This document shows, in pieces, positions 1 through 64,000 of a stretch of DNA of 64,000 nt. The stretch lies in contig PKEB01000024.1 in assembly GCA_002863125.1 (NCBI GenBank), positions 1 to 64,000 of the forward strand, read 5' to 3'. A program made the translations under genes and the position numbers. Numbering within the stretch: the stretch's first letter is position 1; each line of letters opens with the position of its first letter. Below the pieces are notes generated by a model. That model was given only the letters and a program-made list of their open reading frames with translations. It was not told the DNA's origin and ran no database searches. This stretch comes from Flavobacteriales bacterium. Lineage in GTDB: Bacteria; Bacteroidota; Bacteroidia; Flavobacteriales_D; Sanyastnellaceae.

Positions 1-2586
1 CATGGTGACGTTGGTGAGCGTCCAGTAGGCGTCCACGGCGTCCTCGAGGTCGGCGTCGTCGCCGGCTACACGGAGCTCGAAGTCAGCGTCGGGAACGCGA
101 AGCGGATCCACCACGCGGACGTCTACAGGGCCGTGACCGGCTGCATACGTGACCGTCGAAGCGATGGTGTTGTCGAGGATGTCCTGCTCGGAGGCGAATG
201 TCAACTCGAGGTCCATCATGCCGTTGCCCTTGCCTTCCAGCTTCGTCATCTCAACGCCGCTACCGTACTCGGCGTACTGAACCGTACCGCCTGATTCTGG
301 TGCGGGGTTGTGGGGAACACCACTGTACGAACGTATGGAGCCGACGGCCGCTTTGCGCGACGCCTTGAATTGAACGTCCTGGCCCGTACCCAGCACTGGA
401 TCGTACGGTCGGTAGTTGTTGTAGCCGTATGCCAACGCCATGAAGTAGTAGGTCTTGTGGTTGACCAGGCGGTTGTCGCCTTGGGCGAACACATCGTTGG
501 TGATTCGCAGACTGTGGAAAATGCCTTCATCGGAACCGTTCGCCTGCAAGGTGGGAACCGGCAATTCAAGCACCGGATCGAATTCGTTATTGATGACTTG
601 TGTGATGCCGTTGCGAACGTCGCATTGGGCGATGAGGCGAGCGGCGTCGATGTCACCGAGATCGGAGGGGCTCACCGTGTTATCACGCAATTGGTAAATC
701 AAGTAGCCTTCGAAGACGTAACTGCGCTCTTCGTCGGTGAGCACGGTCCCGTCTTCCAATTCCGTGGGGATCGACGGATCCATCGCCATGTACTCTTCAC
801 GGTAGTTGTTCGAAAGCGGGTTGTCGTTGGTCAAGTAGAGGATGAGCTCGTTTTCCAGTTCCTGGATGGTCACATCCGGAGCATCGGGACCGGAAACAAT
901 TTCGAAGCAGTTGTCAAACAACGCCTGGGCCTTGTCGTCGGCCAAACGCAACAACTCCACGCTCTCGAAAGGCTCGCCACCCGTCGCCCGCGCCCAGACC
1001 ATGCCCACGGTGATGTTGTTGTAATCTCCCGGTTCCAAGGTGAAAGGACCGGCCGATTGCAGGAAGAGGCGGTCTCCGGGTGGATTGCCCGCCCCCACTT
1101 CCGTCCACGGTTCAACGGAGATACCGATGGTTCCCCATTGGTACGGGTCGGTATCGCCAGGGAACATGTAATCCGCGGGAATGTCGAGGTCCGCTCCGGT
1201 GGCAGCGGTCAGGCCGTCGCCCCCGTAGGCCATGCGTTGTCCGTTTTTCCAGAACCCGCGCATGTAGTTGTAGTACTGCGCCGCCAACGTCGGCTGGCCG
1301 TTGATGCCAAAGTTCCAGTTGTAGTAAATGAACTTCCGCATGCCGTAGCGCTCGTTGTCGATGACGCCGTCACCGTAACCGATGCCAATGCCTTGATAGG
1401 GAATGCCGAGTGAGTCGATGGCATCCGAAAAGACGGTGGTCAGCGGGTTGTCGATGGAATCTGAATCCTGGTAAGGCCCTTCGAAAAAGTCCACCCCCAT
1501 CGCCGGCGGGTTTTCCCCGTAACCGATGGAATAGCTCGTCGGCTCATCAAACGCGTCCCCGTTGTAGCTGTAGCCGAGGCCACGCTCAACGTCTACGCCC
1601 ACGTAGTCGTCCACGTGGCCGCCTAAATCGCAGTCGACCCACTGGGCAAAATACGTGTCGGTCAAGGTCTGCGTGCCTTGGTTGATCAACACGTAGTTGT
1701 AAAACTGCATGTTGTTCACCTCATCGTTGGTCGAGAAGGCGAAGGCCTGGGCGCGGATCTCCATCCCAATCGGCTCGCCCTGCGATTCCGAGTGGATGTT
1801 GCCCTTGTCATTGAAAATCCAGTAGTACGTCTGGTCCCCGTACAATGGGACCTGATCTTCGCGGCGGCGCTCGGCGCAATCGATTTCTTGGAGGAAATCG
1901 TACCAAGGGTAGTCGCCCGCGGCCGGATCGTAGAACCCGTTGCCGTCGTAATCCTTAAACGGGGCGAGGTAGTAGTCTTGGTTGAGGCCCACGTTACCGT
2001 GCGCCGGGTATTCGAAGAAGTAGGAGGGAATCGTGTAGCCGTTGGGGAACTGCTCCTCGAGGTCACAATCCGGATCGGCGATGCAATCGAAGTACTGGCG
2101 GTGGCGCATGGCGTCCGCCCGCTGGGTGATGGTGAACCGATCGTATTGCTCGCACGTCGTGGGGTCCACTTCCGCCGCACCGGTGTTGGTCAACGGCCCC
2201 GGCCAGAAATCGTTTCCGACGTTCCGGTACCGCACAGCAGCGAGTTTGAGCTGTTGGTCAGGGCTGATGCCGCCCAACCACAGCGCCCCGCCATACACGA
2301 CAGAAACGCCTTCTTCCTTCGGAACCATGAAGGCTCCCTTGTCGATGGCGCGGTCGTACCACAGCGCCCCGGCGTTTTCGATGAGGGCGCGCACGTTGTT
2401 CCATTCCAAGTCCCGAAGGGCCGTCGCGGGAGCGCAGGCTTCTGCACGGATTTCCAACGATGCATCGGGCTGCGCCTGGGGCACTGGGAATCCCTTTTGG
2501 AACAGCGGCGCATTCGGCGTGGAATGCTGGGCCAACAGGACACCACCGAGCAGGGCGCAACAAGCGAACAGGCAGGCTTTTTTCAT
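1..2586 (-). CDS. Large secreted protein, probable T9SS cargo (3' end outside window)
   Basis: Reading the minus strand from the ATG at 2586 gives an uninterrupted frame of 862 codons that runs off the left edge, so the C-terminus is missing. It begins with a clear signal peptide (MKKACLFACC, then a hydrophobic stretch ending near LLAQ). The mature part is rich in Asp, Gly, Tyr and Trp. It contains a segment around residues 50-110 (NNVRALIENAGALWYD, GGALWLGGI, GNDFWPGP) that I recognise from a family of very large Bacteroidota secreted proteins which usually end in a T9SS type A sorting domain. Function is unknown. The sorting domain is inferred from the family, not seen here. The gene starts 51 bases after the stop of the addA-like gene and may be co-transcribed with it. 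Confidence 0.85.
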   Translation of the reverse strand, partial: MKKACLFACCALLGGVLLAQHSTPNAPLFQKGFPVPQAQPDASLEIRAEACAPATALRDLEWNNVRALIENAGALWYDRAIDKGAFMVPKEEGVSVVYGGALWLGGISPDQQLKLAAVRYRNVGNDFWPGPLTNTGAAEVDPTTCEQYDRFTITQRADAMRHRQYFDCIADPDCDLEEQFPNGYTIPSYFFEYPAHGNVGLNQDYYLAPFKDYDGNGFYDPAAGDYPWYDFLQEIDCAERRREDQVPLYGDQTYYWIFNDKGNIHSESQGEPIGMEIRAQAFAFSTNDEVNNMQFYNYVLINQGTQTLTDTYFAQWVDCDLGGHVDDYVGVDVERGLGYSYNGDAFDEPTSYSIGYGENPPAMGVDFFEGPYQDSDSIDNPLTTVFSDAIDSLGIPYQGIGIGYGDGVIDNERYGMRKFIYYNWNFGINGQPTLAAQYYNYMRGFWKNGQRMAYGGDGLTAATGADLDIPADYMFPGDTDPYQWGTIGISVEPWTEVGAGNPPGDRLFLQSAGPFTLEPGDYNNITVGMVWARATGGEPFESVELLRLADDKAQALFDNCFEIVSGPDAPDVTIQELENELILYLTNDNPLSNNYREEYMAMDPSIPTELEDGTVLTDEERSYVFEGYLIYQLRDNTVSPSDLGDIDAARLIAQCDVRNGITQVINNEFDPVLELPVPTLQANGSDEGIFHSLRITNDVFAQGDNRLVNHKTYYFMALAYGYNNYRPYDPVLGTGQDVQFKASRKAAVGSIRSYSGVPHNPAPESGGTVQYAEYGSGVEMTKLEGKGNGMMDLELTFASEQDILDNTIASTVTYAAGHGPVDVRVVDPLRVPDADFELRVAGDDADLEDAVDAYWTLTNVTM

Positions 2587-2637
2587 CGAATCAGGCTTGG
2601 GACAGCAAGTTAGGCAACCTGTTGCGAAATCGCCCCT

Positions 2638-5600
2638 TCACGAAGCACCAAACAACACAGGCACATGCACGAGTTGCAGGGGCTCCGTGTAGATGAGCCA
2701 ACCCTTCACTGCTTCGCCCGGATGCATCGCGTTGATGACCTCGCAGTACCCAGCCACCTGGGATTTGTGTTTATCGCGTTGTTCCCCGGTTTTGAAATCG
2801 ACCACGTGCCAAACCCCATCGAGGTGCACCACCCGATCCGGCCGCCCCAACTCACCTTTTCCAAAGTGAACGGTACGCTCCGCGAACACTTCTGTGGCGT
2901 GCGCTTCAAAAAACTTGCGCGTGTCCGGGCCGTTGAGGATGGAATCGATCAAGGCGGCGACGGAGGCGCGCTGAGCCGGAGTCCAAAGGTTGGCACGCTC
3001 CATGCGTTCCTTCAAGCCCGGCCAATCCCTTGCGTGCTTAAGCTCACCCAACAAACCATGAACCGCGTTCCCGTGCTCGATGGGCGTCCATTTGCCTTCG
3101 GAAGCAAGAGCTGCCCAATGCAACTTGGGACGGGCAATGCGCTGGCCGTACGGCTGTCCCAACGCGAGCCGCTGCACGTGGTCCACTCCGACTGCCTGAT
3201 CGTCTGCGGACGTCGCTTTTCGGTCGTTTGCCCCAAAATTGTCCAGTACTGTCGCGCCGTTCACGCGTTCGGGGAAGGCTTCCTGCCACCCTTTCCACAG
3301 CAACTGCGGGAGGGTCTGGATGGCCATGTCGGCCGAAGGTGGTTTGTCAAATTCCAATCCGATGTCCAGCCGGTCTACCGCCCGTGTCGCAGCCACGTAA
3401 GCCACATTCAAAGCATCCAAGACGGTGCGGTCAATTTCGGCTTGTCGTTCGTGGTCCATGACCGTGTCTTTTAGATCGCTGTCCCGCAGCAGCGCTGCTG
3501 GCAACCCAAACCGTGCAGCATCCAACCGAACCGGAATCTCATCCTTGAACCGGTCAATTTTTTCCGGATGAATCGGTGCGATGACCACCTTGAAATCCAA
3601 GCCTTTGGCCTTGTGGGGCGTCATGATTTGAACGGCGTCCTGCGCCCCGCTCACGCGGATGCTGCGTTTGTGGCCCCGCCGGTCCCAGTGGGACAGGAAG
3701 TCCTTCAGCGTGCCCCGGCGCTGGGTCACCACTTCGTGCACCAATTCCAACATCCCCTCCGTGTACGCGGGGAAACGGTTGGACCATCCAAGGGCTTCGA
3801 AGCAATGGCCTATGAGCAACGTCAATGGCGCTGTCACCAATTCCCACGGGCGCAGATCAGGCGCCACGGCTTGGAACAAGGCACGTGCATCCATCGCACT
3901 GCGCTTGCGCTCTTTTCCGTCCGATCCGAGGTAGGTCGTCACCGTGCGGTGGCTTCTCAGCAACTCGGCTTCCGAAGCCGTACGGTCAATGGCACTGTAG
4001 TTCTGAGCAAAGGCCAGCGCGTGGGCGGGGTTGTCCGGGTCAAGCACCGAACGCAACAGGGCCACCACCGCCAGTGTCACCGGGTGACGGCCCAGGTGCA
4101 GGCTCTCCGACGTCCACGGCGTGATGCCGCAATCCATGAGGTGTTGGGCGAGGGCTGCGCCATCCTTATTTCGGCGGAGCAGCACCACGATGTCCGACAA
4201 CAAGAAATGATCCGACGCATCCGCTGGAGCCACATAACGCCTGGTTCCTTCCACTTCTTCCAAGGTTCCTCCGGTGTGGGCGAGGATGCGTTCTACTACC
4301 CACGCGTTGCGCTGGTCTTGTTTGCCTACCCCTTCTTCTTGGACCAAGCAGGCCAAGTGCACATTGCCTTTGTGCTTAGCCGTGGCCGTTTGCTGCACAT
4401 CATCGTAGACACCCTGCAAGGATTCGGGGAGGTGGCGTTGAACGCTCCCGAACCACCGGTTGTTCCAGTCAACGATGGCTGAACCAGAACGGCGGTTGAA
4501 CTTCAACGTCGCCGGCAGGTGGGCACGCCGCAATGCCTGAGCGGCGTCAACGAGTGCCGGTCCGGGATTGCCGATGAGGCCGGGCAGCGCTTCGAGCTGC
4601 TCGTAGTTGCCGTTTCGCCACCGATAGATGGCCTGCTTGCCGTCGCCCACGACCATGCCCATTTCGTCCAACGATACCAGGTGTTCGAAAAGTTGAATCA
4701 AGTTGTGCCACTGGGTAATCGATGTGTCCTGGAACTCATCGATGAAGAGGTTGCGGTACCGATTGCCGATGCGCTCGTAGATGAACGGCGCGGGATTGTC
4801 GCGCACGATGGCGGCGATTTCACGGTTGAGGGTGGACAGCAAGCGCACGTTTTTTTCCCGCTCAACGGCAGCGAGTTCATCGCGAATCAGACCGAGGGTG
4901 CCGATCAAGCTCACGCGTTGCTGCAGGTGCTCTTCGAGTTTGAACTCCCGCCCCGATTCCCCTTCGTAGAGGTCACGCCACGCCTGTGCAGCCTGTTCGA
5001 TGGCTGGAATGGCATCTTGAATGCTTGCTGCGGTGGAAGCGGACGCTTTAGAAGGCCAAAACACCGACTCCTCCAACTGACCCGCGAGGCGTTTGCCGAT
5101 GGTGGCTTTGCGTCCGGACCCATTAGCTACGCGCCGAAGCCACTTGGGCAAGTCTCCGTAGCTGAAGTCTCCCTCCTGCAAGTCCAGCGCTTGGATTCGA
5201 GCAAGGGCGGATTCGGCCGCCTCAATGGGTGCGGCGCGTCGTTTGCGCAGCCTTTCGCGTTGGGTTTTGCGGAACCGTTCCAGGGCCTCGGGCGTCCACT
5301 CATTGGGGTCCAGCGCCTGCAACGCTGCTTGCATGTTTTCCTTCGTGACCTGCTTGCTGAACGACTGCAATTGGTGGCGAATGATGGCGTTTTTTTCCTC
5401 CTCTACCTGTTGTCGCACGAAGCCTTCAAGCATGGCCGTCAACGCTTTTTCCTCCGGACGACCCACCCGGCTGAGCAGCCGGGAAATCGCCTCGTCCAGG
5501 AGCGCTTCCTCGTCCAATTCAATCTGAAAGTCCTCCTCCCACTGTAAATCCTTGCTGAAGCTGCGGACCAGCCGGTTGACAAAACTGTCGATGGTCATGA

Positions 5601-5931
5601 CGCTGAAGTCCTCGTACCGGTGCATCATGGCCTCGCCCAAGGCACGCGCCCTTCGTTCCAATTCCTCCGGTGCAATGGGGATGATTTCAAGCAACGATCC
5701 GTGCATGGAACCCTTCCCCTCCGCAACCTCACGGACGTCGCTTAAGATGCGCTCTTTCATCTCTTGCGCGGCAAGGTTGGTGAAGGTGATGGCGAGGATG
5801 TGTTTGAAGTAATGCGGGTTGTTTTCCCACAGGCAGCATGCGAGGTAATCGCGCACCAAGCGGTAGGTTTTGCCCGATCCAGCGCTCGCTTTGACCACGT
5901 GAAACCCCTTCTTTGCAAACTTGACCTCCAT
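2638..5931 (-). CDS. addA: AddA/RecB-type UvrD-family helicase-nuclease
   Basis: A 1097-residue ATP-dependent DNA helicase with a C-terminal nuclease, expected to process double-strand DNA ends for recombination together with an AddB-type partner. Visible motifs are Walker A ASAGSGKT (residues 15-22), Walker B FIDEFQDTS (about 392-400), GDGKQAIYRWRNG (about 428-440), HKAKGLDF, and motif VI YVAATRAVDRL. Near residue 1040 there is a PD-(D/E)XK nuclease signature (DRVVHLDG, then VVDFKTGEQ and QVAGY). Length and domain order fit the Bacteroidota exonuclease V beta/AddA-like family. The likely partner, an AddB-like nuclease, is not adjacent but lies about 11.6 kb away at 17491. The start ATG at 5931 lies 77 bases from the divergent MbnP-like gene. 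Confidence 0.9.
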   Translation of the reverse strand: MEVKFAKKGFHVVKASAGSGKTYRLVRDYLACCLWENNPHYFKHILAITFTNLAAQEMKERILSDVREVAEGKGSMHGSLLEIIPIAPEELERRARALGEAMMHRYEDFSVMTIDSFVNRLVRSFSKDLQWEEDFQIELDEEALLDEAISRLLSRVGRPEEKALTAMLEGFVRQQVEEEKNAIIRHQLQSFSKQVTKENMQAALQALDPNEWTPEALERFRKTQRERLRKRRAAPIEAAESALARIQALDLQEGDFSYGDLPKWLRRVANGSGRKATIGKRLAGQLEESVFWPSKASASTAASIQDAIPAIEQAAQAWRDLYEGESGREFKLEEHLQQRVSLIGTLGLIRDELAAVEREKNVRLLSTLNREIAAIVRDNPAPFIYERIGNRYRNLFIDEFQDTSITQWHNLIQLFEHLVSLDEMGMVVGDGKQAIYRWRNGNYEQLEALPGLIGNPGPALVDAAQALRRAHLPATLKFNRRSGSAIVDWNNRWFGSVQRHLPESLQGVYDDVQQTATAKHKGNVHLACLVQEEGVGKQDQRNAWVVERILAHTGGTLEEVEGTRRYVAPADASDHFLLSDIVVLLRRNKDGAALAQHLMDCGITPWTSESLHLGRHPVTLAVVALLRSVLDPDNPAHALAFAQNYSAIDRTASEAELLRSHRTVTTYLGSDGKERKRSAMDARALFQAVAPDLRPWELVTAPLTLLIGHCFEALGWSNRFPAYTEGMLELVHEVVTQRRGTLKDFLSHWDRRGHKRSIRVSGAQDAVQIMTPHKAKGLDFKVVIAPIHPEKIDRFKDEIPVRLDAARFGLPAALLRDSDLKDTVMDHERQAEIDRTVLDALNVAYVAATRAVDRLDIGLEFDKPPSADMAIQTLPQLLWKGWQEAFPERVNGATVLDNFGANDRKATSADDQAVGVDHVQRLALGQPYGQRIARPKLHWAALASEGKWTPIEHGNAVHGLLGELKHARDWPGLKERMERANLWTPAQRASVAALIDSILNGPDTRKFFEAHATEVFAERTVHFGKGELGRPDRVVHLDGVWHVVDFKTGEQRDKHKSQVAGYCEVINAMHPGEAVKGWLIYTEPLQLVHVPVLFGAS

Positions 5932-5980
5932 TTCTACCTAATTGTGAGCGCTGTGCAACGTCTGCCCAAATTAGACGTTA

Positions 5981-5988
5981 TACCTTTG
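5981..5988 (+). promoter_or_regulatory. -7 promoter element TACCTTTG for the MbnP-like operon
   Basis: An exact match to the Bacteroidota -7 consensus TAnnTTTG, 20 bases before the ATG at 6009. No convincing TTTG -33 element is visible at the usual spacing. Confidence 0.55.
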
Positions 5989-6008
5989 AGAAACAACGCA
6001 CGTTCGCC

Positions 6009-6776
6009 ATGCATATCCGCACTTCCTTCCCTGTTTTTGGCCTGCTCATCTTGGTCCTCACCGGCTGCGATCGGTGCAACCCTGAGCCGCCAGTCGCCGC
6101 GCCGGGAAGCGCGCAGATGAATTTGGAATTGACATGGGGCGACGAGGCGTACACCTTGGAGCAGGTCGCGACCGACCACAACGGCTACCCGGTGCGCTTG
6201 GACAACTTGCAGCTCTACATCGCGCTAGTCGCTTTCCGCAGCGAGGGCGAATGGACCGAAGGAGCAGACGTGAGCCTGATTGATTTCAGCGTGCATGCGC
6301 AGCACATCACGAGCACGTTGGAAGCCGGCACCTACGATGCTGTGCGTTTCGGTATGGGCCTTCCTCCGGAAATCAACACCGACATTGATCCGGCATCCTA
6401 CCCCAACAGCCATCCGCTCAGTGTCATCGGTTCCGCCGGCATGTTCTGGACGTGGTCGTCCGGGTACATTTTTGTCAAGTACGAAGGAAAATTTGCCCTC
6501 GAAACCGGCACGCAATTACTCGAACCGGTTTCCTACCACTGCGGAACCGACGCCAGCTACCGGACGGTGACGCTGGAATTGCCCGAACCGCTAGTTGTAG
6601 CTGCTGAAGAAACCGCGAACCTCACGCTCACCCTCGATGCAGCGAAGGCGCTGATCGGCGCAGGAGACGCCATCGATTTGGCAGTAGATCCGGTAACGCA
6701 CAACGCGCAGGGAGACAGCTTAGGCGGCCGCATGATGGATTTGCTCGTGGACGCCTGGAAAATCAACGTGGAATGA
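6009..6776 (+). CDS. MbnP-like copper-binding lipoprotein
   Basis: A 255-residue protein with a lipoprotein signal (hydrophobic stretch then LTGC, Cys20). The body matches the MbnP family: LELTWGDEAY near residue 40, the DNLQLYIA segment, YDAVRFGMGLP, and SGYIFVKYEGKF. MbnP from methanotrophs binds copper only after a conserved Trp is oxidised to kynurenine by the partner di-heme enzyme MbnH. Trp43 (LTWGD) is a candidate for that residue. The partner gene follows directly with a 4-base ATGA overlap, as in known pairs. No methanobactin biosynthesis genes are nearby, which is common for this family outside methanotrophs. Copper binding here is inferred from family membership and context. Confidence 0.85.
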   Translation: MHIRTSFPVFGLLILVLTGCDRCNPEPPVAAPGSAQMNLELTWGDEAYTLEQVATDHNGYPVRLDNLQLYIALVAFRSEGEWTEGADVSLIDFSVHAQHITSTLEAGTYDAVRFGMGLPPEINTDIDPASYPNSHPLSVIGSAGMFWTWSSGYIFVKYEGKFALETGTQLLEPVSYHCGTDASYRTVTLELPEPLVVAAEETANLTLTLDAAKALIGAGDAIDLAVDPVTHNAQGDSLGGRMMDLLVDAWKINVE

Positions 6777-7891
6777 CGGCAGCAGGGCACATGCGAATTG
6801 GCCTTTACGCGTTGGCCGTGCTGGTTTTGACTGGATGTGAGCGCTGCCAAGATGACGTGCTGCCCTGCGCTACGCCGGACTGTTCGCCTGCAGCCACGCC
6901 ATACACCCTTGAGATTCCGCCGTTTTTCCCTCCGATGGACATCCCCGAAGACAATCCGCTCACGGTGGAAGGCATCGAATTGGGGCGGCTGCTCTTCTGG
7001 GAAAAGGATTTGTCCGCAGACGGCTCCATGAGCTGTGGTTCCTGCCACCTCCCATCGGCCGGGTTCTCGGATCCCAATCCCTACAGCACCGGCATCACCG
7101 GTGCCCAGGGCATCCGCAATGCCATGGCCATCGTCAACATCGGTTGGTCGCCCACCTTTTTTTGGGACGGGCGAGCCGTCACGCTCGAAGAACAGATTCT
7201 CGAGCCGGTGTCGCATCCCGATGAAATGGCCTTGCCGTGGAGCGAAGCAGTGCAGCGTCTTCAAAATTCGGAGGACTACACGGCACGGTTCGCCGTGGCC
7301 TTTGGCGATGACGTGATCACGCCCGAACGCACCACGCAAGCCATTGCCCAATTTCTGCGCACCATGGTTTCCGCCGATTCCAAATTCGACCAATGGCGGC
7401 GCGGCGAGACGTTCTTGACCGATGCGGAATTTGCGGGGTACGAGATCTTCCTCCGCGAGGGCGGCGACCCGGAAACCACCCCAGGCGGTGAGTTTGGGGG
7501 CGATTGTTTCCACTGCCACGGGGAGGCGGGCCTGCAATTCAGCGATTACTTGTTCCGCAACAACGGGTTGGACAGCACATTCGCAGCCGACCCCGGCCAC
7601 GCAGGGGTCACGGGAAACCCACTCGATTCGGGCAAATTCAAAACACCCACGCTTCGCAACATTGCGCTCACCGGTCCCTACATGCACGACGGCCGTTTCC
7701 AAACGCTGGAGGAGGTCATCGACCACTACAACTCGGGCGGAGTTCCCTCGACCACCGTTGACCCGTTCATGAAGTACAGCACCGGAGGGCTTCAGCTGAG
7801 TTCCGTGCAAAAAGCGCAATTGACGGCCTTCCTGCACACGTTAACGGATACGTCCTTTACGACCAATCCGGCATTCCAAGACCCGCATTGA
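6773..7891 (+). CDS. MbnH-like di-heme cytochrome c peroxidase
   Basis: Up to 372 residues from the ATG at 6773, which overlaps the upstream stop. The second ATG at 6791 would place the signal peptide more typically, with a lipobox LTGC. Two heme c sites are present: CGSCH (residues 88-92 counting from 6773) and CFHCH (245-249). Other family landmarks are ELGRLLFWEKDLS, WDGRAVTLEEQ, and PTLRNIALTGPYMHDGRF near the end. These define the bacterial CcpA/MauG/MbnH di-heme superfamily. Adjacency to an MbnP homologue argues for MbnH, which oxidises a Trp on MbnP, rather than a simple peroxide-detoxifying enzyme. Both partners carry the same LTGC-x-RC lipobox region, suggesting co-localisation at a membrane. 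Confidence 0.87.
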   Translation: MTAAGHMRIGLYALAVLVLTGCERCQDDVLPCATPDCSPAATPYTLEIPPFFPPMDIPEDNPLTVEGIELGRLLFWEKDLSADGSMSCGSCHLPSAGFSDPNPYSTGITGAQGIRNAMAIVNIGWSPTFFWDGRAVTLEEQILEPVSHPDEMALPWSEAVQRLQNSEDYTARFAVAFGDDVITPERTTQAIAQFLRTMVSADSKFDQWRRGETFLTDAEFAGYEIFLREGGDPETTPGGEFGGDCFHCHGEAGLQFSDYLFRNNGLDSTFAADPGHAGVTGNPLDSGKFKTPTLRNIALTGPYMHDGRFQTLEEVIDHYNSGGVPSTTVDPFMKYSTGGLQLSSVQKAQLTAFLHTLTDTSFTTNPAFQDPH

Positions 7892-8385
7892 AGGACGAAC
7901 ACAAACAGCAATTGCTCTGGTCCGCGCGCAACCGCAAGGCCATCCAACGCCTGTTCGCAAGGTGGCGGCGCAAAGCCCCAAAGGACCTCGATGCGCAATT
8001 TCACAACGGACACGAAACTGCTTTCACGCGCATCGATTGTCTCACTTGCGCCAATTGCTGCAAAACCACGAGTCCCATCTTCAAAGAGCGTGACATCGTT
8101 CGCATCGCCAAGCACCTCGGGATGAAGGTTGCTGACTTTTCAAGCCGGCACCTGCAACGCGACGAAGACGGTGATTGGATTCTGCAGTCGTCCCCGTGCC
8201 CATTCCTCGAGGCGGAGTCCAATGCTTGCACGATTTACAGCGAACGGCCGCAAGCCTGCCGGGAATTTCCGCACACCGATCGCAAGAACATGCGGGAGAT
8301 TTTGGGCATCACCGAGCAGAACGCACACCTGTGCCCGGCCGTTTCTTCGGTTGTCCAATCCATCCTCGACGAGGTAAACGACTGA
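7888..8385 (+). CDS. YkgJ-family cysteine-cluster protein
   Basis: A 165-residue cytoplasmic protein without a signal peptide, starting at a TTG that overlaps the upstream TGA. The motif CLTCANCC near residue 50 followed by CPFLEAESNACTIYSERPQACREFP is the YkgJ/UPF0153 signature, a zinc or iron-sulfur binding cysteine cluster of unknown biochemical role. The tight overlap with the MbnH-like gene implies a three-gene transcript. The context could mean a metal-related task, but this family is common and usually of unassigned function, so that is only inference. Confidence 0.82.
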   Translation: MKDEHKQQLLWSARNRKAIQRLFARWRRKAPKDLDAQFHNGHETAFTRIDCLTCANCCKTTSPIFKERDIVRIAKHLGMKVADFSSRHLQRDEDGDWILQSSPCPFLEAESNACTIYSERPQACREFPHTDRKNMREILGITEQNAHLCPAVSSVVQSILDEVND

Positions 8386-8439
8386 TAAATAACCAACCCG
8401 AAGTGCAACCTCTGCGGAAAACTCCCGTAAAAGCCGGGT

Positions 8440-11400
8440 ATGATCCGCTTATATATCATATCCATTGCATTGTTTTTGGGTGCCTTTGCGCCCAATTCCC
8501 TCTTCGCTCAGTGTCAAGAAGTCATTGATAACGAAGGAATTGCAACTTCCAATCCCACATGGTACAACTGCAGTGCCGCTGGCGCTCCGTTGAGCATCGA
8601 GACGTCCACGTCGTGGGCGGACTTGGTGATCGATTGGGGTGACGGCAGCGCCACCGAAGCCATCGGTGCGTTCAACCCCGGCGATGCGCCGGTGACGCAC
8701 TCGTACGCCGGTGACGCTTCGAGCTACACGGTGACGTTGGCAGAAGCCGACGGATCGTGTTCCATCGAAGGGCACTTCTTCGCCAGCGCTCCGGTCAGTG
8801 ACTTTTGGAGCAGCGAGGTAAGCGTCTGCGAAGGAACATCGGTGCAGTTTCACCAAGAAGCTACTGGTGTGCAGTATGCTTGGAATTTTGGTGTAAACCC
8901 GAATTTCTTGAATACCTCAACCGGTCACGTGAGCTTCACGTTCTCCAACCCTGGAGACTACACGGTGCAGAGCGTGATTCAGTTCCCGGGCACCAATGGA
9001 GCGTGTGCAGACACCTCGAGCATAGAGATCACCGTGTTGCCACGTCCCGAGGTCAGTATGAACCTCTCGGCCAACGAAGGGTGCGGTGAAGTGACCGTAA
9101 CCGGCGATGTGAGCGCAGCCGACTCGTACTTGTACGTGTGGTCGTTCATGCCTTCTCCATCTTTCCAGGTAGGCACACAACTCGATCCCATCACATTCAA
9201 CTCGCCCGGCAACCATCCGATTTCAGTCGCGGTTACCGGCATCAACGGTTGCCAGTCAACGGCTCAGCAGTTTGTTACGGTGCATCCTCAGCCGGAAGCG
9301 GATTTCGCATTCGATGGCGTTTGCTTCGGTGAAACCACTTCCTTCTCGGACGAATCGATCGCCGGAATCAACACCAACATTACCGGATGGTACTGGCAGT
9401 TTGGTGACGGCGGCGTCAGCTACGAATCGAACCCTTCTCACGACTACGCCTTTACGGGAGACTACAACGTGAGCTTGACGGTTACCACTCCCGAGTGCAC
9501 CGCCTCGACTTCCCAGTTTGTCGGCATCAACCCCAACCCAACGGTCGAAGCCCAAGCAGACATCTTGAGCGGATGTTCACCGCTGGAAGTATCTTTCAAC
9601 GCGGACGCTTCCTTGGCCTCAACATTTGCCTGGGAAATCGACGGAAACGCTTACAACGCAGCTTCGGTCGATGCAACGCTCGAAACCGCCATTGGCGATG
9701 CCAGCGTGCACACCGCTACGATCACCGTGACCTCTGCGCAGGGCTGCTCGGCTACGGATGACATCACCGTTGAAGCCTTCCCACGCGCCATTGCGCAGAT
9801 CGATCCTGCGGCCAATGCCGGATGTGCTCCTTACACGTTGCCCATTGCCAACCTTTCAGAGGGAGCAATCGCATACGAATGGTACGCCAACGGCAACTTC
9901 GTCACGTCCAGCGCTGATTGGACCGGCACGTTGGAGAACATCAACAACGCCATCGAAAGCCAGACGGTTGAGTTGGTTGCACACTCGGTGGAAGGATGCA
10001 ACGACACCACAGCGACAACCATTCAAGTCTACCCGGAAGCAGACTTTACGTTTGAACTTCCCGACGACACGGCATGCTCCCCCTTGGAATTGACCATGCC
10101 AATCATGGAAGGCGTAAACTCCTTCACGTGGAACTTTGGTGGTGGCAATACATCGGCAGAACAAGCTCCAAGCATCCTGTTGGAAAACACCAACGGCGGA
10201 CTGATGGGCACTTCCATCACGTTCACAGGGGTGTCTGTCTTTGGTTGTATCGACTCGCACACTGAGACAGTCTACGTTCGTCCCCAGCCTGTGGCTGAGT
10301 TCAATTCTGACGCTTTGGAAGGATGTGAACCTCTGGCTGCAAACTTCGAAAACACCTCCAGCGATGCAGACTCATACGTATGGGACTTCGGCAACGGAAT
10401 CACCGACGACGGCCCAACGGCATCGCAGGCATTTTACACAGACGGAACCATTCAGACGTACGACATTACCTTGACAGCATACGACGACCTCGGCTGTACC
10501 GATACCGATACGTTGACCGTTACTGTATTCCCTGCCGCAGATTTCACCCTGGACCTTGGAATTGAAACCGCTTGTTCTCCCCTTGAATTGACCTTACCGG
10601 TTATCGCTGGCGTTCATAACGTCACCTGGGACTTCGGCGACGGTACGACTTCGAATGAAGCCACACCCGATCACGCGTGGGAAAACACCACGGGAGGCCT
10701 CGACAACTACATCGTCAGTGTGACCGGAGAAACGGAGTACGGATGCGCCGGCTTGGCAGTTGATTTGATCACTGTGAAGCCACAGCCAACGGCAGCCTTC
10801 AATGCGGATGCTGTGAGTGGCTGTGAGCCTTTGGACGCCGTCTTCACGAGCACCAGCTCTACAGGTACGGACTTGAGCTGGAACTTCGGTGACGGTACCA
10901 GCGCGACCGGTTCAACCGTCAACCACACTTTCGACGGAATTGACAGCAACACGGCATTTGATGTGACCTTGACAGCTACACACCCCATGGGATGTGCCGA
11001 CGTTGCCACCGCTTCAGTTGACGTGTTCGCGGCACCAGAATACGTATTGAACCTCAGCACTGACTCGGTATGCTCGCCTTTGGAATTGACCATGCCCGAG
11101 ATCGCCGGTGCGCAGAACTTTACATGGAACTTCGGCGACGGCACTACGTCCAACGAAGCTACGCCTACCCACACTTGGTTCAACGCTTCAACGGGATTGA
11201 TGACCGCGACCGTGACCCTGGAAGCTGAAACCGCCTATGGTTGTACGGGCACTTCGCAGGCTACCGTTAACATCAAGCCGCAGCCTGTGGCCAACTTCAT
11301 GGTGGCCAATGACGAAGGATGCGATCCCTTGGTAAGCCAATTCAACAACTACAGTGTCCTCGCAGATTCGTACGACTGGGACTTCGGGGACGGCACCACC

Positions 11401-14355
11401 GGCCACGCAGAACACCCCACGCATGCATTTGCTGCCAACGGAGCGACCACGACTTACGCCGTTACTTTGACTGCACACGACGACTTGGGATGCTCCGATG
11501 CAACCACGCGCGACGTAACGGTCCACCCCGCGGCTGCCTTCAGCTTGAACTTGGCATCAGATACTGTTTGCTCGCCGTTGCAGTTGACCTTGCCTGCAAT
11601 CCCAGGCGCGGAAAACTTGACCTGGAACTTTGGCGATGGCACTACAGGTGCCGGCCAAACTCCAACCCACACGTGGGAAAACACAGGAGATGACTTGATG
11701 GAAGCAACCGTTTCCTTTGAAGCCGCCACCACCAACGGTTGTGTAGGCTCAGCATCGGCGACGGTATACATTAAGCCACAACCACAAGCAATTTTCACCA
11801 TCGATGAGGAGGTTGGATGCGCTCCACTCAGCATTGAAATTTCAAATGACAGCCAATTGGCAGATGCCTATGACTGGACCTACGGTAACGGTGATGCCGC
11901 AGAACTGGCTTCAGCTGGTACACACGTCTATACCTACGCTGGTGAACAGGAACCAATGGACTACACGTTGACCCTCACGGCGACCCACGCATTGGGCTGC
12001 ACAGATGTGGTCACCAAGACGGTCACCGTTCTGCCCGCGGTCAACGCTGCTTGGGAAGGTGAAACCATTGGGTGTGCTCCATTTGAGACAATGATTGAAT
12101 ACACAGGCTCAGACGCCACCACGATCGCGTGGACACTGGACGGCGCAGCAGCAGCCTCTGGCAACGCAGCAACGTTCGCACTGGAAGGTACCGAAGGAAC
12201 CGCCACGGCGCACACCATCGAAATCGAAGCTGTATCCGAATACGGATGTACTGGAGCCGCCTCCTTCGAGGTGACGGTCAACCCCACTCCGTTGGTGAAC
12301 TTGAGCGCATCCTCTGATGCAACGTGCTCGGGCGATGCTTGGAATATTTTTCACGACGCCCAGTACGCGGATAACATCACCCTCACCATGAATGGCATGG
12401 GACTGGACCTCGCATCTGATCTGTCTTTCAACTCGGTGAATCCCTCTGCAACGGATGCCACATCGACCCTCGTATTGACAGCTTCAACGGATCAAGGTTG
12501 CTCGGCTGCCATGGCCATTGAACACACTGTTCATCCGCAAGTAACAGCAAACTTTGATTTGCCCATGAGCACGTGCACACCAATGGAGGTGGCCTTCAAC
12601 AACACGTCCGTTCAAGCCACTGCTTCAACAACCTGGAACTTCGGCGATGGCACGACTTCGGATACCTTGAACCCAGCACACACGTTTGAGGCGTTGGGCA
12701 CCGAGGATGTGCAGTACAATGTGACCCTCGTAGCTGTAAATGCTGCAGGTTGCGCAGATACCACGGTTCAGGTCATCGAGGTTTGGGGCCAACCCGAAGC
12801 TGCCTTGACGGTTGTGGAAGCTGAAGGCTGCTACCCCGTTGACGTCACGTTCGAAAATGCTAGCGCCGGTCACGCGGCTACTGCGTGGTCCTATGGCAAT
12901 GGTGAATACAGCGCTATTGCAGATAGTATACACACAAAGACGTTCTTTAACCCCACTGATGAGCTCGTGGTTTACACCACCGAGATGACGGTCAGCAATG
13001 CACACGGTTGCAGTTCAACTGATGCCGTTGAGGTAGAGGTTGGTCCTCACTTGAACGCTCAGTTTGATATCGTTGCTCAGGGCTGTGCACCCGTCGAAGC
13101 CAATATCATCAACCAATCGGAAGGTGCAGCTTCATTCATCTGGAATTTCAACGACGGATCGGCTCAGTCGAACGAGGCGAACCCCACCCATACGTTCGTG
13201 AGTGCGACCGGTGAAGACGTGACGTATGAGGTTGAACTGATCGCAATGAGCGCATACGGATGTGCGGACACGACCGTCGTGGGCGTGGATGTATACACGG
13301 CGCCTACCGCTGAATTTACTGTCAGCCCGGCAATCCAGACGTACCCGAACACGACGGTTGGTATTACCAACTTGAGCGCGGCTTCTTCAAGTGCCATCCA
13401 GCACTGGAGCTTTGGAGATGGCGCGGAGTTGGCTTCCGATCAGCCGATTTTCCACACCTACAACTCGTGGGGCACGTACAACGTGACATTGTTGGTCGAC
13501 AACGGATTCTGTGCCGATGCGCACACGGAGGTGATTACCATCTTGTCTCCGAACCCGGTGGCCAGCTTCACAGGCAGTGGCAGCGGTTGTGCGCCATTGG
13601 CCGTGGACTTCGACAACCACTCCAGCCACGGAGCGCAGTACATCTGGGATTTTGACGACGATGTTATGACCTCGGAAGAGTCCCCAACCCACGTCTTCAC
13701 CCGCCCCGGTGTGTACAACGTCTCCTTGACCGTGATTGGCTATGAAGGCCAGGAGGATCAAGTCATCCAGTACGGCGCCGTTGAGGTGTTCCCGTCGGCA
13801 TCTGCTGCCTTTGTGAACAGCCCAACCGAAGTCATCGTACCGGACCAGCCGGTCGACTTTGTCAACTTATCTGAAATGGACGCAACGGAGTTCTTCTGGG
13901 ACTTCGGCGATGGCCAGTTCAGTACTGAAAAAGATCCGGTACACTTCTACACGGAGCCGGGTATCTACACCGTCAGTTTGACCGCCAACAACAGCTTTAA
14001 CTGCCCCACCACCTACACGTTGGAGCACGCTGTTGAGGCTACGGTTGGCGGATTCATGGAATTCCCAACGGCGTTCACCCCCAACACGGGCGGCTCGAAC
14101 GGCGGTTACTACGACCCCAATGCGTTGGACAACGACGTCTTCCACCCCCACCACATGGGCATCGTGGACTACGAGTTGATCATCTTCAACAAATGGGGAG
14201 AATTGATCTTCCGCTCGACCGATCCTTACATCGGCTGGGACGGATACTTCCAAGGCCGCATCGTTCGCCAGGACGTATATGCATGGAAGGCGACCGCAAC
14301 CTTCAGCAGTGGTTACCGTACCACTCAAGCAGGGGATGTAACCCTCATCAAATAA
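8440..14355 (+). CDS. Giant PKD-repeat surface protein with type B T9SS sorting domain
   Basis: A 1971-residue secreted protein. Residues 1-23 form a signal peptide ending at FAQ. About twenty PKD-like domains follow, recognised by WNFGDGT-type cores and YxVTLTA strands. Residues 537-1200 consist of four consecutive two-domain units of exactly 166 residues. Most domains carry one Cys near the start (GCxPL) and one near the end (YGC or LGC). From about residue 1868 the C-terminus reads FPTAFTPN, then YELIIFNKWGELIF, WDGYFQG and DVYAWKA, the gliding-motility-associated (CHU_C, type B) T9SS sorting domain. The adjacent PorP/SprF gene, 6 bases downstream, fits the known pairing in which such a partner anchors or exports the type B cargo. 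A role as adhesin or matrix protein is inferred. Confidence 0.92.
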   Translation: MIRLYIISIALFLGAFAPNSLFAQCQEVIDNEGIATSNPTWYNCSAAGAPLSIETSTSWADLVIDWGDGSATEAIGAFNPGDAPVTHSYAGDASSYTVTLAEADGSCSIEGHFFASAPVSDFWSSEVSVCEGTSVQFHQEATGVQYAWNFGVNPNFLNTSTGHVSFTFSNPGDYTVQSVIQFPGTNGACADTSSIEITVLPRPEVSMNLSANEGCGEVTVTGDVSAADSYLYVWSFMPSPSFQVGTQLDPITFNSPGNHPISVAVTGINGCQSTAQQFVTVHPQPEADFAFDGVCFGETTSFSDESIAGINTNITGWYWQFGDGGVSYESNPSHDYAFTGDYNVSLTVTTPECTASTSQFVGINPNPTVEAQADILSGCSPLEVSFNADASLASTFAWEIDGNAYNAASVDATLETAIGDASVHTATITVTSAQGCSATDDITVEAFPRAIAQIDPAANAGCAPYTLPIANLSEGAIAYEWYANGNFVTSSADWTGTLENINNAIESQTVELVAHSVEGCNDTTATTIQVYPEADFTFELPDDTACSPLELTMPIMEGVNSFTWNFGGGNTSAEQAPSILLENTNGGLMGTSITFTGVSVFGCIDSHTETVYVRPQPVAEFNSDALEGCEPLAANFENTSSDADSYVWDFGNGITDDGPTASQAFYTDGTIQTYDITLTAYDDLGCTDTDTLTVTVFPAADFTLDLGIETACSPLELTLPVIAGVHNVTWDFGDGTTSNEATPDHAWENTTGGLDNYIVSVTGETEYGCAGLAVDLITVKPQPTAAFNADAVSGCEPLDAVFTSTSSTGTDLSWNFGDGTSATGSTVNHTFDGIDSNTAFDVTLTATHPMGCADVATASVDVFAAPEYVLNLSTDSVCSPLELTMPEIAGAQNFTWNFGDGTTSNEATPTHTWFNASTGLMTATVTLEAETAYGCTGTSQATVNIKPQPVANFMVANDEGCDPLVSQFNNYSVLADSYDWDFGDGTTGHAEHPTHAFAANGATTTYAVTLTAHDDLGCSDATTRDVTVHPAAAFSLNLASDTVCSPLQLTLPAIPGAENLTWNFGDGTTGAGQTPTHTWENTGDDLMEATVSFEAATTNGCVGSASATVYIKPQPQAIFTIDEEVGCAPLSIEISNDSQLADAYDWTYGNGDAAELASAGTHVYTYAGEQEPMDYTLTLTATHALGCTDVVTKTVTVLPAVNAAWEGETIGCAPFETMIEYTGSDATTIAWTLDGAAAASGNAATFALEGTEGTATAHTIEIEAVSEYGCTGAASFEVTVNPTPLVNLSASSDATCSGDAWNIFHDAQYADNITLTMNGMGLDLASDLSFNSVNPSATDATSTLVLTASTDQGCSAAMAIEHTVHPQVTANFDLPMSTCTPMEVAFNNTSVQATASTTWNFGDGTTSDTLNPAHTFEALGTEDVQYNVTLVAVNAAGCADTTVQVIEVWGQPEAALTVVEAEGCYPVDVTFENASAGHAATAWSYGNGEYSAIADSIHTKTFFNPTDELVVYTTEMTVSNAHGCSSTDAVEVEVGPHLNAQFDIVAQGCAPVEANIINQSEGAASFIWNFNDGSAQSNEANPTHTFVSATGEDVTYEVELIAMSAYGCADTTVVGVDVYTAPTAEFTVSPAIQTYPNTTVGITNLSAASSSAIQHWSFGDGAELASDQPIFHTYNSWGTYNVTLLVDNGFCADAHTEVITILSPNPVASFTGSGSGCAPLAVDFDNHSSHGAQYIWDFDDDVMTSEESPTHVFTRPGVYNVSLTVIGYEGQEDQVIQYGAVEVFPSASAAFVNSPTEVIVPDQPVDFVNLSEMDATEFFWDFGDGQFSTEKDPVHFYTEPGIYTVSLTANNSFNCPTTYTLEHAVEATVGGFMEFPTAFTPNTGGSNGGYYDPNALDNDVFHPHHMGIVDYELIIFNKWGELIFRSTDPYIGWDGYFQGRIVRQDVYAWKATATFSSGYRTTQAGDVTLIK
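10048..12039 (+). repeat. Four tandem 498-bp PKD dyad repeats
   Basis: Within the PKD protein, equivalent codons recur at 10048, 10546, 11044, 11542 and 12040, a period of exactly 498 bp (166 residues). Each unit holds an A-type domain (CSPLELT, then TWNFGDGTTS, ending KPQP) and a B-type domain (GCEPL, then WDFGDGT, ending in VTV and a Pro). The copies have diverged in sequence but not in length. Confidence 0.9.
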
Positions 14356-14361
14356 ACCGAC

Positions 14362-15390
14362 ATGAAGCACTTGAATATCACCACAGCTATGAAAGCGATT
14401 TGCACACTTATCCTCGCCTTGGGCTTGTCCTTCGGGCAAGCGTGGAGCCAGGACCTGCGGTACACGCAGTACAATGCGATTCCGACAAGCGTCAATCCTG
14501 CCTTTGCCGGTTCCCTCGATGATGCGCGTTTGGCAACAGTATACCGCAACCAGTGGGCGGCCATGCCTGGAGCTTATGTCGGATGGCACGTTGCAGCCGA
14601 CTGGTACAACCGCAACTTGAACAGCGGCTTTGGCATCTTGATGAGCCAAGAAGAAGCCGGTGCTGGCGGACTGAATACCACGCGGATTGCCGGACAGTAT
14701 GCCTACGAAATTCCATTGGGCAACGGCTGGCGCTTGCGCCCGGCCCTGCAGGCGGCATTGGCCAACCGCTCAGTCGATATCTCGCAACTGACCTTTGGTG
14801 ATCAGCTCATCCGCGGTCCCCAGGTAAGCACCATCGAGGACCGTCCGAACGTATCCCGTCACTACTTCGATTTCGCGACTGGCTTCCTTTTGACTGGAAA
14901 GTACACGTGGTTAGGGTGTTCATTCGATCACCTGAACAACCCAAACGAAAGCCTGAACGAGACGTACGTCGATCCGATGGACATCAAGACTTCCGTTCAC
15001 GGCGGATGGCGCATGCCCATTATGGACTACATGCGCAACAAGCACCACGGTGACCTCATCGTAGCTTTCAACTATATGGCGCAAGGGGAATTCGACCAGC
15101 TCGACTTGGGCATCTACTACGACACGAAGCCGTTGAGCTTCGGCCTGTGGTACCAAGGATTGCCATTTGGCCACACCATCGAAGGCGGAGCAGACGTCGA
15201 CGCAGTCAGTGCAATTGTCGGCTACGGCCAGGACAACTGGAAAGTCGGCTATAGCTACGACATCACCCTAAGCACGTTGGGTCTGTCCACCACCGGTGGA
15301 AGCCACGAGATTGTGCTCTCATACACTTGGCAAACGCAGCAGCGCAAGCGGCCCCAGTCACCCCGTTACCTGCCTTGCCCCATATTCTGA
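14362..15390 (+). CDS. PorP/SprF family T9SS outer-membrane protein
   Basis: A 342-residue protein with a signal peptide (ending near SWSQ) followed by the hallmark DLRYTQYNAIPTSVNPAFAG of the PorP/SprF family, and an alternating pattern typical of an outer-membrane beta-barrel (GYSYDITLSTL, SHEIVLSYTW at the end). SprF-type proteins are needed for secretion or surface attachment of particular type B cargo. The gene lies 6 bases after the PKD-repeat protein, so it is almost certainly dedicated to that protein and co-transcribed with it. The start ATG at 14362 is the first in frame; a second Met (MKAI, residue 10) directly precedes the hydrophobic core and could be the true start. Confidence 0.92.
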   Translation: MKHLNITTAMKAICTLILALGLSFGQAWSQDLRYTQYNAIPTSVNPAFAGSLDDARLATVYRNQWAAMPGAYVGWHVAADWYNRNLNSGFGILMSQEEAGAGGLNTTRIAGQYAYEIPLGNGWRLRPALQAALANRSVDISQLTFGDQLIRGPQVSTIEDRPNVSRHYFDFATGFLLTGKYTWLGCSFDHLNNPNESLNETYVDPMDIKTSVHGGWRMPIMDYMRNKHHGDLIVAFNYMAQGEFDQLDLGIYYDTKPLSFGLWYQGLPFGHTIEGGADVDAVSAIVGYGQDNWKVGYSYDITLSTLGLSTTGGSHEIVLSYTWQTQQRKRPQSPRYLPCPIF

Positions 15391-15419
15391 TAGTTAAGCG
15401 GATCGGAATAGCAAATGCC

Positions 15420-15455
15420 CACCCAACTCCTACCCAGGGGTTGGGTGTGTGTGTT
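15420..15455. terminator. Hairpin between convergent porP/sprF-like gene and murB
   Basis: An 8-bp inverted repeat (CACCCAAC at 15420-15427, GTTGGGTG at 15440-15447) with a 12-base loop, followed by a T/G run. It sits between two converging genes and could stop both, though the T-tract is weak. Confidence 0.5.
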
Positions 15456-16762
15456 TATAGGCCTACCTGATTGACCTCAGGTTCCAATCGGACGCCGTAC
15501 TTGCTTTCGACATCTGCCATGATGTCCAACGCCAGCGCCCAGACTTCAGCACCGGTAGCGTCGCCGTAGTTGACAAGCACCAAGGCCTGTCGGTCGTGCA
15601 CGCCACACGCCCCGCGGCGGTGGCCTTTCCAGCCCGCTCGGTCGATCAACCACCCCGCGGCGAGTTTCACCTTGCCGTCCGGGGCAGGATAATGCGCCAC
15701 CTCCGGGTGCTCACGTTGAATGCGTTCGAGGGCCTCTTTTGATACCACGGGGTTTTTGAAAAAACTTCCGGCGTTTCCAATCTCACGCGGGTCAGGCAGC
15801 TTCGATTGGCGGATGGCCATCACCGCTTCGGCCACTTGGAGATGGGTTGTCCCTGCATCCCAACCGCGGGTTTGAAGTTCAGCCTGAATGGCGCCGTAGT
15901 GCGTATTCAACGCGGCCGATCGCTGCAATCGGAAAGCCACCCGCACGATGACCCACTTGTCTTTTTCCGCTTGTTTGAAGACGCTATCGCGGTAGCCAAA
16001 AGCGCACCGTTCGGCATCGAAACGCTCCAAGGCGCCGGTTTCGCGGTGGATGGCTTCCAACCACGCAAATCGGTCCTTCACTTCCACGCCGTACGCGCCG
16101 ATGTTTTGCATCGGCGAGGCGCCGACAGAACCCGGAATCAAGGCGAGGTTTTCCAAGCCGTTCCACCCGGCATCCAACGCATGTATCACCCACGCGTGCC
16201 AGGACTCGCCCGCACCCACCACCACTTCTACGGCATCGCCGTCGTCGGCGATTTTCTGAACGCCGCGGATGTTCATGTGCAGCATGCGCCCGGCCCAATC
16301 CCGGTGCATGAGTACGTTGGAACCTCCGCCGAGCACCATCAACGGCAACTCCCCGCGATCTTCCAGCGCCCAGCGGACATCGGCATCGCTGGCCACTTCA
16401 GCCAAGCATTGTGCATGCGCAGCCGCTCCAAACGTCGTCAGAGGGCCCACCGCCGCTTTCTCTTGCCAAGGGGAACGCGTCGGTGGCCAAGGCATTCGGC
16501 CCGGCGCAGGGTCCGCCGATGCTTCCGACCGTTCTCTGTACAACGCCTCCCATGCGTCGGCAGTCAAGGCGCGAACAGGGTCGTCGCCCTGCAGCAGTTC
16601 AGTGACCCACTGGTAGCGCGGGTAATCGGATGCGTAATGTTGGTGCACCACCCATTTGCCATCTCCCATCGGCTGCCACTCCGTGACGTGCTTTGGGCCC
16701 TCGATGATGTAGAGGTTGGGGGCGCCTTCCAGCTTCCGAAATTGGGGAAAATCCATGCTCAT
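15455..16762 (-). CDS. murB: UDP-N-acetylmuramate dehydrogenase with extra N-terminal domain
   Basis: MurB reduces UDP-GlcNAc-enolpyruvate to UDP-MurNAc in peptidoglycan synthesis. From about residue 100 the protein is a standard MurB: TTFG (109-112), the FAD-binding MVLGGGSNVL (142-151), NLALIPGSVGASPMQNIGAYGVEV, YRDSVFK, and the C-terminal GNAGSFFKNPVV. Residues 1-95 are not part of MurB. They begin MSMDFPQFRKLEG and resemble small stand-alone Bacteroidota proteins of about 80 residues and unknown function. The frame is continuous from the first ATG, giving 435 residues against the usual roughly 340. A Met at residue 90 could serve as an internal start for an unfused MurB. The gene ends convergently with the PorP/SprF gene. 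Confidence 0.93.
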   Translation of the reverse strand: MSMDFPQFRKLEGAPNLYIIEGPKHVTEWQPMGDGKWVVHQHYASDYPRYQWVTELLQGDDPVRALTADAWEALYRERSEASADPAPGRMPWPPTRSPWQEKAAVGPLTTFGAAAHAQCLAEVASDADVRWALEDRGELPLMVLGGGSNVLMHRDWAGRMLHMNIRGVQKIADDGDAVEVVVGAGESWHAWVIHALDAGWNGLENLALIPGSVGASPMQNIGAYGVEVKDRFAWLEAIHRETGALERFDAERCAFGYRDSVFKQAEKDKWVIVRVAFRLQRSAALNTHYGAIQAELQTRGWDAGTTHLQVAEAVMAIRQSKLPDPREIGNAGSFFKNPVVSKEALERIQREHPEVAHYPAPDGKVKLAAGWLIDRAGWKGHRRGACGVHDRQALVLVNYGDATGAEVWALALDIMADVESKYGVRLEPEVNQVGL

Positions 16763-16816
16763 CTTTCACCTGCAATTTCGGAGGACGTACGAAACAAAGC
16801 GGCCCCCGGGGCGTTG

Positions 16817-16824
16817 TATTTTTG
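16817..16824 (+). promoter_or_regulatory. -7 promoter element TATTTTTG for the TPR-addB operon
   Basis: An exact TAnnTTTG match 23 bases before the ATG at 16848. It supports that ATG over the upstream in-frame ATG at 16716, which would overlap murB. Confidence 0.55.
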
Positions 16825-16847
16825 AACAGCCTGATTTGCACTGCACC

Positions 16848-17477
16848 ATGTCCAATTCCCATCGTCAACCCGCTTCTCCGAAAGGCCACTTACTCGTGCA
16901 CCAAGCGCGGGCCTCCGCTGAGGCGGGCCAATGGCAAAGCGCGTTGGTCGGTTTTGATGAGGCGGAACGCGAAAACTCCGATTGGGGACTCGACCCGGAC
17001 TTTTTGAATGACCGAGCGGTGGCGCTGTTTCACAACGACCGGGTACACGAGAGCCTGGAGCTGTTAGACAGAGCCATCAACCTGCAGCCTCAATACGGCT
17101 ACCGGTACGCGGCGCGCGGATGGATGAAACAAGCCCTGCGGGACATTCAGGGCGCCATCGCCGATTACGAGAAAGCCGTCGAGCTCGATCCGGAGGATGC
17201 CATCACGTTAAACAATTTGGGGCTGCTGGAGGAACAAGTGGGCCGCATGCAATCCGCCAAGGAACGATTCGCTGCGGCCGATGCGATGGACCGCATCCTG
17301 GACGAATCGTCCATTCCCAAAGCATCCGCGCCGGTGCCAGAGCGCGCAGCATCGCCAGCCCCACCTGCTCAGCCGGCGAACAGCCCATGGGCCGAAGTGA
17401 CACGCGCGCTGTTCACGCGGGCAGGGCGAAAAGAATTCCTTGACTTCATCCGCAATGGGTTTAAATTGAAGGACTGA
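16848..17477 (+). CDS. Tetratricopeptide-repeat protein
   Basis: A 209-residue cytoplasmic protein (no signal peptide) with about three TPR units between residues 30 and 140. The clearest run is ALRDIQGAIADYEKAVELDP followed by AITLNNLGLLEEQVGR. The C-terminal third is Pro/Ala-rich and then ends in a helix. I chose the ATG at 16848 because a -7 promoter element lies just upstream and because an earlier in-frame start would run across the divergent murB start. The addB-like gene begins 13 bases after its stop, so the two are probably co-transcribed. The TPR suggests a protein-protein role; no specific function can be assigned. Confidence 0.85.
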   Translation: MSNSHRQPASPKGHLLVHQARASAEAGQWQSALVGFDEAERENSDWGLDPDFLNDRAVALFHNDRVHESLELLDRAINLQPQYGYRYAARGWMKQALRDIQGAIADYEKAVELDPEDAITLNNLGLLEEQVGRMQSAKERFAAADAMDRILDESSIPKASAPVPERAASPAPPAQPANSPWAEVTRALFTRAGRKEFLDFIRNGFKLKD

Positions 17478-17490
17478 AACACCCCGCTGT

Positions 17491-20304
17491 TTGACCACGC
17501 TGCCCTCCTTTCTCACCCAACTCGCTCAACAGGTCATCGACCGTCCGCACCCAGAACGGTGCCTGGTCATCCTGCCCAGCCAGCGGGCGGTGCGCAAATT
17601 TGAACGGAGTTATGCGGCCTTGATGGACGGCCCCGGATGGTTGCCCACCGTTCACACCCTCGGCGTGGCCATCCAGCACCACACTGCGTGGGTTCCCCTC
17701 GACGGGATGGAAGGCTTGGCACTGCTGTACAGCCTGTGGAAAGAATTGCCCGCCGCCGCAGACAGCGGACCGCGCACCTTTGAAGCATTCATGCCGTGGG
17801 GCCGGATTGCACTGCGCGATTTCAATGAGATTGATCAGCATTTGCTCGACGCCCAGTCCGTTTTCCAAAACCTCTGCGACATCGAGGGCATCGAGGACTG
17901 GAGCTTCGGCGACCCGGATTCCCTGAAACCCGGGCAACAGGCCTTTTTGCGGCAGTACATGCAACTCGGACCCCTGTACGCAGCCTTCACAGCGGCGCTC
18001 GCGGAGCGGAAGCAAGGCTACGCCGGGTTGCTGGCCCGCCAGGCGGCGGACGTCCCCATTTCAGGCGACTACGATCACGTCTTCATTGGTGGGATGAGCG
18101 CCCTCACCCCGGCGGAGATGCAATTTCTCAAGGGATATGAGCGGGCTGACCGGTTGACATGGGCTTGGGACGGGGACGCGAGCTATGTCGAGCACGACGC
18201 CATTGAAGCGGGCTTGTTCATCCGAGAGCAGATGCGAGAACGTGGAGCTTCAGCATCAACATTGCCCCATCGCCTTGCGGAGGATCCGCCGGCCCTTCAC
18301 CGGGTCAACTGCAGCAGCGTTGTCACCGAATGCCAGTACATCCGGGAGGCGATTGCTGCTTTGAGCAAGGAAGAGTTGGCCAAAACCGCCGTTGTGCTGC
18401 CCGATGGCAGCCAGTTGCCCCTTCTGCTCCAATCGCTGCCCGAAGGCCTTCAAGAAAACTACAACGTCACCATGGGGTTGGCATGGTCCGAATCGCCGGC
18501 GAGCAGTTTCTTGCGCACGGCCCATCGGTTGGTCCAGCGCAAACGCACGTCTTGGAACCACGATGACATCCGGCAGGCATTGAGTGAGCCGCTCCTGCGC
18601 GCCTGCTATTCCGATGCGGATTTTCAGGTTGATGCCACGCAGGTATTGAACCAGATGGCCGCCAAAAAGTGGGCCTGGGTCTCTTTGGATCAATTGGCCG
18701 AGTTGTCGAGCGGGCCCGTCCACGCCTTCTTCTACGCGCTTAAGCCGTTGCTCACCGACGAGGTCTCCGCGTTTCTTTCGGCCTTGGCCACCTGGGTGCA
18801 GGGATTGAGCGCCGCACTGGGCCCTGAAGAAGAAGGCGACCCGTGGACACGCATTGGTTGGGAGAAAGTGGCGCACTGCACCGGTCTCGTTCGGCGGTTT
18901 CAGACCAACCACGCCATTTTGTCCACGCCAGAAGAAGCGTGGAGCATCGTATTCAACAGCTTGCAGTCGGAGCGGATTGATTTGCTGGGCGAACCGGAAG
19001 CGGGGCTGCAGATCATGGGGCTCATCGAATCCCGCGCACTGGACTACGAACGTGTTTTCCTCTTGGATTGCAACGAAGGCACCCTGCCCAAATCCTCCTT
19101 ACCCGAAAGCTTCATCCCATTCGACCTGCGGCACATGTGGGGGCTGCCCGGCCGCCACCAACGCGAGGCCATTTACGCCTACTACACGTACCGGCTGATG
19201 AACCGGTCGAAGGAAATCCACTTCCTCTACCGCGGGCAAGACGAAGCGGCAGAACCCAGCCGCTACCTGCTTCAATTTGAACGCTCTTTCCGGCCCAATG
19301 GAAAGGATGTACTTCCTCTCAAGCAGGTCAATGTGCACAGCGCCCTTCCGGGCAAACGTCCTGAAATCTTGCCATTGGAGTGGACACCGTGGGCACAAGG
19401 TGAACTCGTAGAATGGGCCAACCGCGGCATCAGCCCCTCGGCCTGGAACACCTTCATGGCCTGCAAACGGGATTTCTACTACAAGTACATCCTGCGCTTG
19501 CACGAGCAAGACGAATTCGAAGACGAAATGACCGCCAGCACCTTCGGCACCATCGTGCACAAGGTCCTCGAAGACGGTTTCAATGGCCTGAAAAATCGCG
19601 TACTTCAGACCGAAGATCTCGAACGGCTGATGAAGAACATCCCGCCGTTGCTGCAAGCCTCTGTTGCAGAAGAATACAGCTTGGCGTTGACAGAGAGCGG
19701 CGAGAATTACTTGCATTTTGCCATCGCGGAAGCCACGCTGCGCAAGCTGATCAGTGTCGAACTCAAGGAATTGGAAGGCGATAAGGTGCGGACCGTGACG
19801 GCCGTCGAAGCCGATCTCAACCACGCATTTGGCATCGAAAGCAGCCCCTTCGCGACGGTCCGGCTCCACGGCAAGGCCGACCGAATCGACCTTGAAGGCG
19901 GCGAGGTGGTGGTCACCGACTACAAAACCGGTTCCGTCAAAGAATCGGAATTGGCCCTCAAAGGCGATTGGCTCGAACGGCTGGCCCAAGGCAAGTCATC
20001 CAAGGCCCTGCAGCTCTTGATTTATTCGGCCATTGCCTTGGAAACCCTCGGGGCCGATGGAGGATCTTTGGCGTCCGTCCAGTCAGGAATTCGTTCGGGG
20101 AAAAATGCGCGCGAAGGCTTGCTCAAATTGAAAATCGACGGCCGCGACCGCATCACGCGGGAGGATACCCGCCAGCTGCTGGGTTGGCTGGTGGAGCAAC
20201 TCGAAGGGCTGCACGGCTCGCAGCATGGGCTTGAACACGAAACCGAAGCGCGATTTTGTGCGTATTGCACGGTATTGGACCCCGTACCCACTTACTTTAA
20301 CTGA
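17491..20304 (+). CDS. addB: AddB-like PD-(D/E)XK nuclease/inactive helicase
   Basis: A 937-residue protein starting at a TTG. The N-terminus (CLVILPSQRAVRKFERSY) and the central segment (LDYERVFLLDCNEGTLPKS) match the degenerate helicase part of AddB/RecC-type proteins. The C-terminal nuclease domain starts at SPSAWNTFMACKRDFYYKYIL (Cys658) and has DRIDLEG and VVTDYKTG near residues 795-812, with a C-terminal FCAYC (Cys923, Cys926). AddB normally holds a [4Fe-4S] cluster with four Cys; here only three of the expected positions are occupied, and the Cys six residues after Cys926 is absent. It should act with the AddA-like helicase at 2638-5931 in double-strand break processing, although the genes are unlinked in operon terms. 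Confidence 0.85.
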   Translation: MTTLPSFLTQLAQQVIDRPHPERCLVILPSQRAVRKFERSYAALMDGPGWLPTVHTLGVAIQHHTAWVPLDGMEGLALLYSLWKELPAAADSGPRTFEAFMPWGRIALRDFNEIDQHLLDAQSVFQNLCDIEGIEDWSFGDPDSLKPGQQAFLRQYMQLGPLYAAFTAALAERKQGYAGLLARQAADVPISGDYDHVFIGGMSALTPAEMQFLKGYERADRLTWAWDGDASYVEHDAIEAGLFIREQMRERGASASTLPHRLAEDPPALHRVNCSSVVTECQYIREAIAALSKEELAKTAVVLPDGSQLPLLLQSLPEGLQENYNVTMGLAWSESPASSFLRTAHRLVQRKRTSWNHDDIRQALSEPLLRACYSDADFQVDATQVLNQMAAKKWAWVSLDQLAELSSGPVHAFFYALKPLLTDEVSAFLSALATWVQGLSAALGPEEEGDPWTRIGWEKVAHCTGLVRRFQTNHAILSTPEEAWSIVFNSLQSERIDLLGEPEAGLQIMGLIESRALDYERVFLLDCNEGTLPKSSLPESFIPFDLRHMWGLPGRHQREAIYAYYTYRLMNRSKEIHFLYRGQDEAAEPSRYLLQFERSFRPNGKDVLPLKQVNVHSALPGKRPEILPLEWTPWAQGELVEWANRGISPSAWNTFMACKRDFYYKYILRLHEQDEFEDEMTASTFGTIVHKVLEDGFNGLKNRVLQTEDLERLMKNIPPLLQASVAEEYSLALTESGENYLHFAIAEATLRKLISVELKELEGDKVRTVTAVEADLNHAFGIESSPFATVRLHGKADRIDLEGGEVVVTDYKTGSVKESELALKGDWLERLAQGKSSKALQLLIYSAIALETLGADGGSLASVQSGIRSGKNAREGLLKLKIDGRDRITREDTRQLLGWLVEQLEGLHGSQHGLEHETEARFCAYCTVLDPVPTYFN

Positions 20305-20307
20305 TCC

Positions 20308-21786
20308 ATGGGCGTCATCGCAAAACAATCCGGATATGCGGCCATCGCGCTCGGCGCGGGCATGGTCGTCGGTGCCTTGAACAACATGGTGGTCCTCCCC
20401 CGTGCGTTTGATGGCAACGAGGCGATTTGGGGGTTGGTGCGCATCATGACCTCTTGGGGGATGATTTGTGCATCCATTTCCACCCTTGGCGCTCCGGGGG
20501 CGATTGTTCGCTTCCTGCATCGCTACGATGGTGCCGAACGCGAAAAAAGCTTGAACTCCATCCTCGCCATCGCCGCTTTCGGCGTGCTCACCACATTGGC
20601 CATTCTCTGGAAATGGGGCGAACGTTGGATTGTGTGGCTAGATCCAGACAAGGGCGAGCTGTTGTCGCAAAACGTCCATTGGTTTCTAGTGATTGTCGCC
20701 ATCATGAGTGTTTTGCACATCTTCCGGGCCCTGCTCACGTGGAAACTCCGGACGGCGTTCATCGCGTGGGTTGATGAACTCTGGCAGAAAACCAGTTACT
20801 TCATCCTCGGCGCCCTGCTGCTGTTTGATTGGGTTTCGCTCGACGCTTTCGTGCCCTTGTACATCGCCTCCTACGGTGTCTCTTTCTTGCTCATGGGCGG
20901 CGCGAGTATCGGCCTCTTCAGCGGCCTCACGCAGGGATTCAATCGGAGCGATCTGCCGCAATTCGCCGAATACAGTGCCTTCAGTTTATTCTCCGGAGGC
21001 GCTGTGATTGTGGCGACCCAATTGGATTACATCATGGTCGGCAAATTCTTGGGCCTCGAAGAAGTGCCAGTCTACACCTTGGGCTTTTTCATGGGTTCTG
21101 TGGTGGCCTTGCCTCGGAGGGCCACGACCAACATCGTGCGCGGTGTTGTCGCCGAAAAAATCAACCGAGATGATAACAGGAGCATCGGTCAACTCAGCAA
21201 GAATACCGCACGGGTCAACTTCTTACTTATGGGCGCTGTCATGGCGGGGATTTGGGCCGGTTTCGATCCACTTCAGCAGCTGTTGCCACCGAAATACCGT
21301 GGACTGGAGCTGGTTTTCCTCTGCATTGCCGGCGCGCAACTGATTTCAGGCTTGAATGTCAGCAACAACAACCACCTCGGACTGAGCAAACACTACCGGC
21401 TAGTGCTGCCGGTGAACCTGGCCTTGGTGGTGGTTACCGTCGCCATGAATTACCTGTTCTTGGTGGTTTTTGAGTGGGGGCTGGCAGGAGCGGCGTTGGC
21501 CACATTGGGCACCTTCGTTTGGAACAACGCCTGGCGCGTGCTGATTGTCTACCGAAAGTTCGGCGTGCACCCATTCACTTGGTCCATTCCTGTCATGTCG
21601 GGAATCGCCACTGCGGCTGCGATGCTTTTCCACTGGGACGCCGGAACGATCGGGCTGCACCCGCTGGTCGAAGCCGTTGCGCAAGGGGCGTTGGCCATCG
21701 GTGCGTGCTTGGCGGCGTCTTATGCCTTGGGGTACTTTCCTGAACTGCGAGACGGACTCAAGCAGCGGATTTCTTGGTGGCCCTGA
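20308..21786 (+). CDS. Wzx/MATE-type polysaccharide flippase
   Basis: A 492-residue integral membrane protein with about 12-14 hydrophobic segments. The start MGVIAKQSGYAAIALGAGMVVGALNNMVVLPRAF and the middle FSGGAVIVATQLDYIMVGKFLGLEEVPVYTLGFFMGSVVALPRRA match the polysaccharide biosynthesis (Wzx-like, MOP superfamily) family. Members flip lipid-linked sugars across the inner membrane for O-antigen or exopolysaccharide assembly. No glycosyltransferase genes are next to it, so the substrate cannot be guessed. It follows the addB-like gene by 3 bases and is very likely part of the same transcript, an odd functional combination. Confidence 0.85.
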   Translation: MGVIAKQSGYAAIALGAGMVVGALNNMVVLPRAFDGNEAIWGLVRIMTSWGMICASISTLGAPGAIVRFLHRYDGAEREKSLNSILAIAAFGVLTTLAILWKWGERWIVWLDPDKGELLSQNVHWFLVIVAIMSVLHIFRALLTWKLRTAFIAWVDELWQKTSYFILGALLLFDWVSLDAFVPLYIASYGVSFLLMGGASIGLFSGLTQGFNRSDLPQFAEYSAFSLFSGGAVIVATQLDYIMVGKFLGLEEVPVYTLGFFMGSVVALPRRATTNIVRGVVAEKINRDDNRSIGQLSKNTARVNFLLMGAVMAGIWAGFDPLQQLLPPKYRGLELVFLCIAGAQLISGLNVSNNNHLGLSKHYRLVLPVNLALVVVTVAMNYLFLVVFEWGLAGAALATLGTFVWNNAWRVLIVYRKFGVHPFTWSIPVMSGIATAAAMLFHWDAGTIGLHPLVEAVAQGALAIGACLAASYALGYFPELRDGLKQRISWWP

Positions 21787-21795
21787 TCCGGCTTT

Positions 21796-22227
21796 TTACT
21801 GGCGCAGCCAGGTCTGCGTGCGGAACAAGATCCAGATGTACCCACGGACCTTTAATTCGTCCATGTTGTCCTCTTCGAACCACATTTCGCAATCGTAGAT
21901 TTTGCCGTTCTTCGGGTCACAGATGGTCCCATCTCCCCATTCCAATGTAGACAAAGGCACCATGTCTCGAACGATTTCCATGCCCAAGGCAGGCTGGTCT
22001 TTTCGGTCGTCCTCGCATTGATCGCAAATGGGGTTCTGGTCCTCTTCTGGCAACCGGAACAACTCAATGACTTGGCCGTAAATCTTCCCATACCGCTCGG
22101 TGACTTCCACCACGCTCTTGATGCGGCCGGTTTCGTCGTCAATGGTTTTCCATTTGCCCAAAACGGGGTTCTGGGCGAAGGCAGCAACGGCAAAAAGGGT
22201 CAGGGCGAGGGTCAATAAGTGTTTCAT
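21796..22227 (-). CDS. DUF2147 domain protein, exported
   Basis: A 143-residue protein with a signal peptide (to about residue 19, AFAQ) and the DUF2147 pattern: GKWKTIDDETGRIKSVVEV, YGKIYGQVIEL, CDQCEDDRK, and PKNGKIYDCEMW. DUF2147 proteins are small exported beta-rich proteins of unknown function, common in Bacteroidota. It overlaps the yihY-like gene by 4 bases, so translation is coupled in a nadC-yihY-DUF2147 run. It converges with the flippase gene only 9 bases apart, with no clear terminator hairpin. Confidence 0.88.
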   Translation of the reverse strand: MKHLLTLALTLFAVAAFAQNPVLGKWKTIDDETGRIKSVVEVTERYGKIYGQVIELFRLPEEDQNPICDQCEDDRKDQPALGMEIVRDMVPLSTLEWGDGTICDPKNGKIYDCEMWFEEDNMDELKVRGYIWILFRTQTWLRQ

Positions 22228-23195
22228 GATGAAGAAGTTTCCAGTTGTTTTTCAGCATCCGTCCGCGCACGGTTGATGGCTGCGTTGAGTTCGAAGCCCA
22301 ATAATAAAATGGAACTGATGGAATTCAACCACAAAAGGGTAATCAATAATGTTCCAAGTGAACCGTACAGGGTATTGTACGAGGCAAACTGGTCAATGAA
22401 CCACGAAAATGTGAAGGTCAAAAGGACAAAAAACGCCGTCGTACCCGTGGCCCCAATCGACCACCATTGCCAAGGATGCGGTGAGCGGTCACCCACGTTG
22501 TACAGAATGGTAACGGCCACATAGATCAACCCGAAGGACAGCGCCCACCGAGCTCCTGTTACCAACGGGATGTTGATCCCCTCCAGCCACCCCCTCGTTT
22601 CGGCCCAGTTCAGCACGTCGCCCGCAAACCCGATCATGAACACAGCGAGCACCAACAGGACCGACAGCACCAACAAAAGGCCAATGGACAGCAAGCGGAA
22701 TACCATCCAGTTCTGTTGCGGGCCTGCGGAGTGCGCACTCTGTCCGAATCCAAGCAAAATAGCATTCACACTGTTCGAAGCGTAATACAGCAACAGCACA
22801 ACACCAACGGACAGGAGCGTTCCTTGCCGTTGGCCGATGAGGTCGGAAACGGTCGATTCAAAGAGTTCGATGGCCTGCTTGGGAAAAAACTGCTCCAGGC
22901 TGAGCAGGACTTCTTCCGTCTCCAAAGGGGTATAGGGGATGATACTCAAAAGCAAAATCATCGCCGGAAAGAAGGCCACGAACAAGCGAAAGCTGATGGC
23001 CGCCGCCCGGGTTGAAACCGAGCCGTTGACCAAACCGAGAAAGAAGAACCGGCCCACGTCGTAGACGTTCATGGACTTGTCTTTCCAAGGACGCACACCC
23101 CGCAGCACGCGGCGCAGCCGGTCGAACACCTTGTTCTGTTGGACCCACCGGAAAAACGGACGGTCTGGGACCATGGGCGGTTCGAGTTCAGCCAT
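22224..23195 (-). CDS. YihY/virulence factor BrkB family membrane protein
   Basis: A 323-residue inner-membrane protein with about six membrane segments. The cytoplasmic N-terminus is followed by SVSTRAAAISFRLFVAFFPAMILLLSIIPYTP, the family signature region (ATAISYYALLALFP in others), and later NAILLGFGQSA, then segments such as LLVLSVLLVLAVFMIGFAGDV. The old RNase BN assignment of this family is discredited and its function is unknown. The ATG at 23195 overlaps the end of nadC by 8 bases. Confidence 0.88.
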   Translation of the reverse strand: MAELEPPMVPDRPFFRWVQQNKVFDRLRRVLRGVRPWKDKSMNVYDVGRFFFLGLVNGSVSTRAAAISFRLFVAFFPAMILLLSIIPYTPLETEEVLLSLEQFFPKQAIELFESTVSDLIGQRQGTLLSVGVVLLLYYASNSVNAILLGFGQSAHSAGPQQNWMVFRLLSIGLLLVLSVLLVLAVFMIGFAGDVLNWAETRGWLEGINIPLVTGARWALSFGLIYVAVTILYNVGDRSPHPWQWWSIGATGTTAFFVLLTFTFSWFIDQFASYNTLYGSLGTLLITLLWLNSISSILLLGFELNAAINRARTDAEKQLETSSS

Positions 23196-24075
23196 TGAAA
23201 TACGTTGCCGATTTCAAACTAAAATCCATGCCCTTCACGCTGTGCGTGATCCACCCCATGCTCACGTAATCCACGCCGGCTTCTGCATAAGACCGGGCGT
23301 TGTCCGGGGTGATCCCGCCTGACGCCTCCAACGGGATGCTACCGCCCCATTGTTTCACCATGGCCGCCGCCTCGGCCGGGGTGTGGTTGTCCAGCAATAG
23401 CCGGTCCACCAGCGGCGAACCGTCGGGTTTTTGCCACTTGGTGCGCGCCGCCATGGCAGCGGCCGCTTCATCGGCATCGCGCACTTCCACCACGACCGGT
23501 ACGTTGGATTGCTCAGCCTTCATGTACGCGGCGACGTTCTCCAAGGCCTGGGCCATGGAGCCCGCGTAATCCACGTGGTTGTCTTTGACCAATATCATGT
23601 CGTACAAGCCCATGCGGTGGTTGGTTCCCCCGCCCAAGCGTACGGCCATCTTCTCAAATTCCCGCAGGCCAGGCGTAGTCTTACGGGTGTCAAGCACGGC
23701 GCATTTGGTGCCGGCGAACGAAGCCATGATATCGGCTGTGCGGGAGGCTATCCCGCTCATGCGTTGAATGAAGTTCAGCGCCAACCGCTCCCCGATCAGA
23801 ATGCTCTTGGCAGCGCCCGCAATCCGGAGGACACGCTGGCCGGCCGTCACGGTATCGCCATCGGCAGCGAGCAATTCACAGGTCAACGACGCGTCGACCA
23901 CCCCAAAGACAAACTCGGCCACCTCCAAACCGGCGACTACGCCGTCTTCTTTTGCCATGATAAACCCCTCTTGCAACAAGCCCTCCGGCAACGAAGACTC
24001 CGATGTACAATCCCCCGTTCCCAGGTCTTCTTCCAAGGCGAAGCGGATCAGTCGCTCCATCGATTGTGAAACCAT
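23188..24075 (-). CDS. nadC: Nicotinate-nucleotide pyrophosphorylase (carboxylating)
   Basis: A 295-residue quinolinate phosphoribosyltransferase, which makes nicotinate mononucleotide in de novo NAD synthesis. Landmarks are ALEEDLGTGDCTSES, ERLALNFIQRMSGIAS, DTRKTTPGLREFEKMAVRLGGGTNHRMGLYDMILVKDNH, and the C-terminal EASGGITPDNARSYAEAGVDYVSMGWITHSV. The frame is open for another 109 codons upstream, but that part lies antisense to rlmH and is not NadC-like. The ATG at 24075 is 4 bases downstream of a -7-like element, so it is the likely start. It is divergent from rlmH across 27 bases. Confidence 0.95.
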   Translation of the reverse strand: MVSQSMERLIRFALEEDLGTGDCTSESSLPEGLLQEGFIMAKEDGVVAGLEVAEFVFGVVDASLTCELLAADGDTVTAGQRVLRIAGAAKSILIGERLALNFIQRMSGIASRTADIMASFAGTKCAVLDTRKTTPGLREFEKMAVRLGGGTNHRMGLYDMILVKDNHVDYAGSMAQALENVAAYMKAEQSNVPVVVEVRDADEAAAAMAARTKWQKPDGSPLVDRLLLDNHTPAEAAAMVKQWGGSIPLEASGGITPDNARSYAEAGVDYVSMGWITHSVKGMDFSLKSATYFNG

Positions 24076-24079
24076 GCGG

Positions 24080-24087
24080 CGAAGATA
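24080..24087 (-). promoter_or_regulatory. -7-like element TATCTTCG for nadC
   Basis: A one-mismatch version of TAnnTTTG read on the minus strand, 4 bases before the nadC ATG. The same variant occurs at 41866-41873 with nearly the same distance to a start codon. Confidence 0.45.
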
Positions 24088-24090
24088 GAA

Positions 24091-24098
24091 TACCTTTG
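24091..24098 (+). promoter_or_regulatory. -7 promoter element TACCTTTG for rlmH
   Basis: An exact TAnnTTTG match ending 4 bases before the GTG start of rlmH. Transcription would begin at or next to the start codon, so the mRNA would be leaderless. Confidence 0.55.
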
Positions 24099-24102
24099 CT
24101 TC

Positions 24103-24579
24103 GTGCAAATCACGCTTTTGGCCATCGGTAAAACACAGTCCAGCTGGATCGCTGAGGGCACACGGATATACGTGGACCGCATGCGCCACTACGGAAGGTT
24201 CGAGTTCATCGAAACCCCCGATGCCAAGCTGAAGCAGAGCAAAAAAGACCCCGAAGCCGTCAAAGAGGCGGAAGCCACCATCCTCGACAAATTCATCGGC
24301 GGAGTGGACCACCTCATTCTTTTGGACGAAAAGGGGAAAGCCATGGGGTCGCTGGCGTTCTCGAAGCACCTCCAAAACCTGCAGAACCGCGGGTTGCGCC
24401 ACGTGATGTTTGTGATTGGGGGACCGTATGGATTTGCCCCGCGCATCCGCTCAAAGGCCCATGCGTTCATGAGCCTCGGCCCGATGACGTTTTCGCACCA
24501 GATGATCCGGCCGTTTGCCGCGGAACAAATTTACCGTGCGCACACCATCCTCAAAGGCGAACCTTACCACCACGAATAA
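24103..24579 (+). CDS. rlmH: 23S rRNA (pseudouridine1915-N3)-methyltransferase RlmH
   Basis: A 158-residue SPOUT methyltransferase that modifies pseudouridine 1915 in helix 69 of 23S rRNA. The sequence matches along its full length: MQITLLAIGKTQ, ILLDEKGKAMGSLAFSKHL, the SAM-binding knot FVIGGPYGFAP, and the C-terminal FSHQMIRPFAAEQIYRAHTILKGEPYHHE. It starts with GTG; no ribosome binding site precedes it and a -7 element lies 4 bases upstream. It is followed by a bidirectional terminator shared with atpC. Confidence 0.96.
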   Translation: MQITLLAIGKTQSSWIAEGTRIYVDRMRHYGRFEFIETPDAKLKQSKKDPEAVKEAEATILDKFIGGVDHLILLDEKGKAMGSLAFSKHLQNLQNRGLRHVMFVIGGPYGFAPRIRSKAHAFMSLGPMTFSHQMIRPFAAEQIYRAHTILKGEPYHHE

Positions 24580-24614
24580 AAAAGGCCCGACCGGGAGTGG
24601 TCGAGCCTTTCGCA
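24576..24614. terminator. Bidirectional terminator between rlmH and atpC
   Basis: The 12-bp stem runs from 24581-24592 (AAAGGCCCGACC) to 24599-24610 (GGTCGAGCCTTT), with one mismatch and a 6-base loop. An A-run on the left and T-rich sequence on the right suit termination of both converging genes. Confidence 0.8.
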
Positions 24615-24629
24615 TTTCATTTGTTTGGG

Positions 24630-24863
24630 TTACGCAGCGAGTACCGTCACCACGTTGTTCAGCACCTCGACCGTTCCGCCTTTCACCGCGAATCGCTCTT
24701 CTTTCCCGCCTGTACGCACCAACACTTCACCCGTCTGCAACGTGGTAATCAAGGCCGCATGGCGGTCCATGATGCCCATGCTCCCGTCGGAACCTGGCAG
24801 GCCCACGTACTCAGCTTCTCCGCTGAACAAGGTGGCGTCGGGGGTGAGGATGTGTACCGTCAT
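24630..24863 (-). CDS. atpC: ATP synthase F1 epsilon subunit
   Basis: A 77-residue epsilon subunit consisting only of the N-terminal beta-sandwich domain (VHILTPDATLFSGEAEYVGLPGSDGSMGIMDRHAALITTL). The C-terminal two-helix domain that can inhibit ATP hydrolysis in other bacteria is absent, as is usual in Bacteroidota. It follows atpD by 13 bases. In this phylum atpD-atpC often sit apart from the rest of the atp genes, which are not in this window. Confidence 0.93.
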   Translation of the reverse strand: MTVHILTPDATLFSGEAEYVGLPGSDGSMGIMDRHAALITTLQTGEVLVRTGGKEERFAVKGGTVEVLNNVVTVLAA

Positions 24864-24876
24864 GGTTGTGCAGTGA

Positions 24877-26433
<1,557 letters not shown>

Positions 26434-26442
26434 TTACCAACC

Positions 26443-26450
26443 TATCTTTG
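26443..26450 (+). promoter_or_regulatory. -7 promoter element TATCTTTG for ribF
   Basis: An exact TAnnTTTG match 5 bases before the GTG start of ribF, again implying a leaderless mRNA. It is back-to-back with the atpD promoter, 26 bases apart. Confidence 0.55.
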
Positions 26451-26455
26451 CAAAA

Positions 26456-27415
26456 GTGAAAGTCCATTTCAACGCACGCGATTTTTCGACGGAAGTCCCG
26501 GTGATATTGACCATTGGAACCTTTGATGGGGTCCATGTAGGGCACCGCGCAGTACTTGATTTGTTGAAAACTCGTGCAGCCGAATTGAACGGCGAATCGG
26601 TGCTGCTGACCTTCCACCCCCACCCCCGAACGGTCCTTCACCCCGAGCACCACCAATTGCAATTGCTCAACACCATCGAGGAACGCAAGGCATTGCTCGA
26701 GCAAGCGGGGCTCGACCACCTGATCATTCACCCCTTTACGGAGGAGCTCTCACGCATGTCACCGCTGGAATACGTGCGGGAGCTTTTTGCGGAAGGCATC
26801 CGGCCTTCCGTCGTCATCGTTGGGTACGACCACCGGTTTGGCCGCAACCGAGAAGGGTCGTTTGAGAGTTTGACGAACCTGGGCACGGTGTTCGGCTTCG
26901 AGGTCGAAGAGTTGCCCGCGCACACCGTGGAGAACACCCGGGTGAGCTCCACCAAAGTCCGAGAAGCCATCGCCGCCGGTGATGTTGCCCGTGCTCGGCA
27001 GTGGCTGGGCCATCCTTATCCGTTCAGCGGCCGTGTCGTCCGCGGAGAACAGCTGGGCCGCAAACTCGGTTTCCCCACGGCCAACCTCGAATGCGAGGAA
27101 CCGCTGAAGCGCTTGCCTGGACGCGGGGTCTACGCTGTGTGGGCGCGCATCGCCGGGGCGGGCGACTGGCAGCCGGCCATGGTCAACATGGGCACCCGAC
27201 CAACCATACAGGACGATGTCATCACCGAAACCATGGAGGTGCACCTGCTGGAAGGCGGCCGCCAGTGTTACGACGAGACCATGGCACTCCTGTTCATGGC
27301 CCGCTTGCGAGATGAAATGATGTTCGAAGGCTTGAAGGCACTCCAAGACCAGCTGCAACAGGATGCCCAAAAGGCGCGTTCTATCTTAGCGACTGAGCCT
27401 GTTCCGGTACCATGA
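26456..27415 (+). CDS. ribF: Bifunctional riboflavin kinase/FMN adenylyltransferase
   Basis: A 319-residue enzyme converting riboflavin to FMN and then FAD. The N-terminal adenylyltransferase domain has LTIGTFDGVHVGH (residues 19-30) and VIVGYDHRFGRNREG. SSTKVREAI ends that domain. The kinase domain begins near residue 190 with PFSGRVVRGEQLGRKLGFPTANL and continues with RGVYAVW and MVNMGTRPT. It starts with GTG just after a -7 element. The LRR gene overlaps its stop by an ATGA junction, so ribF heads an operon with the LRR, pnuC and NadR-like genes. Confidence 0.95.
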   Translation: MKVHFNARDFSTEVPVILTIGTFDGVHVGHRAVLDLLKTRAAELNGESVLLTFHPHPRTVLHPEHHQLQLLNTIEERKALLEQAGLDHLIIHPFTEELSRMSPLEYVRELFAEGIRPSVVIVGYDHRFGRNREGSFESLTNLGTVFGFEVEELPAHTVENTRVSSTKVREAIAAGDVARARQWLGHPYPFSGRVVRGEQLGRKLGFPTANLECEEPLKRLPGRGVYAVWARIAGAGDWQPAMVNMGTRPTIQDDVITETMEVHLLEGGRQCYDETMALLFMARLRDEMMFEGLKALQDQLQQDAQKARSILATEPVPVP

Positions 27416-28029
27416 TTCGACCCTTGTTTACTTTCCTTGTACTGCTCATTCTCTCCTGCTGGGGAGCCGAGGCAACTGCACAATCCGTGGATTGGCAGGC
27501 TGCTCCCGTATACACGAGCATTGAAAGTGCCCAAGGGGCAAGGGCAGCTGGCCAACCGGTGTACCGCATTGACTTAACCAAAAAACGCCTCCGCAGCTTG
27601 CCGACGGAATTGACCGAATGGACTGAATTGCGGGAGATCATCTTGGATCGTAACAAGCTCACCCGCATCGATGAAGACCTGTCAAGCTGGGCATTTCTCG
27701 AACGGTTTTCGGCTGTGTCCAACGCACTTGAGGCCTTCCCTGCATCGGCCATGGCATGGACCGGATTGAAGGAGTTGGATTTGGGCGACAACGCCATTGA
27801 TTCCATCCCCTTGGACATCGACCAGCTGAGCGAATTGCGCGCCTTGAGCCTGTGGTCCAATGTCATCGCTCATTACCCGGCCAGCTTGGGCGATTTGCGC
27901 AAACTCAAAACCCTCGACCTCGAGTACAATGACATGACGTTGGAGGAACAAGAACTGTTGAAATCATGGCTTCCGCTTTCGGTTTCCATCAACCTGTCGG
28001 CGCCGTGCCGGTGCGATTTCGATGAGTGA
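27412..28029 (+). CDS. Exported leucine-rich-repeat protein
   Basis: A 205-residue protein with a signal peptide (to about residue 24, ATAQ) and about five LRR units of 22-23 residues. Examples are LREIILDRNKLTRID, LKELDLGDNAIDSIP, LRALSLWSNVIAHYP and LKTLDLEYNDMT, with LxxLxLxxN spacing. It is likely periplasmic or outer-membrane associated and involved in protein binding. It sits between ribF and pnuC with overlaps at both ends, so it is co-expressed with cofactor genes, but nothing in the sequence ties it to cofactors. Confidence 0.85.
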   Translation: MIRPLFTFLVLLILSCWGAEATAQSVDWQAAPVYTSIESAQGARAAGQPVYRIDLTKKRLRSLPTELTEWTELREIILDRNKLTRIDEDLSSWAFLERFSAVSNALEAFPASAMAWTGLKELDLGDNAIDSIPLDIDQLSELRALSLWSNVIAHYPASLGDLRKLKTLDLEYNDMTLEEQELLKSWLPLSVSINLSAPCRCDFDE

Positions 28030-28573
28030 TGCACCCCACACGTGGCACCGGTGGGCAGAACCCCTGGCCGTAGCCCTGAACATCGCCTACACCCTGGGTT
28101 ACCAGGCCGGCGAGGCGTGGGCCTTTCCGGCCGGTGGCCTCGGTAGCGCCCTGTTTTTGGTCATCTGTTGGCAGCGGCAGCTGAAACTGGAGGCCTTCCT
28201 CTGGTTGTACTACATCGGCATGGCCGTGTACGGCGCATGGGCCGTGCAGTCCGCTTGGCCCGACCCCCTGCCCAAGGCTTCACTTGAAGCGCATGCACTG
28301 TCGATTGGCGTCGGCTTGATTGCGTGGTGGGCGCTTGGTCGGTTTTTTCAAGGCAAAAGCTGGAAGCCCCGCCTGGATGCATTCACGACGGTCGGAAGTT
28401 TGGTCGCGACCTATTGGATGCTGCAATTCGTCCATGCCAATTGGCTGTACTGGATTGTCGTAAACGCCGTATCCGTTGTTCTGTACGCCAGCCGCGGGCT
28501 CAGATGGGGCACCGGATTGTTCGTTCTCTACACCCTGCTCGCCCTCGAGGGGTGGTTCAATTTCATTCCGTAG
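28022..28573 (+). CDS. pnuC: PnuC-type nicotinamide riboside transporter
   Basis: A 183-residue inner-membrane protein with about seven membrane segments. The family pattern is visible as AVALNIAYTLGYQ, FLWLYYIGMAVYGAW, and the substrate-site region ATYWMLQFVHANWLYWIVVNAVSVVLYASRGL. PnuC moves nicotinamide riboside by facilitated diffusion, driven by intracellular phosphorylation. The gene overlaps the LRR gene by 8 bases. An NadR-like kinase, the enzyme that traps nicotinamide riboside, starts 2 bases after its stop, which supports this substrate over thiamine. Confidence 0.9.
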   Translation: MSDAPHTWHRWAEPLAVALNIAYTLGYQAGEAWAFPAGGLGSALFLVICWQRQLKLEAFLWLYYIGMAVYGAWAVQSAWPDPLPKASLEAHALSIGVGLIAWWALGRFFQGKSWKPRLDAFTTVGSLVATYWMLQFVHANWLYWIVVNAVSVVLYASRGLRWGTGLFVLYTLLALEGWFNFIP

Positions 28574-28575
28574 CT

Positions 28576-29124
28576 GTGAATGCATCGGCCGTTATCCGCA
28601 TCGCCATCACCGGCGTCGAATCCACAGGGAAGACGACCTTGACCAAAGCGCTGAGTGCACGGTTGGGTGGCGTGGCCGTTTGGGAATGTGCCCGGTACGA
28701 CACTGAGGTCATTGCCGGAAAAGCGACGTTGGCAACGTTGGAGCGGTTGGCTCAAGCACAAGCAGACGCCTGCGAGGCAGCTGTGCAACAAGCGGCTGCA
28801 ACGGGCGTGGCGTGCGTGGTATCCGATACCGATGCGCTGGTGCTCAGGTTGTGGGGCGAACATGCCTTTGACCGCGCGCCTGCTGGGTTGGAACGGCTCG
28901 AGGCCTGGCCAAATCTGACCTTGCTTTGTGCCCCAACGATTCTATGGGAGGCCGACCCACTCCGGTCGATGCCTCGCCTCGAGGATCGCTTGGCCCTGCA
29001 CGCGGCCTATGCGGAGGCAGCAGCCGCATTGCCCGCACATTCCATCATCGACTCGACAGCGCATGAAAAAAGGCTCGACCAAGCGGTGCGAGCCTTTCAA
29101 AATTTCGTGGATAACCGCGGTTAG
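28576..29124 (+). CDS. NadR-like ATPase, probable nicotinamide riboside kinase
   Basis: A 182-residue cytoplasmic P-loop protein. The motif GVESTGKTT lies at residues 13-21, with DTDALVLRLWGEHAF in the middle and WEADPLRSMPRLEDRLALHAAYAEA near the end, which matches the C-terminal kinase domain of NadR and AAA_28 proteins. It lacks the DNA-binding and nucleotidyltransferase domains of enterobacterial NadR. I chose the GTG at 28576, 2 bases after the pnuC stop; the open frame reaches further up but into pnuC. With PnuC it would import and phosphorylate nicotinamide riboside to NMN. Its last codons hold a terminator-like hairpin. Confidence 0.85.
   Translation: MNASAVIRIAITGVESTGKTTLTKALSARLGGVAVWECARYDTEVIAGKATLATLERLAQAQADACEAAVQQAAATGVACVVSDTDALVLRLWGEHAFDRAPAGLERLEAWPNLTLLCAPTILWEADPLRSMPRLEDRLALHAAYAEAAAALPAHSIIDSTAHEKRLDQAVRAFQNFVDNRG
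29066..29098. terminator. Terminator-like hairpin inside the 3' end of the NadR-like gene
   Basis: A perfect 9-bp stem (AAAGGCTCG at 29069-29077, CGAGCCTTT at 29089-29097) with an 11-base loop, preceded by an A-run. The A-run becomes a T-run on the minus strand, so the hairpin best suits tonB, whose stop is at 29121. It lies wholly within the coding sequence of the NadR-like gene. Confidence 0.6.
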
Positions 29125-29822
29125 CGGATGATGAACTTCACGGGGATGGTGTACTGTACGCTCACCGCCTTGCCGCGCTGTTCGCCCGGTTCGAAAGTCG
29201 GCAAGCTCTCCACCACGCGGATCGCTTCGGCGTCCAAGCGGGAATCGACTTCACGCAGCACGCGTACATCCTTCACTTTGCCGTCCTTTCCGACAACGAA
29301 GTAAACGAAGACAGTCCCTTGAATACCGGCATCCTTCGCAATCGGGGGATACTTGGTGTTCTTGGAAACGTACTTGATGATTTCCAACTGCGTGCACTGG
29401 TGGCGTTCATCGCCGCGCAGCTTTTTGCAGTCTCCCATCGCCGGCATGTTCTCTACGATCATGAACGGGACGTCCTCTTCTTCCTCCTCGTAATCCTCGA
29501 TGATTTCGATTTCGGTATCCTCGTCGAGCTCAATGTCCTCGATTTCCAACTCCTCCTCAATTTCTTCCTCGTCGTCAACGATCTCAATCACCGTTGTTTG
29601 CTGAGGGGGCGGAGGGGGTGGTGGGGGCTGGACAACGTTCACCGGAATCTCTTCATCTTCGAGAAGATCGGCTTCGAAGTCGATGGCTCGCGTGATGGCC
29701 ACATCGTATGACGTCCACGCCAATGCACTGAGCAACAGCGAAAGCGAGGCTACAAAGCCGATGGCTTTCCACGCGCCGCGCTTGTTTTCCAAGTTCGCTT
29801 CAGGAGTTTTTCTGCTGAGCAT
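29121..29822 (-). CDS. tonB: TonB family energy transducer
   Basis: A 233-residue protein. Residues about 20-40 form the single inner-membrane anchor (IGFVASLSLLLSALAW). A polyproline stretch of eight Pro follows, then a highly acidic linker of about 45 residues made mostly of Glu, Asp and Ile in place of the Pro/Lys-rich linker of proteobacterial TonB. The C-terminal domain has YPPIAKDAGIQGTVFVYFVVGKDGKVKDVRVLREVD and ends VQYTIPVKFIIR. It transfers proton-motive energy to outer-membrane receptors such as the FecA-like protein at 55037-57286. It closes the maeB-to-tonB block and overlaps the NadR-like gene's end by 4 bases. Confidence 0.92.
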   Translation of the reverse strand: MLSRKTPEANLENKRGAWKAIGFVASLSLLLSALAWTSYDVAITRAIDFEADLLEDEEIPVNVVQPPPPPPPPQQTTVIEIVDDEEEIEEELEIEDIELDEDTEIEIIEDYEEEEEDVPFMIVENMPAMGDCKKLRGDERHQCTQLEIIKYVSKNTKYPPIAKDAGIQGTVFVYFVVGKDGKVKDVRVLREVDSRLDAEAIRVVESLPTFEPGEQRGKAVSVQYTIPVKFIIR

Positions 29823-29841
29823 GAGTCGTATAATTGGGCCT

Positions 29842-29849
29842 CGAAATTA
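29842..29849 (-). promoter_or_regulatory. Possible -7 element TAATTTCG for tonB
   Basis: One mismatch from TAnnTTTG on the minus strand, 19 bases before the tonB ATG. It would allow tonB expression independent of the upstream genes. Confidence 0.35.
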
Positions 29850-29899
29850 CGTCAAGAAACGCATACCGAGGCAGTTTTATCGTGTTAACCTTCGGTCCG

Positions 29900-30307
29900 T
29901 TAGTTCCAGCAGCAATAGATGCCGCGAAAAGCCACCCGTCCAGCGAGCACACCCGCACCATCGGCGAGGATGTCGCCCCAGCTGGCCTCTCGGCCAACGA
30001 ACCACACATCCTGCGCAAATTCCAGGCCAATTCCGTACAGCACCAGGGCCAATCCCGCGTACCATTTGTACTTGCGGATGGTCCCCGTTTTGCCCAAAGC
30101 GACGAACACGCTCGAGGACAGCACCGCGAACATCACCAAGTGAATGGCTTTGTCCACATGCAGTAAATCGAGCAGGGTTTCTTGTGGAAGGTCGGTTCCG
30201 GGAATCGCGTGCAGACCCAAAATCAGCAGCGCCCAAGTCAAGGGCATAACCACGTGCCGAAGCTGAACCTCTCGGCTGATGCCGGTATCGTTGAGGTCGC
30301 CTCGCAT
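29900..30307 (-). CDS. VanZ family membrane protein
   Basis: A 135-residue protein with three to four membrane segments and the VanZ-like pattern LHVDKAIHLVMFAVLSS (conserved DKxxHxxxF) and GLEFAQDVWFVGREASWGDILADGAGVLAG (conserved E-Q and D-xxAN-like region). The family is named after the teicoplanin-resistance accessory gene, but most members have no known function. It follows gcvH by 6 bases in the sprA block, an arrangement I recall from other Flavobacteriia. Confidence 0.85.
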   Translation of the reverse strand: MRGDLNDTGISREVQLRHVVMPLTWALLILGLHAIPGTDLPQETLLDLLHVDKAIHLVMFAVLSSSVFVALGKTGTIRKYKWYAGLALVLYGIGLEFAQDVWFVGREASWGDILADGAGVLAGRVAFRGIYCCWN

Positions 30308-30313
30308 GGTCGG

Positions 30314-30691
30314 TTAGCCAATCAATTCGGCGTACCCCTCGTGGGAGAGCAATGCCGCGACGTCGTCGGGGTTTTCAACGCGCATTTTGATGATCCACCC
30401 TTCCCCATACGGATCGCTGTTCACCGACTCCGGGGCATCCTCAAGGGCTTCGTTGAATTCAATCACTTCACCAGCCACTGGAGCAAACATGTCGCTGACC
30501 GTTTTGACGGCTTCAATGGTCCCAAACACCTCATCCGCCGCCACCGACTCATCCACGGTATCAACTTCGATGAATACGATGTCACCGAGTTCGCCTTGCG
30601 CGTAATCGGTTATTCCAATGGTGGCAACGTCGCCTTCCAAGCGCACCCACTCGTGCTCCTTGGTGTAACGAAGATCGATCGGGATGTTCAT
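30314..30691 (-). CDS. gcvH: Glycine cleavage system H protein
   Basis: A 125-residue lipoyl carrier of the glycine cleavage complex, shuttling the aminomethyl group between the P and T proteins. It has KEHEWVRLEGDVATIGITDYAQGELGDIVFIE, and the lipoylation site is Lys63 in GTIEAVKTVSD. The C-terminal half reads EVIEFNEALEDAPESVNSDPYGEGWIIKM. Full length for the family. It lies 3 bases after sprA. P and T protein genes are not in the window. Confidence 0.97.
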   Translation of the reverse strand: MNIPIDLRYTKEHEWVRLEGDVATIGITDYAQGELGDIVFIEVDTVDESVAADEVFGTIEAVKTVSDMFAPVAGEVIEFNEALEDAPESVNSDPYGEGWIIKMRVENPDDVAALLSHEGYAELIG

Positions 30692-30694
30692 GAC

Positions 30695-33600
30695 TTATTG
30701 ATTCAAGTTGAAGCGCAAAGCTACTCCAGAACGGATATTCGACGTAGCAAATGACGTCGAGATGTACGGGTTCGTAATCTGGTGGTCGTAGAACGCCCGC
30801 ATCGTCAATTTGTCCGACACTTCGAGGTCTGCCGACATCTTGATCGACACGAGTTTTTGACCCGCCGTCACCTGGTTCTGTCTCTCCTCCATCTTGCGAA
30901 TGATGGTGCGGTTATCCCGCACATTGACGTCCGCGCGCAGCACAAGGTCCGTCTCCTTCAGCATCTTGACAGGCAGCTTGCCGTAGGTCTTGATGAACGG
31001 ATTGGGCACGTCCTTGAATTTGTATCCAAATCCAATGACCAATCCCTCGCTCTTCGTTTCCGTGATCTGGTAATTGGTCAACCCGAAGGCCACATTGCGG
31101 TCCCGCTTGAGTTCCACTTTGATTTGCGGCTCGTTTTCCCCTTCGGTCTTGATGGTCATGTCCACCCCAATCAGCGGCGACAACTGTTCGCTCAAGCTCA
31201 CGACGTTGAACTGGCGCTCAGAAATGTAGTTGCCGAATTCGCTTTGGTCAATGGCTGTCGGCAGCCCGTTTGCGTTCTCCGTGTAGTTGAGGTTGGTCAC
31301 ATAGTTCGTGGTGAGGGTCGAACGGTAGCTGTGGTTCAAATTGAAGCGCTTGAAGTACTGCTTGAAGAACTCGTTTTTGGTCAAACCATCGTAGCTCACC
31401 CGCCAGTTCGGCGCGACCGGTGTGTTAAATACGTCGAGCGGTACCTCCTTCGGATCGATGCCCAAATAAGCCGCTACAAATGCCGGAATGGTCACGTCTT
31501 GGCTGGTGCCGCCGAAGCCCTCGTAATAGCCCGTGTTCTCTGGCTCGTCCAACTGATACGTCTCCGCATTCAAACGTTCCGAAACCAGGATTCGGTGGGT
31601 CTTGATGAAGTCGTCCCACAGTTCCGAATTGAACTCATCCTCCACATCGTCTTCAACGAATGCGGTATTCCAGCTCATCACGGTCGCAGAAAACTGCCCG
31701 GTCTCATTGGGCGAATCGTACACGAAATCGTTCAACACTTCATCGTACCGGAAGAAACTCGTATAGTTCTTGCTGATGTTGCGGTTGGCGGTCAATTCGA
31801 TTTTTAAGTGCTTGATGGGCTCCAAATTGGCGCGCGCATTGAACTGCTCTTGGTACGTCTGGTTGTACTGTTGGTTCTGCAGGGGCAGTTCGACCAACCA
31901 ACCGTTTTGTGCCGCTTCGGTGGCAAAATCACGCACCTGTACGCCTTGCCAGTTAGTGTTCTGGTGGCCCAGTACAAACAGCGCTCCTGGCGCAAGCAAC
32001 TGTTCATCCATGCCAACAAAGCGGGCGCTCCGATCGTAGCCCGGCAGGAGCATGCCTTCGTTTCGAGAGAACGTTCCCGATACGTTTTGTACGCTCGCTA
32101 TCAAACGAACCAGGGTAGCGAGCGGGTTGATTTTTAGCTTGATTTTTTCCTCCTCTTCTGCATTGCCAAATCCATCCCGGTCCTCATTCCGAATGTCATT
32201 GCGCGTGGGTGCGCGGCGCGGTGGATTCAACAGATCCTTCACCCCAGGAATCTTCTTGTAGAGGTTGGCAAAATTAGCCTGCGCATTCAGGCTCAAGTTC
32301 CGGGAATTCTGGATGGTCGCACCCAAGCTATCCTGCGAGAACGGCGCTCGGTCCCAGCGGTAAGATCCTTGGTAGCGAACGTCACTCGAGATGAAGTTGA
32401 CCAGGGGCAATTTATCGAAGGGCAACTTGTACGTACCCGTGACGTTGTGGTTGTAGGTGGTGATTTCACCTGCGTTTTGCAAGTTGATCAAAACCGAATC
32501 CTTGTACGCCTGGAACGCATCGGCATCGTCCCGGTTGATTTCCCCCGCCGGCTCACCTACGAGTGCCTGGGCCTGGCCGTTGTAATCAAATTTCAGGGCC
32601 TTGGTCAAATCGTACTTCAGCGCATAGTTGCGCGACCACTGCCACGTCTTCATGACCTGGGTATTGATCAGCAGATCCGTCTCGATCCCCAGCAATTCCT
32701 CCGTGTTATTGCGTACACGGCTGGTTTCGTAGATGCGGTTCATCTGCGTTCCGACCGTGAACTGCTTCGGGAACAGGTAAAAATTGAAGTCCGATAGCCA
32801 CTTCAACGCGTCGACCTTGCGGATGAAACCAATCTTTTTGAATGGCATGAAGTTCTTGGGCGAATGCGAGAAGTTGTAATTCAAGCCGCCTCGGAATTCC
32901 CGGTTGATCTGGTACTCGGTATTCACATCGCGGTTGAAGGCTTCGATGTAGCTGAAATTCGCTGAGAAGTTCCCCGGATCGAAAAGCTTCAAAAGGCCGA
33001 ATCCCGAGCCGCCGCCGCCGCGAGTTGAGCCGCCACCCCGGGCAGAACCACCACCCCGGGCAGAACCGCCGCCGCGCGCAGATCCCATATCGACATTCGC
33101 GTCCAAGGCTCCACTGTCCTTCCCTGCGTCCTTGCCGCCTTTGCCGTTACCTCGTCGCCCTCCAGCATCGGCGCCGCCGCGATCGCGGTTGCGGTCGCGT
33201 GAACCGCCCGAGCCGAGCTGTGGGTCGATTTTGATGTTCGAGAAGTTGATCGACTTCAATTGATTGACCGTCTGGGCATTGTTCTGCCGCTCTTCGGAGA
33301 GCCCCTGTTGTTCAGCCATTTCAATGTCGGGAGACAACGGGTCGAATTGGGGCGTCGACACTTCCTTGGAATAGCCGAGGTACATCGGCAGGGTCACCCC
33401 CAGTTTCTTGGGCAACAACTTGCCCAGTTGCAAGGTTCCTGATGCGTCAATGGCTTGAATGGTCTCCCGCTGGCGTTCTTGAATGCGCTGCTCCAATCCG
33501 CCAAACCCGGGCGTGGACATGTTCGCAGCGACGCTGACGTTTCCGAGGTCGGCCAGCTTCGCATTCATCTGTGCCGTGACTGCCCAGCCGCCTTTTTGGT

Positions 33601-36600
33601 TGAAGTCGGCGAGGCGCATTTCGTTCACCCACACCACACTGCACTTGTCCAAGCCATCGTCGTCAGAATCGAAAACGTTGTCGTCCTTGTCCGGGTTGCG
33701 CACGCCCACCATGACCATGACCACATTGGCCAAGTTGGGGTTGCCCTTCACAGCGAGGCGCGCATTGTATTCGGAGTCCAACCCTTCATACTCTTCGAAC
33801 AGCGGGTAGCCCGCAGGCCGCTCGATTTTAAGGTTCTGCAGCTTGCGAAACTCGATGTCGATGTTATTCTCAGCTGGCCAAATGAGGTCTTCATCCCCGG
33901 TGTTCCAGGGCGTGACCTTCATAGGAATTTCGTATTCGTAGTAGTTGTTTTCGAAGTCGTTGCCCAAGCGAATGAAGCACGTCAGGTCATCGTCGTTGAG
34001 CGGCGTTCCATCCGGTCCCGCCTCCGCGTGCACATACATCCGCAGGCGTTTGTACATCCGCATGTCAAAATTGATGTTGCGGTACGCTCCACGGGCATCC
34101 CCATCTTTCAATCCGCACACAGCCATCTCAAGGGATTGCTCATTCAACCGGCGCTGGTTCGCCGTTCCCACGTCGATTTCACGAATGATGCCCGGAGGGG
34201 TCACGTACGGTACCGGCTCGCGGTTACCGTTTTCTTCGATGTTCACGGCACTGATGGCAAACGAAGTCGAGGACGGATCATCCGGCTCCACCTCCTGCGG
34301 GCCGGCCAACGATTCGAGGTACCGGCGCCATTCGCCACGGATCAATTCCAGGCGCGCAAAACGCAACGTCACCGGCTCCGACCACCCCTTCATGAACATG
34401 CGGATGAACCGGATCGATCGGAAATCCGTGATGCCGCCCACGCGGTTGTCGAATTCCCGAACCGGAATCTTGAACTGGTACCAGCGGATGGTGCGGTCTT
34501 GGTCGTCCGCGGTTGTTACGACCTGCTCAAACGTATCCGTGATGTAGTTGCTGCCAATGTTGTATTCCCCCAGGTCTTGTGGACGCAAGGAGACCTTATA
34601 CTGGAAGTAACTCTCGATGGTCGAGAGGGTGATGTCCTGATTGATGTCCTCCGTGTTGGGAATGGTCGTGGAGGTGATGGGATACCCGTTTGGAGAGCCC
34701 GTGTTCGAGTTGTTCTCGTACCCGTTGAACCGCTCGTACCGCTGCAGGATGGTCTCTTCGTTGGCCTGCGCCTCAGGATCACGGAAGTACCGGAAATTAT
34801 CCGCAGACGGGTCGCTCACAATGTCCGCATAGGCGTCGGGCGTCACCCAATCTGCAATTTCCGAAAGCCATTCAGAGAAGAACCCTTGCTCCTCGGCATC
34901 AGGCAGTCCATCGAGGCCGACGTCTTGCAGTTCATAATCGCCAGAAGTGTTGTCAAATGCGTTGACTACGTTGAAGGTCGTGGGATCCGGATACACCCCC
35001 CAGATACCTTCCAGCGTGGGCAGGTCTGGGTTGTTGGCCGACGGCAGTCCGTTCTCGTACGACAGCTGGCTATCGTTCAAAACGTCCTCCGAAACGTTTC
35101 CAAGGTTGATGTAGAAGTCGCCTCCGGTGAGGTTTTCCGAATCCTCATTGAATGGATCCATCAACCAGAACTGGAGGTATTCGATGTTGGCCATCTCGAA
35201 GTCCGTGGTCGTCAAGGCCCGCTGGATGCCACCCCAACGGCTGCTCGGATCAGCCAACGCCCCTTCCACCGTCAAACCAGCGGAAATGCCGCCTGCACCC
35301 TCGGGGACCTCGTAGTTGTACTGCCCCCGCTCTTCAGGCTGGAAGGTCAAATCGAGGGTGGGAATGTTGGGTGGCGTGCCGGTGGGCAATTCCCGGTTGG
35401 GGAACACCTCGCCTTCTAGGACTTCCCGCGTACGGTGGTCGCTCTTGATCTCGGCACTGACCTGTCCGTCCTGCAAACCCGATCCCCGGAAAAACTGCGG
35501 ATCCACTGTGTACCAGCTCAATGCCGCCCGGTTGTAGTTATAAATCAGGCTGTCCTCCAAGTTGCCCTCTGGGAAGAGGTTGGGCTGGAGTTTCGGTGTC
35601 GAGGCCAAGAACCACCGGTTCACCGACCGGATGTCAATGGCGGATTGGCTGCCTTCGAAATCATCGATGTACGCGTTTCCATCCTGACCGATGGCGCGGC
35701 TGTGGCCCGGGATTAGATACGCCGCTTCCGCAGCGATGTCGATGCTGGAAGCTGCACTGGTTTCGTAAAACGGCAGGGCGTCCACCAAATCAGTCAGAAA
35801 TTGACTGTTTGACTGGTAGCTGAAGTCAGCGCCGACGATGGAGTTGTTGACCGGTTCGTTTCCGATGTTGACCTTTTGGGTCAGCGGACGCTCGCGGAGG
35901 TTGAGCAGCGTAGCGCCCATGTTGAAGCGGTCCCCAATGGCATAGTCGAACCGCGTCCCCATCATGGTTTTGGTCTGGATGCTGAAGAGCGAATTGCTCT
36001 CGAGCGAGACCTTGATGTTGCGGCCTGATTCGAGGAGTCCGTCATTGATGATACGCACCCGGCCCAATTGGTAATCGACCGTATAGTCCTGGTTCTCGAT
36101 CAAACGAACCCCGCCGGCCGTGACCGTGACCGATCCTTCTGGGATGTTCATAGCCTGCAGGGCTATCTCACTGCTTGTCTGGCTTTGGAACTCCCCTTTG
36201 ATGCTGAAGCGGTTGAGCGATGGAATTTGCTGCGCCGCCGTTTTGGTGCTGTCGTAGAGCGGCTGGAATACGATGCTTTCGATCAGGTTGGCAGCGAGGT
36301 CCGGATCTTCCACACGCTCCTGAATCTCCTCGGCCAAGTTGGAACCAAAAGGTTCAGCTGACGGGAAAAAGATTCGGCCGTTCTGACTGTGGATGGTTCC
36401 GCCCATGGTGGCGGCGTTATCGACGAAGTCAAAGACCCCATCGGGCTGCGTCATTCCGTTGATGTCCAGCCGGTCCATCCCCAGCAATTGAATGAGCAAG
36501 GTCCCGTCGAGCGGGTTGCGTGGGATGTAATTCAAATCGACCCCGGTCGCCGGGTCGTTGTACCAAATGTTGAGGCGGAAGTTCTCTTCACTCAATCCAA

Positions 36601-38182
36601 ACGCCTGCATAGAGTAGACGTTCTTCATCATGGTTTTCCAGAGCGGCGCCTGGTCACCGTTGCTCAGGCGAAGCTGGGTAATGCTGGACTTCAGCATTTT
36701 CAACATGAGTGCATCCGGGGCGGTATAGCCATCTTGCGAAATGGTCCCCACCTGGTAGGTCTCTCCGCCTAGGGTGTATTCGTAGGCGACCGCCAGCACC
36801 TCCGCGTTATTCAAGGCCTGCCGCAACGAGATGAAACCCAAGCGAGCGTTGTAGGTAAATTCCGTCGGCGCCAGCTTTCGGGCATTACCGACGCGCTCGT
36901 AGTGAATGCCTTGGGTCAAGCCCAAATTCATGCTGGCGATGGCGCTGTTGGCGCCTGTAAATCCGAGCACGTTGGGATTACTAACCATCATGTCAAACAG
37001 CTGGTTGTTCGCGTTCGTGGGGTTCCGTTGCAGCGTGACGGAATCTCCGACCAAGGTTTCAACCGGCAAATTGGATGAAACGTAGTCCGGGTGTTCCCCG
37101 AGGTCGGTAAATCCAATGACGTTTCGGACGTCCTGGGTGTTGGCCTGCATATTGACAACCCACACCTCGATGCGGGTGATGTTCACGCCCGAGTTGGGCA
37201 CCGGCAAGCTCTGCATCGCCACGTCGTATTGATCGAGGAAGTACTGCGAGAGGAAATAGTGTCGGTTGGCTTCGTAATCGTCAGCGCGGATATTGAATTC
37301 CTGCGTTTGGGCGCCCCCTTCCACTTCAATCTCCCTGCGCTCGCCCTTTTGCTGGGAGAACACCGTCGTGTTGTACAGGCGCCCCCACTGGGTTTCCAAC
37401 TTCACACCGAACAAACTTTGGCTGCCGGTAATCAAGGTCCCGGGCAAGGGCATGGAGATGTGTCCTGCCTCAAAGTTTTTCAAGATGTCGTCCTCTTCGC
37501 CCTGGAAACCGATGTTCATCTGGTTTTCAAAATCGAAGAGGGCTTCGGTGTTGTAGTTGGTCCCAAGGTCAATCTTGTCGCCAATCTTTCCGCCGATATT
37601 CAACTGGATGCGCTGGTCAAAGTCAAACGTCGTGATGCGGCGTTGGCGTTCAGGGATTCGGGGGTTCTCGGTGTCGGAGATGTTGATGCCAAAGGTGAGT
37701 TCCGCCGAGCCCTGCGGCTTGATTTCGATTTCGTTGCTTCCGAAAATCGTCTCAAACAGCTCGCTGTCCACCGTCAGTTTCGGAGCGAAAGCGCGTTCCG
37801 CTTCGTCATCTTCGGCTTGGAGGTCTGTCCAATATTCAGTTAGGTTGCCCGTGATATCGTAGTCGAGGTATTCGTCGAGCGTCAGGTAGGTCGAAGGCCG
37901 GTACAGCAGGGTGTCGCCAATGCGTTGCTGGATGCTGTACAACCCGGTGGTTTCGTCGAAAACAATCTCATAGTTGAAGTTCTCCGGCCATGCAAAATCG
38001 AAGCCTGCTGGGCTTTCCGTCGGATTGAACTGGTCCTCCCCTCCGAACGGGAAAGGCAAGATGATGGGCAGCGAGTCGTTCGCCGCATCCTCCGTGGCTT
38101 GAGCCCACACGCCTGAAAACAAAGAAAACCCCAGGACCAGGGCAAAAATCTGCGCAAAACGAGGCCGCTCGATCTTCATCAC
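30695..38182 (-). CDS. sprA: T9SS outer-membrane translocon SprA/Sov
   Basis: A 2495-residue outer-membrane protein, the giant 36-strand barrel through which T9SS cargo crosses the outer membrane (SprA in Flavobacterium, Sov in Porphyromonas). It has a signal peptide ending near VWAQ. Family landmarks include GNLTEYWTDLQ, FGSNEIEIKPQGSAELTFGINISDTENP, ITTFDFDQRIQLNIGGKIGDKIDLGTNYNTEA, GHSRAIGQDGNAYIDDFEGSQSAIDI and, at the C-terminus, DKLTMRAFYDHQITNP. Residues about 1660-1725 are a Gly/Arg/Asp-rich low-complexity insert ending in tandem SARGGG units. The start overlaps ruvA by 4 bases. All T9SS cargo encoded in this window depends on this protein. Confidence 0.97.
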   Translation of the reverse strand: MMKIERPRFAQIFALVLGFSLFSGVWAQATEDAANDSLPIILPFPFGGEDQFNPTESPAGFDFAWPENFNYEIVFDETTGLYSIQQRIGDTLLYRPSTYLTLDEYLDYDITGNLTEYWTDLQAEDDEAERAFAPKLTVDSELFETIFGSNEIEIKPQGSAELTFGINISDTENPRIPERQRRITTFDFDQRIQLNIGGKIGDKIDLGTNYNTEALFDFENQMNIGFQGEEDDILKNFEAGHISMPLPGTLITGSQSLFGVKLETQWGRLYNTTVFSQQKGERREIEVEGGAQTQEFNIRADDYEANRHYFLSQYFLDQYDVAMQSLPVPNSGVNITRIEVWVVNMQANTQDVRNVIGFTDLGEHPDYVSSNLPVETLVGDSVTLQRNPTNANNQLFDMMVSNPNVLGFTGANSAIASMNLGLTQGIHYERVGNARKLAPTEFTYNARLGFISLRQALNNAEVLAVAYEYTLGGETYQVGTISQDGYTAPDALMLKMLKSSITQLRLSNGDQAPLWKTMMKNVYSMQAFGLSEENFRLNIWYNDPATGVDLNYIPRNPLDGTLLIQLLGMDRLDINGMTQPDGVFDFVDNAATMGGTIHSQNGRIFFPSAEPFGSNLAEEIQERVEDPDLAANLIESIVFQPLYDSTKTAAQQIPSLNRFSIKGEFQSQTSSEIALQAMNIPEGSVTVTAGGVRLIENQDYTVDYQLGRVRIINDGLLESGRNIKVSLESNSLFSIQTKTMMGTRFDYAIGDRFNMGATLLNLRERPLTQKVNIGNEPVNNSIVGADFSYQSNSQFLTDLVDALPFYETSAASSIDIAAEAAYLIPGHSRAIGQDGNAYIDDFEGSQSAIDIRSVNRWFLASTPKLQPNLFPEGNLEDSLIYNYNRAALSWYTVDPQFFRGSGLQDGQVSAEIKSDHRTREVLEGEVFPNRELPTGTPPNIPTLDLTFQPEERGQYNYEVPEGAGGISAGLTVEGALADPSSRWGGIQRALTTTDFEMANIEYLQFWLMDPFNEDSENLTGGDFYINLGNVSEDVLNDSQLSYENGLPSANNPDLPTLEGIWGVYPDPTTFNVVNAFDNTSGDYELQDVGLDGLPDAEEQGFFSEWLSEIADWVTPDAYADIVSDPSADNFRYFRDPEAQANEETILQRYERFNGYENNSNTGSPNGYPITSTTIPNTEDINQDITLSTIESYFQYKVSLRPQDLGEYNIGSNYITDTFEQVVTTADDQDRTIRWYQFKIPVREFDNRVGGITDFRSIRFIRMFMKGWSEPVTLRFARLELIRGEWRRYLESLAGPQEVEPDDPSSTSFAISAVNIEENGNREPVPYVTPPGIIREIDVGTANQRRLNEQSLEMAVCGLKDGDARGAYRNINFDMRMYKRLRMYVHAEAGPDGTPLNDDDLTCFIRLGNDFENNYYEYEIPMKVTPWNTGDEDLIWPAENNIDIEFRKLQNLKIERPAGYPLFEEYEGLDSEYNARLAVKGNPNLANVVMVMVGVRNPDKDDNVFDSDDDGLDKCSVVWVNEMRLADFNQKGGWAVTAQMNAKLADLGNVSVAANMSTPGFGGLEQRIQERQRETIQAIDASGTLQLGKLLPKKLGVTLPMYLGYSKEVSTPQFDPLSPDIEMAEQQGLSEERQNNAQTVNQLKSINFSNIKIDPQLGSGGSRDRNRDRGGADAGGRRGNGKGGKDAGKDSGALDANVDMGSARGGGSARGGGSARGGGSTRGGGGSGFGLLKLFDPGNFSANFSYIEAFNRDVNTEYQINREFRGGLNYNFSHSPKNFMPFKKIGFIRKVDALKWLSDFNFYLFPKQFTVGTQMNRIYETSRVRNNTEELLGIETDLLINTQVMKTWQWSRNYALKYDLTKALKFDYNGQAQALVGEPAGEINRDDADAFQAYKDSVLINLQNAGEITTYNHNVTGTYKLPFDKLPLVNFISSDVRYQGSYRWDRAPFSQDSLGATIQNSRNLSLNAQANFANLYKKIPGVKDLLNPPRRAPTRNDIRNEDRDGFGNAEEEEKIKLKINPLATLVRLIASVQNVSGTFSRNEGMLLPGYDRSARFVGMDEQLLAPGALFVLGHQNTNWQGVQVRDFATEAAQNGWLVELPLQNQQYNQTYQEQFNARANLEPIKHLKIELTANRNISKNYTSFFRYDEVLNDFVYDSPNETGQFSATVMSWNTAFVEDDVEDEFNSELWDDFIKTHRILVSERLNAETYQLDEPENTGYYEGFGGTSQDVTIPAFVAAYLGIDPKEVPLDVFNTPVAPNWRVSYDGLTKNEFFKQYFKRFNLNHSYRSTLTTNYVTNLNYTENANGLPTAIDQSEFGNYISERQFNVVSLSEQLSPLIGVDMTIKTEGENEPQIKVELKRDRNVAFGLTNYQITETKSEGLVIGFGYKFKDVPNPFIKTYGKLPVKMLKETDLVLRADVNVRDNRTIIRKMEERQNQVTAGQKLVSIKMSADLEVSDKLTMRAFYDHQITNPYISTSFATSNIRSGVALRFNLNQ
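33007..33083 (-). repeat. Tandem 18-bp repeats coding SARGGG within sprA
   Basis: Four tandem six-residue units (SARGGG three times, then STRGGG) at about residues 1699-1725 of SprA, preceded by an Arg/Asp/Gly/Lys-rich stretch. At the DNA level the units are about 18 bp and GC-rich. They look like a slippage-prone repeat in an otherwise conserved protein. Confidence 0.8.
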
Positions 38183-38775
38183 AACCGTTTCAATGCGCGT
38201 TTGATCAAGTCCTCAACCGCAGTCATATCGGGCGATTCCTTCATTATTTGGTCCAGTGTCTTTTCACAACGGGCTCGGTCGAAACCAAGGGTCGTGAGGG
38301 CAATTAACGTCTCTTGTCGCGAATTATTGTGCCCGCCTTGCGCTCCATCTGAAGCGGGCAGTGCCGGCGCATCGATGGCACCCAATTTGTCCTGCAAATC
38401 GATGATGATGCGCTGGGCGGTTTTCGCGCCGATACCCTTGACGCTTTTCATAGCGTTGACATCCCCGGCTTGGATGGCCTGGGCAGCTTGGTCCACGTTC
38501 ATTGCGCTCAAAATCATCCGCGCCGTGCTCGCACCCACTCCACTCACGCCAAGCAGAAGCAAGAACATCGTGCGTTCCTCGGGTTGACTGAACCCATACA
38601 GCAGCTGGGCATCTTCCCGCACAACCATGTGCGTGTGCAGCATCACGCTTTCGTCGTTGCCCAGTTGCTCGAACGTATTCAGGCTAATGTGCACCTGGTA
38701 CCCCACCCCGCTGCATTCAATCACAGCGTATGTGGGCGTTTTCTCAATCAGCCTTCCCCTCAAGTGATGAATCAT
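38179..38775 (-). CDS. ruvA: Holliday junction branch migration protein RuvA
   Basis: A 198-residue DNA-binding subunit of RuvAB. The N-terminal OB domain reads MIHHLRGRLIEKTPTYAVIECSGVGYQVHISL; the two helix-hairpin-helix motifs appear as LLLGVSGVGASTARMIL and MKSVKGIGAKTAQRIIIDL; the C-terminal domain III binds RuvB (ALTTLGFDRARCEKTL). It overlaps both maeB and sprA by 4 bases, so the three genes are translationally coupled. Confidence 0.97.
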   Translation of the reverse strand: MIHHLRGRLIEKTPTYAVIECSGVGYQVHISLNTFEQLGNDESVMLHTHMVVREDAQLLYGFSQPEERTMFLLLLGVSGVGASTARMILSAMNVDQAAQAIQAGDVNAMKSVKGIGAKTAQRIIIDLQDKLGAIDAPALPASDGAQGGHNNSRQETLIALTTLGFDRARCEKTLDQIMKESPDMTAVEDLIKRALKRL

Positions 38776-41045
38776 GCGTTGCTTTTGATTTGTGCATCCA
38801 CAACGGCCAACCGCACCATGTCGTGAATTTCACGGACGGAAGAACCCATTTGCAGGACGTGGAATGATTGCCGCATGCCCAGCAGCACTGGGCCTTGAAC
38901 CTCTACGCCGGCCATCTCTTGCAGCAATTTGTACGCGATGTTTCCCGCGGCAAGGTTGGGGAAAATCAATGTGTTTACACGCTTGTTGTGCAGGGTAGAG
39001 AACGGGAACGATTCAGAAAGCAGCTCGTCGTTCAAGGCGAAATTGGCTTGGATCTCGCCATCGACAATGAGGTCTGGATGGCGTTCCTTCAAGATACGCG
39101 CAGCCTCTGCCATCTTCTTCGCATCCACCCCGCCGGCCGATCCGAAATTGGAGTAACTGAGCAAGGCGATGCGCGGAACGATGCGCAGGTTGCGCACCGC
39201 CTGTGCCGTCAATGCTGAAATGGATGCGATTTCTTCAGCCGTTGGATTGACGTTTACAGATGTGTCCGCAAAAAACATGGGACCACGCTTGGTCTCGAGG
39301 ATGTACATACCGGCCACCTTGTCCACCTCATCGGATTTGCCGATGACCTGCAGCGCCGGCCGAATCACACTCGGGTAGGTCCGGGTCAATCCACTGATCA
39401 ACGCGTCGGCACGTCCGGTGCGAACCATCATGGCCCCGTAGTAGTTACGCTGGCGCATCAGGCGCTCGCCCTCGCGGGCGGTCAACCCGTGGCGCATCCG
39501 TAGTTGGAAAAACTCTTCCCCGAACGCTTTGCGGCGTTCGAATTCCTCGTCGGACCTCGGGTTGATGACTTCCACGCCATTCAACTCCAAGCTGTGTTCT
39601 TCAATGAGCCCTTCGATGACCGAGCGACGACCCAGGAGAATGGGCTGCGCAATGCCTTCTTCGAGTGCCTGTTCTGCCGCCTTCAAAACGCGGTAATGGT
39701 CGGCTTCGGCGAACACCACGCGTTTCGGTGATTTCTTGGCGCGATCCGCGATGGTTCGGGCAAATCCCGTGTCGTACCCAATGCGGTCGAGCAAGGTCTT
39801 GCGGTAGGCATCCCAATCTTTGATTTCATGCTGGCCAACGCCGGATTCTATGGCGGCGCGGGCGACCGCGGGGGCGACGTAGGTAATGAGACGAGGATCC
39901 AGCGGCTTGGGAATAATCAGGTCGCGTCCAAAAACGAATGACTGGTTGCCGTACGCTTCCGACACCTCGTCAGGAACGTTCTCTTTGGCGAGGTCGGCGA
40001 TGGCGCGAACCGCTGCCAACTTCATCGCGTCATTGATGGCCGTTGCGCGTACGTCCAGAGCTCCTCGGAAAATGAACGGAAACCCCAATACGTTATTCAC
40101 TTGGTTGGGGTGGTCCGAACGCCCGGTCGCCATGATGATGTCATCGCGGACTTCCATGGCCGCGTCGTAGCCGATTTCCGGTTCGGGATTGGCCAATGCG
40201 AAGACAATGGGATTTTTGGCCATCCCGGCAACCATGGCCGGCTCGACCAACCCGCCTTTGCTCAATCCCAAGAACACGTCGGCATCTTTCATGGCCGCCT
40301 CGAGCGAATCGAACCGGCGATTGTTGGCATACCGTTGCTTGGAGGCATCAAGCCCTTCGCGTCCGGTGTTGATGTGGCCCTTGCTGTCGAATACGTCCAC
40401 TTGGTTGGCGGACATGCCCAGTTGTTCGTACAGGTCCAAGCAGCTCATGGCCGCGGCTCCAGCGCCGCTAACAACGATGCGGATGTCCTCAATGGATTTC
40501 TCAGCCAATTCCAGGGCATTCAACAAGGCAGCAGCCGAAATGATGGCCGTTCCGTGTTGGTCGTCGTGCATGACGGGGATGTCCAGTTCGGCCTTCAGGC
40601 GGCGTTCAATTTCAAATGCCTCCGGGGCTTTGATGTCTTCTAGGTTGATGCCGCCAAACGTCGGTGCAATGGCCTTGACGGTGGCGATGAAATGCTCCGG
40701 ATCGCTCGCGTCCACTTCAATGTCAAACACATCGATGTCGGCGAATACTTTAAACAGCACGCCCTTCCCTTCCATCACCGGCTTGCTCGCCTCGGGGCCA
40801 ATGTCGCCCAACCCGAGCACCGCGGTGCCGTTGGTGATCACCGCGACCAAATTGCCTTTGGCTGTGTAGTTGTAGACGTCCTCCTTGTTTTCTGCAATGG
40901 CTTTGCAGGGCTCCGCCACCCCGGGACTGTAGGCCAAAGCGAGGTCCTTTTGCGAGCTGTACGGCTTCGTGGGGAGGACTTCAATCTTCCCCTTTCGGCC
41001 TCTGCTGTGGTAATCGAGCGCTTCGCGTTTGCTTGATGGGTTCAT
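38772..41045 (-). CDS. maeB: NADP-dependent malic enzyme (malic + phosphotransacetylase-like domain)
   Basis: A 757-residue protein. Residues 1-430 are the malic enzyme domain (LALAYSPGVAEPCKAI, MEGKGVLFKVFADIDVFDIE, DIPVMHDDQHGTAIISAAALLNAL, VVSGAGAAAMSCLDLY, and ALANPEPEIGYDAA), which decarboxylates malate to pyruvate with NADPH formation. Residues 430-757 form a phosphotransacetylase-like domain (RVVFAEADHYRVLKAAEQALEEGIAQPILLG) that is usually regulatory, sensing acetyl-CoA, rather than catalytic. It starts the block that continues through ruvA and sprA. Confidence 0.96.
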   Translation of the reverse strand: MNPSSKREALDYHSRGRKGKIEVLPTKPYSSQKDLALAYSPGVAEPCKAIAENKEDVYNYTAKGNLVAVITNGTAVLGLGDIGPEASKPVMEGKGVLFKVFADIDVFDIEVDASDPEHFIATVKAIAPTFGGINLEDIKAPEAFEIERRLKAELDIPVMHDDQHGTAIISAAALLNALELAEKSIEDIRIVVSGAGAAAMSCLDLYEQLGMSANQVDVFDSKGHINTGREGLDASKQRYANNRRFDSLEAAMKDADVFLGLSKGGLVEPAMVAGMAKNPIVFALANPEPEIGYDAAMEVRDDIIMATGRSDHPNQVNNVLGFPFIFRGALDVRATAINDAMKLAAVRAIADLAKENVPDEVSEAYGNQSFVFGRDLIIPKPLDPRLITYVAPAVARAAIESGVGQHEIKDWDAYRKTLLDRIGYDTGFARTIADRAKKSPKRVVFAEADHYRVLKAAEQALEEGIAQPILLGRRSVIEGLIEEHSLELNGVEVINPRSDEEFERRKAFGEEFFQLRMRHGLTAREGERLMRQRNYYGAMMVRTGRADALISGLTRTYPSVIRPALQVIGKSDEVDKVAGMYILETKRGPMFFADTSVNVNPTAEEIASISALTAQAVRNLRIVPRIALLSYSNFGSAGGVDAKKMAEAARILKERHPDLIVDGEIQANFALNDELLSESFPFSTLHNKRVNTLIFPNLAAGNIAYKLLQEMAGVEVQGPVLLGMRQSFHVLQMGSSVREIHDMVRLAVVDAQIKSNA

Positions 41046-41092
41046 CCGTAGCGGTTCGGGTTAGCGGACGGAAAAATGCAGCCTTTGGCGGC

Positions 41093-41860
41093 TTATTGAA
41101 CCAAAAACTGTTCGGTTACCCGCTCGCCTTGAGGGGTTGTCAGCGCCAAAACGTATAGGCCTGCTGGGTATGCAGCGGCATTGATGTACACCACGCCTTG
41201 TTGCGCGCGGAGCGTTTGTTGCTCGACCAATTGACCGGCCGCATTGTGGATGGTCAATTCCGCCCGAGATGCTCCGTTCAGTTGGTAGGGGAAAGACGAA
41301 AGGCCCGTCACAGGTTGCGGGAACAAAGGCGATGACTCGATGGTCGACTCGTTCACGTTCAACGCGCAGTTTTCGGCATCGAGGCAATACAGCACTTGCT
41401 GGCACGTGCCGGCCGCGACATCTCCTACCGGGTGGAAGCAATATTCCAGCGCGGTCACTCCTGCTACGCCTGCAGGGTAGTAATCGGCAATGAACGTCGA
41501 GTCGGTTTCATTGGGAAGCAGCTCGACCAGATACCCTTCCGTGGTGAATGAACTGTACTGTCCGTAATCATAGCACAAAGGCCCCCAACAAAAGCGATCA
41601 TACGCGCCCGGCGCATCTTGTTCGTATGGCAAATTGTACGGGCTGACCAACTGGATGATGTTGCGCGTGACCATCAAGCTCAAGGTGTCATCGGTGAGGT
41701 TGGTCACGTCCCAATGCAGGGCAATTTCCTCGTTCGCCGGGTCATCCAATGAACCCTCAAAGACTTCAATCGGATCGACCAGTGTTGGCTGTGCCCACAA
41801 AACGGCAGGACCCGTCACCGCGCAAAGCAGGACTGAAAAGAACAGCGTTTTCATCTTCAT
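41093..41860 (-). CDS. Secreted protein with T9SS type A sorting domain
   Basis: A 255-residue protein starting at MKMKTLFFSVLL with a signal peptide ending near VLWAQ. I place the start at 41860 because a -7-like element sits 5 bases upstream; the open frame itself reaches up to 41911. The N-terminal domain (about residues 20-170) has the Cys-containing pattern YDRFCWGPLCYDYGQYSS and EYCFHPVGD, reminiscent of immunoglobulin-like T9SS cargo domains. The C-terminal roughly 75 residues (LFPQPVTGLSSFPYQLNG, then AELTIHNAAGQLVEQQTL and YPAGLYVLALTTPQGERVTEQFLVQ) are a typical type A sorting domain. Function unknown. Confidence 0.85.
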   Translation of the reverse strand: MKMKTLFFSVLLCAVTGPAVLWAQPTLVDPIEVFEGSLDDPANEEIALHWDVTNLTDDTLSLMVTRNIIQLVSPYNLPYEQDAPGAYDRFCWGPLCYDYGQYSSFTTEGYLVELLPNETDSTFIADYYPAGVAGVTALEYCFHPVGDVAAGTCQQVLYCLDAENCALNVNESTIESSPLFPQPVTGLSSFPYQLNGASRAELTIHNAAGQLVEQQTLRAQQGVVYINAAAYPAGLYVLALTTPQGERVTEQFLVQ

Positions 41861-41865
41861 AGGGG

Positions 41866-41873
41866 CGAAGATA
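41866..41873 (-). promoter_or_regulatory. -7-like element TATCTTCG for the T9SS cargo gene
   Basis: One mismatch from TAnnTTTG on the minus strand, 5 bases before the ATG at 41860. The same octamer precedes nadC at a 4-base distance. Confidence 0.4.
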
Positions 41874-41949
41874 CCGAGATTGGTGTGGATTTTGTGTGTT
41901 GACGGAGACAAGCTTTAACGAGATTCCGTTTAATTTGTCTTCGCAAGAA

Positions 41950-42465
41950 ATGAAACACCCCTTCACCATGAACCGATTCCAATCGTTCCTGCTTCTTACC
42001 TGCCTGCTCGCCCTGGGCCTTGGGGCCTCTTTTTCCCAATCCCTTCCGGCGGTGCAATTGAAAAACCTCGAAGGGGAAACCATCTCCACTGGAGACTTGG
42101 CCACGGAAGGGCAACCCACCCTGATTTGCTTCTGGGCCACGTGGTGCAGTCCGTGCAAACGCGAACTCAACAACTACGCCGAGCTCTACGAGGACTGGCA
42201 AGACGAGACGGGGGTGAACATCGTGGCTGTGAGCATCGACGATCAGCGCAGCATTCGACGCGTAGCGCCGTACGTGAACAGCGTGCTATGGGATTACGAC
42301 GTGCTGCTCGATCCCAACAAAGATTTTGCCCGCGCCATGCAAGTGGTCAACGTGCCGCACACCTTTTTGGTCAATGGCGAAGGTGAAATCGTCTGGCAAC
42401 ACAACAATTACGCTGACGGCGACGAAGAAGAGGTATACGAGGAACTCCTGAAACTCGTCGAATGA
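41950..42465 (+). CDS. TlpA-like exported thioredoxin
   Basis: A 171-residue protein from the ATG at 41950; the next ATG (41968) directly before the hydrophobic core is an alternative. The signal peptide ends near SFSQ. The redoxin/thioredoxin fold has the active site WCSPC (Cys66 and Cys69), a conserved FWATW before it, VAVSIDDQRS, and the cis-Pro region VVNVPHTFLVNGEGEIVW. TlpA/ResA-type proteins reduce periplasmic disulfides, for example in cytochrome c maturation. It overlaps the DUF6029 gene by 4 bases, a pairing I recall from other Bacteroidota. Confidence 0.88.
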   Translation: MKHPFTMNRFQSFLLLTCLLALGLGASFSQSLPAVQLKNLEGETISTGDLATEGQPTLICFWATWCSPCKRELNNYAELYEDWQDETGVNIVAVSIDDQRSIRRVAPYVNSVLWDYDVLLDPNKDFARAMQVVNVPHTFLVNGEGEIVWQHNNYADGDEEEVYEELLKLVE

Positions 42466-44147
42466 AGCGCATCGCCCTCCTATCCATCGTCGCATGGGGC
42501 TTGAGCGGAACCGCTTGGGGCCAATTCGGCGAGTCCGAAACCGGGACGGTCACAGGAAATGTGCAGATGCTGTGGCAATCCTACAGCGAGGACCCTGCGA
42601 TTGGTGCCATTGTGCCGCCGGAAAAAACCGGATTCAACGCCTTTGGAAACCTCATCTACAACCAAGGCGGCTTTTCCGCCGGATTGCGCTATGAGTCCTA
42701 CCTCTCGGCCGTACTCGGGTTCCCGGGGCGATTCAAAGGGAGCGGCGTGGGCTACCGGTTTGCGCGGTATGCCGATAACGCCGGGAAGGTCGACTTCACC
42801 GTGGGCAATTTTTACGAGCAATTCGGCAGTGGCATTGTGCTGCGCGCCTACGAAGAACGGGCGCTGGGCATCGACAATGCGCTGGATGGTGTTCGGCTCA
42901 TCCTGCGTCCGGTCGATGGCATCGAGGTAAAGGCCTTGTACGGCCGGCAGCGTTTGGATTTCGACAGCCGCCTCATCAACGGACCCGGCACCGTGCGCGC
43001 CATTGACGGCACGGTCGACCTGAACTACCTGCTCGCTGAGCAAGGCGGCACCGATTGGAAAACCAATGTGACCTTGGGGGCGAGTTTCGTGAGCAAATTC
43101 CAAGCCGGCGGGACCATCTCCAAAGACTCCCTGTTGCTGACGCTGCCGGAAAACGTGGGCGCCTGGTCGTACCGGCTTGATGCCCTTCGTGGCGGCTGGT
43201 CTGCCGGCATCGAGTACGCCGGCAAAATCAACGATCCCAACGCGGACAACGGCTACATCTACCGCAACGGCGAGGCCCTTTTGCTGAATTTGGGCTACAC
43301 CCAACGCGGGCTCGGGATCAGCTTGAGCGCGAAAACCGTGGACAACATGAGTTTTCGTTCGGACCGCGACGTGCTCCTCTTTGATTTGCCCATCAACTAC
43401 ATCCCTGCGATTACGCAACAGCACACCTACAACTTGGCCGCTACGTTGTATCCGTATGCCACTGTCATCTCGGGTGAATCGAGTGCAAGCGCCGAAATTT
43501 TCTACACCATCCCCAAGGGCACCAAACTCGGCGGAAAGTACGGCACCAAAATCAGCGCCAACTTCGCCGCTGCGAATGATTTGGACACCACCAACCTCGC
43601 CGGGGTCGAAGGTCTCGTGAACGGATACGAGCGCAACTCATGGGGCTTCGGCCCCACCAAATTCGTGCGGGATTTTAACGTGCAAGTCAGCCGGAAGGAA
43701 TCGAAGAAATTCAAGTGGAAGTACACCTACTACAACTTCCAATTCAACACCCTCGCGACGCCTGTGACCACGACGTTCAAAGGCATCGTCTACGCGGATA
43801 TTCACGTCCTCGAGACGCAAATCAAAACGCGAAAGCGCGAAAGCCTCCGAACAGAATTTCAGGCGCTATTTACCGAACAAGACAAAGGTGATTGGGCCAC
43901 CGTTGTTGCGGAATACACCTGGAGCCCGCACTGGTTTGCCAGCATCATCGATCAGTACAACTTTGGCAACCCAGACGAAAGCGCTCGGGTTCATTACCTG
44001 TATGCTGCTGTCGGACGTATTGACGGGCCGCATCGACTGTCCATTGGATACGGTAAACGCCGGGAAGGGATCTTCTGCATTGGCGGAGTGTGCCGTGCGG
44101 TACCTGCCTCGAACGGTTTTGAAGTGAATTTCTCGTCGAGTTTCTGA
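42462..44147 (+). CDS. DUF6029 family outer-membrane protein
   Basis: A 561-residue protein with a signal peptide (MKRIALLSIVAWGLSGTAWGQ) and a long series of alternating hydrophobic and aromatic beta-strands. Recognisable stretches are YNQGGFSAGLRYESYL, GVGYRFARYADNAGKVDFTVGNFYEQFGSGIVLRAYEERALGIDNALDGVR and SRKESKKFKWKYTYYN, ending GFEVNFSSSF with the terminal Phe typical of outer-membrane barrels. It matches the Bacteroidota family DUF6029, whose function is unknown. Translational coupling to the TlpA-like gene suggests a shared periplasmic or outer-membrane task. Confidence 0.82.
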   Translation: MKRIALLSIVAWGLSGTAWGQFGESETGTVTGNVQMLWQSYSEDPAIGAIVPPEKTGFNAFGNLIYNQGGFSAGLRYESYLSAVLGFPGRFKGSGVGYRFARYADNAGKVDFTVGNFYEQFGSGIVLRAYEERALGIDNALDGVRLILRPVDGIEVKALYGRQRLDFDSRLINGPGTVRAIDGTVDLNYLLAEQGGTDWKTNVTLGASFVSKFQAGGTISKDSLLLTLPENVGAWSYRLDALRGGWSAGIEYAGKINDPNADNGYIYRNGEALLLNLGYTQRGLGISLSAKTVDNMSFRSDRDVLLFDLPINYIPAITQQHTYNLAATLYPYATVISGESSASAEIFYTIPKGTKLGGKYGTKISANFAAANDLDTTNLAGVEGLVNGYERNSWGFGPTKFVRDFNVQVSRKESKKFKWKYTYYNFQFNTLATPVTTTFKGIVYADIHVLETQIKTRKRESLRTEFQALFTEQDKGDWATVVAEYTWSPHWFASIIDQYNFGNPDESARVHYLYAAVGRIDGPHRLSIGYGKRREGIFCIGGVCRAVPASNGFEVNFSSSF

Positions 44148-44167
44148 CGAATTCCCCGGCCATAGCC

Positions 44168-44175
44168 TATTTTTG
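44168..44175 (+). promoter_or_regulatory. -7 promoter element TATTTTTG for the T9SS redoxin
   Basis: An exact TAnnTTTG match 41 bases before the ATG at 44217. The leader between them is AT-rich and lacks a Shine-Dalgarno sequence, as is normal for highly expressed Bacteroidota genes. Confidence 0.55.
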
Positions 44176-44216
44176 AACACATAGTAAGAAATTCATTTTA
44201 CCAAATCGTTTACAAT

Positions 44217-45692
44217 ATGAAGCACATTTACGCTTTAATTGCTGCTCTGATGGTCGGAACAGCATCGTTCGCACAGTTGCCTGATGGCAGCGTCGCGCCT
44301 GACTTCACCGCCACAGATATCAATGGCGTGGAACACAACCTCTACAGCTACTTGGACTCAGGATACCAAGTGATTTTGGACTTCTCCGCCACTTGGTGCG
44401 GCCCTTGCTGGAGCTACCACACCCAGGGAGTTTTCTCTGATTTGAATGCTACATACGGCCCCAGCGGTTCGAATGACATTCGCATCATCAAGTTGGAATC
44501 GGATGATACCACAACTTTGGACGACTTGAACGGCACAGGAACTGCCACACAAGGAGACTGGGTGACCGGAACCACCTACAGTATCATCGACAATGCAGCG
44601 GACATCTTCGATGCATACTCTAATACCTACTACCCCACCATTTACACAGTTTGCCCAAGCCGCATCTTGACAGAATCTGGTCAAGCCAGTGTTGCTGATC
44701 ACGCGGCCATCTTCTCTGCCAACGACTGTGCTGCAGCATCTCTGCCTAACGACGCAGCGTTGTTGAATTACACTGGCGGCACCACTGCTTGCCCAGGTGA
44801 GCCAGTTAACCTGTCAGTGGACATGATGAACCTCGGTCTCGACAACTTGGCCGCTGCAACCATCGAAGTGTCAGCTGGCGGTTCGAGCATCCTCTCCTAC
44901 GATTGGAGCGGTGACTTGGAAACCTACGGCATCGCGAACGTGGACCTTGGTTCAGCAACGTTCGAAGCGGACACTAACTTCGATATCACCATCACTTCGG
45001 CTGACGACAACAGCGACAACAACGGTTCAAACGGTGCGGTGATTTTGGCGGCGGACGCCACGTCATTGATCCACGTTGAAATTATGGTGGACAACTGGCC
45101 ACAGGAAATCGGATGGTCGATCACCGACGACATGGGCAATGTGGTTGAAGAAGTCACTACAGGCTCTATTGGCGGTGCAGAAGGTGACGTCTTTGAATGG
45201 TGGGTAAGCGTCCCTGCTACCGGTTGCTACGCGTTTAATATTTCTGACTCATACGGCGACGGCATCAACGGCGCCGCATGGGGTTCAATTGACGGATATT
45301 GCACGGTGAAGTCGTACAACGACGACATCGTTTACATCAGTACCATCTGGGACTACGACGGTTCATACTGGTACGAAGAAGAGACCGCCGGCATGAGCGT
45401 ATCTTCTGTAAACGTTGGTGTTGAGGAGCAGACCCTCAGCGACGTTACCCGCGTATTCCCGAACCCATTCGTTGATCAGACAAACTTGCAATTCACCACA
45501 GCTGAAGCTGCTGAAGCTTCATTGGTTGTTTACAACCTCGTAGGCGAGCAGGTCATCAACGACAACTTGGGCACCTTGCCAGCCGGTGAGCACAACCACG
45601 TGTTGAACTTCAACGGTGTAACTGCAGGCATTTACTTGGTGACATTGAACGCAGGTGGCCAGACCACAACCATGCGTGTGACCTTGAAGTAA
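44217..45692 (+). CDS. T9SS-exported redoxin-domain protein (copy 1)
   Basis: A 491-residue protein with a signal peptide (to Gln20), then an N-terminal thioredoxin/redoxin domain: SVAPDFTATDINGVEHNLYSYLDSG, active site WCGPC (Cys61, Cys64). The thioredoxin domain includes a Cys-containing insertion (YPTIYTVCPSRIL). The middle region contains an Ig-like repeat and an Asp/Asn-rich domain (SYGDGINGAAWGS). The C-terminus (VFPNPFVDQTNLQF, LPAGEHNHVLNFNGVTAGIYLVTLNAGGQTTTMRVTLK) is a type A T9SS sorting domain, so the protein should be released or attached outside the cell. A paralogue lies directly downstream. Its own promoter and strong terminator indicate a monocistronic unit. Confidence 0.9.
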   Translation: MKHIYALIAALMVGTASFAQLPDGSVAPDFTATDINGVEHNLYSYLDSGYQVILDFSATWCGPCWSYHTQGVFSDLNATYGPSGSNDIRIIKLESDDTTTLDDLNGTGTATQGDWVTGTTYSIIDNAADIFDAYSNTYYPTIYTVCPSRILTESGQASVADHAAIFSANDCAAASLPNDAALLNYTGGTTACPGEPVNLSVDMMNLGLDNLAAATIEVSAGGSSILSYDWSGDLETYGIANVDLGSATFEADTNFDITITSADDNSDNNGSNGAVILAADATSLIHVEIMVDNWPQEIGWSITDDMGNVVEEVTTGSIGGAEGDVFEWWVSVPATGCYAFNISDSYGDGINGAAWGSIDGYCTVKSYNDDIVYISTIWDYDGSYWYEEETAGMSVSSVNVGVEEQTLSDVTRVFPNPFVDQTNLQFTTAEAAEASLVVYNLVGEQVINDNLGTLPAGEHNHVLNFNGVTAGIYLVTLNAGGQTTTMRVTLK

Positions 45693-45717
45693 GCGCTTCA
45701 TACCAACTGAAATTGCG

Positions 45718-45757
45718 AAATCCGCGCCTCCTTCCCGGAGGTGCGGATTTTTCGTTT
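45718..45757 (+). terminator. Intrinsic terminator after the first T9SS redoxin
   Basis: A strong hairpin with a 14-bp stem (45718-45731 pairing with 45737-45750, including one G-U pair) and a 5-base loop, followed by TTTTCGTTT. This is the clearest intrinsic terminator in the window. Confidence 0.88.
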
Positions 45758-45798
45758 AAAAAGGTGCATATTCACATTCTCAACCATTTGCCTACACC

Positions 45799-47235
45799 AT
45801 GAGACACCTGCTCGCCACCCTCGCCCTTTGCGCAACCACCATTGGCTTTAGTCAACTCCCGAACGGGAGCGTTGCACCGGATTTCACCATCACCGATATC
45901 GAAGGGCAAGAACACAACCTGTACAGCTACCTCGACTCCGGCTATGCCGTGATCATCGACTTTTCTGCGACGTGGTGCGGCCCGTGCTGGAACTACCACA
46001 CGAGCGGCGTATTTGAAGAAATTTACCAGGCCCACGGGCCGAACGGTGCGAACGACGTTCGAATCCTGTTCATCGAATCGGACGACAATACCACGGACGA
46101 TGACCTCCACGGCACGGGAACCAACACCTGGGGGGATTGGACAGCAGGTGTGCAGTACCCAATCGCGGACAACGGAGGCAATATTTTCGATTTGTACCAG
46201 TGCGCGTACTACCCCACCATTTTCACGGTGTGCCCCAACCGCATCATCCAACAGACCGGCCAAGCCACCGCTGAAGGCCACATCAACTACTTCCAGTCCG
46301 GTTCGTGCGCACCAGCGACCATGCCCAATGACGTGAGCCTTCTGGAATACCTCGGCCCCAACCGCACGTGCCCCGAAACCTTGACACCGCTTTCGGTCAA
46401 GGTGATGAACCAGGGCACGGAGCCTCTGACAGCCTTCACCCTGACAGCGAGCACCTTGTTCGGTACCGAACTCCTAACGTACGATTGGACGGGGAACCTC
46501 GACACCTACGAGATGGAAGTGGTCGAATTGGGCGACGCCATCTTCCCTTCGACGTCGATGTTTTTCATCGATGTGACCTCAGGGGATGATTACGAAGGGA
46601 ACAACAGCGTTTCCGAAACAATGAACCTCACGAGTGAAATCGCGACGTCCCTCGTTCGCGTACGCTTCACCACCGACAACATGCCCGGCGACAACCGCTG
46701 GGACATCACCGATGGTGCAGGTGATGTGGTCGCGAGCACCGCCTTTGGCGACATGACCGAAAACCAGACCGAGTACGAATGGTGGGTCAACTTGGGTGCA
46801 ACCGGTTGCTATAATTTCACGGTCTACGACCAGCTCGGAAACGGTGGCAACATCGAATGCGACATCAGCACCTTCAACGAAGATGGCGTCAACATCAACA
46901 CCATCTTCACGGTCAACAACAACGGCAACTGGACGGCCCTGAACAAAGGATTCCTCGTCAACGAGGTGAACATGCATGTCGGGGAACAGGCAGCTACGCC
47001 CATCGCTGTTTATCCGAATCCGACTAGCGGCATGCTCACCCTGCAAGGCTTCAGCGCTCTGGCCAGCCAACGCATCGAAATCCGCGATGCGCAGGGCAAA
47101 CTCGTCTTCGACCAGGACCGTCCGGCGACGGGAGCCACGTGGGTGCTCGACCTCAATGAACTCAACAGCGGGTTGTATATCCTGACGGTCATCGACGGTG
47201 AGCGTCGCGTCACCCAATCCATTGTGCGCTCGTAA
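45799..47235 (+). CDS. T9SS-exported redoxin-domain protein (copy 2)
   Basis: A 478-residue paralogue of the preceding protein. The signal peptide ends near GFSQ. The domain SVAPDFTITDIEGQEHNLYSYLDSG carries WCGPC (Cys60, Cys63), and the Cys-containing insertion is conserved (YPTIFTVCPNRII). The C-terminus (VYPNPTSGMLTLQGF, ELNSGLYILTVIDGERRVTQSIVRS) is a type A sorting domain. Copies 1 and 2 are similar mainly in the first 170 residues and diverge in the middle. Unlike copy 1 this gene is joined to the Omp28 gene by a one-base TAATG overlap, so it heads a three-gene operon. Confidence 0.9.
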   Translation: MRHLLATLALCATTIGFSQLPNGSVAPDFTITDIEGQEHNLYSYLDSGYAVIIDFSATWCGPCWNYHTSGVFEEIYQAHGPNGANDVRILFIESDDNTTDDDLHGTGTNTWGDWTAGVQYPIADNGGNIFDLYQCAYYPTIFTVCPNRIIQQTGQATAEGHINYFQSGSCAPATMPNDVSLLEYLGPNRTCPETLTPLSVKVMNQGTEPLTAFTLTASTLFGTELLTYDWTGNLDTYEMEVVELGDAIFPSTSMFFIDVTSGDDYEGNNSVSETMNLTSEIATSLVRVRFTTDNMPGDNRWDITDGAGDVVASTAFGDMTENQTEYEWWVNLGATGCYNFTVYDQLGNGGNIECDISTFNEDGVNINTIFTVNNNGNWTALNKGFLVNEVNMHVGEQAATPIAVYPNPTSGMLTLQGFSALASQRIEIRDAQGKLVFDQDRPATGATWVLDLNELNSGLYILTVIDGERRVTQSIVRS

Positions 47236-48110
47236 TGGCTCGGTATTCGATTTTATTCAGCCTCATTGGTGCTGCGGCCTTGATCCTCGCGGGGTGTGAC
47301 CAATTGGATGACCCCATCATCCCGGTGACAACAAATTACCTCGAGACTGTCTACGGGCCGGCTCCGACGTTTGAATCGCTCCCTCAGGGTGACGCGGTCA
47401 AGCGGGTACTGGTGGAGGACTTTACCGCCCACCAGTGCGGCAACTGCCCAGCCGCGGCCATCATCGCCGAAGACCTGGTGGCGAATTACGAAGGACAAAT
47501 CAGTGCGATGGCCATCCATGCCGGTAACCTCGCCAATACGGATGACGGCTATTTCGATACGGACTGGACCACGGAAGAAGGCGACGTGTTTTGGGACCAA
47601 TTGGATTTCCAGGCCAACCCCGTCGGTCGCATCAACCGCATCAACGGCGTCGGGTCGTTCTGGGCGCCGGCACAGTGGGAGGAAAAAGCGGTGGAAGAGA
47701 TGGACCTCGATCCCGTCATCGGGCTCCAATACGATTACGAGTGGGTCCCGGCGAACGGACATTTGAACCTGCACCTGCACGGAACGTTTTACGAAGATGT
47801 CACTGGCCCTGTCCAAGTGGCCTGGCTCATTTTGGAGTCGCACATCTTCGATTACCAATTGGATTATTCCGCCGATCCTGAAGTGGTCGCCGATTACGAA
47901 TTCAACCACGTGCTTCGCGGATCTGTGCACGGTGCCCTGGGCATCGGATTTGGAGATGCCGCCAGTGGTGCTGCGGCCGGGGATGTCGCCACTCAATCGG
48001 CTACGTTCGCTTGGAACGAGGCGTGGGTGATTGAAAACGCCACGGTCTTGGCAGTAGTCTCCGATGCAAACGGCTACGTGCTGAACGTCGCTGAAATCCA
48101 CGTGGACTGA
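47235..48110 (+). CDS. Omp28-related lipoprotein with thioredoxin-like fold
   Basis: A 291-residue lipoprotein (lipobox LAGC, Cys21, followed by an acidic stretch DQLDD that may act as a surface-export signal). The Omp28 family region reads VKRVLVEDFTAHQCGNCPAAAIIAEDLVANYEGQISAMAIHAGNLA; the motif CGNC (68-71) occupies the thioredoxin active-site position. Later regions (WDQLDFQANPVGRINR, SHIFDYQLDY) match the family, which was named from Porphyromonas Omp28. The TAATG and TGATG junctions on either side show tight coupling to the redoxin and barrel genes. Its function is unknown; adhesion or redox roles have been suggested for relatives. Confidence 0.87.
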   Translation: MARYSILFSLIGAAALILAGCDQLDDPIIPVTTNYLETVYGPAPTFESLPQGDAVKRVLVEDFTAHQCGNCPAAAIIAEDLVANYEGQISAMAIHAGNLANTDDGYFDTDWTTEEGDVFWDQLDFQANPVGRINRINGVGSFWAPAQWEEKAVEEMDLDPVIGLQYDYEWVPANGHLNLHLHGTFYEDVTGPVQVAWLILESHIFDYQLDYSADPEVVADYEFNHVLRGSVHGALGIGFGDAASGAAAGDVATQSATFAWNEAWVIENATVLAVVSDANGYVLNVAEIHVD

Positions 48111-48736
48111 TGCGGTTGGTCACATCGTGCATGCTTGCATTTGTCTGCGCATCGCTCTCCATAGCGCAGACGCAGGAGGATCCTTTGCGGTTTTCGGCTC
48201 GACTGCATGGTGGATTTTCGGCCACGCAAGTGCACGGTGATCAAATCTCAGGCTTCAACAAATTTGGCCTCTGCGCCGGCGCGTCGGTTGACATTCGGCG
48301 TTCGGAGCGGCAAGGCGTCCAATGGGGCATTTTGTACACCCAGAAGGGCAGCCGTCGGGTTCCCGATACCAAGAATGGCGACTTCAACTCGTGGCGGTAC
48401 CGCTTCACCTACATCGATATGCCGTTGATCCGCACGTGGAATCCTGCACCTGAATGGTGGTGGGGTGTGGGCATTCAGCCGAGCGTACTCGTCGCGGCAG
48501 AAGAGGACTTTTACGGCAACGGATACAGCGAACTCAGCTACCTCGAACTCAATGCTGTTGACTTCGGCGGGGTGCTGCAAGTCGGCTATATATGGTCGGA
48601 CAAAGCCGCCCTGGAAGTCCGACTGTCGCAAAGCCTGCTGCCCATCAGCGAGCGCCCCGACCAGCCCGTTCAGCGCTGGGACAACTTCATGATGAACATG
48701 GCCATCCAGTGGATGGTCACTTGGCGGTTGGGATAG
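48110..48736 (+). CDS. PorT-like small outer-membrane beta-barrel protein
   Basis: A 208-residue protein with a signal peptide (to about residue 20, SIAQ) followed by RFSARLHGGFSATQVHGDQISGFNKFGLCAGASVDIR and GVQWGILYTQKGSR. This is the pattern of the PorT/outer-membrane protein beta-barrel family of Bacteroidota (8-stranded barrel). It ends in strands VLQVGYIWSDKAALEVRLSQSLLP and AIQWMVTWRLG. Some family members assist T9SS function, but this one is grouped with Omp28 and the redoxin, so its role is uncertain. Confidence 0.82.
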   Translation: MRLVTSCMLAFVCASLSIAQTQEDPLRFSARLHGGFSATQVHGDQISGFNKFGLCAGASVDIRRSERQGVQWGILYTQKGSRRVPDTKNGDFNSWRYRFTYIDMPLIRTWNPAPEWWWGVGIQPSVLVAAEEDFYGNGYSELSYLELNAVDFGGVLQVGYIWSDKAALEVRLSQSLLPISERPDQPVQRWDNFMMNMAIQWMVTWRLG

Positions 48737-48738
48737 CC

Positions 48739-51700
48739 CTACTGCTTCCCTGTACCCTCGTAAATCCGGGAGGGCGATCGGTCAACGGCCTCAGCCGCCT
48801 CGAGCCACTCCAACCACAAGCCCTCTTGAACGGCTTTTACCTGATCTGCAAACGCCTTTCCTTCATCGCGTAGTCGCACCAAAGCGCGCTGTGCATTCCC
48901 GCCCGGCGCGTCGGCCCCTCCCGTGACGGAGAATGCCGTCCACAGGATGGAATTCAACCGCTCGGTCACGCTGCCCGTCCCTTTGTAATCCCGCGGCTGG
49001 TAGTAGATCTCCTCGATTCGCGTCAATTCACCGTCGAGTGAGTCCGCCAAGGCCGTCGCATCCTCTTTGAGCGAGTCGGGAATCCACTTCAAATCGTCTT
49101 TCACGGTGCCCATCGTGGTCAGCATGCGCTGCACCTCATTCATGGCATCCACAATGGGCTTGGCCGCTTCCATGGCGATGCGTTGGTGCAAATTGCGCGC
49201 CTCGTGGGCCTGTCGGTTATACGGCACCCGCGGATCCGGGTGAACGGTCACTGGCGTGGAGCTGGCATGATCCCCCAGGTTCATGGCCAAGGTGTACGGC
49301 CCGGGCAGCACGTCCGGTCCGCCTCCGTTCGGCTCGTCCTTTTTTTTCTTCAGCTCCCGCTGGGGCCAATCCATGCCGTTGGTATCGAACCGCCAGCGTA
49401 TGGTTTGGATGCCACCGTCCGCGGTGAGCGCACCGTTGCGCAGCGTGTCGCCTTCGGCGTTGATGATGCTCCACTCCAGCTCATCTTTTCCATACACATC
49501 GGCCGTATCCGGGTGGACGTAAAACTGCACCCTTGCACCGCCGCCGTAGTTCGCTCCACTCCAGTAGTGATCGGCCGGGAAACGAGCGCCTGCGTGGCGT
49601 CGGAAATTCACCTGGTAGGCATCAGGAATCGCGAATACACGCAGGCTTTCCTCCATCAAGCCGTTGCCCTCTGCCGCAAGGGAACGCAACGGCGCCAAGT
49701 CATCAATCACGTAGGCCGCTCGGCCAAACGTGCCCAAAATCAAGTCCCCGTCCCGTGGATGGATGACCATGTCACGCACCGGGACCGAAGGCACATTGTG
49801 TTCCCAACGTTTCCAATTCGCGCCCCGGTCGAAGCTGACGAAGAGCCCTTCCTCCGTTCCCAAGAACAGCAACGAGGCCACCTCTGGGTCTTGGGCGACG
49901 CTCAGCACGTGGCCGGTCACTTCTCCGCCTTCGAGAACCAACCGCACCCACGATTCCCCGCCATCGGTGGTGCGGTACAGGTACGGCTGCCAATTGTTAC
50001 GGCGGTAATCGTTGACCACGACGTACACCTCATCGGCATCGTGGGGGCTCACGTGAATCTGCGGGATCCAGGCCCCTTGGGGGAACCGCTTGATGCTCTC
50101 CGCGTGGTCTGTCCATGTCGCGCCTCCATCGGTCGTATGCTGGATGCGGCCATCATCGGTGCCGACCCAAATTTCTCCTTCACGCAAGGGGTTGGGCGCA
50201 ATGCACAGGATGGTGCAGTGGTTCTCAGCCTTGGTCGCATCGATGGTCAATCCGCCGGACTCCGCTTGGTTTTGCTTTTCGGGGTCGTTGGTCGTGAGGT
50301 CGGGACTCTTGACAGCCCACGTGTTTCCGCGGTCGGTGCTGTGGTGCACAAACTGAGACCCGAAGTATACGCCGTTTGCATCGAACGGATCGGCCGCAAT
50401 GGCCGCGTTCCATGCAAACCGGAGAGCGGTGGTGTCATGCGGCACCGGTTGCACCGACGTGCCGTCGCCATTGCGCAGGTCGATGCGCGAGAGGCCACCG
50501 CCCTGGTACATGGCGTATGCTGTATTCAGGTCTTCAGGAGCCGGCAGCACGTCGAATCCGTCTCCAAACAGAATTTCCTGCCAATCCTCGTTTCGAATGC
50601 CCCCAACGTGCCATACCTCGCTGGGCCCGACCCATGAACCGTTGTCCTGCATGCCTCCGTAAATGCGATATGGGATGGCGTTGTCCACGCTGATGTGGTA
50701 GAACTGCCCAAGCGGGAGGTTGTTGACGAACGTCCAGGTCACGCCGCCATCCCGGCTGATGTTCAATCCGCCGTCGTTACCGTCGATGAGGAAATTCGGG
50801 TCATCTGGGTGGATGTAAAACGCATGGTGATCCGGGTGCACCCCGCTGTATGGCAGGATGGTCCGGAAAGTCTTGCCGCCGTCCTCGCTGAGGTCGACCA
50901 TGGAGTACAAATTGAAAATTCGCTTCTCATCCGAGGGGTCCGCATAAATGTCCGCGTAGTAAAACGGTCGATTCCCGACTTGCTTCCCCTGGATCAGCGA
51001 CCAGTTCAATCCGCCATCGGTGGAATGGTACAAGCCCGTCTCACTGGATTCAATCAGTGCATACACCACGTCTGGATTGGCGGCGCTGATGGTCAAACCG
51101 ATGCGGCCCAGCTCGCCGGCGGGCAGCCCTTCGTCTTCGGTTAGCTGTTTCCAGTTGTCGCCGCCGTCGTGGGTGATGTACAAGCCGCTGCCTTCGCCAC
51201 CGCTGGTGAAAAACCACGGCTCACGGCGATGTGACCACAAGGCCACGATCAACTTGTCCGGGTTCGAAGGGTCGATGATCATGTCGGCCACGCCAGTGCG
51301 CTCGTCGATGTAGAGCTGGTGCGTCCAGGTTTTGCCGCCGTCGGTGGTTTTGTAAATGCCGCGATCCGGGCTGTCGCCCCAAGCCGTCCCGATGGCACCG
51401 ACCCACACGGTTTGGTGGTCGGTCGGGTGCACGATGATCCGGTGGATGTTGCGCGTGCCTTCGAGGCCCATCAATTCCCACGTGGCGCCGCCATCGATGC
51501 TGCGGTACACCCCACGGCCGCTGGAATGCGAATTCCGCGGGTTGCCTTCGCCGGTCCCCACCCAAATCACATCGGGATTGGACGGTGCAATGGCGAGGGC
51601 GCCGATGCTTTGGGTCGCCTCATCGTCGAACAGCGGCTCCCATTCCACGCCGGCTGTGACCGACCGCCAAAGTCCCCCACTCGCGGTTCCGATGTAAATG

Positions 51701-51879
51701 ACTTCCGGTCGGTCCCGCTGGACATCGATGGTGGTGACGCGCCCACTCATGGCGCCGGGGCCGATGTGGCGAACGTTCATGCCTTCGATGATGGCGTCGA
51801 CATCCTGAGCTTGGCCTGGGACGAGTCCCACCGCCAAAAGGAGCAGGACGCTCCAGATTTTGAATTCCATGGTGCGCAT
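48739..51879 (-). CDS. BNR/VPS10-type beta-propeller secreted protein
   Basis: A 1046-residue exported protein with a signal peptide ending near GQAQ. It contains many Asp-box/BNR repeats (SIDGGATWELMG, TTDGGKTWTHQL, THDGGDNWKQLT, STDGGLNWSLIQ, TTDGGESWVRL, SFDRGANWKRW), expected to form one or two beta-propellers, and a C-terminal helical region of about 200 residues. It matches the large Bacteroidota family annotated as VPS10/sortilin-like or glycosyl hydrolase, without proven activity; the sialidase catalytic residues are not evident. It lacks an obvious T9SS tail. I chose the ATG at 51879, which overlaps the upstream TGA (TGATG). Confidence 0.85.
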   Translation of the reverse strand: MRTMEFKIWSVLLLLAVGLVPGQAQDVDAIIEGMNVRHIGPGAMSGRVTTIDVQRDRPEVIYIGTASGGLWRSVTAGVEWEPLFDDEATQSIGALAIAPSNPDVIWVGTGEGNPRNSHSSGRGVYRSIDGGATWELMGLEGTRNIHRIIVHPTDHQTVWVGAIGTAWGDSPDRGIYKTTDGGKTWTHQLYIDERTGVADMIIDPSNPDKLIVALWSHRREPWFFTSGGEGSGLYITHDGGDNWKQLTEDEGLPAGELGRIGLTISAANPDVVYALIESSETGLYHSTDGGLNWSLIQGKQVGNRPFYYADIYADPSDEKRIFNLYSMVDLSEDGGKTFRTILPYSGVHPDHHAFYIHPDDPNFLIDGNDGGLNISRDGGVTWTFVNNLPLGQFYHISVDNAIPYRIYGGMQDNGSWVGPSEVWHVGGIRNEDWQEILFGDGFDVLPAPEDLNTAYAMYQGGGLSRIDLRNGDGTSVQPVPHDTTALRFAWNAAIAADPFDANGVYFGSQFVHHSTDRGNTWAVKSPDLTTNDPEKQNQAESGGLTIDATKAENHCTILCIAPNPLREGEIWVGTDDGRIQHTTDGGATWTDHAESIKRFPQGAWIPQIHVSPHDADEVYVVVNDYRRNNWQPYLYRTTDGGESWVRLVLEGGEVTGHVLSVAQDPEVASLLFLGTEEGLFVSFDRGANWKRWEHNVPSVPVRDMVIHPRDGDLILGTFGRAAYVIDDLAPLRSLAAEGNGLMEESLRVFAIPDAYQVNFRRHAGARFPADHYWSGANYGGGARVQFYVHPDTADVYGKDELEWSIINAEGDTLRNGALTADGGIQTIRWRFDTNGMDWPQRELKKKKDEPNGGGPDVLPGPYTLAMNLGDHASSTPVTVHPDPRVPYNRQAHEARNLHQRIAMEAAKPIVDAMNEVQRMLTTMGTVKDDLKWIPDSLKEDATALADSLDGELTRIEEIYYQPRDYKGTGSVTERLNSILWTAFSVTGGADAPGGNAQRALVRLRDEGKAFADQVKAVQEGLWLEWLEAAEAVDRSPSRIYEGTGKQ

Positions 51880-52331
51880 CACAATTGAATTTTCATATTC
51901 TGTTTTGAATCCACCGGGATGCCTACGGCAATGCCCAATGCACTTCCTTTCACTTCTCCTTTTACACTCACTTCCACTTCTTCGCCTGCAAGGAACCGGA
52001 AGAGGTTGGCCTCGAGTACGGACAGCAGCGCTGTCGTTTCCGCTTGCACCGAAAGCCGCAGCACTTGATTGGGGCCTTTGGGGATGGATTGGGCGTACGG
52101 CAATTGGACCTGCCCGACCGGCGTTCCGCTGATGGCCAACTCCACGTCCACCGATTCCGCGGCGATGGCCACGGGGTTGGGGTTGTTGATTACGAGGGCC
52201 AATTTCCCCCCGATGCCTCCGCGGCTGATGGAGAGCTCACTCAGACCATCCACACGAACGACCTCGACCGGTTGCAGGGCTGTGCACCCCACCAAAGCCG
52301 CCAAACTCAAGCAAGCAAGAACGGCTCTCAT
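51879..52331 (-). CDS. LEA14-like lipoprotein
   Basis: A 150-residue lipoprotein (lipobox VGC, Cys16). The body SELSISRGGIGGKLALVINNPNPVAIAAESVDVELAISGTPVG is the LEA type 2/WHy domain, which in plants is linked to desiccation tolerance and in bacteria has unknown function. It overlaps the dipeptidase gene by 4 bases upstream and the propeller gene downstream, forming a coupled three-gene unit. Confidence 0.85.
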   Translation of the reverse strand: MRAVLACLSLAALVGCTALQPVEVVRVDGLSELSISRGGIGGKLALVINNPNPVAIAAESVDVELAISGTPVGQVQLPYAQSIPKGPNQVLRLSVQAETTALLSVLEANLFRFLAGEEVEVSVKGEVKGSALGIAVGIPVDSKQNMKIQL

Positions 52332-53722
52332 CCCTCTGCGCTCAACCGCGCGAAATGCTCGTGAAACAGCGGAATGGTCTCAATGCCTTTGAAGTAGTTG
52401 AACACGCCGTAGTGCTCGTTGGGCGAGTGGATGGCATCGCTGTCCAAGCCAAATCCCATCAATACCGTTTTCAGCCCCAAAATGCGTTCAAAGCTCGAAA
52501 CGATGGGAATCGATCCGCCGCCTCGGAAAGGCACCGGCTTGCGGCCAAATGTCGCCTCCATCGCGGCCGATGCCGCGCGGTACGCCACTGAATCCGTTGG
52601 CGTCACGGCCGCTTCACCTCCGTGCATGGGCGTGATTTTGACCTTGACCGATGGCGGTGCAATGGCCTCGAAATGGCGCATGAACTGGGCGGTGATTTTC
52701 TCTGGGTCTTGGTTGGGCACGAGGCGCATGGAGATTTTGGCGGTTGCCTTGCTGGCGATGACCGTCTTGGCCCCGTCACCAGTGTAGCCGCCCCACATGC
52801 CGTTGACATCGAGGGTGGGCCGGATGCTCATCCGCTCCGGAGCGGTGTAGCCCTTCTCCCCTTCCACGGCTCCAATGTCGATGCTCTTTTTGTATACGTC
52901 TTCGCTAAACGGCGCTTCGGCCATGGCATCACGCTCTTCCCGTGACAACTCCACGACGTCGTCGTAAAATCCATCCACTGTAATCCGTTGGTCCTCATCC
53001 TTCAAGGAAGCAATCATCTCGCACAGAATGTTGATGGGATTGGGCGCCGCACCCCCGTACAACCCAGAATGCAGGTCGCGATTGGGGCCCGTGACCTCGA
53101 CCTCGACGTAGCTCAAACCGCGCAGGCCCACCGTGATGGAGGGGACGTCGTTGGCGATGATGCCGGTGTCGCTGACGAGCACGATGTCCGCGTCGATTTT
53201 TTCTCGGTGGGTCTCAAGGAAAGCATCCAAATGTTCGGAACCTACCTCTTCTTCGCCTTCGATCATGAACTTAACATTGCAATGGAGTGCATTGCTCTGC
53301 ACCATGGCTTCCAGGGCCTTGACGTGCATGAAAAATTGACCCTTGTCGTCGCACGCCCCGCGGGCGAAAATGGCGCCCTCTGGGTGGATGTCGGTTTTTT
53401 TGATCACCGGCTCAAAGGCGGGTGCATCCCACAACTCCAATGGATCCGCTGGCTGGACGTCGTAGTGGCCGTACACCAAAACCGTCGGCGCATCGGGCCC
53501 GACTAGCTTCTCGCCGTACACCACAGGATAGCCTTCGGTGGGGATGATTTCAACGTTCTCACCGCCCGCAGCTACGAGTTGTTTCGCTACGAGTTTAGCG
53601 CATTTCTGTACGTCCCCCGCAAACGCAGGGTCAGCGGAAACGGATGGAATGCGGAGCAGTTCGAACAGCTCTTCGAGGAAACGGTCGCGGTTGGATTCAA
53701 TGTAAGGCTGGCAGGCAGACAT
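52328..53722 (-). CDS. M20 family dipeptidase
   Basis: A 464-residue cytoplasmic metallopeptidase. Metal-ligand motifs of the M20 family are present: VLVYGHYDVQPADP (His and Asp), RGACDDKGQFFMHVKAL, and FMIEGEEEVGSEHLDAF (Glu-Glu). A substrate-side segment reads YTAPERMSIRPTLDVNGMWGGYTGDG, and the C-terminal His ligand is in the DAIHSPNEHYGV region. It would hydrolyse dipeptides taken up or released inside the cell. It is full length. A weak -7-like element is seen 27 bases upstream of the ATG. It is divergent from proline dehydrogenase, and a supply of proline from dipeptides is a possible link. Confidence 0.93.
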   Translation of the reverse strand: MSACQPYIESNRDRFLEELFELLRIPSVSADPAFAGDVQKCAKLVAKQLVAAGGENVEIIPTEGYPVVYGEKLVGPDAPTVLVYGHYDVQPADPLELWDAPAFEPVIKKTDIHPEGAIFARGACDDKGQFFMHVKALEAMVQSNALHCNVKFMIEGEEEVGSEHLDAFLETHREKIDADIVLVSDTGIIANDVPSITVGLRGLSYVEVEVTGPNRDLHSGLYGGAAPNPINILCEMIASLKDEDQRITVDGFYDDVVELSREERDAMAEAPFSEDVYKKSIDIGAVEGEKGYTAPERMSIRPTLDVNGMWGGYTGDGAKTVIASKATAKISMRLVPNQDPEKITAQFMRHFEAIAPPSVKVKITPMHGGEAAVTPTDSVAYRAASAAMEATFGRKPVPFRGGGSIPIVSSFERILGLKTVLMGFGLDSDAIHSPNEHYGVFNYFKGIETIPLFHEHFARLSAEG

Positions 53723-53749
53723 GGTCGTGGGTTTTGGTTCAATCTGTCA

Positions 53750-53757
53750 CGAATTTA
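53750..53757 (-). promoter_or_regulatory. Possible -7 element TAAATTCG for the dipeptidase operon
   Basis: One mismatch from TAnnTTTG on the minus strand, 27 bases before the ATG at 53722. Confidence 0.3.
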
Positions 53758-53828
53758 AGCCAACTCGGCTTGTGCCCCACGCGCACGGGCCCGAGCGACT
53801 TGGGAAGCCGAATCGGTGGCCGACACGC

Positions 53829-53836
53829 TATATTTG
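53829..53836 (+). promoter_or_regulatory. -7 promoter element TATATTTG for proline dehydrogenase
   Basis: An exact TAnnTTTG match 6 bases before the ATG at 53843. It decides the start, because the earlier in-frame ATG at 53816 would lie upstream of the promoter. Confidence 0.55.
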
Positions 53837-53842
53837 CCCGCG

Positions 53843-55033
53843 ATGGCCAGCCGACCTCAAACGCCCAATTTTGAAGATACGCAGCGCGCGTTCGCCCACC
53901 TCTCAGAGGGGGAATTGGAGCGGGCGTTGGTCCTGTTTCAAACCGTGGGCAACATCCGGTTGGTGCGCGTCGGAAAAGCGCTGATGCAGCTCGCTCTCGC
54001 CTTGCGCATTCCCGTAGGTTGGGCCATTCGCCCCACGGTCTACAGCCACTTTTGCGGAGGAGAGACCATTGCCGAATGCGAAAAAACAGTGGCAACCTTG
54101 GCCAACAACAAGGTCCACACCATCCTCGACTACAGTGCCGAGGGCAAAGAAGAAGAAACCGACCTGAACGCCACGCACCAACGGATTCTCGAGGCGATTG
54201 AGGCGACCCAAGGCGATGACCGCCATGGGTTTTCGGTGTTCAAGGTGAGCGGCGTGGCCTCCACAGCCCTGCTGCAAAAGGCCGCGGAACAGCCCGAACA
54301 GTTGACCGATGTGGAGTCGAAAGCTTGGGAACGCGTCCAGGCGCGTGTGGACACCCTGTGCGGTCGTGCAGCCGCGCTCGGAACGCCCATTTTCATCGAT
54401 GCCGAGGAAACATGGCTGCAAGGCGCCATCGATGTTCTCGCCTTGGTTCAAATGCGCAAGCACAACACCGAACGCGCTGTGGTCTTCAACACCGTTCAGC
54501 TCTACCGCCACGACCGTTTGGCCTATTTAAAGGCACTTACCCACCAAGCCGCCGAGGAAGGGTGGCACCTCGGGGTCAAACTCGTCCGCGGCGCATACAT
54601 GGAAAAGGAACGCGAGCGGGCCGCAGAACGCGGCTACCCTTCGCCCATCCAACCCGATAAAGCGGCGACCGACCGGGACTTCAATGCGGGGATTCAGTGG
54701 TGCGTGGAACACCTCGACCGGGTAGCATTTTGCGCGGGAAGCCACAACGAGGCGAGCAACGCGCTTTTGGCCAAGTGCCTCGAAGACGCCAGCATCCCGG
54801 CAGATGACCCCCGCGTGTGGTCAGCCCAGCTCCTGGGCATGAGCGACCACATCAGCTTCAACTTGTCGCAATCGGGGTTGAATGTGGCGAAATACGTGCC
54901 GTTCGGCCCCATCCGTGAAACCATCCCGTATTTGATTCGGCGCGCCGAGGAAAACTCTTCTGTCGCCGGGCAAACTTCAAGGGAATTGGAACTCATCCGA
55001 CGCGAGGTGCAGCGCCGGAAACAATCGACCTGA
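53843..55033 (+). CDS. Proline dehydrogenase
   Basis: A 396-residue flavoenzyme oxidising proline to pyrroline-5-carboxylate. The TIM-barrel landmarks are FKVSGVASTALLQKA, PIFIDAEETWLQGAIDVLAL, VVFNTVQLYRHDRLAYLKAL, GVKLVRGAYMEKER (conserved KLVRGAY), FCAGSHNEAS, QLLGMSDHISFNLSQSGLNVAKYVPFGPIRETIPYLIRRAEEN. It is a stand-alone PRODH rather than a PutA fusion. The start is ATG 53843, supported by the promoter position. It ends 3 bases from the convergent receptor gene, with no terminator hairpin seen. Confidence 0.95.
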   Translation: MASRPQTPNFEDTQRAFAHLSEGELERALVLFQTVGNIRLVRVGKALMQLALALRIPVGWAIRPTVYSHFCGGETIAECEKTVATLANNKVHTILDYSAEGKEEETDLNATHQRILEAIEATQGDDRHGFSVFKVSGVASTALLQKAAEQPEQLTDVESKAWERVQARVDTLCGRAAALGTPIFIDAEETWLQGAIDVLALVQMRKHNTERAVVFNTVQLYRHDRLAYLKALTHQAAEEGWHLGVKLVRGAYMEKERERAAERGYPSPIQPDKAATDRDFNAGIQWCVEHLDRVAFCAGSHNEASNALLAKCLEDASIPADDPRVWSAQLLGMSDHISFNLSQSGLNVAKYVPFGPIRETIPYLIRRAEENSSVAGQTSRELELIRREVQRRKQST

Positions 55034-55036
55034 TCC

Positions 55037-57286
55037 TTACAACGTAATGCTGATGCCGGCTCGGAGGAGACGCGGCATGTTTGGACGCAAACCCGCCGGG
55101 CGCATGGCCACCACGGCGGTGGTATTAAGCACGTTATTGACGCCGACATAGGCCGTGCATTCTTCACTCACTTGGTACCGGTACATCGCATCCAATACCG
55201 TCAGGGCATCGGTGGCATGCGAAGGGTCCGGTGATGCTTGCCCAGCTTCAACGCGCATCGATGATGCATACCGAGCGTTGATTTCCAGCGCATGGTTCCC
55301 TCGGATGAAGGACACTTGCGCATTGCCCTGATGGGGTGCCAAGTAGGGTAGAAAATCTCCTTCCTCCACGACGCTCCACGGATCGAAATCACTTTCAAAA
55401 GCCGATGTGAACCTCGCCAGGGTGTAGGTGTATGTCAATCGCAACGGCACGGCGATGTGCGCTGCGTTGGGCGCCAATTCCCCGGCCCATTCGCATTCTA
55501 CACCACTCGTTTGCGCCGAGCCGCCATTGAACAGGTCTCCGGTCCCCAATCCGCCCGTGGCCGTCAAATCCGAGCCCAGCAAGTCAGCGTAGGTATTATG
55601 GAACACCACCAACTGACCGGCGCTGTGTCGGCGGCTCCAACGGTAGCCCAATTCCGCATTGATGCTGGATTCAGGCCGCGTATTCGGTGCACTGCCTGGC
55701 GGAATGAATCCGCGGTGGATCCCGAGGAATGCATGGTCGGCATTGGGCAGCTCGTAGGTCACACCAATCCCGGGCAACCAGACCGCTACGGCGTTGCTCC
55801 GTTCCTCCGTCGTTCCGGTCCGGTCCGGGTCGTCGGAAGCATACGATTGGCGGTAGAATTCCATCTGCTCGGTACGAATTCCAGGGGTAAATGTCCAGTT
55901 GTTGAAGCGCAGGGTGGACCGAATGAAGCCCGCAAACGCACGAGCGCCATCGATGCGGTTGCCTGCACTTCCGGGGGTGCCCTCCTCGACCAAACCCATG
56001 TTGCCGCTGTTCAACCGGTATGCGTCCCGCCACTGGAAGCGGTCCACCCAATCCTCGTGCAACCGAACGCCGTAAACCACTTGATTTGAAAGCGCCGATC
56101 CAAACTTCACGGTTCCTCTGTGCTGGATGCCCTGCGTACCGTAACAGCGATTGTTGGCCTTGAGCAATAACGCTTTTCCGTTTGGCGTGTCTTCCTGGAG
56201 GCGATTGGTTTGAGCAGTTGCATATAGTTTGGACAAGGAAATGCGCGTCCCCGTGGAATCGAGGTACCCGTCGAGCTTGTACCAATTGCGGTGAAAACGA
56301 GTGCGGTAAACATCCGTCTCAAACTGCCAACGTTCCGAAGCTTTGACCTCGTGGCGGAACACCGCTTGGTTTTGGTCGGCGCGCATCACGTCCTGTGCCG
56401 AGGCATCGTACCGCGCCAGTGGATTCGCCTCAAAGTCCGCTTCACTCAACCCAGCATAGGTTTCATGGCTCTCCTCTTCAACGAAACCGACCTTGAGTTG
56501 AATGCGCTGGGCAAGGCGCCGTTCAGGAGCAGCTGTCCAACGGATTTTGGCGATGCCATCGGTTTTATCAAATCCAGTCGATTGGTCCCCGAGCAGTTGC
56601 TTAAATCCGCCGCTGCCCAACTGCATGCCTTCAACCAGCGCCCCCCACGTTCCATTTTTGCCACTCCATTGCTGCACCATGCGAACGTGCATGAGGTTAC
56701 CTCCATAACTGCTGATCTCCGATCGGTAGAGCAACTGCGAGGCTGCGTCTTCCAGCGGAGTGGTGACCAAATTGATTGCGCCACCCGCTGTTTGGGGTCC
56801 AAAAGCTATCTGGCTGCTGCCCTTGAGTACTTCGATGGAACTCATCCGGGCGATGGAGGGGAAATAGTATGCAGCTGGCGCGGTGTACGGTGCTGGCGCC
56901 ATCAAAACGCCGTCCTCCATCAAGGTGATGCGCGAGCTTCGCTCCGAACCTGAACCCCGTAAACCAATGTTCGGTCGAAGTCCATACCCGTCCTCTTCTT
57001 GGATGTTCACCCCGCTCACCGTTCCCAGCAGGCGCATCGGATCGGTGTAAACGTATCGCTCCAATTCGGCCGCAGATATGACGTGCAAGGCACCCGGAAC
57101 TTCATCCAATCCACGCGCCCCTGCGGCCAAGCCTACTGTTTCAACAGAAGCTTCCGGCAACGCGTACCATTGGGACAGCATCGCCGAAATGGAATCTTCA
57201 GTGAGTGGCTCTGCATACTGTGCGTATCCGACGAAGGAAAAAGCCAAGGAAAGTGGAAGGAAGAAAGCGCAGAAAAGGGGTCGCAT
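55037..57286 (-). CDS. FecA-like TonB-dependent receptor
   Basis: A 749-residue outer-membrane receptor with signal peptide MRPLFCAFFLPLSLAFSFVGYAQ; the start is ATG 57286, not the upstream 57307. The plug domain reads EVPGALHVISAAELERYVYTDPMRLLGTVSGVNIQEEDGYGLRPNIGLRGSGSERSSRITLMEDG, with VLMAPAPYTAPAAYYFP and VLKGSSQIAFGPQTAGGAINLV, a pattern shared with the Fe(3+)-dicitrate receptor FecA and its relatives. The barrel includes HETYAGLSEADFEANPLARYDAS, also FecA-like. There is no N-terminal signalling or carboxypeptidase-like domain. A perfect Fur-type palindrome lies 66 bases upstream, supporting an iron-siderophore or iron-citrate substrate. TonB at 29121 is a possible partner. Confidence 0.92.
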   Translation of the reverse strand: MRPLFCAFFLPLSLAFSFVGYAQYAEPLTEDSISAMLSQWYALPEASVETVGLAAGARGLDEVPGALHVISAAELERYVYTDPMRLLGTVSGVNIQEEDGYGLRPNIGLRGSGSERSSRITLMEDGVLMAPAPYTAPAAYYFPSIARMSSIEVLKGSSQIAFGPQTAGGAINLVTTPLEDAASQLLYRSEISSYGGNLMHVRMVQQWSGKNGTWGALVEGMQLGSGGFKQLLGDQSTGFDKTDGIAKIRWTAAPERRLAQRIQLKVGFVEEESHETYAGLSEADFEANPLARYDASAQDVMRADQNQAVFRHEVKASERWQFETDVYRTRFHRNWYKLDGYLDSTGTRISLSKLYATAQTNRLQEDTPNGKALLLKANNRCYGTQGIQHRGTVKFGSALSNQVVYGVRLHEDWVDRFQWRDAYRLNSGNMGLVEEGTPGSAGNRIDGARAFAGFIRSTLRFNNWTFTPGIRTEQMEFYRQSYASDDPDRTGTTEERSNAVAVWLPGIGVTYELPNADHAFLGIHRGFIPPGSAPNTRPESSINAELGYRWSRRHSAGQLVVFHNTYADLLGSDLTATGGLGTGDLFNGGSAQTSGVECEWAGELAPNAAHIAVPLRLTYTYTLARFTSAFESDFDPWSVVEEGDFLPYLAPHQGNAQVSFIRGNHALEINARYASSMRVEAGQASPDPSHATDALTVLDAMYRYQVSEECTAYVGVNNVLNTTAVVAMRPAGLRPNMPRLLRAGISITL

Positions 57287-57352
57287 GTAAATCAAATTAC
57301 TCGGCAAATCTCAAGGCAAAAACTGAGTGCAACAATCGCCCAAACAAGGTAA

Positions 57353-57369
57353 TTTAGAATTATTCTAAA
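57353..57369 (-). promoter_or_regulatory. Fur-family operator (perfect 17-bp palindrome)
   Basis: The sequence TTTAGAAT-T-ATTCTAAA is a perfect 8-1-8 inverted repeat. Its inner TTAGAATnATTCTAA has the 7-1-7 architecture of Fur/PerR/Zur-family operators. It lies in the 105-base gap between the cytochrome stop and the FecA-like receptor start, 66 bases before the receptor ATG. Iron-dependent repression by Fur is the likely reading. Confidence 0.65.
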
Positions 57370-57391
57370 TAACTACCACACCTTAATCGCC

Positions 57392-59335
57392 TCACCCTTT
57401 GATCCAGCGGATGCTCTGTTGCCGCTGCTCAAACACCAAATGCAGCAGGTACGTGCCCGCTGCCAAATCGTTCACCACATGGCCTTCCAAGGCCTCCTCC
57501 ACGTGCAATTCGCGGATGAGGCGCCCGCTTGCATCCAACAGACGGACCACTGTTGGTTGTTCCGTGCCTGCGGGAATGAGGCGCAATCGGTCCCCTGCCA
57601 CAACCGGATTCGGCGCCACGCGCCAATCGCTCGCATCCGGATCAAACCCGGGCCATCCGGTCGCCTTCGTGCTTGCGACCACCACCGGAGTCCGATCGGC
57701 GGCGTTGTACATGCTTTCAAATGCTGAAATGCGCTCACTTTCATCCGAAAATTCAAACAAGGCACTCACCCACCGCGCCGGCACCGCTTGGTAGTGCAGG
57801 CGCACTGTTGCCTCAACCTGGGCCGCCTCCGAACCAGCCGCAATGCGGTACACCAGTCGGTCAGTGCCCGAGCCTTCCTCGCCATCACGGCGATTGAAAT
57901 CTTCATCGAGCATTGCCATAGGTCCCACTTGAACCGTGTCGTACACTGGATGCAAGGCCGAAAAGCCCCGCGGCACCAAACGGTTGTCCTTCAAAATGAC
58001 ATCAGCGCGTTCGAGCACTTGGGTGTTGGCCCCGGTAACATCGCCCATCACCAATTCGTACACCTGCACTTGGTCTTCCGCATTGATCTCGTTCCAATGG
58101 GGCTCATATGCCTCGTCGCGCCCAAAAATCCCGCCGGCCTCCGACCACCGACCGCTGTGGAACAAGGTGTCCGTTCCGCCGTCCGTCAAAATAAATTCCA
58201 AAAATGCCACCCGTGCCGGGTAACCACTCGGAAACTTATGACCCGCCAAGTTTTCGACTTCCACCTCAAACGCCCATTCCCCTGGGGCAGAAGCCAGTTG
58301 ATTGACACTCAGGCGGGCAGTTTCGCGCTGCAGCGAAGCAACCGTACGGGCAATGGTGGAATCGAATTGGGTAGGCGAGGCGCTTAAACTGAGCTGGACG
58401 GCGTTGTCGCGCATCAACTTCAACATGAAGGCATTGCCGCCGACCAAGTGGTGTTTACCGAAGCGCTGGGGAAATAACCAATTGGGCTGTGTGGCCGCGA
58501 TGGCTCCACCCTCAACGAGCGGCATGTGGCAGGTTTGGCACTGCACGTTTTCGGCATTGAACGCCGAGTTGACCCACTCGAGGTAGGTGGTTTGCTCAAA
58601 AAAGACATTGCCGGTCTCTTCCCCGTCTAAGTCCTGTGTGTGGGTATACAACGAATGGCAGCTCGCACAGACTTCACTGCTCCGCATGTGTTCGCCGTAC
58701 GCCGGAATAAAGCCTGTCTGGCCGCTCATCAGGCCGTCCCATGGATTCTCAAAACCGCCCCAAGCGACATTCTCTTCGTTGATGGGCAAATCGCCGTTGT
58801 GCCGGCCGGCCAAACCCACATCGTCGATGCTGTGGCAACCGGTGCACCCCACGCCGTCCAAACCCAATTCGTCGTCCAACAAATCCTCCATCGTGTAGCC
58901 GTTAGGTCCGACTTTGCCCGTCATATGGGCCTCGTGGTAACCCTGCGGCGCGTGGCAGGCCGTGCACAGGTTTTCGATGGACTCGCGGTGGGTGGGGTTG
59001 ATCAACCCCTCGTGGTCCACTTTGGCCTGCCAAAACGGGTCCCGGGCGCTGTTCGCCATCAGGGTCGCTTGCCAATCCGCGACCGGGCTCACGGTCGCAC
59101 CGTTTTCATCGACCAGCGCATGGCCCTCTGGATCTGGCGCATGGCAATTGACGCAGTTGCCCGAACCTGTGAAATACACCCCTTCCTCTGTGCAGAGCTC
59201 TCCCATCCGCCAGCGCATCCACTCGGCATCGTTCTTACCAAACCGCTCGTGCGGATCCTGTGCGCCCGTCAGCAGTTGCCCGAAACCGAGGGCCACCAAT
59301 GGCACAAAAAGGGCGATGTAGGTTCTGCGGAACAT
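57392..59335 (-). CDS. Penta-heme c-type cytochrome with T9SS sorting domain
   Basis: A 647-residue exported protein. I place the start at ATG 59335, where a signal peptide begins (MFRRTYIALFVPLVALGFGQ); the frame extends to 59383 but that part overlaps the promoter and the divergent gene. Five heme c sites are seen: CVNCH (61-65), CTACH (124-128), CTGCH (164-168), CASCH (223-227) and CQTCH (266-270). A beta-rich middle region follows (LAGHKFPSGYPARVAFLEF). The C-terminus (VAPNPVVAGDRLRLIPAG, VVRLLDASGRLIRELHV and AAGTYLLHLVFEQRQQSIRWIKG) is a T9SS type A sorting domain, so the hemes would be exposed on or outside the outer membrane. Redox role inferred; partner possibly the divergent dehydrogenase. 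Confidence 0.9.
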   Translation of the reverse strand: MFRRTYIALFVPLVALGFGQLLTGAQDPHERFGKNDAEWMRWRMGELCTEEGVYFTGSGNCVNCHAPDPEGHALVDENGATVSPVADWQATLMANSARDPFWQAKVDHEGLINPTHRESIENLCTACHAPQGYHEAHMTGKVGPNGYTMEDLLDDELGLDGVGCTGCHSIDDVGLAGRHNGDLPINEENVAWGGFENPWDGLMSGQTGFIPAYGEHMRSSEVCASCHSLYTHTQDLDGEETGNVFFEQTTYLEWVNSAFNAENVQCQTCHMPLVEGGAIAATQPNWLFPQRFGKHHLVGGNAFMLKLMRDNAVQLSLSASPTQFDSTIARTVASLQRETARLSVNQLASAPGEWAFEVEVENLAGHKFPSGYPARVAFLEFILTDGGTDTLFHSGRWSEAGGIFGRDEAYEPHWNEINAEDQVQVYELVMGDVTGANTQVLERADVILKDNRLVPRGFSALHPVYDTVQVGPMAMLDEDFNRRDGEEGSGTDRLVYRIAAGSEAAQVEATVRLHYQAVPARWVSALFEFSDESERISAFESMYNAADRTPVVVASTKATGWPGFDPDASDWRVAPNPVVAGDRLRLIPAGTEQPTVVRLLDASGRLIRELHVEEALEGHVVNDLAAGTYLLHLVFEQRQQSIRWIKG

Positions 59336-59348
59336 AGAGGGCTGATGG

Positions 59349-59356
59349 TATCTTTG
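59349..59356 (+). promoter_or_regulatory. -7 promoter element TATCTTTG for the sugar dehydrogenase
   Basis: An exact TAnnTTTG match 25 bases before the ATG at 59382. It directly abuts the minus-strand element at 59357-59364. Confidence 0.6.
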
Positions 59357-59364
59357 CAAAGTTA
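59357..59364 (-). promoter_or_regulatory. -7 promoter element TAACTTTG for the penta-heme cytochrome
   Basis: An exact TAnnTTTG match on the minus strand, 21 bases before the ATG at 59335. With its plus-strand neighbour it forms the imperfect palindrome TATCTTTGCAAAGTTA. Confidence 0.6.
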
Positions 59365-59381
59365 GCCTGCAAAGTAGATTC

Positions 59382-60956
59382 ATGCCTTCACATTATGCCC
59401 TCCATCGCCGCGGACGTTCCGCACTATTTGCCATTGTTGCCACTTTGCTTGCATCCACAAGTTTCGGCCAGTCCACCGCGCCGGAGGCAATTGTGGGGGA
59501 ACGACTGATCCCTGCCGAGTGGCCGGTTGCTGTGAGGCCCGCCTCGCATGCAGAGGATGAAACCAACCTCCTCATCATCTGCCACAGCGGCTTGGTCATG
59601 TGGTACGACGAGGAGGCTGGAGAAGTCCGCGACGAACCCTTTTTGGACTTGAGTTCAACCGGATTGGACATCTGCGATTACGGCATCATGAGCGAACAGG
59701 GGTTGAACGACCTCATCTTGGACCCCGACTTTGAAACGAATGGCCTGTTCTATGTCATTTACAACGGCTACCGACCAGATGGCACCGGTACGTTCATCGA
59801 TGAACGATTGGTGTGCTTCGGGACCAACGCCGACCGCACAGCGGCCGACACCGAAACCTGGTCCGAGGTCCTCGAACTGGTGCAGCCGGCCCGTGGGCAC
59901 AACGGCGGCCAACTGCACTTTGGACCGCTCGATGGTTACCTGTACATCAGCACAGGCGACGGCGGTGGCACGGGAACAGGAGAAACCGGCGGCGGCAGCG
60001 GCGGCGACGACCACGGCCCCATCGGAAACGGGCAAAACCTCGAGACGTTGCTCGGCAAACTCCTGCGCATCGATGTGAACGGGCTCGACCCCTACACCAT
60101 CCCCGAAGACAATCCCTTTGTCGGTAACCCAGATGCCCTTGACGAGATCTGGGCTTACGGATTCCGGAACCCGTGGCGCTGGAGTTTCGACCGCTTGACC
60201 GGAGACAAATTCATTGGCGACGTCGGTGAAGTGGACTGGGAAGAAATCAGCATGGAGTCAGCTGGATCGGCTGGTGGGCTGAATTTCGGGTGGCGCTTGA
60301 TGGAAGGGCCCATGTGCTACGAACCCGTGGTGGATTGCGACCCCGATGGGACCCTCGAATTGCCCATTTTCTCGTACCCCCACGAAAACGGCTGGTGTTC
60401 CGTCATCGGCGGTTACCGCTACCGCGGCAGCGAAATTCCCACCCTGTACGGCAGCTATGTCTTTACCGACGCATGCGGATTTTACGATGTCAAATTCTGG
60501 TCCCTCACCGAACAAGCGGACGGCACGTGGGTGGATGCGCCGCTGGACATTCAAGTTCCTGACGGCTTCGTGCCGTGGGACGAGACGCGTTTTGCCTTTA
60601 GCGAAAACAACCGCGGCGAACTCTACTTGTGCACGCGGCTCAACATCTACAAATTGGTTTACGATCCGGCCGACCAATCCGGCGGGGGAGACCTGGCGGA
60701 GGTATTGCGGTTCACGCCCAATCCCGTCGTGATCGGAAATGATGTCGTCCTCGACGCGGGCACCAATGCTTTCCTCACTCACCTGCGCATCACCGATGCA
60801 AGCGGGCGACTGGTCCACGATGTCGAACTCTCGGGGGTAGAAGCGCCTTATACGTGGAACACCGCGGGCATGACCGCTGGGACGTTCATTGTCGAGGCAT
60901 GGAGCGCAGGAAACGCAGCGCCGGTCCGCGGCAAGTTGAGCGTCATTCGTCCGTAG
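59382..60956 (+). CDS. Glucose/sorbosone-type dehydrogenase with T9SS sorting domain
   Basis: A 524-residue exported protein with a signal peptide ending near TSFGQ. The six-bladed propeller of the PQQ-dependent sugar (aldose) dehydrogenase family is recognised by QGLNDLILDPDFETNGLFYVIYN, ARGHNGGQLHFGPLDGYLYISTGDGGG, NGQNLETLLGKLLRIDVNG, and EIWAYGFRNPWRWSFDRLTG, with DVGEVDWEEI. A Cys-containing insert (CYEPVVDCDPDG) is typical of the Hedgehog-interacting-like subgroup. The tail (FTPNPVVIGNDVVLDAGTN, LRITDASGRLVHDVELSG, AGTFIVEAWSAG) is a T9SS type A sorting domain. Its actual substrate, and whether PQQ is bound, cannot be read from sequence. Confidence 0.9.
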   Translation: MPSHYALHRRGRSALFAIVATLLASTSFGQSTAPEAIVGERLIPAEWPVAVRPASHAEDETNLLIICHSGLVMWYDEEAGEVRDEPFLDLSSTGLDICDYGIMSEQGLNDLILDPDFETNGLFYVIYNGYRPDGTGTFIDERLVCFGTNADRTAADTETWSEVLELVQPARGHNGGQLHFGPLDGYLYISTGDGGGTGTGETGGGSGGDDHGPIGNGQNLETLLGKLLRIDVNGLDPYTIPEDNPFVGNPDALDEIWAYGFRNPWRWSFDRLTGDKFIGDVGEVDWEEISMESAGSAGGLNFGWRLMEGPMCYEPVVDCDPDGTLELPIFSYPHENGWCSVIGGYRYRGSEIPTLYGSYVFTDACGFYDVKFWSLTEQADGTWVDAPLDIQVPDGFVPWDETRFAFSENNRGELYLCTRLNIYKLVYDPADQSGGGDLAEVLRFTPNPVVIGNDVVLDAGTNAFLTHLRITDASGRLVHDVELSGVEAPYTWNTAGMTAGTFIVEAWSAGNAAPVRGKLSVIRP

Positions 60957-61350
60957 CGCACGGGCAATCAGTGGCCTCTCGCACGACCGCCATTCCGACG
61001 GAGGCGCTGTGCTCTGAAAAGCACACCGTGAGCTTCTCAAACGGGCAATCTGCTTGCATCTCAAACAAGTAACACGGGCGCTCTTCCCGTGCAGCGCTTT
61101 CTGACCAATTGATGTCCGCCGCCAGCAGCCATTGCATCACTTGGTTTCCATCCGCACGGGTGGGGCCTTCGCATTCCAAAAGGCACTGCAGGGGCGCGTC
61201 CAGTTGAATTCCCTCCAGCTGCATGCGGGCTTTGATGCGTTTGCCGGGCAACCAATCGTTGCAGCTGCGGCCACTGAAAAAGAGTGCGCTCAAGATGACG
61301 CCGATGATGACGCCGATGCCGTAGCGCAGGAATCGTTGACGAAAATTCAC
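60943..61350 (-). CDS. Small membrane-anchored DUF4258-like protein
   Basis: A 135-residue protein with one N-terminal membrane segment (YGIGVIIGVILSALFFSG) and a C-terminal domain with several Cys (QCLLECEGPTRADG, SESAAREERPCYLFEM, DCPFEKLTVCF). The layout resembles short Bacteroidota proteins annotated DUF4258, of unknown function. I chose the GTG at 61350 rather than the upstream start at 61368 because an exact -7 element (61355-61362) lies inside that extension. Its 3' end overlaps the dehydrogenase gene by 14 bases tail to tail. Confidence 0.7.
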   Translation of the reverse strand: MNFRQRFLRYGIGVIIGVILSALFFSGRSCNDWLPGKRIKARMQLEGIQLDAPLQCLLECEGPTRADGNQVMQWLLAADINWSESAAREERPCYLFEMQADCPFEKLTVCFSEHSASVGMAVVREATDCPCATDE

Positions 61351-61354
61351 AACC

Positions 61355-61362
61355 CAAAAGTA
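61355..61362 (-). promoter_or_regulatory. -7 promoter element TACTTTTG for the DUF4258-like gene
   Basis: An exact TAnnTTTG match on the minus strand, 4 bases before the GTG at 61350. It implies a leaderless mRNA and decides the start codon. Confidence 0.55.
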
Positions 61363-61393
61363 CGACACGCCGCAACGGAGGCGGCTTGCGTTG

Positions 61394-61401
61394 TAATTTT
61401 A
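61394..61401 (+). promoter_or_regulatory. Possible -7 element TAATTTTA for the ABC operon
   Basis: One mismatch from TAnnTTTG, 7 bases before the ATG at 61409, back-to-back with the DUF4258-like gene's promoter. Confidence 0.4.
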
Positions 61402-61408
61402 GGCTCAG

Positions 61409-62059
61409 ATGATCCGCACCAGCAACCTCGCATTTCAATACCTGAAGGACAGCCCGCTGCTGACCTTCCCAGATGTCGAGTGCCCCGCGCAAGGGCAACT
61501 GCTCCTGCTCGGTGCGTCTGGGTGCGGAAAGACCACCCTACTGCATTTGCTCTGTGGCATGCTGCAACCTACCCAAGGCACGGTGAATATCAACGGCCGG
61601 GCGCTGCATCAAATGACCGAGTCGGAGCGCGACGCTTTTCGCGGCCAAAACATCGGCATCGTTTTTCAAAAATCGCACTTCCTCCAAAGTCTCACGGTGC
61701 TGGAAAACCTCGCCATGCCCGCGTTCCTCAGCGGAGCGGCGTTCGACAAACGCGAAGGCCTCCAACTCTTGGAACAGCTCGGCATTGCACACAAGGCCAG
61801 CAGCCGTCCACGCGACTTGAGCGTCGGTGAGCAGCAACGCGCCGGAATCGCCCGGGCATTGATTCACCGGCCGGCCCTCGTGCTTGCGGATGAGCCGACC
61901 AGCGCCCTCGACGATGGCAGTACGGCGGCCGTAATGGACCTCTTGGAAACGCAAGCAACAGCGGCTGGAGCAACCTTGGTTATTGTCACCCACGACCAGC
62001 GGCTCAAGGACCGCTTTGGCAACCGCCTCGATCTCACCGCTCAACCCCAGTCAGCATGA
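61409..62059 (+). CDS. LolD/MacB-type ABC transporter ATPase
   Basis: A 216-residue ATPase. Walker A is GASGCGKTT (35-43), the Q-loop region is GIVFQKSHFL, the signature is LSVGEQQR (137-144, with Val in place of the common Gly), and Walker B is LVLADEPTSALDD (157-169). It is of the MacB/LolD class that pairs with FtsX-like permeases to drive periplasmic work rather than classical transport through the membrane. It overlaps the permease by 4 bases and so forms a complex with it. Confidence 0.93.
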   Translation: MIRTSNLAFQYLKDSPLLTFPDVECPAQGQLLLLGASGCGKTTLLHLLCGMLQPTQGTVNINGRALHQMTESERDAFRGQNIGIVFQKSHFLQSLTVLENLAMPAFLSGAAFDKREGLQLLEQLGIAHKASSRPRDLSVGEQQRAGIARALIHRPALVLADEPTSALDDGSTAAVMDLLETQATAAGATLVIVTHDQRLKDRFGNRLDLTAQPQSA

Positions 62060-63246
62060 AATTGAACTGGCTGTACATCGCGTGGCGCAACGTCGGGCTC
62101 AAGAAACTACAAACGGCCCTGAGCCTAGTGCTTCTCGCCTTTGGGGTAGGCTTGGTCAGTTTGCTCATGCTGTCCGAAAAGCAGTTGAGTGATACGTTTG
62201 ACCGCAACATTAAAGACATCGATTTGGTGCTCGGCGCCAAAGGCAGTCCACTGCAATTGATTTTGGCCAATGTCTACCACGTCGACGCGCCTACCGGGAA
62301 CATTCGGCTCGCCGATGCGGAAAAGGTCATCCGCCATCCGTACATCGCGGAGGGCATTCCGTTGGCTTATGGGGACAACTACCGCGGCTACCGCATCGTG
62401 GGCAGCACGGACGCCTACACCGAGCACTACGGCGGAAGGCTGGCGGAAGGCCGCACATTTGAAGCAAGTTTTGAGGTGGTGGTCGGCGCCAAGGTGGCGG
62501 AAGTGACCGGGCTCAAGGTCGGCGATGAGTTTTTCAGTGCACACGGATTGCAGGACGAGACGGACGTGCACACCGACAAGGTGTTCCGCGTCGTTGGCCG
62601 CTTGGAGCCGAGTGGTACAGTACTGGATCAACTGCTACACTGCACCGTATCCACCGTCTGGGAGGTGCACGAAGGGCACGGGGAAGCCGTGGCACCCGAA
62701 GACCGGGAAATCACCGCCGTACTGCTCAAAAAGCGCAACCCGCTCGCCGTCCTGACGATCCCCAACACCATCCGGGAGACCAACATGCAGGTGGCCCTCC
62801 CCTCCATCGAGATCAACCGCCTGACCCAAAATTTCGGCATCGGCATGAATACCCTACGGGCCATCGCACTGCTCATCATGCTAATCAGTTTTGCGAGCAT
62901 TTTCATTTCGGTGTACGACAACTTGTTGGCGCGGCGCTATGAATTGGCCTTGATGCGGACCATGGGCGGCTCACGCGGCGGGTTGTTTTTGCTGCTGTTG
63001 CTCGAGGGTGGGCTGCTGAGCACAGGAGGGTCCCTCTTGGGCTTGGTCCTCAGCCGACTCGGTTTGGTCGCATTGGCACAGTTGGTTGAAGACAAATTCC
63101 GTTACGATTGGAGCAACATCGGTGTGATGCCCGAAGAACTCGTCCTCTTGGGATTGGCTATCTTTGTCGGGTTGATTGCAGCTGCCATCCCTGGCATCTC
63201 CGCTGTCCGCATCGACACCTCACGCACGTTATCCGAAGCCCAATGA
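62056..63246 (+). CDS. FtsX/MacB-like ABC transporter permease
   Basis: A 396-residue membrane protein with four membrane segments. The first is at residues about 18-40 (LQTALSLVLLAFGVGLVSLLML), then a periplasmic domain of about 230 residues (with LVLGAKGSPLQLILANVYHVDAPTGNI), then three C-terminal segments (LRAIALLIMLISFASIFISVY; LFLLLLLEGGLLSTGGSLLGLVL; LVLLGLAIFVGLIAAAIPGISA). The segment RRYELALMRTMGGSRGGLF is the coupling region of the FtsX/MacB family. It overlaps the DUF3299 gene by an ATGA junction. Confidence 0.92.
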   Translation: MKLNWLYIAWRNVGLKKLQTALSLVLLAFGVGLVSLLMLSEKQLSDTFDRNIKDIDLVLGAKGSPLQLILANVYHVDAPTGNIRLADAEKVIRHPYIAEGIPLAYGDNYRGYRIVGSTDAYTEHYGGRLAEGRTFEASFEVVVGAKVAEVTGLKVGDEFFSAHGLQDETDVHTDKVFRVVGRLEPSGTVLDQLLHCTVSTVWEVHEGHGEAVAPEDREITAVLLKKRNPLAVLTIPNTIRETNMQVALPSIEINRLTQNFGIGMNTLRAIALLIMLISFASIFISVYDNLLARRYELALMRTMGGSRGGLFLLLLLEGGLLSTGGSLLGLVLSRLGLVALAQLVEDKFRYDWSNIGVMPEELVLLGLAIFVGLIAAAIPGISAVRIDTSRTLSEAQ

Positions 63247-63836
63247 GCTCAAATTCGTCTCGCCTTTCTGTCCTCAAATTCAGGCCTACATGGTGGGTGG
63301 GCGTCATGGGAGTCCTGGCGTTCAGCGCGTTGGACTTGAGCTCGTACTGCCACCCGACGGAGGAAGGTGAACGCGCGGCAACGGCGGTCAAGGCTGCCGG
63401 AATGTTGCCCGATGTCCGCGTCGCAGCGCCCGCCGATGAAGAGGCGGAAGCCTATGCCGAATTGACTTGGCGGATGCTCGAGGACGTGGAGTTCAAAGAC
63501 GTCTACGTGGAGGAGCTGGACGCGTACTACTGGAAGCCCACGTTCGGTGACATAGTCAATGGGCTGGAAGGAAAGGAGGTGCACATCACGGGGTACATGA
63601 TTCCCGTCGACTTGGATGAGGACTTCTACGTGTTGAGCCGCTACCCGTTTGCCAATTGCTTTTTCTGTGGAGGTGCCGGACCAGAATCGGTCATTGACCT
63701 GCGCTTTGACGGCAAATCCCCCCGCGTCTACCAGACCGATGAGCGGCTCACGTTCGCAGGAAAGTTCCGCCTGAATGCGGACGACGTGTACCAGATGAAT
63801 TACATCTTGGACGGCGCCATCGAGTACACGCCCTAA
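63243..63836 (+). CDS. DUF3299-like membrane-anchored protein
   Basis: A 197-residue protein with an N-terminal hydrophobic anchor (WWVGVMGVLAFSALDL) and a periplasmic domain. The core GLEGKEVHITGYMIPVDLDEDFYVLSRYPFANCFFCGGAGPESVIDLRF matches DUF3299 (a small OB-like domain). The CFFCGG motif could bind a metal or form a disulfide. It is coupled to an MacB-type ATPase and permease. From memory, similar sets with DUF3299 have been linked to zinc handling in Vibrio (Zrg genes), so a metal-related function is a reasonable but unproven guess. The ATG at 63243 sits on the permease stop; the frame upstream is a shadow. Confidence 0.82.
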   Translation: MSSNSSRLSVLKFRPTWWVGVMGVLAFSALDLSSYCHPTEEGERAATAVKAAGMLPDVRVAAPADEEAEAYAELTWRMLEDVEFKDVYVEELDAYYWKPTFGDIVNGLEGKEVHITGYMIPVDLDEDFYVLSRYPFANCFFCGGAGPESVIDLRFDGKSPRVYQTDERLTFAGKFRLNADDVYQMNYILDGAIEYTP

Positions 63837-64000
63837 TCGTCAGAACCCTTCGTTTGTCCTCCGGTGCGGAGGCGGCCTTTGTTGAAGATGCGCGCGCTGT
63901 CCTTTTTGCTTTTGCGCAGGGCACGCTGTTCATCTTCCGGCTTATGAATGATCTCTTGGCACCGCTCCCCGCAGGTGCCCTCGTACTTCTCCGCGCACGA
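63833..64000 (-). CDS. trhO: tRNA uridine(34) hydroxylase TrhO, C-terminal end only
   Basis: The last 55 codons and stop of a minus-strand gene that enters from the right edge. They encode CAEKYEGTCGERCQEIIHKP followed by EDEQRALRKSKKDSARIFNKGR and a short tail. The Cys pattern and the EEQ-xLRK-x(5,6)-N-xIFxKGR ending match the C-terminus of Bacteroidota rhodanese-related TrhO/YceA proteins, which hydroxylate uridine 34 of tRNA. The rhodanese domain is outside the window. The stop overlaps the DUF3299 gene's stop by 3 bases, tail to tail. Confidence 0.7.
   Translation of the reverse strand, partial: SCAEKYEGTCGERCQEIIHKPEDEQRALRKSKKDSARIFNKGRLRTGGQTKGSDD

Follow-up and report, generated by a model that had tools for sequence, protein, structure and literature searches.

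In a Flavobacteriales genome, the divergent genes nadC and rlmH are separated by a spacer of 27 bp, and we believe that this spacer carries two independent promoters of the primary sigma factor placed back to back, each directing transcription from the first base of the adjoining start codon. Both mRNAs would then be leaderless, and the tight arrangement would be a chance meeting of two copies of a layout that is standard in the family. We assign to this reading a probability of roughly 0.8; it is drawn from sequence comparisons within the genome and among its relatives.

The source genome (2.27 Mb, 35 contigs, G+C 56%) has as its nearest named relatives uncultured, mostly marine Flavobacteriales metagenome assemblies; the window, i.e., the whole stretch of DNA that was analysed, comprises 64,000 nucleotides of it. 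The gene nadC (quinolinate phosphoribosyltransferase) occupies positions 23188–24075 of the minus strand and starts with the ATG at 24075; its product has Pfam matches to the QRPTase N domain (E 4e-19) and the QRPTase C domain (E 8e-48), and the codon-1 ATG is found in 26 of 26 relatives. The gene rlmH, coding for a SPOUT-family 23S rRNA methyltransferase (Pfam SPOUT_MTase, E 1.5e-47), occupies 24103–24579 of the plus strand; its GTG start is unambiguous and matches position 1 of the Pfam family. On the minus strand the 3' end of nadC is overlapped by 8 bp by a gene for a BrkB/YihY-family membrane protein (22224–23195), which is in turn overlapped by 4 bp by a DUF2147 gene (21796–22227); both probably share the nadC transcript. 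All coordinates of the preliminary description (the two start codons and the spacer, 24076–24102) are correct, and so is its statement that each of two octamers ends 4 bases from its start codon with 3 bases between them. Read from nadC to rlmH, the spacer consists of four bases, CCGC (24076–24079, minus strand), the nadC octamer TATCTTCG (24080–24087, minus strand), the linker GAA (24088–24090), the rlmH octamer TACCTTTG (24091–24098, plus strand) and four further bases, CTTC (24099–24102, plus strand), delimited by the positions and by comparison with relatives. An Rfam search of the region found no RNA element.

The sequence TAnnTTTG is the -7 element of the primary sigma factor of Bacteroidota; in F. 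johnsoniae it covers -12 to -5, with G avoided at positions -10 and -9 (PMC6847099). If this geometry, from T at -12 to G at -5, is carried over from F. johnsoniae to the two genes, a gap of 4 bases makes the start codon begin at +1 in both cases, i.e., with the A of ATG at 24075 (minus strand) for nadC and with the G of GTG at 24103 (plus strand) for rlmH. The rlmH octamer is an exact match to TAHHTTTG; the nadC octamer ends in TTCG and is thereby one substitution from the textbook TTTG.

The relation between octamer and start codon was counted in 1.207 Mb of the source genome, on both strands and without the use of a gene caller, as the distance from TAHHTTTG or TAHHTTCG to an ATG or GTG that begins a reading frame of 80 codons or more. 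At gap 4 such a codon follows 31 of the 195 TAHHTTTG sites and 27 of the 166 TAHHTTCG sites, the means for other gaps being 2.8 and 2.6; TTCG is about as common as TTTG in this genome and equally tied to the 4-base gap. For both forms taken together (TAHHTTYG), a start codon at gap 4 is about 11 times commoner than at other distances. The reverse-complement and scrambled control motifs gave flat distributions with no peak at gap 4, and TTG starts, which would place a pyrimidine at +1, are nearly absent at this gap. The 361 TAHHTTYG sites correspond to about 1.5e-4 per position, and simple arithmetic from this density gives about 2e-8 per divergent pair for two octamers at two fixed positions; the back-to-back octamers at nadC/rlmH exceed chance. 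The sharpness of the gap-4 peak, together with the gap being kept at nadC and rlmH in relatives, supports the earlier proposals that both octamers are -7 elements and that both mRNAs start at the start codon. Judging from this sequence evidence, transcription of nadC and of rlmH very probably begins at the initial base of the respective start codon.

A rough background subtraction, which yields an estimate and not a measured value, suggests that about a third to half of the recognisable promoters in the source genome are leaderless or nearly so. In the literature, the leaderless share is given as 5.5% in F. psychrophilum (PMC9723704); about 3.7% of the 5' UTRs are shorter than 10 nt in B. thetaiotaomicron (PMC7366714), and in F. 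johnsoniae a leader of at most 10 nt is found for 13% and a longer one for 87% (PMC6847099). A C at -1 precedes 81% of the leaderless genes versus 51% of the starts without the motif; considered as evidence for an initiator, it gives weak support, being common before all starts in the source genome.

The -33 regions had also been described as falling inside the coding sequence of the opposite gene. Geometry alone makes this so, and we attach little weight to it, since the base frequencies upstream of 58 leaderless promoters of the source genome exhibit no TTG peak around -33. A TTTG does occur 18 bp upstream of the nadC octamer, within the codon-2 CAA of rlmH, and is absent from some members of the clade; a TTG found 24 bp upstream of the rlmH octamer is not kept in all. 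The motif, its placement relative to +1 and the avoidance of G at -10 and -9 are those of the sigma-ABfr promoters of Bacteroidota. Unlike the published promoters of this type, those of the source genome use TTCG as often as TTTG, have no -33 motif detectable in the 58 leaderless cases, and place the -7 element on the start codon far oftener than in the published species. Similarly, the TA-led leaderless genes of bacteria are marked by a -10-like element about 10–12 bp before the start codon (Zheng 2011, PMC3160421); that element is TANNNT, whereas nadC and rlmH have the Bacteroidota -7 octamer.

The divergent order of the two genes is kept in each of the 20 congeners for which rlmH was matched, and in several other genera. 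At nadC, 24 of 26 relatives have the octamer TATCTTCG and the other 2 have TATATTCG, always exactly 4 bases from the ATG; the four bases in between vary freely, their number being conserved and their sequence not. The rlmH octamer, which is TAnCTTTG-like, is TACCTTTG or TAACTTTG with a few variants, and stands at gap 4 in nearly all relatives; across the genus this holds whether the spacer is 27, 50–52 or 70 bp. The spacer measures 27 bp in ten species; the remaining congeners have 50–52 or 70 bp, and other genera 39–62 bp. In a tree of nadC and rlmH the ten species group together as a single clade (support 100/99), which lies among lineages with longer spacers. The proposed check of conservation in relatives has a divided outcome: the nadC octamer is kept at gap 4 in 26 of 26 and the rlmH octamer in nearly all, but the 27-bp spacer is kept in a single clade of ten species, with 39–70 bp elsewhere.

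Within this clade, identity amounts to a mean of 41% (minimum 27%) at the fourfold-degenerate sites of nadC and rlmH, to 99% in the 19-bp core CGAAGATAGAATACCTTTG and to 65% in the eight outer bases of the spacer. The GAA linker is invariant across the ten species, the synonymous sites being near saturation. This is the sole hint of a joint function, and it is a point that speaks against independent promoters, as two wholly independent octamers do not explain an invariant linker.

The independence of the two promoters can be judged from more distant genomes, in which nadC and rlmH are apart or have a small gene between them. The small gene, of about 130–160 aa and on the nadC strand, was seen at L027, L029, L031, L114, L115, L117, L120 and L122–L124, and is absent wherever nadC and rlmH adjoin. 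Where the two genes do not adjoin, a -7 element still frequently stands 4–6 bases ahead of the first ATG of nadC (L027, L029, L031, L115, L117, L123, L124), and one at gap 4 is frequent for rlmH (L117, L122, L133). As both promoters are kept without adjacency, the leaderless layout belongs to each gene and not to the pairing; and as the octamer gaps are kept while the spacer length varies, the promoter geometry is held per gene, the overlap being a late contraction.

Other divergent pairs of the source genome likewise have two starts that are leaderless or close to it, their spacers measuring 32, 35, 35, 35, 44, 45, 51 and 58 bp; five of them are annotated and involve unrelated genes (thioesterase/unknown, aminopeptidase P/RidA-like, M1 peptidase/FKBP, radical SAM/DUF3109 and MazG/PagL). 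The nadC/rlmH pair is the tightest doubly leaderless divergent pair seen in this genome. Motif pairs within 60 bp of each other are divergent in 14 cases versus convergent in 5 (about 1.7 expected, by arithmetic). A preferred length of the divergent linker was looked for genome-wide and none was seen, the linkers being scattered from 3 to 54.

Some further observations concern the window itself. A second divergent pair lies at 61350–61409 with a spacer of 58 bp; on its minus side TACTTTTG is found 4 bases before a GTG, and on its plus side TAATTTTA is found 7 bases before the ATG of a gene for an ABC transporter ATPase. At 26373–26456, atpD (minus strand) and ribF (plus strand, GTG) diverge across 82 bp, with TATCTTTG 5 bases before the GTG of ribF and the opposite octamer about 35 bp before atpD. 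A reading frame of 2494 aa at 30695–38179 has a SprA domain (Pfam SprA_N, E 4e-183) and corresponds to a component of type IX secretion and gliding.

We presume that each of the two promoters would consist of little beyond a TAnnTTYG -7 element of the sigma-ABfr type, and that both mRNAs, being leaderless, would be translated from the 5' end. The divergent gene order would have brought two standard leaderless starts together by chance, and in the ancestor of the ten-species clade the spacer would have shrunk from about 40–70 bp to 27 bp, which is close to the minimum for two non-overlapping copies (4+8+8+4 = 24 bp). For steric reasons one polymerase at a time would be expected on the site, probably with a small regulatory effect at ordinary housekeeping activity.

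Expression had been suggested to be mutually exclusive, and it is tempting to go further and to propose a conserved back-to-back device for this, i.e., a regulatory bidirectional promoter with overlapping polymerase sites in which activation of one gene represses the other. With -7 elements 3 bp apart the polymerase footprints should indeed overlap, the 19-bp core including GAA has stayed unchanged across the ten species despite near-saturation of their synonymous sites, and the bidirectional promoters of E. coli compete when one direction is strongly activated (PMC12825309). The comparison does not support such a device: the tight spacing is confined to one clade, and the same promoters are 39–70 bp apart in the rest of the genus and in other genera. 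None of the five E. coli bidirectional promoters tested was active enough at its basal level for competition to occur, which set in only under strong activation (PMC12825309), and at nadC/rlmH we found neither a regulator site nor a functional reason to oppose these housekeeping genes. Since the spacing is limited to one clade, a regulator site was not identified and basal activity in E. coli proceeds without competition, we hold a switch to be improbable. The likeness to the E. coli type (Warman 2026, PMC12825309) is that the starts would be too close for two polymerases, which at nadC/rlmH is expected from the geometry. That type has one shared pseudo-symmetric -10 element with starts typically 10, 18 or 23 bp apart, whereas nadC/rlmH has two separate -7 elements joined by a 3-bp linker, with predicted starts 28 bp apart; a further difference is that both of its transcripts are predicted to begin at start codons.

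Another explanation leaves rlmH as the sole leaderless gene: nadC would be transcribed from 24075 but translated from its second Met (ATG at 24060), with a leader of 15 nt. A short leader would be usual in Bacteroidota, and all of the 26 relatives have an in-frame Met as codon 6, in each case exactly 15 nt downstream of the first ATG; the codon-1 ATG, however, is equally invariant and falls on the predicted +1. Codons 2–5 are moreover conserved at the protein level (hydrophobic at 2, Ser/Thr/Asn at 3, the second codon position being the least variable), and representatives of other families that lack Met6 (L029, L031) still have a -7 element right before the first ATG. We therefore consider this start unlikely, though slightly less so than the switch. 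Finally, the octamers could be translation or regulator motifs, the real promoters lying upstream inside the opposite gene and giving mRNAs with leaders, as most mRNAs of Flavobacterium and Bacteroides have (PMC6847099, PMC9723704, PMC7366714). Such promoters would have to sit in the protein-coding sequence of the opposite gene, and the octamer is a known -7 element that peaks at the single distance placing +1 on the start codon; this seems to us very unlikely, the least credible of the alternatives. Two independent promoters, each with its +1 on the start codon, remain the reading that we prefer.

The class to which the pair belongs was followed across Bacteroidota. The source genome has 108 copies of the pattern TAHHTTYGNNNNATG and 15 of its reversed form; the excess is large in the genus and in most genera of the family, reaching 118 to 5, and in most other families of the order the ratio is near 1–3 fold. 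These fold ratios and those that follow are indicative only, as the reversed-pattern control varies with base composition. Relative to the mean of distances 10–39, gap 4 is enriched about 8-fold in the source genome; most members of the family have values of about 2–14 fold, and the remainder of the order about 1–3 fold. For the phylum 148 genomes were compared, the majority of which lie near 1–2 fold. A separate occurrence was seen in a family of another class of Bacteroidota (f33; G158, G162, G170, G193, G201), with an excess at gap 4 before ATG of up to about 9 fold, e.g., 46 versus 5. The leaderless gene layout is common in the source family, and nadC/rlmH is a tight but ordinary case of it.

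A broader statement may be ventured, namely that leaderless transcription is a main mode of gene start in this marine Flavobacteriales family, far above the 4–13% of the Bacteroidota models; that promoters consisting of nothing but the -7 element can stand back to back within less than 30 bp; and that the 19-bp unit of the 27-bp clade, linker included, has been selected as one joint promoter. Taken as a whole this is a tentative proposal that we rather doubt.

The pair per se is ordinary, and the family-wide leaderless background is the more useful result. A family of Bacteroidota with a strong and countable leaderless signature would be a natural test case for translation initiation by non-Shine-Dalgarno ribosomes, and the -7 octamer at gap 4 can serve to assign start codons in these genomes from the sequence alone. 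The contraction to 27 bp is in this respect a natural experiment; it suggests that a promoter can work with no more than the -7 element.
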